64,000 bases of DNA from Diacronema lutheri (taxonomy: Eukaryota; Haptophyta; Pavlovophyceae; Pavlovales; Pavlovaceae). The notes under the pieces are model-generated. The model made no database searches, was not told the origin of the DNA, and was given only the letters and a program-made list of their open reading frames with translations. The stretch is from NCBI GenBank assembly GCA_019448385.1, contig JAGTXO010000027.1, forward strand, positions 248,001-312,000, read 5' to 3'. Position 1 is the first letter of the stretch; each line of letters starts with the position of its first letter. Both the position numbers and the translations under genes were made by a program. Below, piece by piece: positions 1-64,000 of this stretch.

Positions 1-2
1 GC

Positions 3-3000
3 CGGCAGCACGTCGGCGCGGGCGGCAGCGCGGCGGGCCGGCGGCTCGCGGCCATCGCACGGCGGCAGCGCGGCGTGCGCGCGCCGCCGCCCGCCGCGCG
101 CTTCCTCGCCACGCTGCCGCCACCGCCACGCGACGGCCTCGCGCGCACGAGCAAGCAGGCGCGCGCGAGGCGCAACGCGGACGGACGGCCGGCGCACGCG
201 CGCGCGGCCAACGCGCGCGCCTTCTACCGCGGCGTGGAGCTCGGCGTGCACGCGACGCGCGCCATCGTCGACGCGCGCCACGCCGACCTGCCGCAGGCCG
301 TCTTCGTGGCGGAGGCGCGGGCGATCGTCGCGCGCTCCGCCGGCGGCGGCGCGCTGCTCGCGCCGGACGACGTGCGCGACCTGTGCGACGCGCAGACGGA
401 CGCCGATCGCGCTGCGATCTGGGCGTCGGTGGGCGCGCACGAGGCGACGCGCATCTTCGCGCTCGTCACGCGCAACGCGAGCTTGGCGGGCGCGGCGCTG
501 CTCGTGCTGCACACGCCGGCGGGCGCGCCGGCGCGCGCGCTCGGGCTCCTGGCGACGCGCTCGCGCGCGCCGTCGACGGGCGCGCCGCGCGACGCGCACA
601 GGGCGCTGGTGCAGCGGTTGGACGTGCTGATGGACGCGATCGCCGCGGCGCGAGGCGCGTCGCCGCTCGAGCTCGAGCTCGCGCTCGCGCCCGAGCCGCA
701 GAGCGCGTGCAACGCGCGTGCGGCCGCGCTGCTCTGCCTGCAGGCCGTCGCGGACGCGAGCGGCCGTCCCGCCGCTGAGGACGCGCTGGCCGCGCTCGAC
801 GACGCGCGCGGCATCGACCGGCACTGCCACGCCGTCCGGCAGCAGATCGAGGCGAAGCTCGCGTGGCGGCGCGCCGACGGCGCCGTCGGCGTTGACGGCG
901 CCGACGGCGCGCCCGCGCTCGCGCCTGCCGCCGCACCGCCGGCGTGCGCGCCGGCGCACGCTGCCGGCGAGGCGGCGGTCGACCAGGCGATCGTCACGCG
1001 GGTGCGCGACGCGCTGCGCGCGTGGGCGACGACTGGCACCGCGCCCAGCGCGGCGGTGCTCGACGACGCCTGCGCCGCGTACACGGCCCGCGCACGCGCG
1101 CGCAAGGACGCGCGCACGGCGCTGGGCCCGACGCGCGCGGCCGAGCTGCTCGCCGCGGCCGCGCGCGGCGGAGCCGACGGGGCGGATGCCGCGCGCGCGC
1201 TGCTCGGCGGCACGCCGCGCCTGCTCGTCGTGCTCCTCTGCGTGCCCGTCGCCGCGCCGTCCGGCGAGCCGCCGCGCCCGGTCGGGCTGCTCGTCGCCGA
1301 CCGGCCGACGGACGACTCGCGCCCGGCCGCGCTCGTGCGCTACGACTTTGCGCCGCTCGACGCGGACGTGGCCGTCGCGGTCGGCGCGCATGCCGTCGCG
1401 CTGGCCAGTGCGATCTGGCCGCTGCTCGCGGCCGAGGGGGAGCCGCGGCCATCGCCCGTCGTGCGCTCGCAGCCGCGCGGCGGCGACGATGGCGCGCGTG
1501 CGCTCGCAACGTTCGCGTGCCTCGACGCGCTGATGACCGCCAGCGTCGGCGCGCACGGCCTCGCGGGCGGCGCGGGCATGCTGCCCGCGCTGGTCGCGCG
1601 AGGCGCCGCGGCCGCCCAGCGCGAGCGGCAGCTGCGCGCGGCCGCCGAGAGGCTGGGCGGCACGGTCGCTGGGTGGCCGGACACGGGCGCGAGCGCGGCG
1701 GGCGCGAGCGTCGACGAGGAGGCGCGCACGTACGAGGTCGAGGCGGTCGTCGACGAGCGCCGCAAGGCGGGCAAGAAGGTGACGTTCCAGTTCCGGATCA
1801 GGTGGCGGGGCTACGACGAGAGCGCCGACACGTGGGAGCCTGAGGCCAACGTGAGCAGCGACCTCGTCGCCCAGTTCCGCAAGACGCGCGACGAGCAGAA
1901 GCGGCGCGCGGGCGTATCGGGCAGCGGCAGCGGCGGCGCGGGCGCGGCGTCGGCATTGGCGTCGGCGCCGCTTCGCGCGCACGGCGAGTCGGGCGCCGCG
2001 GGCAAGCGCGCCGCGGCGGGTGCCGCCGCGAGCGCGCGCGACGCCGCGGGCGCGCGCGCGCCGAGCGTTCCCCGCGCGCGCGGCGTCGAGCGCGCGCGCG
2101 TGGACGAGCCCGCTGCGCCGAGCGCGCGCGCCGCCGGCGGCGCGACGGCGCGCACGCGCGTCAGCGTGCTCCCGGGCTTCGTGGTCAAGCGCTCGACGCT
2201 CAACGCGGGGCCGCAGGCGGTGACGGCGCAGCCCGGTGCGCGGAAGGAGCTGCGGCGCATCGCGGCGGCCGTGCACAGGCTCACGACACAGGCGTACCGC
2301 GTCATCAACAAGGTGGTGCGCGACGAGGCTGCGGTGGCGAGCGCGCAGGCCGTCGGCGCGGCGTCGGGCGGCCCGTCGACCAGCGTGCACACGTCGACCA
2401 CGATGGACAAGGGAACCGTCCGTGCGATCTTCTCGGCCATCGGCTGGCACAAGGACGAGAGCACGTACGGTGCAGCGCCCCGAGGCAAGCCCGCCGAGCA
2501 AGCCGCCGCGCAGACCAAGGCGGCGACGGCGCGCGCCGTCGGCGAGATGGCCGAGGGCGTCCAGCCCGTCTGCGCGGTGGGCCTCACGGAGATCCTCGAG
2601 GCGGAGGCGACGCAGGTGTCCACCGCGTGCCTGATGCATCCATCGCGCGTCGTGAACGGGCTGCTCCGCGACGTCGTCCGCGCGGCAGTCGAGCGCGACG
2701 AGGCGCTCGTCGCGCTGCCCGAGATGCAGCGAAACGCGCGCGTGCGCGAGCTGTGCGAGCGGCTGCTGCGCGGCGACGTGGAGGGCGCGCGCGTCGGCTG
2801 CCCCGCCGCGCTCGACCGCCACCTGCCCGACATGGTCCTCCACAAGATCGACTACAAGTGCACGCCCACGAAAAGGTGGAACTACGACCGGCACACGACG
2901 CGCTACTTCCTCGTGCAGATCCGCACCCTGCAGCACGTGGCCGAGGGGCAGGCGCTGCTCTGCCGGCTCGCGCACATCCACACGCAGCTGACCGGACGGC

Positions 3001-4891
3001 CGCCGCGGTACAATGTGGCGCCGCTGCGCACGCACAATGTGCGCGCGAGGCGCGGCTGCCGCTACCGCCGCCGAGCGCCCAAGCGCGCGCGCCGCCGCCG
3101 TGCGCGCCGCCCCGCGGCCAGGTTGGTCACGCGCCCGCGCGCTCGCGCGCCGCGCGCTGCGCGCAGGTGCCGCGCAACGTGCGCCTCACCGCGAACGCCA
3201 TCTGGGAGACGCTCCCGGACGACGAGCGCAAGGAGCTGCGCGCGCGGCTCAAGGCGCTGGACCTGCGCGACCACGATGGCGAGCCGATCAAGTGGACAGG
3301 CACAAACGGCAACACCCCGCCGATGTCGGACGTGCGCGTCAGGTACGCGGTCTTTGCGACGCGCTTCGACATCTCCAACCGCGTCTTCGACTACGCCGGG
3401 CGCGAGCGGCCGCCGGCCGATCTGCCGTGGCACGCGCGGCGCTCGTGGGTTGGCCTCGCGCCGCTGCCGCGCGTGCCGCTCCCGGGCCGGCAGCCCGTCA
3501 AGTCGGTGGTGACAGATGGCGTCGCCGTGCACGCCGTCGGGACCGTCCTCGTGCCGAAGGCGCAGGCGCCGGCCGGCGGCTCGGGCGTCCTGCACCGCTG
3601 GCGCCGGCCGGACGGGCGCATCGCCGTCGCGCTCGGCTCCGAGCTGCGGCGGGCGATCGACGTCGAGGCGGCGGTCGTCGTCGCGGCCGACCCGAACATG
3701 GGCAACATCACCACCTACTCTGCGCACGTCGGGCGGGCGGCCGTCTGGCGGCAGTTCACGCAGCGCGCGCGCGCGCGCGCCGCGGGCTTTGCGCGCGAGA
3801 CGGCCAAGACCAACGCGGCGCGGCGGCGCGTGCGCACCGACGGGCGCGGCGAGGAGTTCAGCGTGGAGGCGGACGAGGCGCGGCTTGGCGAGGCGCACAG
3901 CGCCAAGGTGCTCGACGCGGGCAAATACATCGCCTTCCACCGCGAGAGCGCGCGGGTGCGCGAGCGCGCCGCCGAGCACGTGTACGACGCGCCGGCGCGC
4001 CGGAAGGAGCGCTGGCGGCGCGACAGCGGCGGGCGGTCCAACGCGGCGCGCGTCGCCGAGGCGCTCATCGCGGCGCACTGTGTCGACGGCGTGACGCGCG
4101 ACCGGCTGCTCGTGTGCGTGGGCAAGTGGCTGCGCGACCACAAGGGCGCGCAGCCCAAGGGCGCGCCGCCCGCCTTCCAGGTGGGGCTGCTGCGCGAGCT
4201 GCGGCGGCGCGGCGTCGCGGCCGTCTTCGTGCCCGAGCCGTACACGTCGATGCACTGCTCGATGCCGCGGCTCGCCAAGGGCGGCAGGCTGCAGCGCTGC
4301 GGCGCGGAGCTCGCGCAGAACCCGCGCCTGCCCGTGGCAAAGGGCGGCACGCGCACGGTGCACGCGCTCGTCATCTGCCCGGCGTGCAACGGCGGCAAGA
4401 AGCCCGTGCACCGCGACTACAACGCCGCGCGCAACATCTTCTACGACGTGCACGACATGGCGGCGCACGCGGCCGGGCGCGACACCACGTCGACGCCTGA
4501 GCGCTTTGCCCTCGTGCTCGCCTGGTGGGCGCGCGGCGAGGTGTGGGAGCGTGAGGAGCGCATGGTGCACGGCGAGGGCGACGACTGCGACGACGAGTGC
4601 GACGGCGACGACGAGGGCGACGACGAGGGCGACGACGACGACGACGACGATGGCAGCGGCGACGGCGGCGGCGGCGAGGGCGACGGCGACGGCGACGGCG
4701 ACGGAGGCGGCGGCGGCGACGACGACGATGACGGCGGGGGAGGCGGCGGCGGCGACGGCGGTGGCGACGACGGCGGCGGGCGCGGCGGCGGTGGCGGCGG
4801 CGGCTCTCGCGCCCGCACCCCCGCCCGCGGAGCTGCCAGCGCCAGTGCCGGCGGCGGCAGCGCGCGCGGGCCGAAGCGCGGCCGGCGTTGA
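3..4891 (+). CDS. Chromodomain-Fanzor (TnpB-like RNA-guided nuclease) fusion, 5' partial
   Basis: Two exons, 3..3038 and 3167..4891, joined by a 128-bp GT-AG intron with matching phase; the frame is open to the window edge, so the start lies upstream. A chromodomain sits at about 1728-1900 (aromatic residues and a TWEP motif). The second exon carries a Fanzor core: a TDGV motif, RuvC-I DPNMGN with its Asp at 3689-3691, the EPYTS motif with Glu at 4235-4237 (where Fanzors carry a displaced RuvC-II Glu), a CPAC zinc-finger half, and RuvC-III HRDYNAARN with its Asp at 4415-4417. The C-terminus is an Asp/Gly-rich tail (about 4580-4830) ending in the basic stretch PKRGRR, a possible nuclear signal. 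Known for the family: Fanzors are eukaryotic relatives of TnpB that cut DNA with a guide RNA. Inferred: the chromodomain may tether the protein to methylated chromatin. No other transposon protein or terminal repeat was recognised. Sure of the Fanzor core; less sure of the full N-terminal extent. Confidence 0.85.
3039..3166 (+). other. Intron of the chromodomain-Fanzor gene
   Basis: The donor is AAT|GTGCGC and the acceptor GCGCAG|GTG. The upstream frame degenerates into Arg/Ala-rich translation after the donor, while a different frame picks up a family-like segment right after the acceptor. Both ends are phase 0. Splicing restores a continuous Fanzor-like stretch. Confidence 0.75.
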
Positions 4892-5300
4892 CGCACGGCC
4901 GAGCCGCGCAGCGGTCGACGCTTTGCGGGCTCTGCCCAGGTCGCGCGCGGCTGGCGACGCGTGCCGCGCGCGGCACGACCGTGCACGCCGCCACCCGTGG
5001 CCGAGCGCGCCGCACCAGCCGGCCCGCTCCAACCGCCGTGCGGATCACGGACGCTCGCTACGGCTCGTCGGCGCGCGTCACCTGCGCCGGCGGCCACGGC
5101 GCCGTCTGCTCCGGCCTCGTCGCGAGCAGCCCGACCGCTGCTCGCCGCCCGCACGCCGCCGCAGCAACGCTGCGCGTCGTGCTCCCCCGCTCGCCAAACG
5201 CGAAGAGCTCCCTCACAAGGACGTCCTTCCGAACGGCCCGCGCTGCACTCGGGGCGCGATCGTGCCCCTGATCGGATTTGGCTTGACCATCTATACCAGC
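4892..5300. other. 409-bp gap between convergent Fanzor and ankyrin genes
   Basis: No convincing protein gene. It holds the 3' flank of the Fanzor gene, where guide-RNA scaffolds of this family are often encoded, and the 3' end of the convergent ankyrin gene. An 18-bp perfect palindrome lies at 4960-4977 (CGTGCCGCG and its mirror), but a palindrome of this size is expected about once by chance in 64 kb of such GC-rich DNA. The last 50 bases (from about 5270) are slightly AT-richer. Confidence 0.4.
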
Positions 5301-7045
5301 TCACAAGCTCGAGTGCCCGCTTCGGCGGGGTCCGGCGCGAGCCGGCGCGCGCGGCGCGGCCTTGCCGCCGCTGGTCGCGCGCGCGCGCGCGCTGGTGACG
5401 ACGAGCACCTGCGGCTGCTCGCCCGGCCCGCCGCCGCGCGGCGCCGCGCCCACGCCCACGCGCGCCTCGACCGCAGCTGCGCCAGCGGGCCATGTGCGCA
5501 GCGCTGCCTCGCACGCGAAGGGAAGCGGAGCCGGCGGCGCGGCCTCGATCACACGCGCCGGCGCCGACGACGGCGGCGGTGGCAGCGCGCCCGGCGACGG
5601 CAAGGCGCGCGCGCGCGCGCCGCGCGCGAGCGCGGCGGCCGCCGGCGGCACGGCCGCGCCTGCGCTGACCGGCCGCGCGGGCGCGGAGCGTCGGCTCGTG
5701 AGTCGCGCCGCGCGGAGGCGAGCGTCGGCTTCTGCCTCGCGCTGCTTGGCGAGCGTTGCGCGCTGCGCGGCGGGGCCGTTGCATGCGGCCATCTCCAGGA
5801 GCTCGGGCGCGAGCGCCCTTGCCACGCGTAGCACCAGCGCGCTGCCCGCCATTGGCGGCGCCGCCGCGCCGCGCGCCGCGCGCGCGCCGGCCGAGGCGGC
5901 GCGCGCGATGCGAAATGGCGCCAGCCGCGCCGACTCACCGCCAGAGCCGGCGCTCGCGTTACCAGACGCGGCGCGCGCGTCGTCGGCATACTGGAGCAAG
6001 ATCGCCTGCGAGCGCACCTCCGCCTCGGCGCGCAGCTTGTGCAGCCACGCGGGCGGCGCGTGTCCATGCTCATCGACCGCAGAGCAATCCGCGCCGCGCA
6101 CGAGCAGAACACTAGCGCTCTCCGCGGCGCCCAGCGCCGCCTCGTGCGCCACGGCCGCCATGCGCGCGCGCATCGCCGCGGGCAACGCGGCGCACGGACC
6201 GTCCGTGCCGGTGGCTGGCGCGCCGCGCTGCCGGCGCTGCGAGCGCGTGGCCGCGCGGCCGCGCTCGCCGTTGCCCGCCGGCATGCGCTCCGCGCGCTGC
6301 TTGGCGGGGCTCGTGCGCGCGCGCGCGCCGCGCACGGACGGTGAGGCGGAGGAGCCTCGGCCTCGGCTCGCGCCAAACATACCGCCGCCGAGCGCGCGCG
6401 CCTGCACCGCCGATGCCTCGGCAATTGCGATGGCGACGTGCAGCGCCGTCGCGCCGTCCGCCTGCCTCCGCTCGAGGAGGATTTGGGGCTGCGCGCACAG
6501 CTTCTCGATGTGCTCTGCTGAGGCGCCGGCGCGCACGGCGGTGTGCAGCGGCGTGCCCACGCTCTGCGCCAGCGCGTTGATATCAGCGCCTGCGTCAAGT
6601 AGGACGTCGAAGAGCGCCTCGGAGAAGGGTGCGAGGCACGCGACGTGGCACGGTGTCAGGCCGCCATCCGCGACGATGTTCACATCGGCGCCGGCAAGCA
6701 GGAGCTGAGCGCACACGCGCACGTCGGCGCACGAGGTCGCGGCGAGCAGCATGCGCTCCTACAAAAGCGGTGCGCGTGTGCGCGCGCCAAAGTGCCGGTG
6801 CGCGAGGTCGTGAGCGTGCGCGCGCGCGCGCGGCGTGCGCGCGCCGGCTCGCGCGCGCAGCTGCTGACCTCGCGCGCCATGTCGCGCGCGGCGAAGTGCA
6901 GGCCGGGCTCGTGCTGAAGTTGCCAGCGGTGGCTGAGAGGGTGCGGAAGCGTTGCTGAAACAGAGCGCGCAGGCGGCAGGCCGACGACGTCGACTCGGCG
7001 CCGACCGGCGGTGCTCGGCCTTGCCGCCTTGCCGACCTTGCGCAT
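5301..7045 (-). CDS. Ankyrin-repeat protein
   Basis: Two exons on the minus strand, 7045..6869 and 6758..5301, separated by a 110-bp GT-AG intron (acceptor TTGTAG). Both ends are phase 0, and 545 codons result. The join completes a first repeat running through LHFAARD into LLLAGADVN. Two further repeats follow (PCHVACLA..LLDAGADIN; TPLHTAVRAGA; TALHVAIA), and another near the middle (VLLVRGADCS). The remaining ~350 residues are Ala/Arg/Ser-rich low complexity with no recognised domain. Ankyrin repeats mediate protein-protein contacts; no catalytic module is visible, so the role is unknown. The ATG at 7045 is 104 bp from the divergent ATG at 7150. The first exon start is the least certain part. 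Confidence 0.6.
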
Positions 7046-7149
7046 TTCGGGGGCTCGTCGTGTGCATGTAAGTACATCTGTAACGAACGTGTTGGTCCAT
7101 AGGTAATGGTACTACCACGCCGACCTTTAAGAACGCCCTTCCGTCAACG
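7046..7149. promoter_or_regulatory. Candidate bidirectional promoter (ankyrin gene / 7150 ORF)
   Basis: A 104-bp spacer between two divergent ATGs. It is clearly AT-richer than its surroundings (around 7070-7130, with GTAAGTACATCTGTAACG and TTTAAGAACG), like several other head-to-head spacers here. There is no canonical TATA box. Confidence 0.4.
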
Positions 7150-11298
<4,149 letters not shown>

Positions 11299-11418
11299 TA
11301 TTTGTCCAGCCTCGGCCCCGTGCGCGTCCCCGTCGGCGCGGCGCGCGCCGGCGCGGCCGTGCCGGCCGGCAGCTTCGAAACGCCGGCTGCCTTGACGACG
11401 CCTGCCTTTGCCATCCAG

Positions 11419-12305
11419 GCTGCGCCCTCGCGCTCTGCTGGCCGCGCTCCGCGCGCCCCGCCGCCCCTGCCCATCGACTGCACCGGCACCGCGAACAACG
11501 TACTTTTCGCCCCGGTCGGTGGGTTTGGGGGTGGCGGGGCGCGCGCGCACGGCCGCACGAGCGACGGCGGCGTGGCCTTCTCTACGACGAAACTTTCGCT
11601 TGCGACGGCTGCGCCCTCGCGCTCTGCTGGCCGCGCTCCGCGCGCCCCGCCGCCCCTGCCCATCGACTGCGCCGGCACCGCGAACAACGTACTTTTCGCC
11701 CCGGTCGGTGGGTTTGGGGGTGGCGGGGCGCGCGCGCACGGCCGCACGAGCGACGGCGGCGTGGCCTTCTCTACGACGAAACCTTCGCTTGCGACGGCTG
11801 CGCCCTCGCGCTCTGCTGGCCGCCCTCCGCGCGCCCCGCCGCCCCTGCCCATCGACTGCGCCGGCACCGCGAACAACGTACTTTTCGCCCCGGTCGGTGG
11901 GTTTGGGGGTGGCGGGGCGCGCGCGCACGGCCGCACGAGCGACGGCGGCGTGGCCTTCTCTACGACGAAACCTTCGCTTGCGACGGCTGCGCCCTCGCGC
12001 TCTGATGGCCGCGTTCCGCGCGCCCCGCCGCCCCTGCCCATCGACTGCGCCGGCACCGCGAACAACGTACTTTTCGCCCCGGTCGGTGGGTTTGGAGGTG
12101 GCGGGGCGCGCGCGCACGGCCGCACGAGCGACGGCGGCGTGGCCTTCTCTACGACGAAACCTTCGCTTGCGACGGCTGCGCCCTCGCGCTCTGCTGGCCG
12201 CGCTCCGCGCGCCCCGCCGCCCCTGCCCATCGACTGCGCCGGCACCGCGAACAACGTACTTTTCGCCCCGGTCGGTGGGGTTGGGGGTGGCGGGGCGCGC
12301 GTGCG
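11419..12305. repeat. Tandem array of a 189-bp unit (~4.7 copies)
   Basis: Copies begin at 11419, 11608, 11797, 11986 and 12175, an exact 189-bp period. They differ by only a few substitutions; the last decays after about 12300. Because 189 is a multiple of three, several frames stay open through the array on both strands. The plus frame gives a 63-residue unit containing ANNVLFAPVGG; one minus frame gives a unit containing EGFVVEKATPPS. The plus frame has no in-frame ATG before the array. A minus-strand gene driven from the AT-rich segment at 12653-12790 is possible. Which strand, if either, is translated cannot be decided by eye. There are no spacers, so this is not a CRISPR array. Confidence 0.9.
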
Positions 12306-12652
12306 CGGCCACGCGGCCAGCATCGCGGCGCTTGCCACGCTGGCGGCGGGTGGCGGTGCGCTTCGCCGCGGCGACAGGGGGCTGCGACGCGGCGGGGAGG
12401 GCGGCGGCTCGCTGGCGGCGGGCGTCGCGCTCTGCAGCGGCGGCGGGCGGCTTGGCGACGTGGCAGGCGGCGGCTCGGGGGTGGCGGTCGTCGCCGACGA
12501 TCTTCGGGCCTCGGCGTGCGCGTGCGCGTCGGCCGGTGGTGTGATTGACGGCAGCCACCGGTGCGGCGGCGCGCGGGCGGCGGCGCGCGGTGGCTAGGCG
12601 CGTGTGGGCCTTTGGGCCTGCTCCGCCTGGCGCCTCGCTGCGCACTTCCTGA

Positions 12653-12746
12653 CCCCATCTGTTGACCCGTCGGAAAGCGTCGTTAGTATTATATATAATA
12701 CCCCATCTGTTGACCCGTCGGAAAGCGTCGTTAGTATTATATAATA
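12653..12746. promoter_or_regulatory. Duplicated 48-bp AT-rich promoter-like segment
   Basis: Two adjacent copies (12653-12700 and 12701-12746), identical over about 43 bases, each ending in an AT-rich palindrome. The first is a perfect 16-bp palindrome at 12686-12701 (GTATTATATATAATAC). This lies 70-160 bp upstream of the Zn2Cys6 ATG at 12817 and is the most AT-rich DNA nearby. Likely a duplicated promoter element; it could also serve a minus-strand transcript across the 189-bp array. Confidence 0.55.
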
Positions 12747-12816
12747 TTGGTACTAGTAGCTATATGCGCGCCGTGTGATGAAGGCCTAACTCTGCTTGCT
12801 GGAATTCAAGGAGCAG

Positions 12817-15768
12817 ATGCCGCCGCCGCGCAAGTCGTGCGAGGGCTGCCGCACGGCGAAGACCCGCTGCGACATTGAGGTGCAGTCGTACGGCGTGTGC
12901 TCGCGCTGCTCTCGCCTCAGCCTGCCGTGCGTGCTGTCCGACGCAGTGCAAGCCCACCGACGCCGGCCGCAGATCGACCTGGCCGCCGCCCGCGTCGTGC
13001 ACCGCCACCCGGCAACGGGCTTCGGGCTCGCTGTGGCGCGCGTGCATGCGGGGATGGACGCGCAATCAGTCTCAGTCGGCCACCATCCGTTGCTCGCCTG
13101 CTCCGTGCCGCCCGCTTACGCGCTCGGCGCAGGCGGGGACGGCAACGTGAAAATCGAGATGGTCGCTGGGCGCGCCATGCCGCCCGACACATCCTCGGAG
13201 ATGAGCAACGAGAACCTGCATTGGGTGTGGCCGTTGCACCGAGACCTACTGCGCGAGGAGCGCGACAACGCCGTGCGCCTCTGGTGGATCCGTTCCGCGT
13301 TCACGACCGCGCGCCGCCACGGCAATTGGGGTGTGCGCGACGTGCGCTTGCGCCGCGCCGCGCTCCGCACCAGCCAAGGCGCGCACGCGCTGCGCCGATC
13401 GATGTGATCCCACACTTGGCTATCGCCGCCTTGCATCCACCCGTGCGCCGTGCCTCGCTACGCCGGCTGGTGCGCGCGCGCGCGCGCGCGCGCCTCGGCC
13501 CTTCACTTCATGCCCATTCGCCCGTTGCATGCGCGTGCGCGCGTAGACGCGACGACGGACGCGCTACGCATGGCCAAGGAGCTCGAGTTCTCGCTCGACG
13601 AGGCGCTCAAGCTGATGGCGATCGCGCACTCAGACGCGCAGTCGCCCCTCCCGGAGGAGGTGAGCGCAGCCCCCCCCCCCCCCCCCCCCCCCCGCCTCCC
13701 CCCCCCCCCCCCCGCCTGGGCGGCCCTCCCTCCTTTCCTTTCACGCCGGATTCCTTCCATGGAGTCATCCAGAGTCCAACCTTTCGCAGCGCTCCTGCCT
13801 CACCCGCGACCCCATTCGCCCACCTCCTGCGCGCTCCGCCCCCTGCGCCACGCGCAATGCACCCACGCCGCCACTCTTTTCTCCGTTCTCTTCCCCCCCC
13901 CCCCCCCCCTTTTTTTTTAAATCAGCCTCTTCCTTGGCCCGAGTTCATCCACGAGTGGCACGTCGGCCCCGCACCGTGCGTTGTCCGCATCGAGGTCGAC
14001 GGCATTCTCCGCCACTTCTTCAACGCACCGCTCCGCGCCGCGTGGGCGGCGCAGGGCGTGCCGCCCGCCATCCTCGACTGGCTCGCGCGGAAAGGACAAG
14101 CCCAGGGTGCGCGCATGAGCGCACGCTGCCGCACGAGCCTCGGGCCCGTCGAGGCCCTGCGCGCCTGGTGCATCGCAGCGCGCGAGCGCGCGCACCGTAC
14201 CCCCGGTGTGTAGGTCGGGTAGGTGGATGGGTAGGTGGGTGGGTGGGGTGGGTAGGGTGGATAGGCGGGTGGTTAAATGTCCACCCACCGTGCACCCATA
14301 CCCACGCGAGTACGCACCCGCTCCACCCGCCCATACCGCCCGCCTGCCCACGCACCGGTCAACCACCCGCTTCACCAGCTTCATTCATCTGCCCGCCCGC
14401 CCATCCACCGGTCACCCACCCGCACCGCACTACCCCCCCCCCCCCCCCATCCGCCCGCCCACCGCCTTACCCGTCCCACTCGCCCGCGCACACACGCGCA
14501 CCCGCAGGCGTCGCCGTCCGGAACCCATGGGACGTGGATGACATGCTCCTCTCGCTCTGGGACGGACCGCTTGACATGCGCGCTTTTGTGCAGCTGTGGG
14601 TGACGCTCTGGTCGCAGGTACGTCGTGCCTCTTGGCCTCCTGTCGCCCCCGCCGCGGCGCGCGGTCTCGCTCAGCGCCGTCCCGGCCGTCACCGGTGCCA
14701 GTCGGCCGAGAGGGCACGGGTGACGCTGCGAGTGACGCTTTGGGCGCATGGCGCCGGCGGCATCTCGGGCGCAGATGCGCATCCGACCGCCATTGCGCCG
14801 TCGGCGCCAGCGCGCGGCCCCCTTTAGGGCACACGCACGACACCCGTCCCCGCCCCTCACCGCGCGCCGCGTGCTGCCGCGTCCCACGTGCCCCGCGCAC
14901 GCTGCGCCCCGTTCGCCACTCCCTCGCCGCTCAGGTGAGCCCCGACGCGGCCGTGCGCCACTTGGAGGGCACGGCGGTCCGGCGGATGCGCCTCAACGTG
15001 CACGGAGTCCGGATGGGTCCGTGCATTGTGCGAATGCGCGTCGTTTCGCGCAAGAACGGGCGCGAGCGATGGGAAGCCATCGTGCACGAGTTCGTCTACT
15101 CCGACGGCAGCCCCGACACTGCGGTGACCGCGCCGTACATGCCGGAGTTAATCATGCCGACGGTGCCGGCGGATTCCGCTGGCGCTAGCGCGGCCGCAGC
15201 CGTGGTGCCGGCCGACGTTGGCGCGCTGCGCGACGGCGGCGGCGAGTCGCGACTCCCACACTGGGCGTACGGCGCCGGGGCTGGCGGCGCGCCGGACGGC
15301 GAGATGGCGGGCAGCGGCATGATCGGTGCGTGCGACGTGCACGCGCCGTACGCCTGCACGAAGGGGCCGGCAAGCGACAGCCCCACCGTGGATCACGATG
15401 GCGGCAGCTCGGATCACGATGGGGACGCCGCGGGCGCAGGCGGCGCGACAGCAGCAGCGCAGCGAGCAGCGATGGCGGCCCGAGCGGCGGAAGCGCCTTC
15501 GGACAGCAGCGGCGCACCAAGCAGCGCGGCATGTGGGGAGGGGCAGTCGGTCGGCAGCTCCTGCTGCGACGAGGTGGCGGCAGCTGGCGCGAGCGGCGTC
15601 CACGGCGGCACGAGCAGCGCCGGCGCGGCCCACGCGCCGCTCGGCGCGCTCGATTACTCGTCGTTCCACGCAAAGGACGACGAGCAGGACTGCGGGCTGC
15701 TGCTCGAGCAGCTGCTCGAGATGTGCGACGAGCCGCTTCCGCACGACGTGGACAGCGCAGCGGCTTGA
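12817..15768 (+). CDS. Zn(II)2Cys6 (Gal4-type) zinc-cluster protein
   Basis: Five exons, 12817..13330, 13547..13659, 13926..14106, 14508..14617 and 14935..15768 (583 aa). All four introns are GT-AG with matching phase. The N-terminus carries a binuclear zinc cluster (CEGC, then C after six residues, then CSRC and C after six), the DNA-binding motif of fungal Gal4-family regulators. The middle region (IRSAFTTARRHGNWD, then DGILRHFFNAP and NPWDVDDMLLSLWDGPLDM) looks folded but matches no family I know. The last ~200 residues are Ser/Ala/Asp-rich and end in an acidic leucine-rich segment (DCGLLLEQLLEM) that resembles an activation region. Probably a nuclear transcription factor; the target is unknown. 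Introns 2 and 3 hold poly-C runs. It converges on the helicase gene 54 bp away. Confidence 0.8.
13670..13713 (+). repeat. Poly-C tracts in intron 2 of the Zn2Cys6 gene
   Basis: Two C homopolymers of about 24 and 16 nt lie inside the intron 13660-13925. A further C run followed by nine T (about 13892-13918) sits directly upstream of the acceptor AAATCAG. They lie on the sense strand and may act as polypyrimidine tract. Confidence 0.8.
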
Positions 15769-15822
15769 CTTAGTGTGGCTTTGCATGTGCCAGTGTGAGC
15801 GATCTTTCGCTGCTTGAATTGC

Positions 15823-17373
15823 TTAGAGCCGCTCTGCCTCCGCATGCGCACTCGGCCCGGCGGCATCTACGCCCGCGCGCGGCGCACCGGCGCGCAGCAG
15901 CTCCAGACGGTCAATCACGATGCCGAGCGCGTTGCCCAGCCGGCGCAGCGCGAACGCCTCCTGGCTACCCACGAGCGTCACGACCGTTCCCTTGCGCCCG
16001 AGGCGGCCGCACCGCCCCGCCGCGTGCAAATAAGCCGCCGGATCGGCGGTAGAGTCCAGAAGGAAGACGTGCGAGATGCCCGGCAGATCGAGGCCACGGT
16101 GCGCACCGAGGCCAAGCTCGCAGACGAGCACGCGTGCGACGCCTTCGCGCAGCGCCGCCATCGTGCGGTATCGCAGCGCGGCGCCGTCCGTCGCGCGGAG
16201 CTCGACGATGGCCGACTCGACGCCGCCGACGGCGGGCAGAAGCGCCATGCGAACCTTGTCGAGCGGGCGTCCGTCTCGACAGAAGACAAGCACCCCGTCG
16301 AGCTCGCCGTCGCGCGCGGCGGCGCGCAGCAGCGCGCGCAGCACGCGCACGCGCTCGCGCGGCTCGCACACGACGGCGCGGTGAACAATCGACGCCGGCA
16401 CCGCCTCGCCCGGCGCGACGTGCACGTGCACCGCGCCCGCGCGCATCCACCGGCGACCAACCGCCTGCTTTGAAAAATGGCGGTGCTGCGGAATGGTCGC
16501 AGAGACGAAGACGGTCTGCCGCGCGTCGCACGCCGGCAGCAGCGCGCCGCCGCCCGGCGCGCCGGCCGCGCCTGCGGCGAGCGCGTCGGCGGCCGCGGCG
16601 GCCTGCACTTCGGACGCCGGCGCAGCGGGCGCGTGCACACCTCCGACGTTCGTGGCGTGAGCGGGTGCGGTGGCGGCGACGGCGGCGGCGGCGGCGGCGG
16701 CGTTGCCGCCGGAGAGGAGGAGCGCGAGCGCATCGCTCCGCTGCGCCGCGCACTCGTCCGCCTCGTCGACGACGACGAGCCGCACGGCGGCAGTGCGCAG
16801 CGCGCGGCCGGTCACGGCGCGCAGCACGGCCTCGGGGTTGCCGATCACGACGTTGGGCGGGTCGGCAATGAGCCAGCGGCGCTCGCGCGCGGCGTGCGAA
16901 CGGTCGAGCAGAAGCATCACCGACGGCCGTTCCGACGGCGCGCCGAACGCCGCCGCGAGCTGCCGCGCGAGCTTTGCAACTTGCACGCCCAACTCTCGCG
17001 TCGGCACGATGACGACTGCTTGTACGACCTTGTGCGACGGCTCGATCGCGTTGAGGAGCGGGAGGAGGTAGGCGAGGGTCTTGCCTGATCCTGTGCTCGC
17101 GTGGATGATCGCGTCGTGCCCGTCGAGCAGCACGCGCAGCGCCTCGCGCTGCACCGCCGTCGGCCGCTCGAAGCCGAGCGCGGCCGCGCGCGCGGCGAGG
17201 CGCGGCCCGAGCCGGCCGTCGGCCGTGGTCGCAAATGTCTCGTCGGCCGAGAGTTCGTGCGCCGAGCAAGCGCGCGGCACCGCGCGCAGGCTGCGCGCGC
17301 GCCCTACCGCGCCACGCGGCTGCACCGCCGCGAGGCTCGAGCAGGCGAGCAACGCGAGCACGGCGCGGCGCAT
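15823..17373 (-). CDS. DEAD-box RNA helicase, probably plastid-targeted
   Basis: Single exon, 516 aa. An ATP-dependent RNA helicase with, in order: Q-motif region (FERPTAVQ), motif I ASTGSGKT, motif Ia PTRELG, motif II VDEADE, motif III SATIP, motif V RGLDLP and motif VI HAAGRCGRLG. Motif VI normally reads HRxGRxGR, so the first Arg is replaced here. A ~60-residue Ala/Gly-rich insertion separates motifs II and III. The first ATG gives MRRAVLALLACSSLAA followed by an Arg/Ala-rich stretch, i.e. a signal peptide plus transit-like sequence as used for complex plastids; secretion or a mitochondrial site is less likely. Likely role: rRNA processing or RNA remodelling in the organelle (family knowledge). 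It follows ADHFE1 on the same strand, 115 bp away. Confidence 0.88.
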   Translation of the reverse strand: MRRAVLALLACSSLAAVQPRGAVGRARSLRAVPRACSAHELSADETFATTADGRLGPRLAARAAALGFERPTAVQREALRVLLDGHDAIIHASTGSGKTLAYLLPLLNAIEPSHKVVQAVVIVPTRELGVQVAKLARQLAAAFGAPSERPSVMLLLDRSHAARERRWLIADPPNVVIGNPEAVLRAVTGRALRTAAVRLVVVDEADECAAQRSDALALLLSGGNAAAAAAAVAATAPAHATNVGGVHAPAAPASEVQAAAAADALAAGAAGAPGGGALLPACDARQTVFVSATIPQHRHFSKQAVGRRWMRAGAVHVHVAPGEAVPASIVHRAVVCEPRERVRVLRALLRAAARDGELDGVLVFCRDGRPLDKVRMALLPAVGGVESAIVELRATDGAALRYRTMAALREGVARVLVCELGLGAHRGLDLPGISHVFLLDSTADPAAYLHAAGRCGRLGRKGTVVTLVGSQEAFALRRLGNALGIVIDRLELLRAGAPRAGVDAAGPSAHAEAERL

Positions 17374-17488
17374 GTCGCGCGTTACCCGGTGACGAAACAC
17401 AGCGTCAGTGTCAGTGCTGGACTCACTCCGTGTTGCACTCGGCAGGACGACACTCACATCGAGCCGAAGTCCCGAACGCTTCCATCCA

Positions 17489-19555
17489 TCAGCGGTATAC
17501 GAGCGAATCGGTGAACAGATCCTCAAGCAAGTCGCGCGTGACGGCGACGGGGGCGAGCTTCGTCACGCGCTCCTGGGGCAACGCGCCGGCGACGAGCGCG
17601 GGTACGTCCTCCGAGCGGAAGCCGGCGTCCGCGAGGCCCGCGGGCGTGCCGAGCCTGCCGAGCAGCTCGACCATCCACGCGGCGAGCAGATCGCCCGCGT
17701 GCGCGCCATCGTCGCTCGCACAGCGCGAAACGTCCACGCCCAGCGCCTCCGCCGCCGTCCGGTGCCGCTCGGGCGCCGCCGGTCCGGTGCGCCGGAACAC
17801 AGCCGGTGCCGGGAGTGCGACGGAGACGCCGTGCGGGATGAGCGCGTGCGCCGCGCTCGCGTACGGGCGCGCGCCGGCTGCGGCCGCGACGGCGGGCAGG
17901 CTCTTGCACAGGCCGGAGATCGGGTAGCTCATGCCGTGGGGCAGGTGGACGCCTGGCGGTGCGGGCGGGGCAGGACGGCAGCGGCGGGGCGGCGGCGGTA
18001 GGACGACAGCGGCGGAGGGCACGAAGGCGGAGCGCGATGGGCGATGGCGTAGCGCAGCAGTGGAACGCAGCGTCGTGGCGTGCAGCGCAATTCGAGAGGG
18101 CGGGGGCGTGTGAGCCCCGTGGTGCACACCACGCCCGAGGCGATACGTGTCACAGGCGGGCGCATGGTGAGTCGAGGCGGGACCATGTGCCGCGCACGCC
18201 GAGGTCCGGCGCTTCAAAGCCCCACGCAGCCGCCAAACCACGTCGCGCTGCACAAACGCCACGCATCGACACTCTGCGCGGGGCGGCACAGGCGCGCGCA
18301 CCAGCGTTGCCAAAGCCGATGCCGGCATACGTGGACGCCAGCGCCATCGCCTCGCGCGCGCGCGCGTCGCCCGCGACCGAGCGCTCGAAGTTGGTTGCGA
18401 TCATGCGCAAGGACGCGAGCGCCCACACGTCAGAGATTGGGTTTGAGCCCTGGTACGCCGGACGGAGCTCCGGACGGTCCGGGCGCGGCGAGCGCTCGGA
18501 GAACGGGAGGGCCGTGTACGACTCGATTGCGTGGCAGAGGACGTCGAGCCCTGCCGGCGGCGCGGCACGCGCGCAGCGGGAAGCGCGGCGCAGCGCGGCG
18601 CGGCGGTCCCCGTTGATGCGTTGCGTCGCCAGCGCCGCCCGCTGCGCGTGCGCGTGTGCGGCGTCGGACCGCGCGGCGCGTGACGGCGCGCAAGGCCACG
18701 GCTCGCGATCGCCACCACCGCATCCTCGCCCGCCCGCCCTTGCTTGCCCCCTGCGACCGTAGCTCGCGCACCGGATGCGACCGCTACTTCGCGTGGCATT
18801 GAGTCCATGTTGGCCGGATCGATGAGGCCGAGCACAGGCCGCAGGTGGCGCGAGCCAATGCCCGTCTTCGCGCGCGTGGGCTCGTGGTCAAAGATGGCGA
18901 CGCCCGTTGTCTCCGAACCCGTGCCCGCCGTCGTTGGAATCGCGATCAGCGGCCGGACCGGCCCGGGGACCGGCATGCCGCGGCCGATCGGCATGTTCAC
19001 GAAGTCGAGGAACTCGTGCGACGAGTGCGTCGCGTACAGGTTGGCCGCTTTGGCCGTGTCGATGGTTGAGCCGCCACCGACCGCCACATACGCATCGAAG
19101 CCGCCCGCGCGCGCCCACGCCGCCGCCGCGGAAAACGACGCGTCGGTCGGCTCGACGCGCACGTCGGAAAAGACCGCGCGAGACACGCCCGCCGCGTCGA
19201 TCGATGCGAGCGCAGTGGAAAATGCGGCGGTGCGCAACACGCCCGCGTCAGTGAAGATCGCCACGCGCGTCGCGCCGAGCGCGCGCAGGTCGTGCCCCAC
19301 CTCGGCCGTCACGCCGCGCCCGTAGCGGATGGATGACGTGGCCATTTCGAAGGCGTAGTCCGTGCTCGCGAGCGCGCTCGCGTTCGGCGAGGGTCGCGGC
19401 GGCGCGGCGGCGGCGGTGGTGCTGAGCGGCAGCGGCTGACCGATGCGCAAAACACGGCGCGGCAAGCACGCGTGGCACGGGCACGCGCGCGTATGCGCGG
19501 CCACGTGTCGGAGCGCCGCGCGCAGGTGGGCAGGCTTGAAATCGCGCCGCGCCAT
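17489..19555 (-). CDS. ADHFE1: Hydroxyacid-oxoacid transhydrogenase (iron alcohol dehydrogenase family)
   Basis: Three exons, 19555..18772, 18550..18302 and 17952..17489; GT-AG introns of 221 and 349 bp, both in matching phase; 498 aa against about 467 for the human enzyme. The family enzyme couples oxidation of 4-hydroxybutyrate to reduction of 2-oxoglutarate in mitochondria. Diagnostic segments: TDYAFEMATSSIRYG, GGGSTIDTAKAANLY (nucleotide-binding loop), IPTTAGTGSE, and two that appear only after splicing: SGLDVLCHAIESYTA (metal-binding His) and GIGFGNAGVHLPHGMSYP (second metal His). The N-terminus from the chosen ATG is basic and Ala/Arg-rich, consistent with mitochondrial import. The frame runs further upstream only from a non-ATG codon, so 19555 was preferred. 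Confidence 0.93.
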
Positions 19556-19686
19556 TCCTTGCTGGACTATAGGAAGTTGCAACACGAAGTCCTGCACTGA
19601 CGTTACACTCGCCAGGACGCCAGCAGAACGCGCACGCCCACGCCACTCACACACGCACCGATGACTCTGCGCTTCTTCTCACCGGC

Positions 19687-21162
19687 TCACGCCGCGCTGC
19701 TCGCCTTGGCGTCAGCGCCGCGCCCACCGGAGCGCGCGCGCGCACGCCGCTTGGCTGCACTGCCGCCATTGCTCCCCTCCTCCTCCGCCGCCGCTGTCCC
19801 GTCGCGGTCGGTGCCCTGCGCGCGGCGCGAGCCGCGCGTGCCGTCAGCCTTGGGCCGCGCCGTGCGTGAGCCTTTCGTGATCGCGCGCTTGCGCCCGCCG
19901 CCGGCGATCTGGCGCGGTGGCGCGTCGCCCTTTGCAATCGCGAGGTCCTCGGGCGACGCCTTCTTCGCCAGGTTCTGCCCGCGGAAGCCCGTCGAGAAGT
20001 GCTCGATGCGCATGCGCCGCTTCGCCGCATCGTCGAGCGACATGTGCCCGGCAAGCAACTTGCTGAGCTCCGGCAGCGAGAGCATTGGCGTGCCATGCGT
20101 GCGCGCCTTGAGCACGGAGCCGAAGCCAGGGTCATGCCCCACGACGAGCATGTCCGTCCGGCTCGACGCCGATGACATCACCCTGCCGCCAAACGCTTCG
20201 ACGATCGCCTTGGTGCGCTCCTTGCCAAGGGTGAGCCCCATCCCGCCGCCAACCTCCGGGAAAGTTCCGGTCAGCACCACTTTGAGCCCTTTGAGCGCGT
20301 CGGGCCGGCAGCCAGCCTGGCCGGGCACGGGCGGCGCGTAGCGCGACTTCTGCTCGCGCCGGCGCGCGACCGCCGAGTCTGGATCCTTCTTCGTCTCGAG
20401 CGCCTCGCCAACGTCGTCGGGCTCGGAGGCCTCGCGCTCGCGCCTGCTGACCTGCGGCAGCGATCGCGTCAGCTTGGCCCAGTTCTCCTTGTTCATCGCG
20501 TGGCGCGTGACGAGGCGGCGCTTGTCGGGCGGCAGCTCAGCAAAGCCACACATCGCGATCTCATCCATGCCCATCAGCGCGGCCTCCACCTCGTCCTCAC
20601 TCGCCGTCTCTGGGTCGGGAAGGCCCAAATATACTTTCGACGGCACGCGCCAGCACTCAAGGTGGCACCAGCGGCCGTAGTCGCCCGTGGTCTCCTGCAT
20701 CCAGCCGATGCGCGGCTCGCCCTGCTTGATGAACTGCCGCCCCTCGCTACACTTGCGCCGCGAGCCCTGCTGGTTGCACGCCGAGCGGCCCGTGCGCGCG
20801 ATCTCGACGCGGTACGGCGGAATCGTCGACTTCTCCACGGTCGCGTAAAACTCCCATGAGAATGTGGGCCCGGGCTCGCCAGCCTCGGCGTCCTCGTCGT
20901 GCGCTGGCTTTACCGGGCGGTCCGCGTCCCTTGCGAAGCTCTCAATCTCGTGCGCCTCGAAAAGCTCGCGCATCACGTTGAACGCGTAGCTCACCTTGCG
21001 GAACTCGGCCGCGTCGCCGCCCTTGTCCGGGTGTGTGTCGAGCGCGCGCTGGAAGAAGGCCTTCTTGATCGCGCGGAATTCGTCATCGACGAGCGCAAAG
21101 CCCGAGATGTCGTCCGGCGACAGCTGAAGCATCGCCAACAGCTCGCGCACCGCGGGGGCCAT
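19687..21162 (-). CDS. J-domain / PARP-type zinc finger / BRCT protein
   Basis: Single long exon, 491 aa from the ATG at 21162. The N-terminus is a J-domain with the HPD loop (THPDKGGD) between FRAIKKAFFQRAL and AYNVMRELF-like helices, which would stimulate Hsp70. Next is a PARP-type zinc-finger segment: RTGRSACNQQ, a second Cys eight residues on, GEPRIG, then W-CHLEC. PARP fingers sense DNA breaks. Then comes a BRCT domain (GLKVVLTGTFP, TKAIVEAFGGRV, TDMLVVG), a phosphopeptide-binding module of repair proteins. The C-terminus is basic and low complexity. No PARP catalytic domain is present. The frame extends upstream only to a GTG before a stop, so an additional 5' exon cannot be excluded. 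Probably nuclear, linking chaperone and DNA-damage functions (inference). Confidence 0.85.
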   Translation of the reverse strand: MAPAVRELLAMLQLSPDDISGFALVDDEFRAIKKAFFQRALDTHPDKGGDAAEFRKVSYAFNVMRELFEAHEIESFARDADRPVKPAHDEDAEAGEPGPTFSWEFYATVEKSTIPPYRVEIARTGRSACNQQGSRRKCSEGRQFIKQGEPRIGWMQETTGDYGRWCHLECWRVPSKVYLGLPDPETASEDEVEAALMGMDEIAMCGFAELPPDKRRLVTRHAMNKENWAKLTRSLPQVSRREREASEPDDVGEALETKKDPDSAVARRREQKSRYAPPVPGQAGCRPDALKGLKVVLTGTFPEVGGGMGLTLGKERTKAIVEAFGGRVMSSASSRTDMLVVGHDPGFGSVLKARTHGTPMLSLPELSKLLAGHMSLDDAAKRRMRIEHFSTGFRGQNLAKKASPEDLAIAKGDAPPRQIAGGGRKRAITKGSRTARPKADGTRGSRRAQGTDRDGTAAAEEEGSNGGSAAKRRARARSGGRGADAKASSAA

Positions 21163-21291
21163 CCGCTCGAGGCCGTCCGCCGTCCAGGCGCCTGGCGATG
21201 TCTTGAGCGGGGGTTTTGACTTGTGAGTCTGCGTCACTGGCACTCAAGTGACTCACCCCCCCCCCCCCCTTCCCCGGGGCTACCGATGGGC

Positions 21292-24200
21292 CTACGCGGG
21301 CTGCGGCTGTGCCCGTGCGCGCTCAAGCCATGCCGTCCACACAGCGCTGCGCCCGCGCGCCACGCCGCCGTCCGCGCCCGCGCCGCGCGCCGTCACCTCC
21401 GCGCGCTCGGCCTCGCAGCCGCTGAATCGATTGAAGCGCAACGCGCGCCCCGCCTGCCAGCCGCCGAACAGCTCCTCCTCTCCACCGTTACCAACCATAT
21501 AGTCAAACCACTGTCCCTCGATGTGGCCCTCGCCCTGCTTGGCGCGCCCGTCGAGGCCCGCGCCCCACGCGGCCGGACGCGCGCTGCTCGAGCGCAGCGG
21601 CGCCCGGACAATCGGGATTGCGTCCGGTTCTGCGTCGTCAGGAGGCAGCGCGTTCTGCCCGAGCAGCCCATGGAGGTCGGCGTGCACCCACGCGCCGCGC
21701 TCGCGCTCGCTGCGCGCCGCGCCGCTGCCTTCGGCCCGAGCGCGCCAGCGCGAGCGCGCGCCGCGGTGGTCGGCCGGCGGTGGTCTGCCTCTGCCAAGCA
21801 GCTCGCTGGACAAGTCGCGCTCGTAGCCGTGCGCGCCGGCCGCATCCACGCCCTCCGGCGCAGAACCTGCCCCGCGCGCGTCCGCAGCGCGTGCGTCCCC
21901 AGCGGTGCGCGCGTGTGTCTCCGCGGCGGCGCGCGCGCGCGCGCGCTCGCGCGCGGACGCACTCCGCCCGGCGTTGAGAAGCCGCAGCTCGACGTCCGTG
22001 TAGCCGAAGAGCGACTCGCCCTCTGTGCCCACCGACGCGTCCACAAGCACGGATGCCATCGCCGCGCCGCAGGCGAGGCCGCGCGCCCCATCCGCACCCG
22101 CACGCCGCGCGCCCGCGCGCGCGCCGACCCCGCCGCTCGCCTCGGCCGCGGCCGCCGCGCCGGTCGTGGCGGCCGAGTCCATTTGGGCGCACCGCGAGAG
22201 CAGCGCGTGCACGTCCGGCGAGAGCTGCGTCGCCACCTGGTAGCGCCTCAGCGTGAGCTCGAGGCCCGGGAACGTGTCGGACTCGTCCGACACGCGCGCG
22301 TCGGACGCATCGGACGCATCGGACTCGTCCGAGACGCGCGTGTCGGACGCGCCGAGCGCGGGAGCAGATGGGGGCAGCACGACTCGGAGCGAGCGGAAGA
22401 GCGTGTCGACGAACCCCGCCGGCGGCGCCTCCGACGCGTGCCAGCGGCAGCGCGCGGGCGTCTCCGCGGCGCTCTGCCCCACGGCGCGCGTGCGCGCACC
22501 TGCGCCGGTGGGAAGGGCGCACGCGTGCCGCAGATACTCAAACGTCACGCCCAGTGGCAGCATTGTCATGCCCCACGCGATCGGCCGCCCGTCGAGCGTC
22601 GCCCGCTCTCGCGCGCGCACGGGGAAGCGGAGTCGACGCACGCGCGCGCTCGGCCCCTTGTCGTCCGCCGCCACATCCGCGCGCGCGCCCGCGCCCGCGC
22701 CGCCGAGCTGCGCGAGCAGCTCGCCAATCGTCTGCGCGCCCTCGCCTCCTCCACGCCCGGCACGACCGCCACCGCCCTCATCCCCACCAACGCGCGCGTC
22801 GCGCGCGTCGTTCGCATCGTCGCCGCTCGGCGCGCGCGCGCGCGCGCGCGGGCTGCAGTCGCAGAAGACAAGACCGAGGTCAGTCAGAACAGTGTCAGTG
22901 AGCCGGTGCACGCGGAAGCGCTCGGGCACGGCGGCGAAGCGGCCATTGAGCTGCGCTCTGTGCGACGAGACGAGAGAAAAAGTCCGGTTCGGCGTGCCGC
23001 GCACCTCGTAACTGACGCCGTCCCAGCCCACAAAGACGGGCTACGTGCGCCCGGCGCGGCGCGCAAAGGGATGGATGCGCGCGCGGCGGCGGTGTGAACG
23101 GTCAGGGGCGCGGCCCAAAGTGTGCGTGCGCGCGCACGTCCAACCGCGCGGCGTGCGGCAGCCGTGCCGCGCGCGTGTCGCACGCAACGCCAAGATCGCA
23201 GCGCCTGCCGCTGTGCAGCGCGTGCTTGGCGCCGCGCTCGCACGCACGTCGTTCCCAGCGAAAACGGCGGGCGTGGGCGGAGGCGGAGGCGGCGTGGCCG
23301 TGAAGAGCGCGTCGATCTCGACGGGCGAGAGCGGCGTCCGTTCCTGCGGGAGCGCAAGCGCCTCGAGCCCAGCAATGGCGTTGCCCCAGAGGCTGACGCC
23401 TGCGCCAGCGCCAACGCCTGCGCCGGACGAGTCCGGAGCGCCCGTGCCGAGCGCGCTCGCGAGCGCGGCGCGGCGCGTCGCCATGGCGTCCGGCTGCGCG
23501 CGGAATGGGCCGAGCGCTGCGAGCTCTGTGGGCACGGCGCCAGTCAGCGCATTTGAGGAGAGATCAAGCATCATCGCACGTCCGCCGTCATCGCCTCCGC
23601 CTTTGCCTCCACCTCCGCCTCCGCCTCCGCCTCCGCCTCCGCCCTCGTCAGCCGTGGGCGCAGCAGCAGCCACAAGCAACGCGAGCTCCGTGGGCAGCGT
23701 TCCTTGCAGCTCGCTGCCCGCCATCAGCAGCGCGGTGAGCGTGCCCGCGAGCGCGCCGAGCTCCGTGGGCAGCGCGCCGCCGAGCGCCGAGCAGCCGCTC
23801 ACGTCGAGCGTGCGCAGGGCGCGCAGCATGCCGAGCTCCGTGGGCACCGCGAGCGGCAGCGCGTCGGCGGGCGCGCCGTGCGCGGCGCGTGGCGACGCAG
23901 ACGGCGCGGCGACGAGCTCGCCGAGCTCCGACGCGCTGAGTTGGCGAAGGGCGCGCAATTGGCCGAGCTCCGTGGGCAGCGGTCCGGAGAAGGCGCAGCC
24001 GGACACATCAAGTGTGGTCAGCGCAGAAAGCGCGCCGAGCTCCTGCGGGCGGGCGGGCGGTAGGGCGTTAGGGCGTAAGCGCGGGTGGCCGGGCATACGG
24101 GCGGGCGGGCGGGCGGGCGGGCGGGCGTGTCCACGGGTGGCGTCTGGCTGGGGCGTGCGTGGCGGCTAGGCCAGGGCAAGGGGAAGGGAAGGAAAGGGAC

Positions 24201-25357
24201 CGAAAGGGGTTGGGGGGGGGGGGGGATAGGAGGGGAGGGGAGGGGAGGGGCTGTGGCACCGCAACGCGCGGCGCCGCGCGGCCGAGACACCGGCGCACCG
24301 TCGGCATGCGGCCGTCGAGCGTCGGGATGTCGGAAAGATCCAGCACGCTGAGCACACCGCCACTAGCGCGCCCGCCATCCCCGCCGCCCTCGCCCAGTGG
24401 CGCGCCGCCAACCGGCGCCAGCGCCGGCTCCGGCGCCGGCGCGCCGAATGGTGGCAGCGGGCCGCTGAGTGCGGTGCCCGAGAGGAAGAGGTGGCGCAGC
24501 CGCGGCTGCGCGGCGGGCGTGAGCCACGCGGGCAGCGTGCCCGAGATCGCCGTCGCCGACAAGTCGACCGACTCGAGCGCGCCGAGCGCGCGCGCGCCGC
24601 TTTCGCCCGTCGGCGGCGGGTCGGGCAACGGGCCGGACATGCGCGCGTTCGCCGCGACGCTCAGGTTGGCGAGGCTCGTGCACGCGTGCAGGCTGGCGGG
24701 GAGCGTGCCCGACAGCGCGTTCGCGCTCACGTCGAGCTCGACGAGGGCCGCCGCGTGCGGGCCAACGCCGAGAAAGCCCAATCGCCCCGAAAAATGGTTC
24801 GAGCCAAGATCGACTGTCGCAAGGGGCAGTTGCGCGAGCTCGGTGGGGAGCGTGCCGTGGAGGGCGCACTCACCGGCGAGGAGGACCTCAAGGCGCGAGA
24901 GTCGGCCTAGCTCCGTCGGCAGCGTGCCCGTCAGCCGCCGGTTGACACCCACGTCGAGCACGGCGAGGGCGGTAAGGTCGCCGAGCTCGGTTGGGAGGGT
25001 CGACGAGAGGTCGTTGCGGTCGAGGAGCAGAACGGCCCACTCGGAGGCACCGGCGGGCCACCTGCCGTGAGCCTCTGGCGCGAGCAGCGGCCCGCACAGC
25101 CCCTGCGATCCCAGGTCGATGGCGCGCGCGCCGTCGGCCGCCGCCGCCGCCGCCGCGTATTCGGGAGCCGCCAGGCGCGTCGCGACCGGGTTGGCGCATG
25201 CAACGCTCGCGTTGGCGGCGAGGCGCGGAGGCTCGGCGGGGGCGACAGCATGCTCGGCCGGCCGCGCCGCCTCGAGGCCCGCCGAGCCGCCGCGCGACAG
25301 CACCGTGAGCGCGAGGAGCAGAAAGTGGGCCCGTGCTGGCGCCCGCCCCACCTCCAT
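21292..25357 (-). CDS. Secreted leucine-rich-repeat protein with VWD/root-cap-like C-terminus
   Basis: Three exons, 25357..24299, 24042..23248 and 23040..21292 (1,200 aa). The two GT-AG introns are phase 0. The start gives a hydrophobic leader (HFLLLALTVLS). The N-terminal half is plant-type LRRs with repeated GTLPTELG/LDVS units; the first splice restores RMPT|ELGALSALTTLDVS. A polyglycine run interrupts the last repeats. The second splice joins FAGND to PVFVGWDGVSYEVRG, followed by NRTFSLVSS and LNGRF, the strand pattern of VWD-like or plant root-cap domains (moderate confidence). The rest is Ala/Arg/Gly-rich with no recognised fold. Likely an extracellular or cell-surface recognition or matrix protein. 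The 69-bp spacer to the divergent RCE1 gene suggests a shared promoter. It could be two genes if the second splice is wrong. Confidence 0.7.
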
Positions 25358-25426
25358 TGTGGCCAGCGGCACCGGGCGCCTGGGCTCGGCCGTTGAGCGC
25401 CGCATGCGCGCGAGCGCGCGCGACGC

Positions 25427-26427
25427 ATGCGACTTTGCCTCAGCCGGCCGGCGGCGGTGGGCGCCTGCTGCGCGCTCTGCGCGAGCTACGTAGGCGTGCT
25501 CTACGTCGGCTACGACACAGCGCGCTCGCGCGACGAACCCGCCATTATCCGGCAGCGCTTTGCGCGCGTGCTGGGCATGTGCGCAGCGTCGCCGCTCGCC
25601 CTCGCGCTCTTCGCCGCGCCGGCGGGCGCGCCGGTCGGCGCATGTGCGCGTGAGATTGACGCGCCGATCAGCGCGTGGCTCGGCCTCGCCTTGGACCGCA
25701 CGTGCCTGCTCGCGTCCGCCGGCGCGCTCGCGCTCACGTGCCTCCTGTTCCTCGGCCCGCTTTTCGTGATGGACGCGGACGACTGGCGGTGCGTCGCGGA
25801 CGAGCGTTTCTCGCCGACGCTCGTGAACGCGCGCGCGCTCCTCGTGGTGCGCTCCACGCCCGCCCTCGGCCGCCGTCGGCATCGAGCGCGTGCGCGCGCG
25901 CGCGCGCCGTGCCGCTTGGCGACCGACGCACGCGCCGCGCCCGCTGCGCGCGCGATCGTCCGCTCGTGGCGCGCCGCCCGCAGGGCCCGCTCGCCGAGGA
26001 GGTGGTCTTCCGCGCGGTCATGTGCCCGCTCCTCTTCGCCGCCGGCTTGTCGCCCGCGTCCTCCGTTCTCGTCGGCTCCGTCGTCTTCGGGGCCGCGCAT
26101 GTGCACCACCGCGTCGACATGCGGCGCTCATGGCTCGCGGTGCTCGTCATGTTCACGTACACGGCGCTCTTCGGCGGCTACTCCGCGTACCTCTTCATGC
26201 GCACCGGCCGCCTCCTCCCGCCGTTTGTCGCGCACGCGTTTTGCAACCTGATGGGCTTGCCCGACTTTGGCGCGGTCGCGCGGCACGCTCGGCCGCGGCT
26301 CGCCGGCGCGGCGTTCGTGCTCGGGCTCCTCGGCTTTGGCGCGCTCGTCGCCGCCGACGCGGCGTGGCGGCCGCACCTCTTCGGCTCGATCCTCTGGGAT
26401 GAGAGGGAATCGAGGATCCCATCCTGA
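25427..26427 (+). CDS. RCE1: CAAX prenyl protease 2 (RCE1)
   Basis: Two exons, 25427..25846 and 25984..26427, 137-bp GT-AG intron, phase 0, 287 aa (human about 329). An ER-membrane endoprotease that removes the -AAX tripeptide from prenylated proteins such as Ras and Rab. The second exon has the complete signature: EEVVFR (the EExxxR glutamates), FGAAHVHH, the segment YTALFGGYSAYLFMRTG shared with RCE1, and AHAFCNLMGLP. Exon 1 encodes three hydrophobic helices. Splicing creates ARALLV|GPLAEEVVFR, equivalent to the conserved IAPLTEELVFR. The ATG is the first in the frame. Confidence 0.92.
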
Positions 26428-26491
26428 TTTTTTTAATTGCTTTTTTTTCCTTTCCTTGAAATTCGGAATCCCTTTATCGAGCTGCGGCCCA

Positions 26492-27439
26492 ATGGCCTGG
26501 CTGGGGCGCAGCCCGTGGGCCTCGGAGGCGCTCGCGCTCGTCGCGAGCGTGGGCTTTCTGGTGGCGGCGTCGGGCGGCTCGTGGGCTGTAACGCAGATCA
26601 CGCCCATCCCCTTCCTCGCCCCTGTGCCGTCCGGACCCGACGCGACCGAGACCGTTCGGATCGGCCTCGTCGGCATCCGCATCGGCGACGAGGTCTACGG
26701 CTATGATGGCGAGCTCTGCGCGGCGTTCGCCGACTGCCTCGCGGTGCGCGACGCGGCGGCACGCGCGCACGCGGTACTAATCGCGAGCGCCGCCGCCGCC
26801 CTCGTCGCATGCCTCGTCCACGGCTGCGCACGCGCGTCCGGATGGCTGCCGGCGGCGGCGCGCGCCCTGCTCTCCATCCGCGCCAACGCGGTCGCGCGGC
26901 TACGGCTGGGCGCGCTTGCGCTCACGCTGCTTGTCGCGGCGGGTGCGTCGATCGCTTGTGTCGCCCACTTTGCGCGCGTCGGCGCCGCCGCCGCCGAGGG
27001 CCTCGAGGCGCTGGCGGCCGATCCGCTCGCGGCAATCGGCGCTCTTGCGGGCGACAGCGCGGGCAGCGCTGGCGCACCGTTTGGAGCGGTAGATCCGGCC
27101 AAAATCCCGTGGAAGGACACCCCGTGGGCGCGCATCTTCCCGCCATCTGCCAGCAATGCGCCCTCACCCGCCGCGCCCGCGCCGCGCTCGCTCGGCCGCC
27201 GCCTCGACGCAGCGCCGGCCATGCTGAGTGCGCCGCGCGTATCGTCGACGGCGGGCGCGCGCGCGCCCGACGTGCGCGCGGGCGTGCACGCCTACCTCTT
27301 TGGCGGCGCGGCGCTGTGCGCGCTGGCCGCGACCGCGCTCGTGCTGCGTGAGCTGTGCGATGCGCTGCGCGACGACCGCTGGCCTGACGCCGAGACGGGC
27401 GAGGGCGCGTACCGCTCGTCGCTGCTGCTGCGCGTCTGA
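26492..27439 (+). CDS. Four-transmembrane protein of unknown function
   Basis: A single exon of 315 aa starting at the first ATG after a T-rich spacer. Four hydrophobic helices: SEALALVASVGFLVAASGG, VLIASAAAALVACLVHG, LRLGALALTLLVAAGAS and YLFGGAALCALAATALVL, with short loops of moderate charge between them and a longer Pro/Ala-rich loop before the last. The layout (two pairs of helices with a short C-terminal tail) recalls tetraspan or claudin-like proteins, but no signature motif is present. It follows RCE1 on the same strand, 64 bp away. Confidence 0.7.
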   Translation: MAWLGRSPWASEALALVASVGFLVAASGGSWAVTQITPIPFLAPVPSGPDATETVRIGLVGIRIGDEVYGYDGELCAAFADCLAVRDAAARAHAVLIASAAAALVACLVHGCARASGWLPAAARALLSIRANAVARLRLGALALTLLVAAGASIACVAHFARVGAAAAEGLEALAADPLAAIGALAGDSAGSAGAPFGAVDPAKIPWKDTPWARIFPPSASNAPSPAAPAPRSLGRRLDAAPAMLSAPRVSSTAGARAPDVRAGVHAYLFGGAALCALAATALVLRELCDALRDDRWPDAETGEGAYRSSLLLRV

Positions 27440-27524
27440 CGGGCGAGCGAGGTCAAGGCGACCCTTAAAAACTAGAGGCATGAGGCGGGATGACTGAAGA
27501 AAAGGGCGGGGGGGTCACAACAAC

Positions 27525-27930
27525 TCACAAGGCATCGAGCTCTGTCTCGTGTTGATGCACGGCGGCAGACCCGACGCGCGTGAGGAAATCGTTCACGACC
27601 GCCTTGGCCTCGCGCGCCGAGTTCTCCGAATCGAGCGAGGTGTCGGCGAGTTTGAAGGCCGACAGGCCTTTGGCTGGTGGGTGGCGCGGTCCGGTCCGGT
27701 GAGGGTGCGCGCGGAAGGCAGAGGGTGAGTGCATACGTCGGCGGGCGCAGAGGAGGGCACGGGGGACGGGGGCAGGGCGCTCACGCGCGGTCGCTGGCTT
27801 AAAGCCGTCCGAATCGATGTGATGCGCGAGCACGAGGATCTGAGCCTGGCTCAGCTGCAGCTTTGCGATGAAAGAGCTGTACCTGCCGGGGTTTGGGGGT
27901 GGTCGAAAAATGGGGTGGGGGTAGGGTGGT

Positions 27931-27961
<31 letters not shown>

Positions 27962-28556
27962 ACCAGCACAGCGTGGCGTCAGCGTGGCGGTGGATGCAGG
28001 TTGTGGCCCTCTCACACCCGCGCCCACGCCGCGCGCGTGCTCTACGGTGGCGCGCGTTGTGCGACGCGCTGCGCCCCAGGCGCCGGCGCGGCGAGGCTTT
28101 GGCGCGCGCCATTTTGCGACTTCGCGCTCGTGCGTCGGGTTCTCCGGGTTGAAGACGAGGATCACGCCCACTACACCCGCAAGGATCGCCGGCCAGCACG
28201 CCTCGTACTGCTGGTCGCCCGAGCAGTCCCACAGCTCCACCGCAAGCGTCACTGCGCGCGAGCCGCCGCGCTTGGTTGCGTGCGAAACCTCGCGGTCAAA
28301 CTCGAGGATGCGCACGCCAGCGGTGGGCACATACGACTCGAGGTTGGGCTCGGACTCGAAGTCAGCGATTTGGTTGACGAGGCTGTGAGCGCGCGCGCCG
28401 GCGGCGTGCGCGCGGCGGCGCGCGTGTCGGCGGCGCCACGCGCGCCTCGGTCGGGCATGGTGGGTGGCGGCAGCCATGGGCAAAGCGAGGCGCGCACCGT
28501 GTCTTGCCCGACTTGATCGGCCCGACCACGATAATCTTCGCCTTCGGATCAGCCAT
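27525..28556 (-). CDS. IFT22: Intraflagellar transport protein 22 (RABL5)
   Basis: Four exons, 28556..28498, 28382..28110, 27882..27785 and 27673..27525; 192 aa (human 185). A Rab-like small GTPase of the IFT-B complex, needed for flagellar assembly. G1 is GPIKSGKT, completed by the first splice into SGKTRLVNQI. PTAGVRILEF, LWDCSGDQQYEACWPA (switch II) and ILVFNPENP match the family. Intron 2 has a GC-AG boundary: only the GC donor after AAATG gives the conserved W-YSSF join in phase, and this intron contains a ~33-nt sense-strand poly-C run. The third splice (into PKGLSAFKLA) is inferred from phase and consensus and is less certain, because that intron has no stop. Head to head with METAP1 across 151 bp. 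It implies a flagellated cell. Confidence 0.9.
27926..27958 (-). repeat. Poly-C run in IFT22 intron 2 (G on plus strand)
   Basis: A G homopolymer of about 33 nt on the plus strand, i.e. C on the transcript strand, 45-75 nt upstream of the acceptor. Confidence 0.85.
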
Positions 28557-28707
28557 GCGCGCGCTCCGGTTCGCCTCTCGCCGCCGGGCGCAGAGGCCGT
28601 TAGGATCGCGGGTCGACGGATTTAAATTCGGTGCGCTTAATGCAACAAGGCGCTTTTGGACTTTTTTGCTTTCCGGCTTTTGCACGTGGCGCGGCGCGCC
28701 AAGAACG
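28557..28707. promoter_or_regulatory. Bidirectional promoter region IFT22/METAP1
   Basis: A 151-bp spacer between divergent ATGs. It includes an AT-rich core with the palindrome ATTTAAAT near 28620 and T-rich runs near 28655-28680. Confidence 0.45.
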
Positions 28708-31221
28708 ATGGCGGAGAACGGTTCCGAGGCGCCTCGCCAACTTTCCGCCAAGGAGCAACTTCTCGAGGTGCAGGCGGCGGAGACGGCAGCGCGGCAGCTG
28801 CTCCTCGTGCTCGAAGCCTGGCCCGCGTTCGTCCCCGCCTGCCTTGCCCCCTTGCGCGCCGAGAAGGGCGCGGACGCGTCGGCCGTCGCGCTGCTGCGAG
28901 CACCGCCGCGCGTCATCTCGACGCTCGCGATGGTCTGCCACAACAACGCAAAGGCGGCGAGCACGGCGGAGCGATTCAAGCCGCTGCTTCCGCGCGTAGC
29001 CTTCGTTGCGAGCAACCAGCTCCGCGCTGAGGCCGACGGTTGGGCCAACGCAGACGAGCTCGGAGCGGCGCTCGCAACGCCGGTCGCCGACGACCGCTCG
29101 GCGCTCGTCGTCGTCGCGGTCGAGCTGAGCGGCGGTGGCGTGCACGCGCACGCGGCGGCGCTCCGAGGGATGGACGGCGCGGACGCCGAGCGCGGGCCGT
29201 GGCGTTACTGCCTCGACAGCGGCGCCAACTTTGCACTCGAGCAGCCGCGGTGCGCACCGCACGCCGGCCGCCGCCCGCGCGCCCACGGCGCCTGCGGCGC
29301 CGCGCCGCGCGAGCCACGGCTTCGACCCCGGCGCCGGCGCCGCCCCGTCCGTATCGCGCACGCCGAGTACCCGCGCGCACCGCCCAATCGCACCGGCCCG
29401 CCGCGCCGCCGCGCGCAGCTTCGCCTGGACCGGGGAGCTGCGCCCCGGCCGCGTGTCCGCACGCCGGCCGCTGCCGCCCGCGTGCAAGCCCAACATACCA
29501 GACTATGCGAGCACGTACGCTGGCAGTGGCGAGCCGCGCTTTGAGGCGCGGCACGCCAACCAGACCGCGCCGCCGTGCCTCAGCCCCGCCGCCATCGCCA
29601 AGGCGCGCACCGCCGCGCTCCTTGGCCGCCAGATCCTCGACCTCGCGCACGCGGCCGTCCGGCCCGGCGTCACGACGGACGAGCTCGACCGGATTGTGCA
29701 CGACGCGACGGTCGAGGCGGGCGCGTACCCGGCGCCGCTCAACTACCGCCTCTTTCCAAAGTCCGTCTGCACGTCCGTGAATGAGGTTGTCTGCCATGGC
29801 ATTCCGGACGATCGCGAGCTGCGCGACGGCGACATTGTCAACGTGGATATTTCAGCGATCCTCGTGCGCGCGCGGGGGCGGGCGGGCAAGCGGGCAAGCG
29901 GGCGGGCGGGCGTGCGGGGACACGCGCGCGCGCGGGCGGGCGGGCAAGCGAGCAAGCGGGCGGGCGGGCGGGGACACGCGCGCGGGCGGGCGGGCGGGCA
30001 AGCGGGCGGACGGGCGGACGGACGCGCGGACTGCGCCGGGAGCTGCGTGCAGGCGGCGCCGAAGGGGCGCGCGCGCGCGCGCAAAGGCGCAGCGCGTGCT
30101 CCACCTGCGCCTCCGGGCCGCTCATCACACGCGCGCACGGGCGCATCCGACACGATCGCGCGCAGGACGGCTTCTACGCTGATTTGAACGAGACGTTTGT
30201 CGTCGGTACGTCGACGCCCGCGGAGACGAAGGCGCTCGTCAAATGCGCGCATGATGCGCTCACGGCAGCCATCGCTGAATGCAAGCCAGGCGCGCGTTAC
30301 CGTGATCTTGGCGAGGTCATCACCGCGCACGTGAAGAAGTGCGGCTTCGCCGTTGACCGCACCTATTGTGGGCACGGCATTGGTGAGACGTTTCACCAGG
30401 CGCCATCAATCCCGCACTATGCGGGCAACAAGGCGAAGGGCGTGATGAAGGCGGGTCACTGCTTCACCATCGAGCCAATGATCAACATGGCGCGCGCGCG
30501 CGCCGGCCCTCGCCTGCTTCTGGGGATTGGGAGCGCGCTCTCGCCATCGCCCTGCAGCGCCCCGACCCTTTTCCGTGGCCTGCTGCTCCTCGCTGCAGCG
30601 GAGGCGTTGGGCTCCCCCCCCACCCCCCCCCCCCCGCCCCCGCTACGGCCCTGCAACGACCCAATGCGCCCCCCCCCCCCCCCCCCCCCGCCGACTCGTC
30701 GCGTGCCTTCTCGCGCCGCGCCCCGCACCCGCGCCGCGCGCAGGGGTCGTGGCGAGACAAGCACTGGCCCGACGGTTGGACGGCCGTTACGGCCGACGGC
30801 AAGCCGTCCGCTCAATTTGAGCACATGCTGCTCGTGACTGAGACGGGGGTTGAGGTGAGCGCGCAGCGGGGGCGGCGCGTGTGCGTGTCCTCGTCCCTGC
30901 CTCTGTGTGCGTGCGCTGCGTCCCTGACTGACTGTGAGTGTGTGTGTGTGAAAAAAAAGAAAAGAAAGGTTCGCCAGTGTGCGTCCCGCTGACTCGGCTT
31001 CGCGCGCGCAGCACCTGCGATAGCCGCGGCGCGGCCTTCGCTCGAGCGAAGAGGGGCGCGCACGTGGCGAGCGCGCCCTCGCGTGGGCACGGGCAGCGCA
31101 CAGCGCGCCTTTGCGCGTGCTCCCTCAAAATTGCGCTCGCGTGCGCGACACCGGTGGCCTTGCGCAGGTGCTGTCCGCGCGGCTACCAACCTCGCCGCCC
31201 CTGTGGTGGGAGTTGCCCTGA
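28708..31221 (+). CDS. METAP1: Methionine aminopeptidase 1 with non-standard N-terminal domain
   Basis: Five exons, 28708..29249, 29419..29863, 30166..30489, 30744..30854 and 31168..31221 (491 aa). A cytosolic metalloenzyme removing initiator Met. The C-terminal two thirds follow eukaryotic MetAP1: [33 protein letters not shown], then metal ligands in [24 protein letters not shown] and QFEHMLLVT, all present. The family usually has a zinc finger at the N-terminus. Here about 180 residues of a different, mostly helical sequence ([27 protein letters not shown]) are spliced to it, with few Cys. Intron 3 is GC-AG (ATG|GCGCGC) and carries poly-C runs; intron 2 holds GGGCGGGCAAGC repeats. Exon 5 is only 54 bp (VLSARLPTS..). 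Confidence 0.92.
29866..30020 (+). repeat. GGGC/GGGCAAGC simple repeats in METAP1 intron 2
   Basis: Irregular repeats of GGGCGGGCAAGC and GGGGACACGCGCGC occupy the first half of the intron 29864-30165. G-rich on the sense strand, unlike the C-rich tracts of other introns. Confidence 0.8.
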
Positions 31222-31531
31222 CTCGTGACGTGTTGCTGTTGATGTACGCCGTGTCAGACAGCATGCCCCTTCACTCCGCAAGTCAGACATCGACGACACC
31301 TGCCTTACGAGGCCGCAGCAGCCGCGCTGCGCACCGAGCGCTGAGCGCACGCCGCGCGCGCGAGCCGAGCGCGCCGAGGCCCCAACCCGCCCGTCGGCGT
31401 CAAGCCGTGGGGAGTGGAGCGTACGGGAATAGCGTCTCCACAAAGGGCGCGCCGCGCGCGCGCGCCAGCTGCACAGCGAAGGCGGCCTGGCGTTCCATCT
31501 TCGACGCACACGACCGCGTCCCTGCCGCACC
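31222..31531. other. 3' flanks of METAP1 and the convergent zinc-finger gene
   Basis: 310 bp with no gene recognised. It holds the 3' untranslated region of METAP1 and probably that of the minus-strand zinc-finger gene. Short open frames on both strands have only low-complexity translations. Confidence 0.4.
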
Positions 31532-31792
31532 CTATTCGTCATCATCGTCGTCGAAGAGAAGCGCCTCGCGAAAGGCGTGGCTGTACAGGCACTCCGTCGA
31601 GCAGAAGCGCGCGCGGTCGACCCGCTCCGGCACGGCGCCGATGATGAGTGACGGCCCCTTCGCGGCGATGCGCTTGAGGCTGCAGCCGCAGTTGATGCAG
31701 CTGGTCAGGTCGCCGGTGCTCTCGGCGTTAAGGACCTGCCGCTTTCGGCCCGGGATGGGCACGGCCTGGTGGACGACAGGCGGCTTGCACAT
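31532..31792 (-). CDS. Small FCS-type zinc-finger protein
   Basis: An 86-aa single-exon protein with a complete treble-clef-like Cys pattern: SCINCGCSL about 30 residues before RFCSTEC. The phenylalanine-cysteine-serine core followed by ECLYSHAF resembles plant FLZ and other FCS zinc fingers, which are protein-interaction modules. The C-terminus is acidic (FDDDDDE). The ATG at 31792 is the first in frame. Convergent with METAP1. Function unknown; the zinc-binding fold is the only solid inference. Confidence 0.65.
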   Translation of the reverse strand: MCKPPVVHQAVPIPGRKRQVLNAESTGDLTSCINCGCSLKRIAAKGPSLIIGAVPERVDRARFCSTECLYSHAFREALLFDDDDDE

Positions 31793-31799
31793 CTTGCTC

Positions 31800-32060
31800 T
31801 CAGGGGTCGTCTCGCACGCTGATGCACGCTGATGTTATCTTGACATCGTGTGCGGGCGCGTCGCCGACAGGTCCGACCCACGATGGCGGCGAGTGCTCGG
31901 TAAAAACCAAAATGTCATCGAGCGCGAGGTTCGACGTGCCCGCGCTCGCGCCGAGCCCGTCGTTCGGCGCGAGCGTCGTGCCGAGCGCGGCGAGCGCGAC
32001 GATGAAGGAGCCGACCAGCTCGAGCCGCACGCCGGGCCACGGGTTGGCGAAGATCATTGT
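31800..32060 (-). pseudogene. ABCC/MRP transporter-like fragment
   Basis: A minus-strand open stretch encodes ANPWPGVRLELVGSFIVALA, closely matching the conserved coupling and TM segment of ABCC transporters (NRWLxVRLEFxGxLIV). It continues with GASAGTSNLAL where the family has SAGLxGLSLSYAL. No nucleotide-binding domain or further TM segments were found nearby on this strand. It appears to be an isolated fragment of about 50-60 codons, perhaps left by a duplication, or a small exon of an unrecognised gene. Confidence 0.3.
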
Positions 32061-32152
32061 GCATACTGCGCGGCCGAGCCAATTGGGCCGTTGCTCGCAC
32101 ACCTCGGCGGACGGCGCCGCGCCGACGAGCGGCGCGCCGCGGCCCCGCTTTC

Positions 32153-32834
32153 ATGCGGCTGTGTGGCGCGCCGGCGGGCGTGCTCGCCGCGCGCGCGCGC
32201 GCCTGGGCCGATGGCGACAACGCGCTCGCGCTCAACGCCACGCGCAGCCTCCTCCTCGCCGCGCTCGCGACCGTCGGCCGCGAGCGCAGCCTGCGCGCCG
32301 TGCTCGATGCGCCGCGCAAGCTGCTCGACGTGGGCGTGACGGTGCGTTTCGTACCGCCGCCGGTGGCCTCGCGTGCGTCGCGACCGACGTGCGTACCGGC
32401 AGGGCATGTGGCCGTATGACGCCCTCGCGCGACGTGTGCATCGGCGCGCGCGCTAGGTGGCGGGCGCCGCTTCTATCTTCCTCTCGCCGCTCGTCATGCG
32501 CGACCTCGGCCTTGAGCCCAACATGGATGACGATGGCGACTCGGTGCGCACGCTTTGGCTTAGCCGCGTGTGGGAGCTGCGCGAGCTGCTCAACTTGCGC
32601 GCGTTGCGCCACGTGTCCGCCGCTGGGTTTGCGCTCACCGACGACGAGCACAGCGCGCTCGAAGCGATCCGCGCATACCCGCGCTGGCGGCTGCTCGTCG
32701 AGCGGATCCTCAGCGTGTGGCGCGGCAAGGTCGCGCGCAACCGCACCGCCTTACGCACGCTCCGCGCAATCAAGTTCGACCTGATCCGCAGCTCGAGGAC
32801 GGGGAAGAGTCGCGCTCACGCTTGCCAGCGGTAG
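32153..32834 (+). CDS. Hypothetical protein, two exons
   Basis: Exons 32153..32341 and 32457..32834 join in phase 0 at a GT-AG intron of 115 bp (acceptor GCGCTAG). The 188-aa product has DNALALNATRSLLLAALATV, a short hydrophobic stretch (VAGAASIFLSPLVM) created at the splice, then a helical charged region (LWLSRVWELRELLNLRALRH, DDEHSALEAIRAY) and a basic end. Composition is that of a real protein, unlike overlapping frames. No family recognised. An upstream exon is possible. Convergent with the oxidase gene (stop at 33039). Confidence 0.5.
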
Positions 32835-33038
32835 CGACAAGGTATGCACGGGCCGCGCCCTCTCGCGCGGCACGGCGCGCGCGCGGCCGCGCGCCGGTCG
32901 GGGTGCGCGCGCCCAAAGTCTGGCGGGCCGGGGTAAACCATGCGGGGGCGAGTCGCCGCCCGACGCGCGTACGCCAGAGGGCGAGCCCGTGTCAGTTTCT
33001 TCCCCTTCATCGTTACGCGACACGTGTTCGTGGCGCGC

Positions 33039-36000
33039 TCACGACCGCGCGTTCGTCGTCGGATGCATCGGCGCGAACGCCATTGGGCGGCGCACGCGCG
33101 CTGTAGAAGACGCCTGGCCCGCCGAGAATGACTCGCCCGTGAAGGCGATGTGATGGCGCAGCTCGGCAAGCGCGCTGATCAAGTTCTCGCGCGCTGTGAC
33201 CTGCGCGAGCTCGGCGTGCACGAGCTCGCTGCCGCAGAAGTAGACGCGCGTGAGCACGTGCTGGGCGGGCGCGCCCGAGGGCGGCGACCTGGCACCGTTC
33301 GCGCCATGGATCTCGAGGCCGTTGAGCAGCTCGAGGGAGGAGAGGCGGCTGGAAAAGTCAGGACGGCCACTGCGCACGCGCACGATGGCGAGCAGCTCCG
33401 GGGGCACGTGCAGCAGCGCCTGCAGCTGCGCGTCGCGCTCGGCCTCCGTGCCGGCCTCCGTGCCGGCCTTCGCCATGCCCGCGACGCCGGGCGACGTGAC
33501 GTGGATCGTCGCGCACAGCCGCTGCGTTGAGCGGCGCGCAATGTCGGCGGGCGCGGCGAGGAGGAGCGGGCACAGCCCGCGCGCGAGTAGGTCGACAACT
33601 GACTGCGCTGACGAGAGGGTACGCACGACGAAGATGGCGTGCGCGCGCTGCAGCGACGCGAGCGATTCGCCGTCGGACTGTTCCGCGTGCGTGCGGCCGA
33701 GCGCAGCCGACGTGAGGCCGTGCGGCTGCGCGGCGGCATTGGAGCCCGTCGACATCATCATGCGCGCGGGCACGACGAGCAGGAGGAGAGCCCACGCCAG
33801 CGCCCAGTCGAGCTGCAGCGCCGGGAGCGCGCCAGAGGCGATGAGGAGGTGCAAGCCGACCGTCACCGCTGAATACTGATGAGCGCAAGCGGGCGGCAGG
33901 TGGGTGGAAAGCGGGCGGCAGGCTGTGAGCGGGTCGCGCGCAGGCGCCTGTTCGCGCGCGCTTGGGTACGCGCGCGCGCGCGCGCGCGCGCGCGCACCGC
34001 CACATCGATCACGACGGTGTAGTCGGCGATGAGCAGCCGCGGCTTGTCGTCGGCGTCGTCGGTCCCAGCGCCGGCCGGCGAGGCGCGCGCGCGGAAGAGG
34101 CTCGCCCACTGGCCCTCCATCGCGCGCCTGACGGTGCGCGCAAAGAAGAGGAGCTGGATGGTCGCGTTCGCGTAGAAGACGACGGGCATCGCGAGCCCGT
34201 GCGCGACACTCTCCGGTGCAGCGCAGCCCAGGCCAACGGTCGAGCCTCCGACGAGCGGCTGCGTCGCGAACGAGAGGGCGAGCCCTGAACCGATGAGGCT
34301 GACGGCGACGAAGGTAAGACGCGCCACTTCGCCGAGCAGCAGCCAGCGCACCGAATCGCAGCGCGCGCGCAGCGACCGCCCGTACGTTGAGAGCGCGACG
34401 CCGCCGTGCACGCGCGCGCGCAGCTCGGGCTCGGCGGGCTGCCTTACGGACGGGAGCTCGGCTGCCGAGTTGCCCGCAATCTTGCCCGTCTCGGTCGCCC
34501 GCCAGCGTCGCTCCTCGTCGGCGAGCGAGAGCGTGTCGGCCGCGAGCGCGCGCGCGCGCCGGCTGCGGTGCACCTTGCGCAGCACCGCGTCCGCCCATTC
34601 GTAGGCGGAGCCCGGCGGCTTCGTCGCGCGCACGTGCCCGGCTGAGTCGACGACTTTGGCCGCCGAGCGCAAGAAGACGGAGAGCACCGCGACGCAACCC
34701 GAGCCGAGGCCGATGCACACGACCTGGTCGGCGAGGCCGATTGGCGGGAACGACGACGAGTAGGGGCCCATCACCTTGAGGCGCACCGGCTTGCCCACCA
34801 GGTAGCGTACGCCAACGCGGTGGACCGCGCCATCGGCCGAATGGGTGGCCTGCACGAGCGCCGACGGGCCGCCGCTGTTCGGCGCGCCCATTGAGGTGCG
34901 CGACTCGACGGCCGCGCGCGCGGGCGGCGCGGGCGCGGCCAGCAGCGGCGGCGCTGACGCTGCGAGCTCGTCTACCGCGACCGAGTCGGGAGCGGCGGTG
35001 AGCGCGCAGAGCAGGCGCGAGCGCCACGTGCGCTCAGCGTGCGCGCGCTCGTCGGCGCTGGTGGTGCGCATCGGCCGGCTGATGATGAAGACGACGTCGT
35101 GAAGCGTCGCGCCTTGCGAGACCGAGAACGGGTGCGCGACGATGCCGTCAAGCGCAGGCGCAGAGACGTGTGCCCAGTCAACCGCACTCACCTTGAACGG
35201 ACGGTCGAGACGCACGTCGAGCGTGAAGTGCTCGCCCGTGATGCCGACGATCGGCACGGCCTTGCGCGACGACCATCCCGCCGAGAGGTTGCGGTACAGC
35301 CGGTCACAAATGTAGACGACGGCCGACGCGGCGATCCAGTGGAACGTGACGGGGGCTGCTTGCCCAAATTACGGAACTCGGTGTCCATCGTGTGCGCGAC
35401 CGAGCCCACGTAGAAGACGATGAAGAGATGGTGCACGACATAGATGACCCGGTACGAGAAGCCCTTCGAATGGCGCAGGTAGCCCGTGACGAGGATTACG
35501 AGCGTGAGGAAAGTCAGCGCGTAGCCCGTGAGCATAATCTCCGAGATGAGCTTGGCACAGCTGCGCGCGCGCCGCGCAGAGCACGCGGCGCACGAGGCGA
35601 ATGACGCGGCGTGCGCGCGCGCAGGCCGCAGGGCGCGGCATGGCAAGCGCGCGCACGCTGGCTGCACGCCGCCCTGGCACATGACGCCGAAAAAGGCGAT
35701 GAACAGCGCCGACACGAGCACGAGCGTGATGAGGACCACATAGCCGAGGTAGACATGCGCAAAGTACGCCCACGCCGTGTTGCCCAATCCACTCACTGTG
35801 ATGAGGTGGCGGCACATGCTGATGGGCAGCAGCGCCATCTGGAAGAGCGTCGCATGCTTCGCGCCAAACAAGGCCGCTGGCACAATGCGCTGCATCCAAT
35901 AGAAGGGCGCGGCGGGCGGCAGCGCGGTGCGCCGTTCGGTCCATCTGACCAGGAAGAAGTGCGACAAGACGAGCAGCGTCGCGATTGTGTGCGAGAGCAC

Positions 36001-36210
36001 GACCTGAATCGTCACGCGACGGGCGAGCAGCGAGCCGAGCGCCCGGAGCGCCCACACGCGCCGCTCGGACCTTTCAATGTAGCCGCGCGCGGTGGTGCAA
36101 GTGAGCATCGCGTACACGTCGAGTCGGGGCGCACTCGTCGCGCCTGGCTTGCGCGCGGCGAGCTTAACTGCGGCGCGGGGGCTCGACATGCCTCGCACGT
36201 CCACGGCCAT
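33039..36210 (-). CDS. NADPH-oxidase/ferric-reductase-like flavocytochrome
   Basis: Exons 36210..35657, 35560..33998 and 33875..33039 with GT-AG introns of 96 and 122 bp. A membrane flavocytochrome moving electrons from NAD(P)H through FAD and haem. The N-terminal TM region has His residues in RHLITVSG, YFAHVYLGY and VVHHLFIVFY (candidate haem ligands). FAD motif HPFSVS and VMGPYSSSF follow, then an NAD-loop variant (VCIGLGSGC) and, much later, VVRTL and the terminal VYFCGSE. Between these NAD-domain halves lies a ~330-residue insert with about four hydrophobic helices. A frame break near 35351-35372 is explained either by a missing base in a five-C run or by removal of a 17-nt GT..AG segment (35372-35356). 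The ATG at 36210 was chosen because the upstream frame (to 36330) is AT-rich promoter-like DNA. Superoxide production versus iron or copper reduction cannot be told. Confidence 0.8.
33968..33997. repeat. (CG)n run at the oxidase intron 2 donor
   Basis: An uninterrupted CG dinucleotide run of about 28 nt immediately follows the donor of the last intron of the oxidase gene. Confidence 0.8.
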
Positions 36211-36354
36211 CGACTTCGAACGCCTCAAGCCACCCAAGGTTCGCGAAGGGGCATTAGCAACGTCCGTTGAATTTTGAAAAATTGAAAACACAACGGTTGC
36301 TTTAAAACATTGTGGGTACTTAAATAACATGGTTCCAATCCAACTTCGGAGATC
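36211..36354. promoter_or_regulatory. Bidirectional promoter region oxidase/polycystin-like
   Basis: A 144-bp spacer between divergent ATGs, markedly AT-rich (36265-36345), with CCGTTG and CAACGG in inverted orientation around 36265-36295 and TTTAAAACA and TTAAATAACA elements. It contrasts with the GC-rich surroundings. Confidence 0.5.
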
Positions 36355-39300
36355 ATGCCGTGGGTCGGCCTCATGTGCATCGTGCGCACCTCATCGCAAC
36401 CGCGCCCTCGTCCTCACGTGCGGTTGCGAAGCAGCACATGCCGCGGATCGGCCCTCGTCCTCATGTGCTGCCTCCTTGCGCTAGTTTGCGCAGCCGGCGC
36501 GCAATCGGTGGCCAGTGCGCGCTTCAACGCGGCGCTCACCACGCTCGTCGTGGAGTTTGACGGGCCGACAAACGCCGCCGGCTCCAGCGGCCTCGTGCCG
36601 TGCGGCACGCTCTTCGACGCGCCGACGGTCGACGCGGTCGGTGGTCCGGGCGCGCGCTGCTACTTTGCCGACGGGCGCACGCTGGTGGCGCAGCTCGAGC
36701 ACGGCGCGCCGCTGCGCCCGGGCGGTACGGTGCGCACGCTCGCCGGCGCGATCGCGCCAGCCGGAGCCGATTGCGCCGCGCTCGGCGCGTGCGCGGCGAG
36801 CGCGGCGGTTATCGATGCGGCGGCGCCGTGCGGCGCAGCCGGCTGCGCGCCGCCGCTCGCGGCGATCGCGGGGCCCTCGCGCGTGTCGGCGTGCGCGCGC
36901 GGCGAACTGTTCCTAGACGGCACCGCCTCGACGGGCAGCGGCGCCGCGCCCCTCGCCTACGAGTGGGGCGTCGACGCGGTGGGATCGGTCGGGCTCGGCG
37001 CCGACGACGCCGCTGCGCTCAGCGCGCGCCTCGCGGCGCTCGCGCCGGACGTCGCGGTGGTGTCGCTCGAGCTCGAGGCGCTTGGCGGTGCAGATCTTGT
37101 CGTGTTCAGCCTGCACGTCAGCTCCGTGCTCACCGGCGCGCGCTCGGCGGCGCCCGCCCGCCACTCTGTCGAACGGAGCCGCGCGCTCGCGCCGGACGTG
37201 TCGATCGACGGCCCTTCCGCGCGCGCTGCGTCGCCTGCGCTCGCCGTGCACGTGCGCGGCATGGCGCTGGCGGCGACGTGCTGGCCACACGAGCTGAGCG
37301 CGCGGCTCGTCTTTGCATGGCGTCATGTGCGCACTTTCGACACGGCGACGGGCGCAGAGCTGCCCGCGGTTGGCGCGCCGGCCGAGAACGTCGCGGCGGA
37401 GGGCGCGCTCGTCGCGCCGCTGCTCGCGCAACTCAGCGGCGAGCGCGACGCGCGGAGCAGCGTGCTGATCCGCGCGCACACGCTCGTGCCCGGCCGGACG
37501 TACGAGCTCGAGCTCACCGCGAGCATGGCCGCCGCGCCCAGCGCCGCCGCGAGCGCGCGCGTCGCGATCGTTGTCGGCGGCGAGCGCGTGCGCGCGGCAA
37601 TCACGGGCTCCGACCGCCGACTGCCGCTCAGCGCGCCCCTCGTGTTGGACGGCTCGCCGAGCGCCGACCCGAACCGGCAATCGGCCAGCGGGCAGCCGCT
37701 GCGCGGCGCCGCCTCCGGCCTCGCCTTCCGCTGGCGCCTCTTCGCCGTCGGGCCCGTCAATGCCAGCGTTGGCGTCGCGCGCCTCGCCGAGCTCTCGCCG
37801 CTCCCGGCCGGCATTGACGGCACTGCGCCGTTCCTTGCGCTGCCGGAGGGGGCGCTCGGCGCGGGCGAGTGGGTCGCGCGCCTCGAGGTGACCGCGGGCG
37901 CGTGGGCCGGCCGCCTCGACGCCGCTGACGCCGCCGACGCCGCTCAGATTCTCGTCCACATCGTCGACGCGCCGGTTGCCGCCGTCCGCACGCCCGCGCT
38001 GCTGCGCTCGGACTATGCCGCGACGTGGACGCTGCCCTCGCGCAAGCTCGCGTTCGGCGGCGCGCTGGCCGACGCGTCGGTGGCCCTCGAGGCGGACGGC
38101 GCCGCGCGCTGGGGCCACCGCTGGACCGCGTACGAGGAGCTGCCCGCCGGCGCGCAGCCCGCCGCGGACGGCGTCGAGTTCACGCGCGGCGCGGGCGGGA
38201 GCGGGGGCGCGCTCGTGCGCGCTGCCGCCGTCGACGTCGCCAACGAGGGTAGCGGCGCGAGCGCGAGCAGCACGGGCGCGAACCTGCCCGCCCTTGCGCT
38301 GCTGCCCGACGTCCTCACGCCCGGCGCGACCTACGTGTTCGAGCTCGCCGTGCGTGACGAGCTCGCCGCCGGCGCCACGTCGCACGCCGCCGTCGCCGCC
38401 GCCGCCGTCGCCGCCGCCGTCGCCGCCGCCGCCGACTCGGCCGTGCTCCAGGCGGCGCTGCTCGGTGGGCTCGGCGCGGGCCAGCCGCTGAACGTGGCGT
38501 TTGGCAGCGTGCGCGTCGAGTTGGCGCGCCCGCCGTTCGGCGGCATCGCGCTCGTCGCGCCGCTCGCCGGCGGCGTCGCGCTGCGCGACGGCCTCGAGCT
38601 GAGCGCGGCGGGCTGGGCGGCGGCCGCGCCGCGCGGCGCGGCGGCGCTCGACGCGTCGGCGGCCGGCGCTGCCGCGCAGCCGCCCCTCACCTACGGCTGG
38701 GAGTTTGCGCTCGACTTGACGGCGGCGCCGGGCGGCGCGTATGCGAACGCCGCCGCGACGACGCTCGCCGCCGCCTTCCCGGGCGGCATGTGGGTGCCCA
38801 TCGCCGAGCCATCGGAGGCGCCGCGCCTTGCGCGCGTTATGCTCCCAGCCGGCACGCTCGCACTGCGGCTGGCTGTGCGCGACGGGCGCGGCGGCGAGGC
38901 GAACGTCGTCGTGCGAAACGTGGTCGTGCAGCCGCCGCCGGCCGAGCTCACGCCCTGCGCCTTCCTCGCACGCGGCCTGCTGCGCGCGTCCGCCGCGGTC
39001 GGCGCGGGCGACGCGTCGAGCGCGCGCGCCACGCTTGCCGCCACTCTCCTCACGCTCAGCGCGTGGCCGGCGTGCGCCGCGGCCGAGCTGGCGGACGCGC
39101 TCGACGCGGGCGTCGCCGACGGCCTTGCGAGCCGCGAGGCCGCCGACGCGCTCGCCGAGGCGCTCGCCGACGGCTCGCGCGAGGCCGGGCCGCGCGCCAC
39201 GCTCGCCCTCCTTGCCGACGCGGCCGACGCGGCCGGCGCGTCGACGGCCGCGGGCCGGCGGCACGCGGCGCTCGTGCTGCTTGCGACGATCGCTGACGCG

Positions 39301-42107
39301 TCGAGTCTGGATGGGCGCGCGCAGGCGAGCGCGCTCGCGCTCGCGTCGGCGATCGCCACGGACTCCGTCGAGGACGGCGTGGATCTTGGCGTCCTCGTCG
39401 CGCTCTTCCTCGCGATGGACCGGGTGCTCGCAGCACCCGCCGCCGACGGCGCGTCGGCGCTCGTCGTCAACGCGCAGGTGCAGCGGATCGCGCGATCGCT
39501 GGGCGACGCCTTTCTCGTCGGCTCCGTCCCGGGCGAGCCCGCCGGCGAGGCGGGCAGCGCACAGCTCAAGTGGGGCGCGCGCCGCGCAGAGGCGCGCGCG
39601 CTCGCAAACTCGACGATCTCAATGCCCGCCGGCGGCGGCACGATTGCCGCGCCGCCGACGCTCTTCTCCAACCTCGCGCCGGCCGACGACGTGTCCGCCG
39701 GCGTCGACGTCGTCCTCTTCGCCTTCCGGCGTAATATCCACGCGACGCGCGACCTCGTACGCGCGCGCGTTCGCGCCGGGCGCGCGCCCGCGCACGGCTT
39801 CACCGCCGCGCGTGCGCCGCGCCTCGTGCGTCTCGCCCGCCCCCGACGTGCGGCGCTCGCGCCGCTCGCCGCTCGCCGCGCCTCACGCCGCCGCCGCCGC
39901 CGCCCCCGCCGCCGCCGTCGCAGGCCGCGTGCGCCGATGTCGTCAACTCGCCGTCCGTCGGCGCGCCGCTGTCGTGCGCGCCGCGCGAGAACTCAGAGCT
40001 CGACGCGCTGGGCGGCCTCTCGACCTCCGTCTTCTCCGTCTCGCTCTCATCGGCGTCGAGCGCGTCCAAGCTGGCGATCCGCGATCTGCGCGCGCCCATC
40101 GTGCTCACCATCCCGACCGAACGTGCCGCGCCCTCCATCGTGCGCCCGGCGGGCGCGGCCGGCGCGGACGGCGGCGCGGTCGTGCGGTGCCATTTTTGGG
40201 ACGAAACGCGCAGCGTCTGGTCGACCGAGGGCACGGAGACGCTGAGCGCGCCGACGGCGGCGGAGGCGGCGGCGAACGCGACCGACGACGCCGCGCCCGT
40301 GCCGCCGCTCGTGTGCGGCGCGCGTCACCTCACCGACTTTGCGGGTATCTGGGTGCCGACGAGCATTGACGAAGCGCGGGCGGACATTGACTCGTTCAAC
40401 GTGAACACGCTCTCCGCGCGCGACATCGCGGCGGTGCTCAGCGACCCGCACCTCGAAGGCGTGGAGAACAAGGTCGTCTACACCGTGATCTGCGGCATGG
40501 CGGCCGCGATGCTCATCTCTGTCGGCGCGCTCGCCGTGCGCGACCGGCAGGATCGACAGTCGCGCAAGCGCCGCCTTGACCGCACGTCGGCCGAAGTTGC
40601 CGACGCCCAGCAGCGGGTCTGTGCGCGCTCCGGCGGAGGCGGCGGGGACGGCGGAGACGGTGAGGACGGTGACGTCAAGGGCGAGGGCGCGGCCGCCGGA
40701 ATCCACCGGACGCGCCTCTCCCTCGGCCGCCAGGGCTCAGCGACCGCCGCATCCAAGTATGCTCTCGTCGACGTCGCCGCGTCCGCCACGGCCGCGTCCG
40801 CCACGGCCGCGTCCGCCACTGCGCCGTCGCATGCGTCCGACGCTGGTGCCGCCGCCGCAGCAGGAGGCGTGCCGCACGCGGCCGTTGACAAAGGCGACCA
40901 CGGCGCGGCGCGCGCGGCGGCACGCGCGCCGCACCTGTCCCTGTCCAACGCGCTGCTCGCCGAGGTCTGCATTCTCGAGGTCGCCTCGGCCAAAGGCGCT
41001 GCGATGGCCGTGGTGACGGTGCAACGCTTCGTGCGCGGCTACCAGGCGCGGAAGCGCGCCAAACGCGCGCGCCTTGCGTCGCACGACGATGGCGGCGAGC
41101 ACGAGCGTACCAACTCGGTGCTGTCTCGCGCGCACGCGCCGCGCGGCAAGCGCGGTGGCCGCTTGCTGGCTGCGCTCACACACAAGCTGGGCGCGGAGCA
41201 CACGCTGCTCGGCCTGTGGTTGGGCGACACGGAGGATGAGTCCCGCGCCGAGCGCGGCCAGCGCTTCTGGTCGCTCACCTTCCTCTCGCTCTTCATCACG
41301 GCGATGCTGTACGACGCGCGGCCCGCCGACTCGACCAACCCGGCCGCGCGCTCGCGCGTCAACCTCACGCACCTCGTTATCACGTCGCTACTCGCAACGG
41401 TCATCTGCGCGCCAGCCATGTGGCTCTTGAACACGCTAATGCGCTGGGGCCACGGCCGCACGGCGCAGCGCCTCGAGCTGCGCGTTGCCGCCGCGCTCGT
41501 GACGACCGTCCAGAGCAACGCCAAGCTTCACTTCGACCGCAAAGCCGAGCGGCTCAAGGCGCAGCTGCTCGAGCACAGCGCGACGGCGGCCGCGCGCGGC
41601 GCGCGCGCAGGCGGCGCAGGCAGCGCGGCGAGGCGAAGGCTCTCGATGAAAAGCGCGCTCGCATCGAGCCTTGACGAGATCAAGCGGCAGAAGGCGGGGC
41701 GGCTCCGCGCGGCGCGCGCCGACGGCGGTGTGGGCGATGCCAAGCGCAGCCACGCAAATGTGGCCGGCGTCTCGCGCGCCGCCGTGGCCGCTCGCATGGC
41801 TTCCGCGCGCACCCACACGACCGGCGCGGACGCGTGCGCGCCGAGCGCGGGCTCGACCGCGTCGGCCTCGGTGCGCGCGTCGGACGCGAGGGCGCGGCTC
41901 GGCGTCGGCGTCGGCGTGCGCGTCCTGTCGCCCAAGCTGTCGGCCAAGGTGGCGCCCAGCGTGGCGGCCGACGGCGGGCGCGTGTCCGCGTCGCGCGGCG
42001 CCGTGCAGGACTGGCTGCAAAACCGGCTGAGCGGCGCCGGCATCAACACAGAGGAGCGCGCACAGGCTGACGCGGGGTTCCACGGCCTGCACGCACCGAG
42101 CGACGGC

Positions 42108-42139
<32 letters not shown>

Positions 42140-43492
42140 CGGCGCAGCGCCGCCCGCTTCGCCCGGAGGCGCAGACACACATTTGCTCTCGCTTGGAGCC
42201 GCCGACGCCGACGCCGAGCTTCTCGACGACGAGCTCGACCCGCTGACGATCCGCCTATTGCGAGCAACCCTCACGGCGTACGCGCCGCCGCGCCGCGCGC
42301 GCGCGCACGCACTGCCGCGCGCTCTCGCGCATGCACGCCCCTACACCCCCCCTCCCCCCCCCCCCGGCCCCACCTTTCCAATGCGGCGCTCTCGCACCAA
42401 AAAGTCGCTCTGAGCAAGCGGCCTGCATGCACCGCGCGCCGCGCCCGCCTTCCTCTCCCCCACCCTCCCCCCCCCCCCCCCCCCCCCCGCCCCCCTCCCC
42501 CCCTCTCTCCGGTGCGCGTGCTTAGCTATGACACGGACGGGGACGGGCAGGTCGACCCAACCGAGTTCCACCCGCTGCTGCGCGACCTCGGCTTCCGGAT
42601 GGGCCGTCGCAAGGTGCACGCGCTCGTCGCGCGGCTTGACACCAGCGGTAACGGCACGATCGGCTTCAGCGAGCTCGCCGCCTGGTACGTTTCCATGATG
42701 AAGGTGCGCAAGACGCAGTGCTTGGACGCAGCGCGCGAGCGCGCGCGCGCGAGCGCGCAGCGGAGGGAAAGGCCACATGTTGGCGCGCTGTGCGCAGGCG
42801 CGTGCTTGCGCAGAGCCTTTGAAGTGGTGGTTGCTGCTCGGTGGTGGCCGCTCGCGCTTGGCGCCTCGCGCATCCAATCGCAAATCCGCACGCGGCGCGA
42901 AAAAGAAACTCACTCGACGCCACGCGTCACGTCACGCCTCGTCGTTGTCGCGTCACGTTACGCCTCGCCGCCGCCGCGTCGCGCGAGCAGGAAGCCGCCC
43001 TTCGCCGCGCGCTGCGCGAGAGCTCGCTCTTCGGCAAGCTCGTCGTGCGTTGCCACGCGTGCGCGCCCGGCCCTCGCGCGCGGCTCGTGATCGCGTGGGC
43101 CATCACGTGGATGATCTGCGCGGTCTTGGCGCTGCTGACGGTTGTGTACGCACGGCAGCTGAGTCCGGGCACGACGGCCCTCATGCTCGGCTCGTGGGGC
43201 CTGGCCGAGCTCGAGGTGCTGTGGGTCGAGGTGCGCGCGCTTTCGCGGCGTGTGCCTGCGGCGCGTAGCAGCCTCCGACGCTCTCCTACGCGCGCGCCTT
43301 TACCCAAGCGTGACGCTGATCAGCGGGATATGCGCGCCGGCGGCTGCGCAGGAGCCTTGCCTGCTCGCGGCCGAGATGGTGCTGCCCGTACTTTGGGAGA
43401 GCGTTTCGCCCCGCCTGTCTGGCAGCGGTCGGTGGGGCAGCAAGCTCTTGTCCTTCCTCATGTCCGTGCGAAAGACTTTTGGCTTGTGGTGA
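36355..43492 (+). CDS. Polycystin-1-like protein (REJ, GPS, IQ, EF-hands, TM)
   Basis: Five exons, 36355..39756, 39924..42277, 42526..42703, 42991..43230 and 43352..43492 (2,104 aa), all GT-AG in phase. A hydrophobic leader (MCCLLALVCAAGA) precedes a ~1,100-residue extracellular REJ-like region (SACARGELFLDGTASTG..YEWGV). A GPS autoproteolysis motif follows at about 40180-40350 (CHFWDETRSVWS..CGARHLTDF, cleavage at HLT), then a TM helix, an IQ-like motif (TVQRFVRGYQARKR) and two further TM helices. Splicing completes two EF-hands (YDTDGDGQVDPTEF; LDTSGNGTIGFSEL). The end is a TM segment and WVE-EPCLLAAEMVLPVLWES, reminiscent of the polycystin W..S..EP pattern. Shorter than animal PKD1, and no PLAT domain seen. 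Likely a surface or flagellar mechanosensory or mating-type protein with calcium sensing (inference). Confidence 0.82.
42460..42510 (+). repeat. Poly-C tract before the polycystin-like exon 3 acceptor
   Basis: C-rich run (with a second at about 42345-42364) inside intron 42278-42525. The C/T stretch ends 10-20 nt from the acceptor TGCTTAG. Confidence 0.75.
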
Positions 43493-43637
43493 GGGGTGAG
43501 CGGGGTTTGGGGGCGAGTCGAACAAAACCCGAGCGAGACACAGCACAGCTCACGGGCTTTGTGCCTCACTGTCGCAGCCACAAGTTCGCACACTGTCCAT
43601 TACCGCTGCCACTGATTGCACCCGCGCGGCCCAAGCA

Positions 43638-46600
43638 CTATGACGGCGCATCGCCTTCAGCGATGCTCGCCGCTTCGAGCGCCGCTTCAAGCAGCGCGAT
43701 GAGCTGCGCGTTGTGCGGCTGCGCCCTGCGCGCAATCTGCAGCGGGGTCTCGTACTGCAGACTCGTCGACCTGCGCTGCGCGCTCGCGTGGAGCACGGTT
43801 GGCGCGAGCGCCGCGCCGGCGGCCGCGAGCTGCCGCACCACCGCGGTGTGCCCGTTGAGAACCGCCCAGTGCACGGCCGTCCGATGCCACCGGTCGCGCC
43901 AGTCGTAGGTGCCGCCCTTTTTTGAATCGTACGCCCGCGCGCCGCACGCCCAATGGTGGAGCGCGGCGGCCATCGCACCCTCCGAGCCGGCGCGCGCGGC
44001 GTGGTGCAGGATCGTCTGCTTGTTGCCGTCCTTGGCCATAAGCGGCGCGCCCGCTTTTAAAAGGAGCGCGAGGCATTCGCCGCCGTCCGCTGCGCGCGCC
44101 GCCGCATGTGCCGCCATCGCGCCACGCACGCACGGTAGCCGGACGTTGGCGCCAGCGGCGAGGAGCAGCCGGAGGCTCGCCGCGTCGCCCGCCGCCGCGG
44201 CCGCGTACAGCGGCGAGGGCGGGCGGTCGTTACGCAGCCGCTTGGGCGGCGCCGACGGCGGCCATCGCCGCGCGACCGGCGCGGCCGCAGCCGCAGCCGC
44301 GCCGTCGCCGTTGGCACGCGCCGCCGTCTCCGCCTCCGCCTCCTCGCCCTCGCCCTCACCAGCCCCGCCATCCGACGCGCCCGCCATGTCGGCCGCGTCC
44401 GCGCCCGTCTCCGCCTCGCCCGCCGCAGCTGGACCGTCCGGGTGCGCGCCTAGACTGAGGAGCTCAGCAACGATGGCTGCCGAGCGCTGGCCCGCTGCGC
44501 GCAGCAAGAGGGCCGACATGCTCACCGGACGCGCGGGCGACGCGACGGGCGGCCCCTCGCCGCGCTCGTCGCCCGCCTTGCCCACGTTGCCGCCGCTCGC
44601 GTCCGGCAGCAAGCCGTCGCCGTCGCCGACGTCGGCGCTGGCGCCGGCCGGCGCGCACGCGCCGGCCGCCGCCGCGCGCGGTGGCACCGGCGCGCCGTCC
44701 GCGCCGTCCGCGCTGGCAAGGCGCGCCGGCTCGGGGAGGCACACGCCCTGCGCGTCAAGGTAGGTAGCGTACTCACAGAGCACCGGCCGTTCGAGCAGCT
44801 GCGCGGGCGCGAACGGCCCGCGTATGACCCCAAAGTCGCCGCTGACTCTTTCCTTCGCCACACCGCCCACGGCACCACCCGCCGCGCCGCGCGCGACGCC
44901 GTCGCCACCGCCGCCAACGCCCTCGCCCGCCGCGAGCTCGGTCGCGGCGAGTAGTAACGCCCGCGACGCCTGCAGCGCCGAAAGCGAATCGCCGCCGAGA
45001 TTGACGAAACTCGAGTCGGCGCGCAGCTCGGCGGCGGGCAGGCGGAGGACGCTTGACCATGCGGCCGCGACGGCGTGCTCCGTGCGCGTGCGCAGCGCGG
45101 CGCCGGCGCGCGGCGCCGAGCCGAGCGGCGCGGCGAGCGCCGCGGCGCACTCCAACGCGCGCGGCAGCTGCGCGCGCGCTATTTTACCGTTACTCGACAG
45201 AGGCAGCTCGCGCAGCACGAACGCGACGGCCGGGACGGCGGCGGGCGCGAGCGCGCGCGCGCACCGCTCGAGCGCGCACGCCTCCGCGAGCTCGTGCCAC
45301 GCCACGCTGCCGGCTCCAGCGGTCGGCCCGTCGCGGCTGGCGTGTGCAGCGGCCGTGGCAGGCGGCGCGAGGCCGAGCTGGGCGGCCGCGGCCGCCGTCG
45401 GGACGCAGAAGGCGACGAGCCGCGACGCGACGAGCGCCACCGCCGCCGCGGCGAAGAGGCGCGAGCCGCTGAGTATGGCCGCCTCCACCTCACTCGGTTC
45501 GATCCGGGTGCCGCGCACCTTAAACTGCGAGTCCGCCCGCCCGATGTACTCGAGCGCCCAGCCGTCGCCGGCGGCGTCCGGCGCGCGCATCGGCGGCGCG
45601 TTGCACGCGCCGGCCGCGCCGGCCGCGTCGGCGGCCCCTTCTGCGGGCGCAACCGGCGCGTCCGCGCGCGCGTCGAGCGGCCGTAACGGACAAAACTCGC
45701 GCATCCCGCCACGCGCGCTCACGCGCACGCGCCTCACCAGGTCGCCGGTGCGGTAGAGGCGGAGGCGGTCGGCCGGGCGCGCGCGCAGCGCAGCGCCGCT
45801 CGCATCGTCCGCGGCCGCCGCGTCCGCCGCGTCGCGCCTCCAATATTCCGACCGCTGTGTAACGACCGGATCGCCGCCATCGCTCGCAGGCCACTCCCCA
45901 GCGATGGCGCCCCAGTCCGGGGCGCCCAAATCCGGACCGAGGGCGCGCAGAGCCGCTTCACTCGCCAAGGTCACGAACCGATGTGGCGCGTCGCGCGCAT
46001 CCGGTGCGCCGTCGGCGCGCTGCGCGCTTGCGTCCACGGCACCCAGCGCGGTCGGCAGAGGCGGCAGATAGCCACAGCCGACCTGCACGCCGCCCAGCAC
46101 GAGCTCGCCCACATCGCCGTCCGCTGCGAGCAGGCCCTCACCGCCCGCCTCGCCGCACGCGATACCCTCGCCGCCATCGACGGACTCGTCACTGGACGTC
46201 CGGCACAGGAATGCGCTCACGCCGCGTAGGGGCGCTCCAAGTAATCGACAGTCTGCCGCGCCGCGCACCCTGTGCGCGGTCTGGTAGACCGTCGCCTCGG
46301 TCACGCCGTACGTGTTAAGCAGCACGACGCGCTCCGCCCACGCGTCCGCGAGCTGCGCGCCCATCGGCTCACCGCCGAGCGCGACGACGCGCAAGTCCGG
46401 GAGCGGCGGTGTGTCCGGCCACACGGACGCCCACAGGCCGGGCGTACACTGCACGTGTGTCGCGCGCGTCGCGCGAAGGCACGCGCCGAGCGCGTCGCGC
46501 ACCGCGTCGCGTGTGCTCGCCATCGCAATCGTGCCGCCCGCAGCGAGCGTTGCGGCAATGTCGCCGAGGGAAGGGTCAAACGTGAGCGAGGATGCGATGA

Positions 46601-47351
46601 ACACGGTCGACCTTCGGCCGACCGCATGCGCGACGTTCTTTGCGAGCGCGTACGACGCGAGGGCGCGGTGCGTGACGACGCAGCCCTTCGGCTCGCCCGA
46701 CGTACCCGACGTGAAGAAGACGTGCGAAATGGCGTCGAGTGCGCGCGCGCCGTCGCCGTTGCCGCCACCATCGTGCGCTGTGCGGCCTCCGCGCTCGGCG
46801 CCATCGGCTGCACCGGCGAGCAGCGCCTCGGCGCGCGGTGGCACGGCGACGACGGCCGCGCGCACGCCAGCTGCCGCGAGCACACCCCCAATCCGTGCCG
46901 CGTCCGCCGGCTTGCACAGCACGGCAGCCGGACGGACGGCGCGTGCGAGGCGCGCGTACCGCGCGTCCGGATCGCGCGGGTCGAGCGGCACGATCGCGGC
47001 GCCCAGGCGCCAAGCCGCGAGGTGACAGAGGGCGAGTGCGGCGCCCTCGTCGACGCTCACGCCAATGACGGGCTGCACGCCGCCGCCATCCTCTCGCGCG
47101 TGCGCAAACGCGGCGAGCGCCGCCGACGCGACCGGCGGTGCGCTGTGTGCGCAGCCGTCCGCCGCGCCGCACGCTGCGCGCACGGCGCGCGCGAGCGCGA
47201 GACTGCGCGCGCACACGTCGGCGCGCGACAGAACGCGCACCACCGACGTGCCCGCGTCGAGCTCGCACATCGCGGCGCCGTCCGCATCCAATGGATCGTC
47301 CAGCCCGAGCCAGGCGGGCAGTGCGAGGTCCTCCATCGAAACGACCGCCAT
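43638..47351 (-). CDS. NRPS-like adenylation-carrier protein with C-terminal ankyrin repeats
   Basis: One uninterrupted exon of 1,237 aa. The adenylation domain has the core motifs: A3 FFTSGTSGEPKG, A5 NTYGVTEA, A7 YRTGDLVR, A8 GRADSQFKVRGTRIEPSEVE and A10 LPLSSNGKI. A carrier domain follows with the phosphopantetheine site NLGGDSLSALQ. Instead of a condensation, thioesterase or reductase domain, the last ~330 residues carry ankyrin repeats (PLYAAAAAGDAASLRLLLAAGANV, TILHHAARAG, TAVHWAVLNGHTAVVRQLAAAGA). The A-domain would activate an amino or carboxylic acid with ATP and load it on the carrier; the closest known layout is AASDH (A, carrier, beta-propeller), with ankyrins replacing the propeller (inference). 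Substrate unknown. The ATG is 67 bp from the divergent RAD6 ATG. Confidence 0.9.
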   Translation of the reverse strand: MAVVSMEDLALPAWLGLDDPLDADGAAMCELDAGTSVVRVLSRADVCARSLALARAVRAACGAADGCAHSAPPVASAALAAFAHAREDGGGVQPVIGVSVDEGAALALCHLAAWRLGAAIVPLDPRDPDARYARLARAVRPAAVLCKPADAARIGGVLAAAGVRAAVVAVPPRAEALLAGAADGAERGGRTAHDGGGNGDGARALDAISHVFFTSGTSGEPKGCVVTHRALASYALAKNVAHAVGRRSTVFIASSLTFDPSLGDIAATLAAGGTIAMASTRDAVRDALGACLRATRATHVQCTPGLWASVWPDTPPLPDLRVVALGGEPMGAQLADAWAERVVLLNTYGVTEATVYQTAHRVRGAADCRLLGAPLRGVSAFLCRTSSDESVDGGEGIACGEAGGEGLLAADGDVGELVLGGVQVGCGYLPPLPTALGAVDASAQRADGAPDARDAPHRFVTLASEAALRALGPDLGAPDWGAIAGEWPASDGGDPVVTQRSEYWRRDAADAAAADDASGAALRARPADRLRLYRTGDLVRRVRVSARGGMREFCPLRPLDARADAPVAPAEGAADAAGAAGACNAPPMRAPDAAGDGWALEYIGRADSQFKVRGTRIEPSEVEAAILSGSRLFAAAAVALVASRLVAFCVPTAAAAAQLGLAPPATAAAHASRDGPTAGAGSVAWHELAEACALERCARALAPAAVPAVAFVLRELPLSSNGKIARAQLPRALECAAALAAPLGSAPRAGAALRTRTEHAVAAAWSSVLRLPAAELRADSSFVNLGGDSLSALQASRALLLAATELAAGEGVGGGGDGVARGAAGGAVGGVAKERVSGDFGVIRGPFAPAQLLERPVLCEYATYLDAQGVCLPEPARLASADGADGAPVPPRAAAAGACAPAGASADVGDGDGLLPDASGGNVGKAGDERGEGPPVASPARPVSMSALLLRAAGQRSAAIVAELLSLGAHPDGPAAAGEAETGADAADMAGASDGGAGEGEGEEAEAETAARANGDGAAAAAAAPVARRWPPSAPPKRLRNDRPPSPLYAAAAAGDAASLRLLLAAGANVRLPCVRGAMAAHAAARAADGGECLALLLKAGAPLMAKDGNKQTILHHAARAGSEGAMAAALHHWACGARAYDSKKGGTYDWRDRWHRTAVHWAVLNGHTAVVRQLAAAGAALAPTVLHASAQRRSTSLQYETPLQIARRAQPHNAQLIALLEAALEAASIAEGDAPS

Positions 47352-47418
47352 CGTTCACTTCTCCTGTGAGAGGTCGAGTCGTGCCACAGGCGGGCGGTAG
47401 TTGCCACCGGAGAGGCGG
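47352..47418. promoter_or_regulatory. 67-bp bidirectional spacer (A-T-ankyrin gene / RAD6)
   Basis: Very short spacer between divergent ATGs. It holds an imperfect TCCTGTGAGAGG and GCCACAGGCGGG arrangement and no TATA-like element. Transcript starts must lie within it or overlap the genes. Confidence 0.4.
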
Positions 47419-48098
47419 ATGTCGACACCGGCGCGGCGCCGCTTAATGCGCGACTTCAAGCGCCTGCAGAACGACCCTCCGCAGGGCGTCAGCGGCGCGC
47501 CCAAGGACAACGACATCATGAAGTGGAATGCTGTCATCTTTGGGTGCGCCGCGCGCCGCGCGCTACGCGCCGCGCGCCGCACCGTGGCGGCCGCGCCGCG
47601 CGCTGCGCATCGTGTATGCCGCGGCAGCGCGCATACGCACGCTGAGCCGAACCACACGCGCTGCACCGCCCATGACGCGCGCCGGCTCCGCACGCGCTCG
47701 CCCCGTGCGTGCGCACGCCGGCGCGCCTGGCCGTTGGCGGCGTTCCTCTGACCGCAGGCCGGACGAGACTCCGTGGGAGGATGGGACGTTCAGGCTGCAG
47801 CTCGAGTTCACGGAGGACTACCCAAACAAGGCGCCGACGGTCAAGTTTGTGACCAAGCTCTTCCACCCCAACGTCTATGCGGACGGCAGCATCTGCCTTG
47901 ATATTCTGCAGAACCAAGTGTGTCGCTGTGGCGCGAGGCACGGCGAGGCGCGGCCGCATCGCTGCGCAGGGCGCGCGCACTCTACGCTGCAGCGCCTGTG
48001 GCTACTTCTCGCCTGACCGCTCATCGCCTCGATGCGCTCTGGCGCGAACTTACCATGCGCTCGCGCCTTTTCGCGCTCATGCGCCCAACCAACCGTGT

Positions 48099-48133
<35 letters not shown>

Positions 48134-48494
48134 CAGTGGTCTCCGATCTACGACATCTCCGCCATCCTCACCTCGATCCAGTCGCTGCTCTGCGACCCGA
48201 ACCCAAATTCGCCCGCAAACTCGGAAGCGGCACGCCTTTATCAGGCACGCAGCCCCCCCCCCCCCCCCCCCCCCCCCTCCCCCCAGCCCCGGACCGCGTG
48301 CCGCACGTGCGCGGTGGCTTCCGTCGTGCTACCACGCCGCCATCGTGACGCGCGCCCGCCCGGACGCGTCTCAACTCCCGCCCGCGCTTGACTTCGCTCG
48401 CGCGCCGTGCTCTGCGCAGGAGAACCGGCGCGAATATGAGCGAAAGGTGAAGGAGATTGTTGAACAGAGCTGGGCGGCGGAGGGTGCCGACTGA
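47419..48494 (+). CDS. RAD6: Ubiquitin-conjugating enzyme E2, RAD6/UBE2A-B type
   Basis: Four exons, 47419..47543, 47758..47917, 48137..48244 and 48420..48494 (155 aa; human UBE2B 152). The E2 for histone H2B and PCNA mono-ubiquitination in transcription and post-replication repair. The N-terminus [17 protein letters not shown] is almost identical to the family; active-site Cys is in GSICLDILQ; the end is IVEQSW. Splices restore [24 protein letters not shown] and [11 protein letters not shown]. The third intron is GC-AG (TATCAG|GCACGC), the only choice keeping frame and conservation. Introns 2 and 3 contain sense-strand poly-C runs (about 48099-48132, 48253-48284). Confidence 0.96.
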
Positions 48495-48849
48495 TCGTGG
48501 CCCTCACGTGTCCTCGTCTTCACCCGACTCGAACGCGGCGAGATTCGCCGGCCGCGAACGAAGCCTGTGCACCGTGGGCCGTGGCAGGTGGCAGCTGTGC
48601 GTCGGCCGTTGCCACTCGCGAGCGCGGCAGGAGGAGCTCAACGCGCGCGCCCGCAGCGACGTGGTCGCGGTGGCCAGTGGACGCCGGATCGGGGCCGGAC
48701 GCCGGACGAGGACGGCCACATGGGCCGTGGGCCCGAGGCACGCGGGCGCAGTGGTGTGCAGTGAAAGCCCGACACTGAGCAGTCCGGGATGTATACTCAA
48801 TCGGGCTTCACCCCGGACTTTGCCCGTCAGCCATCGTCGCCTCGTCGCA
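48495..48849. other. RAD6 3' flank; no gene recognised
   Basis: 355 bp. A minus-strand open stretch (about 49043 to 48504) has an acidic end (FESGEDEDT) but is otherwise Arg/Ser low complexity without a recognised domain. It is judged a chance frame. Confidence 0.35.
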
Positions 48850-48969
48850 ATGCAGCCCGCGGACGCCGAGCCGAGCCGGAGCGACCGCAACACCAAGTTT
48901 GCGCTGTTCGTCGGCTTTGTCGTGATCGCGCGGCTGATCCCGCCGGCGCTGCGCAAGGCCGGGCTCTGA
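48850..48969 (+). CDS. Possible 39-aa single-pass membrane peptide
   Basis: A short ATG frame: polar N-terminus (DAEPSRSDRNTK), one hydrophobic helix (FALFVGFVVIARLIPPAL) and a basic tail ending KAGL. The layout is that of small mitochondrial or ER tail-anchored subunits. No family recognised. It could be the last exon of a larger gene. No independent support beyond composition. Confidence 0.3.
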   Translation: MQPADAEPSRSDRNTKFALFVGFVVIARLIPPALRKAGL

Positions 48970-49304
48970 GCGTGCGGAGTGCACGGTCGGTGCGAGGAGT
49001 GGGCGCGAGCGCGGGCACGATGCGCATTTGGCGCTACCCGCAACCGTGGCTACTCGGGGTGCGCCTCGCATCGGCGACGATCGCGAGCGTCCGGCCGCGC
49101 TGCAGCTGCAACTGCGTCGCTGGCATATATGTCGCTACGCGGACTTTGCCCGCTCGCAGCCCCCGCTCACAGCCCCCGCTCGCTTGAAGCTGTGCTACGC
49201 ACGGTCGGTGCGAGCGCGGGCACGAATACGCTTGGGCTGTGAGCCACGGCGATTGATTCGTTTGAAGACCACGCCACGGAGGACGCGTGAGCCTTTCGTC
49301 ACTG
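48970..49304. other. Gap before the LRR gene 3' end
   Basis: 335 bp with no gene seen. A GCACGGTCGGTGCGAG segment occurs twice (about 48980 and 49199), each near a GCGCGGGCACGA segment, so part of it is an imperfect direct repeat. Confidence 0.35.
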
Positions 49305-51245
49305 TCAGCATAAAAAAGTTGTGTCCGCGGCGCGCGCGAGGCTGGCAGCGTCGGCATCCCGCCGTCGCGAGCCGCCCGCCGACGCGGCGCTCGCGCAATG
49401 CGCGCTCGCGTCCGCGAGGGTCGCGGGCGCGAGCGCGGAGCAGCCGCGGAGCTCGCACGCGACGAGGGCGGGGCTCTCGTGCAGGAGCGCGCGTATGGCG
49501 TCGTCGCACAAACGCTTGCACCCCGCGAGCTGCACGTTGCTGAGCCGCGCGAGGGCTGGCGCGGCCGCGCAGCCTGCGCTCGCGCGCTCGCCGTCATCGG
49601 TGGCAGCGGGCGGCGGCGCGCCGCAGGGAGCGCACCCATTCTGCTGCGGCGCGTGGCACGGCTCGCATGCCTGGCCCGCACCCGCCGCGTGCGCCTCGTC
49701 GGTGCGCACGCGCGCGTCGAGCAGTCGCAAGGTCTCGAGCGCCACGCACCCTCCGAGCCCCAGCACGCGCAGCCGCGGGCACGCGAGCGCCATCGATCGG
49801 AGCGCGCGCGCTGACTGGCATTTGAGCTCTTCGAGCGACGCGCTGCGCAGCTCAGGCGCGCGCAGGCCCGCGCACGCCGAGACCGTCAGCACGAGCAGCG
49901 CGGGCTGCTCGCGTACGACCGCGCCAAGCGTGCCGTCGCAGAGCGCGCTGCACCGGCTCAGCTCAAGGGTGCGCAGTTCAACGCAGCCGCGCAAGACGAG
50001 GGCGCGGAGCGACGCGCAGCCGTGCGCGCGCAGCGCGCGCAGCGCAGCGCAGTGCTCGACGACGAGCTCCGCGAGCCCCGCGCACCACGCCGTCGTGAGC
50101 GCTCGGAGCTCGCGCAGGCGCGGGAGCGCGAGGGTGCGCAATTGCTGGCATCCGGACAGGTCGAGCGAGCGCAGGCCGTGGAGTCCGGGGAGAAGTGCGC
50201 TCACAGCCTGCGAGCTGACTGCGCGGGGCGGGCGCGCGGCGCGCACGGCCGCAGACGAGGGGAGGTGACGGTGACGGTGACGGTGACGGTGACGGTGACG
50301 CTACGGCGTTGGCGCCGGCGGCGCGCGGTCGCCCGCGCGCACGCGCGCGGCGACGGTCGAGCGCGCGCGCCGCGGGGTGGGCGTGCGGCGACGGCGCGGC
50401 GCGACGGCGCGCACTCTCGCAACGGTACAGGCTGAGGCTCTCAAGGGCCGCGCATTCCAAAATGGGCGCCTCGAGTAACGCGCAGTGCTCGAGCGCGAGG
50501 TGTCGGAGCATGCCGCACCCGAGCAGTGCGGGCGAGCGCAGCCTCTCGGAGCCGAGCAGCGCGATGCTCGCGAGGCGCGGCAGCCGCACAGACGGCGACG
50601 CGAGCGCGTCACATCCGCTCAGGTTGAGCGCGTGCAGCACGCGATGCTCGACGGTCGGCGAGGCGAGCGTCGTGTTCGACGCGTTCAGCGACGCGAGCGC
50701 GGCGCACGCGCGCAGGAGCGGCGGCACGTGCTCGTCGGCGAGCGCAGGGCAGCGCGAGACGTTGAGCGAGGTCAAACACGGCGCGCACGCCGCCAGGCAG
50801 CCCGGCAGCGCGGCGAAGCAGCCATGGCCGAGCAACCGACAGCCGGCGAGCGACAGGGACGTGAGCACATGCGAGGCTCGTCCGGACCCGTCCGGTGGCG
50901 CGCGACACGGCGAGGGCAGCGCGTGCACTCGCCGCCTCTTCGCCGCCGCGCTCGTCGGGGGGGTGGCGTGCGCGGGCGCACCGGACTCGGCCACCACGCC
51001 GTTGCTCGCTGCGCGCGTGTTGGCCGCAGTCGACTCGGCGGCGGCCGCGCCGTTCGCGCCGCGTCCGCTGTTCTGCGCGCGCGCCTCGGCGCAGCGCGCG
51101 GCATGCTGCACACGCGCCTGGTCCGCGCGCGCATCGCGCGCTGGTCGAGCGCCCGTCCCCTCCATGGTCTCCACACTCGCGGAGCCGCCATGCACCGGCA
51201 CAGTCGCGAACGCACCCGCGCGCGCGTTGGCGCCACCGTCGGCGC

Positions 51246-51277
<32 letters not shown>

Positions 51278-53963
51278 GCAGGTGCGGCCATGTCGAGCGC
51301 GCACGCTGGGTCGACGCGACACCGCCACTCCAGCAGCGCCTCGATCTGAACCTCCGTGGAGGGCGCAGCCGCGCACGCTGCCGGCTCCATCGCTGCCAAT
51401 CCCACCGCCGGCCGCGCCGCCGCGTGCGCCGCAGCGCGAGTCGAGGGGCCGCGCGCGCCGCGGTGATGGGCGTCGGCCGCGCCCGCCGCCGCCGGCGCAC
51501 GCTCAAGACCAACGTGTCCGCCATTGCGCTGCACTGGCGCGGCAGCCGCTGGCCCTGTCGTCGCGCCCGCGCCCACGCCGTGTGCGCCCGCGTCGCTCGC
51601 GCTCGCCGTATCACTCGCGGCCGCCACGCCGCTCGAAGCGGCCGCCACGCCGCTCGAAGCGGCCGTTACGCCGCTCGAAGCGGCCGTTACGCCGCTCGAA
51701 GCGGCCGCCACGCCGCTCGAAGCGGCCGCCACGCCGCTCGAAGCGGCCGCCACGCCGCTCGAAGCGGCCGTTACGCCGCTCGAAGCGGCCGTTACGCCGC
51801 TCGAAGCGGCCGCCACGCTCCCGCCTTCACTGGACAGAGCGAGCGAGGTGAGGTGGGGCAGCTGCGCGAGCAGCGCCGCGATGCGCTCGCCGACGCGCCC
51901 GTCGCCCGGGCCGGCCGCGACGGCGAGCGACCGCAGCATGGCGGACGCACACAGCACGCGCCTGGCGGACGGCCCAGCGGACAGAACCGCCGCACCGTGC
52001 GCGACGCGCGGCGACGTGCCCGAGCCGGCGCCACTGCCCGCGCCACCGCCTTCCCAGCGTGCGCGCAGGTGCCGAAGTGAGCGCGCGCCGACGCGCGGCT
52101 CACGCAACGCCGTGCAGCCTGACACGTCGAGCGATCTGAGCCGCGGGCACAGGCCGACAACTTCGCCGAGCGCGCGATCGCAGAGCCTCACGCACCCGAC
52201 GAGCGAGAGTGTGCGCAGCCGCGGGCAGCGCAACGCGGCGCGCTCGAGTTGCACGCATCCGCCAAGCAGCAGCCGTCGCAGCGACGGCGCCGCCATCGCT
52301 GCGTACATCTCGTCACCCGGCTCGCGCGCTCGCGCCGCGCCCGCCGCGCCCGCCGCGCCCGCCGCGCCCGTGCCCGCGGCCACGGCCGCGCGCGCGCGCG
52401 CGGCCGCGCCCGCTGCGATCTCGCGCAGCGACGCGCAGCCGACGAGGTCCAGCGCCTCGAGCGCAGGGCAGCCCGCGAGCACGGCCGCGACGCTCGCGTC
52501 GGCGAGCGCCGTGCAGTTGCGCAGGCTGAGGGCCGAGAGGCGCGGGCAATCGATGGTTAGGTGCTCGAGCGAAGAGCATGACGCTAGCGCGAGGGAGCGA
52601 AGGGTCGGAGATGCGACGGGCGGCGCGCGCAGCCCGCCCGCGCCGAACGCGCTCACGCTCTCGAGCGCGGGCAAGCCGGCGACGAGCAGCGCGAGCGAGC
52701 CGTCGGTCAGGCCGGCGCACATGGACGCGTCGACGGTGCGCACGCGCGCGCAGGTCGTAACGAGCTGCGCGGCGGTTGGAGCGGTTGCGGCGGTTGCGGC
52801 GGTTGCGGCGGTTGCGGCGGTTGCGGCGGTCACGGCGGAGACAGCAAGGGCGGAAGGACGGACGGCGCACGGGCGGACGAGAGCGAATGGGAGGAGGGAG
52901 AGGGGGGTCCGATAGAGCAGTGGGGCACCGGACTCGCAGATGGGCGGTCGCGACAGCGCCGGCGGGCCAGATGGTCCGGCCCGAGTCGGCCCAGCCACGG
53001 ATCGTGCCGCGGCGCACGTGCGCGCGCGCGCACCTGCGCGACCGTCGCGTCCGTCAGCGCCGGGCAGATGCAAAGGTCAGCGGATTCGAGGTACACGCAC
53101 CGGCCGATCGCGGCTCGCAGCCCGCCCTCGCTCACGCCAATACACTGGCGCAGACCGAGGTGCGCGAGCTCGGCACATGCCGCCGTGAGCGCCGCGACGC
53201 CGCGGTCGGTCACTGCCGAGCCGCTGAGGTTGACGCGCGTGAGTCGAGGGCACCCCGCGGCCAGCGCGCATGCGGCCGCGTCGGTGACGCCTGCGCCATT
53301 CCACGAGACGTCAAGCGCGCAAAGGCCGGCGCAGACAGCGCCGACCGTCACGAGGCCACCGTCCGTGAATCGGCAGTGCGCAATGTCCAGCTCGGCCAGG
53401 TTGGGCGCGGCGCGCGCGAGCGCGGCGAGGCTCGCGTCGCGCACGCGCACCGCGCCGGCGAGCGAGACGGCGCGCAGCTGCGGGCTGCAGTCGGCCGCGA
53501 GCGCGAGCACGGTCTCGTCGGCGACTATCGCGCCACACAATCGCACCTCCGCCAAAGCCGCCCACAGCGCGCTCACGTGCGCTGCATCGACGTGTCGCGC
53601 GGCCAGCGCGCGCGACAGCAACGCGGTGCGAGCTCGCGCGCCGAGCGCGCGCAGCCGCGGCACGGGCAGCGCGTCGAGACGGTCGCCGAGGGCGTTCGCA
53701 CAGAGCTTAAGCAGCGAAACGACAGGCCCGGCGACGGCGCCCTCCAGCTCCACCTCCGACTCTGATTCCGACGTCGATTGGCGTTCGGCGGCTGCGGCGT
53801 TTGGCGCGGCACCCGCCGGCGCCGTGGCCGTGGGAGCCGCGTGCTCCACAGCGCCACGATCGAAGCCCGTGAGCTCAAGTGCCGCGGTGCGCGTGCCTGT
53901 CACGCCCCCACGCGCATTCGCGCCCAAGCTCGCCGCGGCCGCGGACGCCCGCGGGCGCTTCAT
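49305..53963 (-). CDS. Long leucine-rich-repeat protein, cysteine-containing (FBXL/AMN1/Rad7-like) type
   Basis: Three exons, 53963..53034, 52764..50415 and 50218..49305 (1,397 aa); GT-AG introns of 269 and 196 bp in matching phase. Dozens of repeats of the cysteine-containing LRR type (CPRLxxLxLxGCxxLxDxxL) run throughout, e.g. LTDATVAQ|LVTTCARVRTVD across the first splice. The N-terminus has a helical lead-in (VVSLLKLCANALGDRLDALP) resembling the start of Rad7-type LRR proteins. No F-box motif was recognised. Exon 2 contains a run of nine 7-residue repeats (SSGVxAA) and long Ala-rich insertions between repeats. Candidate roles are substrate recognition in a ubiquitin ligase or in repair; both are inference. 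Confidence 0.75.
50272..50300 (+). repeat. (GTGACG)n hexamer repeat in LRR intron 2
   Basis: About five copies of GTGACG inside the intron 50414-50219. Confidence 0.85.
51621..51812 (-). repeat. 21-bp coding minisatellite (SSGVAAA/SSGVTAA)
   Basis: Nine copies of a 21-bp unit. The only common variation is GCC versus GTT at one site, switching Ala and Thr (51600-51830). In frame within exon 2 of the LRR gene. Confidence 0.9.
52775..52832 (+). repeat. (GGTTGCGGC)n repeat at the start of LRR intron 1 acceptor side
   Basis: Tandem GGTTGCGGC units (about five) just upstream, on the transcript strand, of the acceptor at 52765. On that strand they read GCCGCAACC. Confidence 0.8.
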
Positions 53964-54174
53964 CCGGCGGGCCGTGACGGCGACGAAGTTGTGCGGAACA
54001 CTCGTCTGGCCACCCACTTTGGTTTTGAAAAGAAGCGCGACGTGTGTCTTTGCGGCTCGCACAGTGGCGAGGCGCCGAGGCCACGCAGCCGGTGCGAGGC
54101 CGGGCGGCCGCGCACCCTCGTCCAGCCATCGCTTTCACGACCTCCAGCTCTTCGCGTATCACCTTCACTCGCCC

Positions 54175-55065
54175 TCACTCGCCCTCCGACTCTGCCTTGC
54201 CCGACGCGGCGCGCGCTCGCGCCAATAATCGCGCGGCGCGCATCGCGGCTGCCTCCGTTTCCGCCGCGAACACGGCCGCGTTCGGCTGCGCCCCGGCCGC
54301 GTGCGCTACGCCGCTGGGTCCCTTCCCGTCGCCGGCGCCTTCGGCCGCGCCACCGTCCGGCGCAAAGAAGTCCGGCAGCACCGCGCGCACGAAAACCTCG
54401 AGGCTGCTCGGCCCCCAGCCCGGCTTGCCCGGCGGCACGTCGACGAACTCGGAAATCGCCCATGCGTGGAGCACTTTGGCCGGGCACTCCACAGGCTCGG
54501 GCGACGGCGCGTCCTGCGGCAGCGGCACGCCCTTGAAGGCGGGCGCGGGCAGGTCCGCCGCGGCGGCTGCAGCGAGCGCGGCGGTCTGCGCGGCGGAGAG
54601 GAGCGCCTGCGCGTCGAAGGGCGTCGTCTCATCACCATCCTTGCCGCCGAACGCGCGCGCTAGCGCGCGCAGCTGCGGGCCCCACTTATCGAGCTGCAGG
54701 CCGGTCCAAATGTCGGAGAGCTCGCGCACGTCGCTCTGCAGCTGTTCGTGCTCGGCGCGGAGCGACTCGTTAAGCTCGAGGAGCTGATCGATGTCAATCT
54801 TTGGCGAGGCGGCAACGAATGGGTCGAGCTGCTTCGTGTCGAAGTACGCGTTGAGGAACGCACGCCCGTTGTCAGGCCGCGCGCCTTCGTCGGCGGCGAG
54901 GAGACCGAGCAGCACCTTGACTACCTCCTCGACGACGCCCTGTTGGACGAGATAGCTGCGAAACTCGCCCGCCTCCTCGCTGAGCGTGCGCGTCTGCTGC
55001 ACGCGGACTAGCTCCGCGCGGTACTCTTCCGAGATGTCCTCCGTCGTCACGGCGGTGAACGACAT
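54175..55065 (-). CDS. MYCBP (AMY-1)-like coiled-coil protein
   Basis: Single exon, 296 aa. The N-terminal third matches the c-Myc-binding protein family: EFRSYLVQQGVVEEVVKVLLGL, then NGRAFLNAYF and a coiled coil (LLELNESLRAEHEQLQSDV). In animals MYCBP binds AKAP proteins and is found with ciliary and sperm-flagellar scaffolds. The human protein is only 103 aa. The extra ~190 residues here have one plausible folded part (HAWAISEFVDVPPG, SLEVFVRAVLPDFF) and an Ala-rich end. The ATG was chosen at MSFTAVTTED. Head to head with CWC21 at 110 bp. Confidence 0.75.
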   Translation of the reverse strand: MSFTAVTTEDISEEYRAELVRVQQTRTLSEEAGEFRSYLVQQGVVEEVVKVLLGLLAADEGARPDNGRAFLNAYFDTKQLDPFVAASPKIDIDQLLELNESLRAEHEQLQSDVRELSDIWTGLQLDKWGPQLRALARAFGGKDGDETTPFDAQALLSAAQTAALAAAAAADLPAPAFKGVPLPQDAPSPEPVECPAKVLHAWAISEFVDVPPGKPGWGPSSLEVFVRAVLPDFFAPDGGAAEGAGDGKGPSGVAHAAGAQPNAAVFAAETEAAAMRAARLLARARAASGKAESEGE

Positions 55066-55175
55066 CACGGGGCGCCCCCTCCGTGTAACCGCTCTGGAAA
55101 GCCCGGACTGGGGACGCGCCTTCGCAGCACGGACACCGCCCATCGAGTGAGGGCCTCCGCGCCGCCCACGCCGCC

Positions 55176-56216
55176 ATGTACAACGGCATCGGGCTGCAGA
55201 GCGTGCGCGGCTCGGGGACGAGCGGGTACGTGCAGAAGAACCTGTCGCACGTACCCAATCGCCGCTCCGCACGCGACGACGCCAAGCAGTGGGGCGCGGC
55301 GCGCGCCGCGCCGCTCGCGCAGCGTGCGCCGTCCGCCGAGATCCTCGAGCACGAGCGCAAGCGGCAGGTCGAGGTGGCGCTCGCCGAGCTGCGGGACGAG
55401 CTCGAGGCGACAGGCGCGCTGCGAGAGGACGAAATCCAGCGTCGCCTTGACGAGCGCCGCGAGCGCCTCGCCAAGCGCGCCGACGACGCCGCGGCGGCGG
55501 GCGGCGGCGTAGCGCGCGGCGCGCTTGTGCGCGCCGACGCGCGCGGCGAGACGCATCGCGCCGCGGCGGCCAAGCTCGTGGAGGACGTGCAGGTTCGCTC
55601 GGCGCTTGGCATTGACGGCGCGCACGTCGTCGGCGCCGCCTTTGACCGCGAGCTTCAAGCGCAGCGCAAGGCGGAGCGGCAGGCGCAGCGCGAGGCGGCT
55701 GCGCGCAAAGCCGCTGACGAGCAGGCGGCCGCGGAGCGCGATGCGATGGCGCGCGCGCGCGATGAGGCGCACAGGGCACGCAAAGCGGAGCGCGCGGCGC
55801 GCAAGGAGGAGCGCCGGCGCAAGCGCGAGGCGCGCCGCGAAGAGCGCCGCGCCACCAAGGAGGCTAGCGCCGCCGACGGCGCCGACGGCGCCGACGGCGC
55901 CGGCAGCGACCGCGACGCCCGGCGGGCGCGGCGCGGCGCCAGGAGCGACGACGATGGCAGCAGCCGTGGGCCGGCGCCGAGCGACAGCGCCGGCGAGAGC
56001 GAAGAGCGCGCGCGCCGCGCACACCGCGCCGAAACGGGCGACGACGTGGCGAGAACGCGAACACGCGACGAGGACGGCCGCGATGGCGACGGGCGCGGTT
56101 GCAGCAGCAGCCGGGGCAGCGAGAGCGACGGCAGCGATCGCGAAGGCTCGCCACGCCGCGCGGGCCGCGACGGCGCGCGCGCGCACGCGCGCAAGAAGCC
56201 GAAACACGCACGCTGA
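55176..56216 (+). CDS. CWC21: CWC21/SRRM2-type spliceosome protein
   Basis: Single exon, 346 aa. The N-terminus MYNGIGLQSVRGSGTSGYVQ is the strongly conserved start of Cwc21/SRm300, followed by the cwf21 domain (SAEILEHERKRQVEVALAELRDELE). In yeast Cwc21 binds Prp8 and Snu114 near the catalytic centre of the spliceosome. The remainder is an Arg/Glu/Ala coiled region (QAQRKAERQAQREAAARK) and an Arg/Ser/Asp-rich tail ending in basic KKPKHAR, like the RS-rich extension of SRRM2 but shorter. Confidence 0.93.
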   Translation: MYNGIGLQSVRGSGTSGYVQKNLSHVPNRRSARDDAKQWGAARAAPLAQRAPSAEILEHERKRQVEVALAELRDELEATGALREDEIQRRLDERRERLAKRADDAAAAGGGVARGALVRADARGETHRAAAAKLVEDVQVRSALGIDGAHVVGAAFDRELQAQRKAERQAQREAAARKAADEQAAAERDAMARARDEAHRARKAERAARKEERRRKREARREERRATKEASAADGADGADGAGSDRDARRARRGARSDDDGSSRGPAPSDSAGESEERARRAHRAETGDDVARTRTRDEDGRDGDGRGCSSSRGSESDGSDREGSPRRAGRDGARAHARKKPKHAR

Positions 56217-56470
56217 GCACCTGACACACAAGAGCGTGGCGCACGGCCGCGCCCGACTGGGCGGCCCCTCGACACCGTACGTTGGCCGCGGATGGTGGCG
56301 TGGTCGCGCCCCGCGCCGGCCGCATGGCGAGGCAGCGCTCGACAAGGCTCACCTCGCCCGCCGTCGTCTTCTGACTGGCCACCGATTGGCGCGCCGGTCC
56401 CAGGCCGTCACGATTTTGCGACTCATTGATTCACACTCACTCGTGCGAGAGCGCACCGACAGGCGACACG

Positions 56471-59400
56471 TCAACAGCGCTCAAAAATGCGGTAGAGCGT
56501 CTGCGTGCACGCCACCTGCGTGACTGACCCGTCAAACGCACACCGGCGCGGCGGTGCAAAGCACGCGCCGCGTTGCAGCCTCGGCAGCAGCACATGCCGG
56601 ATCGTCCACTCGTGGCCCTCCAGCTGCGCGCCCGAAGCCGCCGGCGCGGCCACCGACGCTGCGCCATCCGCGACCTCGCCCGCCGGCGCGCCGCTGCCCG
56701 GAACGTCGGCCGCGCGCACGGCATAGAGCGCGCCGAGCGCGCTTGCGAGTCCGGCGAAGCACGGCGCCTCGGCCGTCCAGTCCACCTCTGTCGCGAGCTC
56801 GACGACGAAGCGCGGCAGCTGGCAGAGCGGCGGCACGTAACCGGATATGAGCTGCGGCAGCGAGTAGATGCAACCACCTACAATCCCAACCGACAGGTAC
56901 TCGTCGAGCATCTCCGCCTTGGACTCAAGCAGCGCGCGCACCGCGGCGGCGCGCGCGCGCACCTCCGCCTCCGCCTCCGCCTCATCCACCGCCTCCGCCT
57001 CCGGCTGCGCCTCGCCGCCGCCGTCGGCCGCGCGCACGGCACGCGCGCTCGCGCGCTCGGCGGCACGCTCGGCTCGCAACGCGATCGCTGCGAGGGCGTC
57101 AATGGGCGCGGGCGTCGCGAAGCGCAGCCTGGGCAGGCCGGCCCACCGCCTGAGCGCGAGCTGCCGGAAGAGCTCGGCCGAGAGCCTCGTGAGGTCGAGG
57201 AGCAGAAGTTTCGTATCGTGCTGCACGAGCAGCGAGCTGCCGCGCACCAACCCGACCCACACGCACGCGCTGAGAGCGCGCGAGACCTCGGGGTGCGCGT
57301 CCGAGCGCGCGTCGGCGAGGAGCCGCCGGATCGATGTGAGCGCGCAGCCGGACGTCGCGCAGTCCGCGTCGACCGCCACGCTCAGCGCGGCGGCGCGCAC
57401 GCTGCCCGCTGCCGCAACGTCTGCCGCGCGCGCCAAGTCGTCGGCGCCCGCGCCGGCCGCGCCGGCCGCGCCGGCCGCGTCGGCGGCCGCCACGTGCGAG
57501 GCGGGCATCGAGTCGTGCGGCGCGACCGCCTGCGCGTCCACCTCGTCGGCCTCGCCCTCGCCGTCCTCGTCCGCCGTGACCTCCGCCCATGCGCGCGCGC
57601 TCGAAGCACGCGGCGAGGGCTGCGAGGGCGCGCCCGTCCGGCCGCTTGCGCTCGTCACCCAAGCATCGAGCGCACCGCGCTGCGAAGCGCGATTAACGCG
57701 CACGGCGTGTTGCGGGTACACCGGCGCGGGCGCGCCGCCGCCCGCAGCGCCCGTGCCCGCCGACGATCCCGCCGGCCGGGTGCGCGCGGGCTCGGGCGCG
57801 CCGGACTCGGGTCCGCCGGACTCGCCCGTGCGCGCGAGCGTTCTCGTCCGCTTGTGCGACGTGGGCGGCACGCCAGGCGCGCCGCCCTTGCCGTCGTCCA
57901 CGTCGCCCGCCACGTCCGCCGCGCCGGCGTCCGCGGCGTGTCTGTCAGAGCTCGCCGCCGCGTGCGCGGGGCGCAGCTGCAGCATCCCGCCGTTACCGTT
58001 ACCGTTACCGCTGCCGCTGCCGCCATCGCCCGCATTGCCAAGCGTCGCCTGCGACGCGCGCGGCGCGCCGGCCGCCGCCGCTGGCACCACCGCCGCCGAC
58101 GCGGTGGCGAGGGCGCGCGAGCTGTTCGCGTCGCCAAGCGCGGCGCGCGCGGCGTTCTGAACGAGCGCGATGGCCTCACCCTCGTCCGCGAGCAGCACGT
58201 CCGCCTTCGTCGGGTGCACGTTGACGTCCACGCGCGCGGCCGGCGCGCTGAGCTGGAGGAGGGCAAACGGGTGCGCACCGCGCGGGAGGAATGGCGAATA
58301 TTCCCGCTCGATGGCCGCCGCGAGCGGCGCGCACTCGACGAGGCGGCCATTGACGAAGACGACGACGCTCGGCCGCTTCGCTGCCCAGTTGGCGTCCGAG
58401 CAGAGCAACGAGACGCGGAGCCCGTACGCCTCGTCCGATGACTCGGCGGCGAGCAGCTTCTGCGCGAGCGCGCCGCCGTGCACCGCACGCACCGCCGCGC
58501 GCGCATCGACCGAGCCGCGCGTCGTGAGGTCGGCGTGGCCGGCGCCGGCGGCGCCGCTGCCCGCCTTGCGCACGGCCATCGCGACGTGCGGGTAGGCGAG
58601 CGCGTACTTCCCGACCACCTGCACGATGGAGGGGCACGTGCGGTCAGCCGGTCGGCGCGGGAGATTCGGGCGGGGCGGGCGCCGGAGGCGGCGACGACGC
58701 GCGACGAGCAAAGTTCGGGCGACCGAGCGTGCGCGCGCGTCACGCATGCGCGCGCCGCGACGCGGCCGGGCGCGTTGGGCGGCGAAGCCCTGCTCCGTCC
58801 GCGCGCCCTGGCCATCTCCAAGCCCGCGGCTCGCAACCCCCTCGCACATGCTGCACGCCACGCGTCCGCACAGCGCCGCTCCGCGCAGCCGCGCGGCGCG
58901 GCGCACACGTCGAGGACTCGAGCGTATTCGTCCGAGGCCGAGCGCATCGCGCGCCGGCGCGTCGGCGTGTTGGCGAAGAGGTCCTCGACGGTGATGGTGG
59001 TGCCGACGGTGCGCGCACATGCGCGCGGGGCCGCTGAGCTCCCGCCCGGCTCGGGCACCAGCTTGCCGTCCGCGTAGGTCGCGCGAAAGGCGCACTGCGC
59101 GCCGGCCGTCGCGGTCGTGACCGTGACGCGCGCAACATGCGAGATGGAGGCGAGCGCCTCGCCGCGGAAGCCGAACGTGGCGATGGACTGAAGGTCGGCG
59201 TACGCGGTCAGCTTGCTTGTCGCGAAGCGCTCGCAAACGAGCGGCAGGTCTTCGCACCGGATCCCGTGCCCGTTGTCGGCGATCTCCAAGAGCTTGAGGC
59301 CGCCCGCCGCGAGCGTGATCGTCACAAACGTCGCGCCGGCGTCGATCGAGTTCTCGAGCATCTCCTTGATCGCAGAGGCGGGGCGGTGAATCACCTCGCC

Positions 59401-59481
59401 CGCCGCGATCCGATTGATCGTCAGCTCGTCGAGCTGCACGATCGGCCGGACGACCTCTTCCCCGGTCTCCGCCTCGGCCAT
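56471..59481 (-). CDS. MLH1: DNA mismatch repair protein MLH1
   Basis: Two exons, 59481..58909 and 58618..56471, 290-bp GT-AG intron, phase 0, 906 aa (human 756). The GHKL ATPase domain has [30 protein letters not shown] and [10 protein letters not shown]; the splice restores [29 protein letters not shown] closes the N-terminal domain. The linker (about 57380-58130) is longer and Ala/Gly/Asp-rich. The C-terminal interaction domain ends in LYRIFERC, the conserved FERC terminus that contributes to the PMS endonuclease site. Nuclear MutL-alpha subunit. The divergent partner RRAGC starts 60 bp away. Confidence 0.96.
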
Positions 59482-59541
59482 CGCGCCTCGCCCACGCTTT
59501 TTCGCGCGGAAGCGCGGGGGGAGACCGGGAGAGGCGCAGAA
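59482..59541. promoter_or_regulatory. 60-bp bidirectional spacer MLH1/RRAGC with E2F-like site
   Basis: Contains TTTCGCGC at 59500-59507, an exact E2F/DP consensus half (TTTSGCGC), followed by a GCGGAAGCGCGG element. E2F control suits the MLH1 side (S-phase repair). The spacer is too short for separate promoters. Confidence 0.45.
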
Positions 59542-61982
59542 ATGGCGCCCACCTCTGCCGCGCCCGGCAAGCCGCGGGTCTTCCTCATGGGGCTCCGGCG
59601 GTGCGCGCGGCCGCCTCGGGCGGTCCACGCTGCGGCGCGCACGACATGCACAACGTCTGCGCTCGCACGACCGCTCGATCACACGCCGACGCGCCCGCGG
59701 TGCCGCACGTCCGCGGGCAATTGCGTGCGCGCGACATCCGCAGGTGCGGCAAGTCGTCGATCCAGAAGGTGGTGTTCCACAAGATGAGCCCGCATGAGAC
59801 GCTCTTCCTCGAAGCCACGTCAAAAATTGTGAAGACAGGTGCGCGCGCGCTCGCGCTCGACCGGGGCGCGCGCCGCGCGCAGCGCGCCTCACGCGCGCTC
59901 GCCGGCCTTACGCGCGCTCGCCGCTGGGTGTGCGCCTGCGCAGACATTTGCAACTCGGCCTTCCTACGATTTGAGGTGTGGGACTTCCCGCCGCCGTCAC
60001 TTACCGACTTCACCGACCAGGCCGCCAAGTGGACGCCCATCTTTGCCGGCTGCTCGACACTCGTGTGGATCGTCGACGCGCAGGTGTGCGAGTGCACGCG
60101 GCCGGCCTCCGCTTGCCGGCGCGGGGTCGACGGCGCGGCTCGGCAAGGCGCGCCAGCAGATGCGACGCGCGACAAGCGCGGGCGAGCGCTGCTCGTGTCG
60201 CGGCGTTCACGAAGGGCGGCAGCCGCCCAGAGCGTGCGGAATACCGCACGCGCGCGGTGGCACAATCGTGCCTCTAGATACGCAAAAGCCTCTCCCCGCT
60301 GCACTCGTCGCGCGCCGCGCGCCGCTCGCCGCTCGCCGAGGGGCGCGCGCGCGCAACGCGTGGAGGCGGAGGCTGGCGTGCGCGCACGTGCCCGGGGCGG
60401 CCGATGTGCTCCGCCCTGGGCTGGCGCTCACGCCCAGTGCCGCGTTTGCATCTGCGTGGGCGGCCATGTGTCGCCCTCCGCCCACGCCTTCGCCTTGCCG
60501 CGCGCCCTGGCCGCGCCGTCCACAGGATGATTACGCGGAGTCGCTCGGCCGGCTGCAGGCTGCCGTGGTCGTCGCCGCGCGTGCCAACCCGCAGATCCAG
60601 GTCGAGATCTTCGTGCACAAGGCGGACTCGCTCGGCGAGGAGGGGAGGTGAGCGCGCGCGCGCCGCACGGCCAGGCGGCGTTCGTCGGAGGCGCACGCGC
60701 GCGCCAAGGGTCGGTGTTGGCCAGCTCCTTGCGGCAACTCGCCCCTGCAGCCCAGCGTTTGGGCTGCAAGGCGCGCGCGCGCGCGCCTTCTGATCTTGCC
60801 CGCCCCTTTCGCGCCGCGCCGCGCCGCGCCCACGCCGCGCCCACGCCGCGCCCACGCCGCGCCGCGCCGCTCAGATGGGAGGCGGCGCGCGACGTGCACG
60901 AGCAGATGACGCAGGAGCTGGCCAACCTGCAGGTGGAGATCCCACCGCTGCGCGTCTTCCTCACCTCGATCTACGACCCCTCCGTCTTCGAGTGCCTCTC
61001 CAAAGTGGTCCAGAAGCTTCTGCCGCAGCTTCCGACCCTTCAGAACCTTCTCGACCGGTTCCTCACTAAGTGCTCGGGCGAGAAGGCGTTCCTCTTCGAC
61101 ATGGTGCGCACGCCCCCCCCCCCCCCCCCCCCCCCCCTCCCAGCCCGAAGCGCTCGCGCGCGCCCACGCCGTACGCGGCCGCCGCTGGCATGCGCGTGCG
61201 GCCCCCGCTGCGCGCGCGCGCACCCACGCACAGGTTTCAAAGTTGTACCTGGCGACAGACTCCTCGCCCGTCGACATGGCGCTGTATGAGCTATGCTCGG
61301 ACGTGATCGACACGGTGATCGACATCTCGTACATATACGGCACCAAGGGCGGCACGGGCGTCGGAGCGGCGGCGGGTGCGGCGGCTGCCGCCGCGCCGGC
61401 CGCGGACGGCGGCGGCGCAGCGGGCGGCGGTGCGGACGAGGGCGACACCCTCGCGGGCAGCGCGGCGGCCGGCGGCGCCATCGTGCCGCTCGCGAGCGCA
61501 GCGGCGCACTCGTCCGCCACCATCCGCCTGTCCACCGGGTCTGTCATCGAACTGCGCCATGTGCGTGCGTCGTGCTCTGCGCGCGCGCGCGCGGCGCGCG
61601 GCGCGCTGACGAGCGCGTGTCGATGTCCACGCGCGGTGGAGCACGCTTGAGCCGAGGGTTTGTCATTGTGACGCTGTGTTGCCCACTCTGCGCGCATCAT
61701 TTGCCCCTGTGATTTCCCGCCACTACTCGCCACCCACACGGCCACGCCACGCCGCGCCGCGCCGCGCCGCCTTCGACCTGGCCGCGCCGCTCTGCGCCCG
61801 CGCAGGTCGACCATTTCACGGCACTCGTCACGATCATGTCCGACAGGACGCTCGACAAGCACGGGCTCGTCGAGTTCAACTTTTGCGCGTTCCGTGAGGC
61901 GGTGCGGCTGCTCTTTGAGGCGCCGCCGTCCGCACCGGCGGCGGGCGCGGCGAAGGCCATGCTCGTGGGCGCGGGCGTATGA
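59542..61982 (+). CDS. RRAGC: Ras-related GTP-binding protein C/D (RagC, Gtr2)
   Basis: Seven exons, 59542..59600, 59744..59838, 59944..60083, 60526..60647, 60875..61103, 61234..61560 and 61806..61982 (382 aa; human RagC 399). All introns GT-AG in phase. Forms a heterodimer with RagA that recruits TORC1 to the lysosome or vacuole when amino acids are present. Spliced motifs: G1 MGLRRCGKSS, then [21 protein letters not shown]4-like [31 protein letters not shown] and the C-terminal roadblock region [20 protein letters not shown]. Switch II reads WDFPPPS where RagC usually has WDFPGQ. An Ala/Gly insert lies at 61360-61500. Intron 5 holds a poly-C run. Confidence 0.95.
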
Positions 61983-62126
61983 CACGCCGGTGCGCTGTCG
62001 CGCGTCGCCCGCTCTCCGCTTGCCACGTCCACCATCAAGGCGCGGATGGCCGTTGGCCGAAAATAAAGAAAGAGCCCCCATAATCTTGCCGCGTTCCCCA
62101 TAGCATCCCAACGGCCATCCCATCCC

Positions 62127-63572
62127 ATGGCCCCCTCCATGGTGGACGCGGCAAGCGAAGAGCGGGCGACGCGCGCGGAGGGTGCGACGCGCGCGTGGGG
62201 CGAGCAGCAGGAGATTTTGGAGCTCTCGGAAGAGTCGCACATCACGCGACTCATCATCGATTCGCCGCCCGCCTCGCGCTCTGTCTCGCGCGCCGTCTCC
62301 TCATCGGCCGTGACGCCGTGTGGCCGAGCGCTGGCTGCTCGCGCGCCGGCCGCGAGCGAGCCGGTCGCCACTCGAGGTACGCCCGCCGCAGAGCCTCCGC
62401 TCGCGCCGCCGCTCGTTGGCTCGGCCGGCCGCGTGAGCTGGTCTCACCACCTTCGCCTCTCCCGCCGCTCGGATGACGAGACGGGCCCGGTACAGCCGCC
62501 GATCTTGCGTCGCATCTCGCGCGCGGCCGCGGCCGCGACCGCACCTGTGATCGCCGAGATGGCGGAATGGCACCCCGGGCGGGTGCTCAAGGCGGTGCTC
62601 ATCTTCGTCCAACTCCTCGTCGTGTTTTTCTACGCCTCCGAGCTACACGACGTGTACCTCGTCGCCCAGGCGAACCCGGCCATTTCGCAGGACACTCGCG
62701 AGGAGCAGCTCCTGCTCTTCCCAAACGTGCGCGCGGCCCACGCGCCCGTGCGGTCATCTGGGGCGAAGCGGGCGCCTTTGCAGGGCATTCCGTGCGCGCG
62801 CCGCGCATCGGCGTGGGCCGGGGCAGTGTCCTGGCGTGGTGCGAGGCTCGATTGTGGCTGGGCTATGTACGCTCGGTCACATGCCTGGCGACACGACACC
62901 CGCGCCGCGCTGCGTTGGCCGCGCCACGCCGCGGTGGCTGCTTTGCGGCGTAGCCGCCTCTTGAATGCTTGCGCACGTGGTCGCGCACACGCGCCGCGCT
63001 TCTGCGCAGAGCCCTTGCAGCCATGGGGCAATCCGCTTTGCCTAGCGGGGACCGCTCATTCCTGCACTCACACACCGCCTCGCGCCGCTCGTCGCGTCAA
63101 CGCGCCGCCCGCCACGCATCACGCCTCGAATCAACGCATTGCCCGCCGCCCGCCGCCCGCCGCCCGCTGCTCGCCGCCCGCCGCCCGCCGCCCGTCGCCC
63201 GCCGCCCGCCTCGCCCCAGGTGGTCGTGTGCAACGCCTATGCGCCAGGCGTGCCGCTCGAGCCGCTCACGTGCGAACTCGCGGCCGCGACAGGGCGCACG
63301 ACGGCGTGCGGCGATGGTGTTGATCGCTTCACGCTGCCTAGGCACGCGGCTGACTTTGGCGCGCGTCCTCGCCGTATGCTCGCGGCGGACGGCACCGGCG
63401 GCGGCGCCGTCGGCGGCTCGGCGCTCGGCGCTGCACCGCCGGCGGACGCGGACGAGCTCACCGGCGCGCCCGCCACGGACGCGCCGACGAAGCCCGCAGC
63501 GGAATCGCCAAGCGCAGACACAGATCCAACGGCGCAGCCCGCGCAAGCCACGCCCGCGCCGACGCCTATGCC

Positions 63573-63614
<42 letters not shown>

Positions 63615-64000
63615 CGCGCCGGCGCCCGAGCCCGCGGCGGACACACAGCAACTGCACTGTCTCGGCTTCCCGTCAAACCTCGGCCCGGCCGAGCGGTACG
63701 AGCACCTCGACCTCGCGCTGCGCGCGCACACGGAGCTCTTCCCGCCGCCGCCCACGCCGCGCGCGGTGCACGTGTGGTTGCTGGGTGACGTTGAGTATGC
63801 GCGCGTGCTCGGCGCGAGCGACGCCTCTGGCGCGGGCGGTGCGGCGGGGAAAGGGAGCGGCGGTGGCGGCGGTGGCGGCGCGCGCCCGCCGCTGACCCTC
63901 CCGCCGCCGGACCTCCATTCCGTCGAGGTCAAATACCTGACGCGCGTCGCGCTTGACCGAATCGAGACCGTCGCGCTCGAGCATCGTTCGGCGGGCCGCG
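62127..64000 (+). CDS. Single-TM protein of unknown function, 3' partial
   Basis: Exon 62127..62726 (200 codons, phase 0) with donor AAC|GTGCGC. The next exon is inferred from 63220 (acceptor CCCCAG|GTGGTC, phase 0), running off the window. The N-terminal ~145 residues are Ser/Arg-rich and cytosolic-looking. A strong helix follows (VLKAVLIFVQLLVVFFYAS), then SELHDVYLV. The putative second exon encodes VVVCNAYAPGVPLEPLTCE and a long Thr-Pro hexamer repeat (about 63560-63620), then a folded-looking part (HCLGFPSNLGPAERYEHLDLAL, VHVWLLGDVEYARV). Type II membrane topology is likely. No family recognised. The 493-bp intron is long for this window, so a small exon within it is possible. Confidence 0.55.
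63564..63620 (+). repeat. CCGACG hexamer repeat (Thr-Pro)
   Basis: About nine CCGACG/CCCACG units encode alternating Thr-Pro in the partial membrane-protein gene. This would be a stiff extracellular linker if translated. Confidence 0.8.

Follow-up and report, generated by a model that had tools for sequence, protein, structure and literature searches.

The window, a 64,000-nucleotide stretch of the genome of the marine haptophyte alga Diacronema lutheri, opens inside a mobile element. Its first bases (1..5296) are the right (3') quarter of an element copy of 21,564 bp (G000:C14:231733-253296), whose left end, placed by a genome search, lies 16,268 bp before the window begins. All features described here lie on the forward strand and comprise the 3' part of a giant first exon (3..3038), a phase 0 GT-AG intron of 128 nt (3039..3166), a second exon (3167..4891) encoding a RuvC nuclease core, an acidic tail, a short basic end and the stop, and the 3' noncoding end of the element (4892..5296). 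The frame of the first exon does not start at position 3, as had been supposed from the window alone; it is open for 4190 aa and begins 9.1 kb upstream of the window.

The profile PF00385 recovered the chromodomain, previously placed at about 1728-1900, at 1731..1883 (E 1.2e-12; score 48 bits, cut-off 25.1), where it spans residues 577-627 in the frame 3..3038. The domain is canonical in having both the profile match and a three-aromatic cage, formed by Y (1731), W (1803) and Y (1812). These residues align with positions of HP1 that we take to be its methyl-lysine cage, and the cage is identical in all 20 copies compared. Similar PDB chains include CDYL, HP1 and Clr4. An Ala/Gly/Arg/Ser-rich linker of low complexity in translation (1884..2150) joins the chromodomain to a region without a Pfam match (2151..3038), which by its position is probably the Fanzor N-terminal, WED/REC-like region.

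Exon 2 matches the TNB domain profile (PF07282; E 1.7e-6, 28.5 bits against a curated cut-off of 26.3), as do two of the three members of the homologue alignment A2 at E values up to 0.01. The catalytic residues lie where the sequence-only reading had located them: the RuvC-I Asp (D175 of exon 2, 3689..3691, in the motif DPN), the displaced, alternative RuvC-II Glu (E357, 4235..4237) and the RuvC-III Asp (D417, 4415..4417, in HRDYNAARNI). The zinc finger (4256..4387) has the CPAC half described earlier (4376-4387), but its first half is C-x13-C rather than CxxC, with spacings of 15 and 12 residues in the homologues P0002 and P0003. The basic tail of that reading shrank to the last ~30 residues, up to 4888, most of the rest being an Asp/Gly-rich repeat tail (4571..4804).

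The Fanzor motif, in the form given in the cited passages (Bao and Jurka 2013; Saito 2023), is D-X(125,275)-[TS][TS]-X-X-[C4 zinc finger]-X(5,50)-RD, and exon 2 reads D175-X184-TS-MH-C4-X8-RD; the Fanzor/TnpB motif occurred in none of 2000 shuffled sequences. Fanzor is set apart from ordinary TnpB, according to the cited section of PMC10711439, by an alternative RuvC-II Glu that precedes the zinc finger by six residues, and exon 2 has such a Glu at this distance from the first zinc-finger Cys (E357-PYTSMH-C364). The active-site pattern D-x-N...E...D is the one listed for SpuFz1 in the excerpt used. Fanzors are described in the source excerpt as having 'near exclusively' DPG at RuvC-I, and because of this wording the DPN of the window copy is regarded as a departure that does not exclude exon 2 from the Fanzors; P0002-P0004 have DTG, DPG and DPG, respectively. 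No Fanzor structure in the PDB was reached by sequence or profile, the best profile match being Cas12f (E 0.011).

The exon 2 homologues P0001-P0004 were found in a protein collection in which 8000 candidates, chosen by most shared words, were scored; a search from the RuvC-III region returned only P0001 among 800 candidates, and 12 pattern matches in viral contigs yielded no confirmed relative. The listed open frames of P0002 and P0003 begin at the first residue of exon 2. Gene finding without splicing would in any case put these starts there, and the M may represent a GTG start codon.

The chromodomain and the Fanzor-type core had been proposed to lie in one spliced frame, and this was borne out. 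All 20 copies keep the frame open between the chromodomain and the donor site, and in each the 128-nt intron with its GT and AG is followed by an exon 2 of 574 aa; over the entire 6.7 kb compared, 18 of the 20 copies are open. The same junction (RTHN|VPRN, intron 3039-3166) is used by P0005/KFE25_006464, a gene model of D. lutheri; 104 of its first 106 residues, a stretch that spans the junction, agree with the spliced product. The genome was annotated with BRAKER2 and RNA-seq according to the D. lutheri genome paper, and the model presumably stems from that annotation. GC3 is 0.90-0.98 across 1500-3038, and its coding-type level runs on through the linker (0.92-0.97), where the contrast between codon positions is weaker than in the neighbouring stretches. 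Openness by itself is weak evidence because the GC content is 75-80%; one antisense frame likewise stays open over 1061 aa. No internal stop was found in the best 95 of 419 exon 2 candidates or in the best 92 of 346 chromodomain-REC candidates, and the absence of chromodomain-REC stops in the 20 copies is weak evidence, since 1.8 were expected (P(0) 0.17). These data support one continuous coding-type frame shared by the chromodomain and the Fanzor-type nuclease across the intron, which may yield a single polypeptide carrying both domains.

The element has spread recently to about 200 near-identical copies in D. lutheri. Genome-wide searches gave 231 chromodomain and 232 RuvC-III matches (reversed-pattern controls, 0), 205 left ends, and 221 matches with up to two mismatches to the conserved right terminus GATTTGGCTTGACCATCTATAC (5275..5296), which ends in CTATAC and lies at the identical base in 19 of 20 copies. 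Pairing was carried out on contigs C1-C40, thus covering 97/231 chromodomain, 99/232 RuvC-III, 85/221 right-end and 83/205 left-end matches; on these contigs RuvC-III lay 2573-2612 nt downstream of the chromodomain in 88 of the 97 chromodomain matches, and for 27 of the 83 left ends no right end lay within 45 kb. The commonest length class is about 31 kb (23 of 56 paired copies), the window copy being 21.6 kb. Multiplying the 205 left ends by the mean length of the 56 paired copies (28.0 kb) gives a rough estimate of about 13% of the genome; the genome paper reports 22.9% repeats.

Selection was examined in 19 of the 20 copies with 2000 simulations, copy L030 being omitted because it could not be aligned over its first 3.5 kb. 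The exon 2 core carried 19 nonsynonymous changes against 28.6 expected (P 0.0005), which indicates purifying selection, and the exon 2 tail gave P 0.46. No purifying selection was detected in these copies on the chromodomain-REC stretch (50 against 50.4 expected, P 0.50) or on window positions 3-1658 (22 against 21.7, P 0.60), and the chromodomain itself has four variable sites, all of them nonsynonymous. The intron and the 3' noncoding end, used as controls, were not depleted of changes (P 0.99 and 0.81). The absence of selection on the chromodomain-REC part counts against a function shared with the nuclease. So does the absence of relatives of this part among 7999 scored protein candidates with most shared words. 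The interpretation advanced by the sequence-only reading is partly supported: the shared frame, the pairing and the apparent novelty stand, and a single polypeptide, RNA guidance, methyl-lysine binding and a bias of cutting or insertion are its predictions.

The giant frame also encodes, in the same frame as the chromodomain, a lambda-exonuclease/RecE-like domain. Both this domain and the mobile-element setting were overlooked in the earlier reading. An Ulp1-like stretch in the giant frame was a by-eye impression; a row of Ulp1-like repeats was rejected, as BLASTP gave no internal repeat and Pfam no peptidase match. Further left, the element contains two frames with Pif1 helicase matches in Pfam (E 3.5e-19 and 1.4e-23) and ubiquitin-hydrolase genes. 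No reverse transcriptase was matched in the frames scanned with Pfam, and no transposase family in the frames scanned, which cover the 31-kb form except for about 9.5 kb. A pattern search of the 21.6-kb copy gave no convincing HUH Rep motif. Helitron_like_N (PF14214) has a single match genome-wide, on C63 and outside the element; the 16 genome matches of Phage_integrase all lie, by eye, outside the mapped copies, although diverged recombinases could escape detection. The KDZ transposase (PF18758) gave no match, nor did it in the control genomes.

Six copies with both flanks read begin with a 5' T and have no constant target-site duplication. The CAG/CAG that flanks the C14 copy was not called such a duplication because the other five copies do not repeat it. 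A long terminal inverted repeat was rejected, since the right end does not recur in inverted orientation in L041, L042 or the rest of the window at up to three mismatches. Terminal folds were no better than those of shuffled sequences (z -1.54, -1.00 and -0.13), so that the hairpins at both ends of Helitron2 are lacking, as is the 3' CTRR of Helitron1. The 3' noncoding end (4892..5296) would be the expected place of an omega-RNA; its fold was no more stable than shuffles (z -1.13), and Rfam gave no match in window positions 1-6500.

Our preferred explanation, with a probability of about one half, is that a chromodomain-tethered Fanzor-type nuclease, within a giant protein, helps the 21-31 kb element to persist or to be copied. 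This very large protein would include the lambda-exonuclease/RecE-like domain and the chromodomain and have the RuvC nuclease as its C-terminal part; the guide RNA of the nuclease would be made from the right end of the element plus flanking sequence. The nuclease would then cut an empty or homologous site, whose repair would keep or copy the element. The chromodomain would tether the complex to histone-methylated chromatin, the probable location of silenced element copies, and the complex would therefore act there and not genome-wide. Such a scheme requires, as had been proposed from the letters, that the nuclease be RNA-guided and that the chromodomain bind methyl-lysine, which may thereby bias cutting or insertion.

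The selection results could also mean that chromodomain and nuclease do not function as a single protein and that the giant frame strings together captured coding pieces, the chromodomain being a passenger in a frame kept open by GC richness and the nuclease part being translated alone or spliced otherwise. The contrast between a clearly selected exon 2 core and an unselected chromodomain-REC stretch agrees with this, as do the other open frames of more than 1000 aa, the low complexity of the linker and the frame starts of P0002 and P0003. We nevertheless consider it doubtful, in view of the profile-level conservation of the chromodomain with its cage intact in 20 of 20 copies, the high GC3 across the linker, the joining of exons 1 and 2 in KFE25_006464 and, weakly, the lack of stops in the chromodomain-REC stretch.

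It is improbable, in our judgement, that the element is Helitron-like, with the Fanzor and other genes captured and the Fanzor an accessory, as in CRe-1, -2 and -3 of Chlamydomonas. The Pif1 helicase, the 5' T, the lack of a constant target-site duplication and the precedent, in the passages cited below, for Fanzor1 in Helitrons would fit such an origin, but the 21.6-kb copy has no convincing HUH Rep motif, PF14214 is not a high-copy match, the terminal folds are unremarkable and the 3' end is CTATAC, not CTRR. Quite unlikely is a transposase-free recombinational copying, in which the giant protein and Pif1 would copy the 21-31 kb block through guided breaks and repair synthesis (Fanzor cut, 5'-3' resection by the lambda exonuclease, Pif1-driven break-induced replication, chromodomain aim). 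Flanks vary between copies, and new, non-homologous insertion thus requires a further step; the co-occurrence of the two enzymes, the six flanked copies, the uninverted right end, the lack of transposase matches and the positions of the Helitron_like_N and Phage_integrase matches favour it, but a transposase may sit in the remaining 9.5 kb or so of the 31-kb copies and Pif1-like helicases occur in Helitrons too.

The chromodomain-tethered nuclease resembles several known systems in part. With Fanzor1 proteins (SpuFz1, GtFz1, PpFz1), as far as the sources describe them, exon 2 shares the motif, the alternative Glu, the D/N/E/D active site, the TNB domain and the location in a mobile element; it differs from them in its C-terminal position within a frame exceeding 4000 aa that also encodes a chromodomain and a lambda-exonuclease domain, in its non-standard first zinc-finger half and in having DPN for DPG. 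The element is presumably much larger than the CRe elements. The cited passages on CRe-1, -2 and -3 Helitron2 (PMC3627910) likewise describe an alga, a multi-exon Fanzor gene, many copies and no target-site duplication, the latter at copies reaching the consensus 5' end; the D. lutheri element differs in having a chromodomain and no recognised Rep domain or terminal hairpins. PpFz1 is also a Fanzor with an extra host-interaction domain, which according to the excerpt is a RuvC insertion that binds cyclophilin (PMC11423790), whereas the D. lutheri domain is an N-terminal putative chromatin reader. Chromodomain LTR retrotransposons, in the cited account (PMC6338049), are likewise mobile elements with a chromodomain on a DNA-acting enzyme. 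That enzyme is a retroelement integrase, in contrast to the RNA-guided-type nuclease of D. lutheri. The retrotransposon chromodomain is thought to steer integration to heterochromatin.

As RNA-guided nucleases, Fanzors are known from transposons and viruses of eukaryotes; to our knowledge, how they locate targets in chromatin is an open question. Fanzors in mobile elements are already known, whereas their combination with a chromodomain appears to be new; in agreement with the earlier reading, no description of such a fusion was found in the literature searched. If the proposal is true, a natural fusion of a Fanzor with a histone-methyl reader, present after amplification in about 200 near-identical copies, would constitute evidence that chromatin state can aim such nucleases; the idea is testable in its own host, a cultured alga.

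The nuclease exon at window positions 3167-4891 (plus strand) is classed from its sequence as a diverged Fanzor-type nuclease. With 28.5 bits it passes the 26.3-bit cut-off of PF07282, the Cas12f1-like TNB domain, and it carries the TnpB/Fanzor motif as set out by Bao and Jurka in PMC3627910: D175, 184 residues, a TS-xx-C4 finger, 8 residues, RD. Shuffled sequences gave this motif in 0 of 2000 cases. The core proposed by the sequence-only reading, with a RuvC Asp, a displaced Glu and a RuvC-III Asp, was recovered as D175, E357 (position 4235) and D417. This Glu lies exactly six residues ahead of the first zinc-finger Cys, the alternative position typical of Fanzors according to PMC10711439. 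Together with N177, these residues retain the metal-ligand pattern D383/N385/E541/D606 given for SpuFz1 in PMC10432273. The exon is called diverged because, beside these agreements, its RuvC-I motif is DPN whereas Fanzors have DPG near-exclusively, its first zinc-finger half is C-x13-C rather than CxxC, and no PDB Fanzor structure was reached with phmmer or with two profiles; the top profile match to a related nuclease in the PDB was a Cas12f (E 0.011). Four relatives besides a gene model were found in the protein collection, at 39-97% identity; two of them, P0003 and P0004, have DPG and P0002 has DTG, and P0004 ends ahead of RuvC-II.

The chromodomain, expected at about 1728-1900, was matched by PF00385 at 1731-1883 (E 1.2e-12) in frame 3 (3-3038). 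The nearest solved chromodomains by sequence include CDYL, CDY1, HP1 and Clr4. In the alignment with HP1, all three aromatic cage positions, which we take to be those aligned with Y1731, W1803 and Y1812, are occupied, and these aromatics are invariant in 20 of 20 fetched copies. The chromodomain and the putative REC-like region behind it (2151-3038, assigned from position) had no relative among 7999 scored candidates of the protein collection.

Introns cannot be proved from DNA alone. The 128-nt intron between the two exons (3039-3166) is bounded by GT...AG in 20 of 20 copies, and a gene model of D. lutheri, KFE25_006464 (P0005), fuses both exons precisely at 3038/3167; the spliced product is identical to its first 106 residues at 104 positions. 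The D. lutheri genome was annotated with BRAKER2 and RNA-seq, as stated in PMC8379373, and the model presumably comes from that annotation. Because P0005 then continues into SAM-domain exons, its support extends to the junction but not to the full-length protein. In this SAM-domain model, the end of the element's exon 1 and the start of exon 2 serve as the first two exons; a host gene may have exonised part of the element, or the model may have been joined in error.

What was noticed in the sequence is real, and it extends further than first reported. The proposed fusion belongs to a young, high-copy mobile element; the window covers G000:C14:248001-312000, and its positions 1-5296 are the 3' part of one copy of 21,564 bp (C14:231733-253296). 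In a search of the genome (43.49 Mb, 103 contigs) with exon 2, the best 95 of 419 candidates scored were 98-100% identical, with no internal stop in these. Whole-genome pattern counts were 231 for the chromodomain, 232 for RuvC-III, 221 for the right end and 205 for the left end, and reversed patterns gave 0 matches each. On contigs C1-C40, RuvC-III lay 2573-2612 nt downstream in the same orientation for 88 of 97 chromodomain matches, leaving 9 of these and 11 of 99 RuvC-III matches unpaired. Fetched copy L022 is identical to that of the window across 8930 bp.

A terminal base is shared by 19 of 20 fetched copies, with differing sequence beyond it; L036 stops three bases short of this right end. 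The left end was located with a 3-kb probe, and 56 of 83 left ends on C1-C40 had a right end inside 45 kb, giving lengths of 21.4-21.6 kb (n=11), 26.0-26.5 kb (n=6), 29.1-29.4 kb (n=8), 31.0 kb (n=23) and others (n=8). The six copies with both flanks read have no constant target duplication, and the last base of the left flank is C in five. A search of L041 and L042 (left part of the element) and of the rest of the window brought up no inverted copy of the right end, and the terminal stretches did not fold better than shuffles; nor did the 405-nt 3' noncoding stretch (z -1.13), where a candidate omega-RNA would be expected. L042:2365-2685 holds a 320-bp inverted repeat (opposite-strand self-match about 75%), like a nested MITE. 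An ankyrin-repeat gene (5304-6758, minus strand; Ank_2 E 5.3e-10) has its frame end five bases from the right end. Contigs C1, C8, C12, C14 and C33 end at, or at most one base from, a right end, and C32 at a left end, left-end cases being rarer among the matches listed. These are probably Canu assembly breaks at a long repeat; a preference of the element for chromosome ends is a conceivable alternative.

In the window's copy the chromodomain frame runs for 4190 codons without a stop, and in many of the best 92 copies scored for about 4500, the rest spanning 668 to 5746. This frame, which also holds the probable Fanzor N-terminal part, encodes a lambda-exonuclease/RecE-like domain that lies upstream of the chromodomain by about 3.2 kb (residues 559-712 of the upstream stretch L021, L021:1675-2136, about 2.0-1.5 kb before the window start). 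It matches RecE-like phrog_434 (E 1.6e-17) and, under their cut-offs, TIGR03033 (E 3.4e-6) and YqaJ (E 0.0021). In the left third of the element, a Pif1-like helicase (L041:3-997) is spread over two frames, with E 3.5e-19 for one and E 1.4e-23 for the other, and is probably interrupted by an intron; a gene for a ubiquitin C-terminal hydrolase (L041:2741-4057, E 7.3e-15) lies there too. Copies of the 31-kb form are longer by about 9.5 kb; since the single break-crossing probe, L041, stops matching at about L041:4496 in 29-kb copies on C28 and C86, the extra DNA probably sits after the hydrolase gene and ahead of the giant frame. No transposase family was matched in the frames scanned. Helitron_like_N had a single match in the genome, on C63, KDZ had 0, in a search that gave no match in the control genomes either, and none of 16 Phage_integrase matches lay inside mapped copies, as judged by eye.

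Nonsynonymous changes among 19 copies numbered 19 against 28.6 expected in the exon 2 core (P 0.0005), 50 against 50.4 in the chromodomain-REC part (P 0.50), 22 against 21.7 at 3-1658 (P 0.60) and 50 against 56 further upstream, in L021:1-3300 (P 0.05); the four variable sites inside the chromodomain are all nonsynonymous. By these counts the nuclease is under constraint, and recent copies give no sign of constraint on the chromodomain part. There, stops number 0 against 1.8 expected (P(0) 0.17), which is weak evidence; GC3 of 0.90-0.98 throughout chromodomain, linker and REC favours coding. In L021 6087-6657 (window 2453-3023), within the REC-like region, differences are mostly nonsynonymous in L023, L024, L028, L030 and L031. 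The changes are partly clustered in runs, such as 6220-6223 (L023) and 6115-6117 (L031), and fall in the putative counterpart of the region that reads the TAM in SpuFz1; they could reflect relaxed constraint, conversion or diversification.

Fanzor-type TNB matches at 31.8-44.5 bits filled 31 rows among the best-scoring matches listed. One (C29:418955) is an element copy, judged by position; 12 on C1-C41 lie outside the element, coinciding with no listed RuvC-III place and no closer than about 7 kb to a listed chromodomain match, and 18 are on contigs beyond the position lists. One such other locus is G000:C14:371982-372209, with about 29 more; 13 rows share one identical score.

No description of a chromodomain-Fanzor fusion was found in the freely accessible literature that was searched. 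The fusion is not described in the accessible parts of PMC6338049 and PMC10820777, 'chromo' is absent from the main text of PMC10711439 and PMC11423790, and in the available portion of PMC10432273 it occurs solely within 'chromosome'. That the cutter, a resection exonuclease and the Pif1 helicase jointly copy the element through guided breaks and repair is a long shot. Our working reading, drawn from what is known of the domains, is that the protein would be a chromatin-tethered RNA-guided nuclease that may help its own element to persist or copy.
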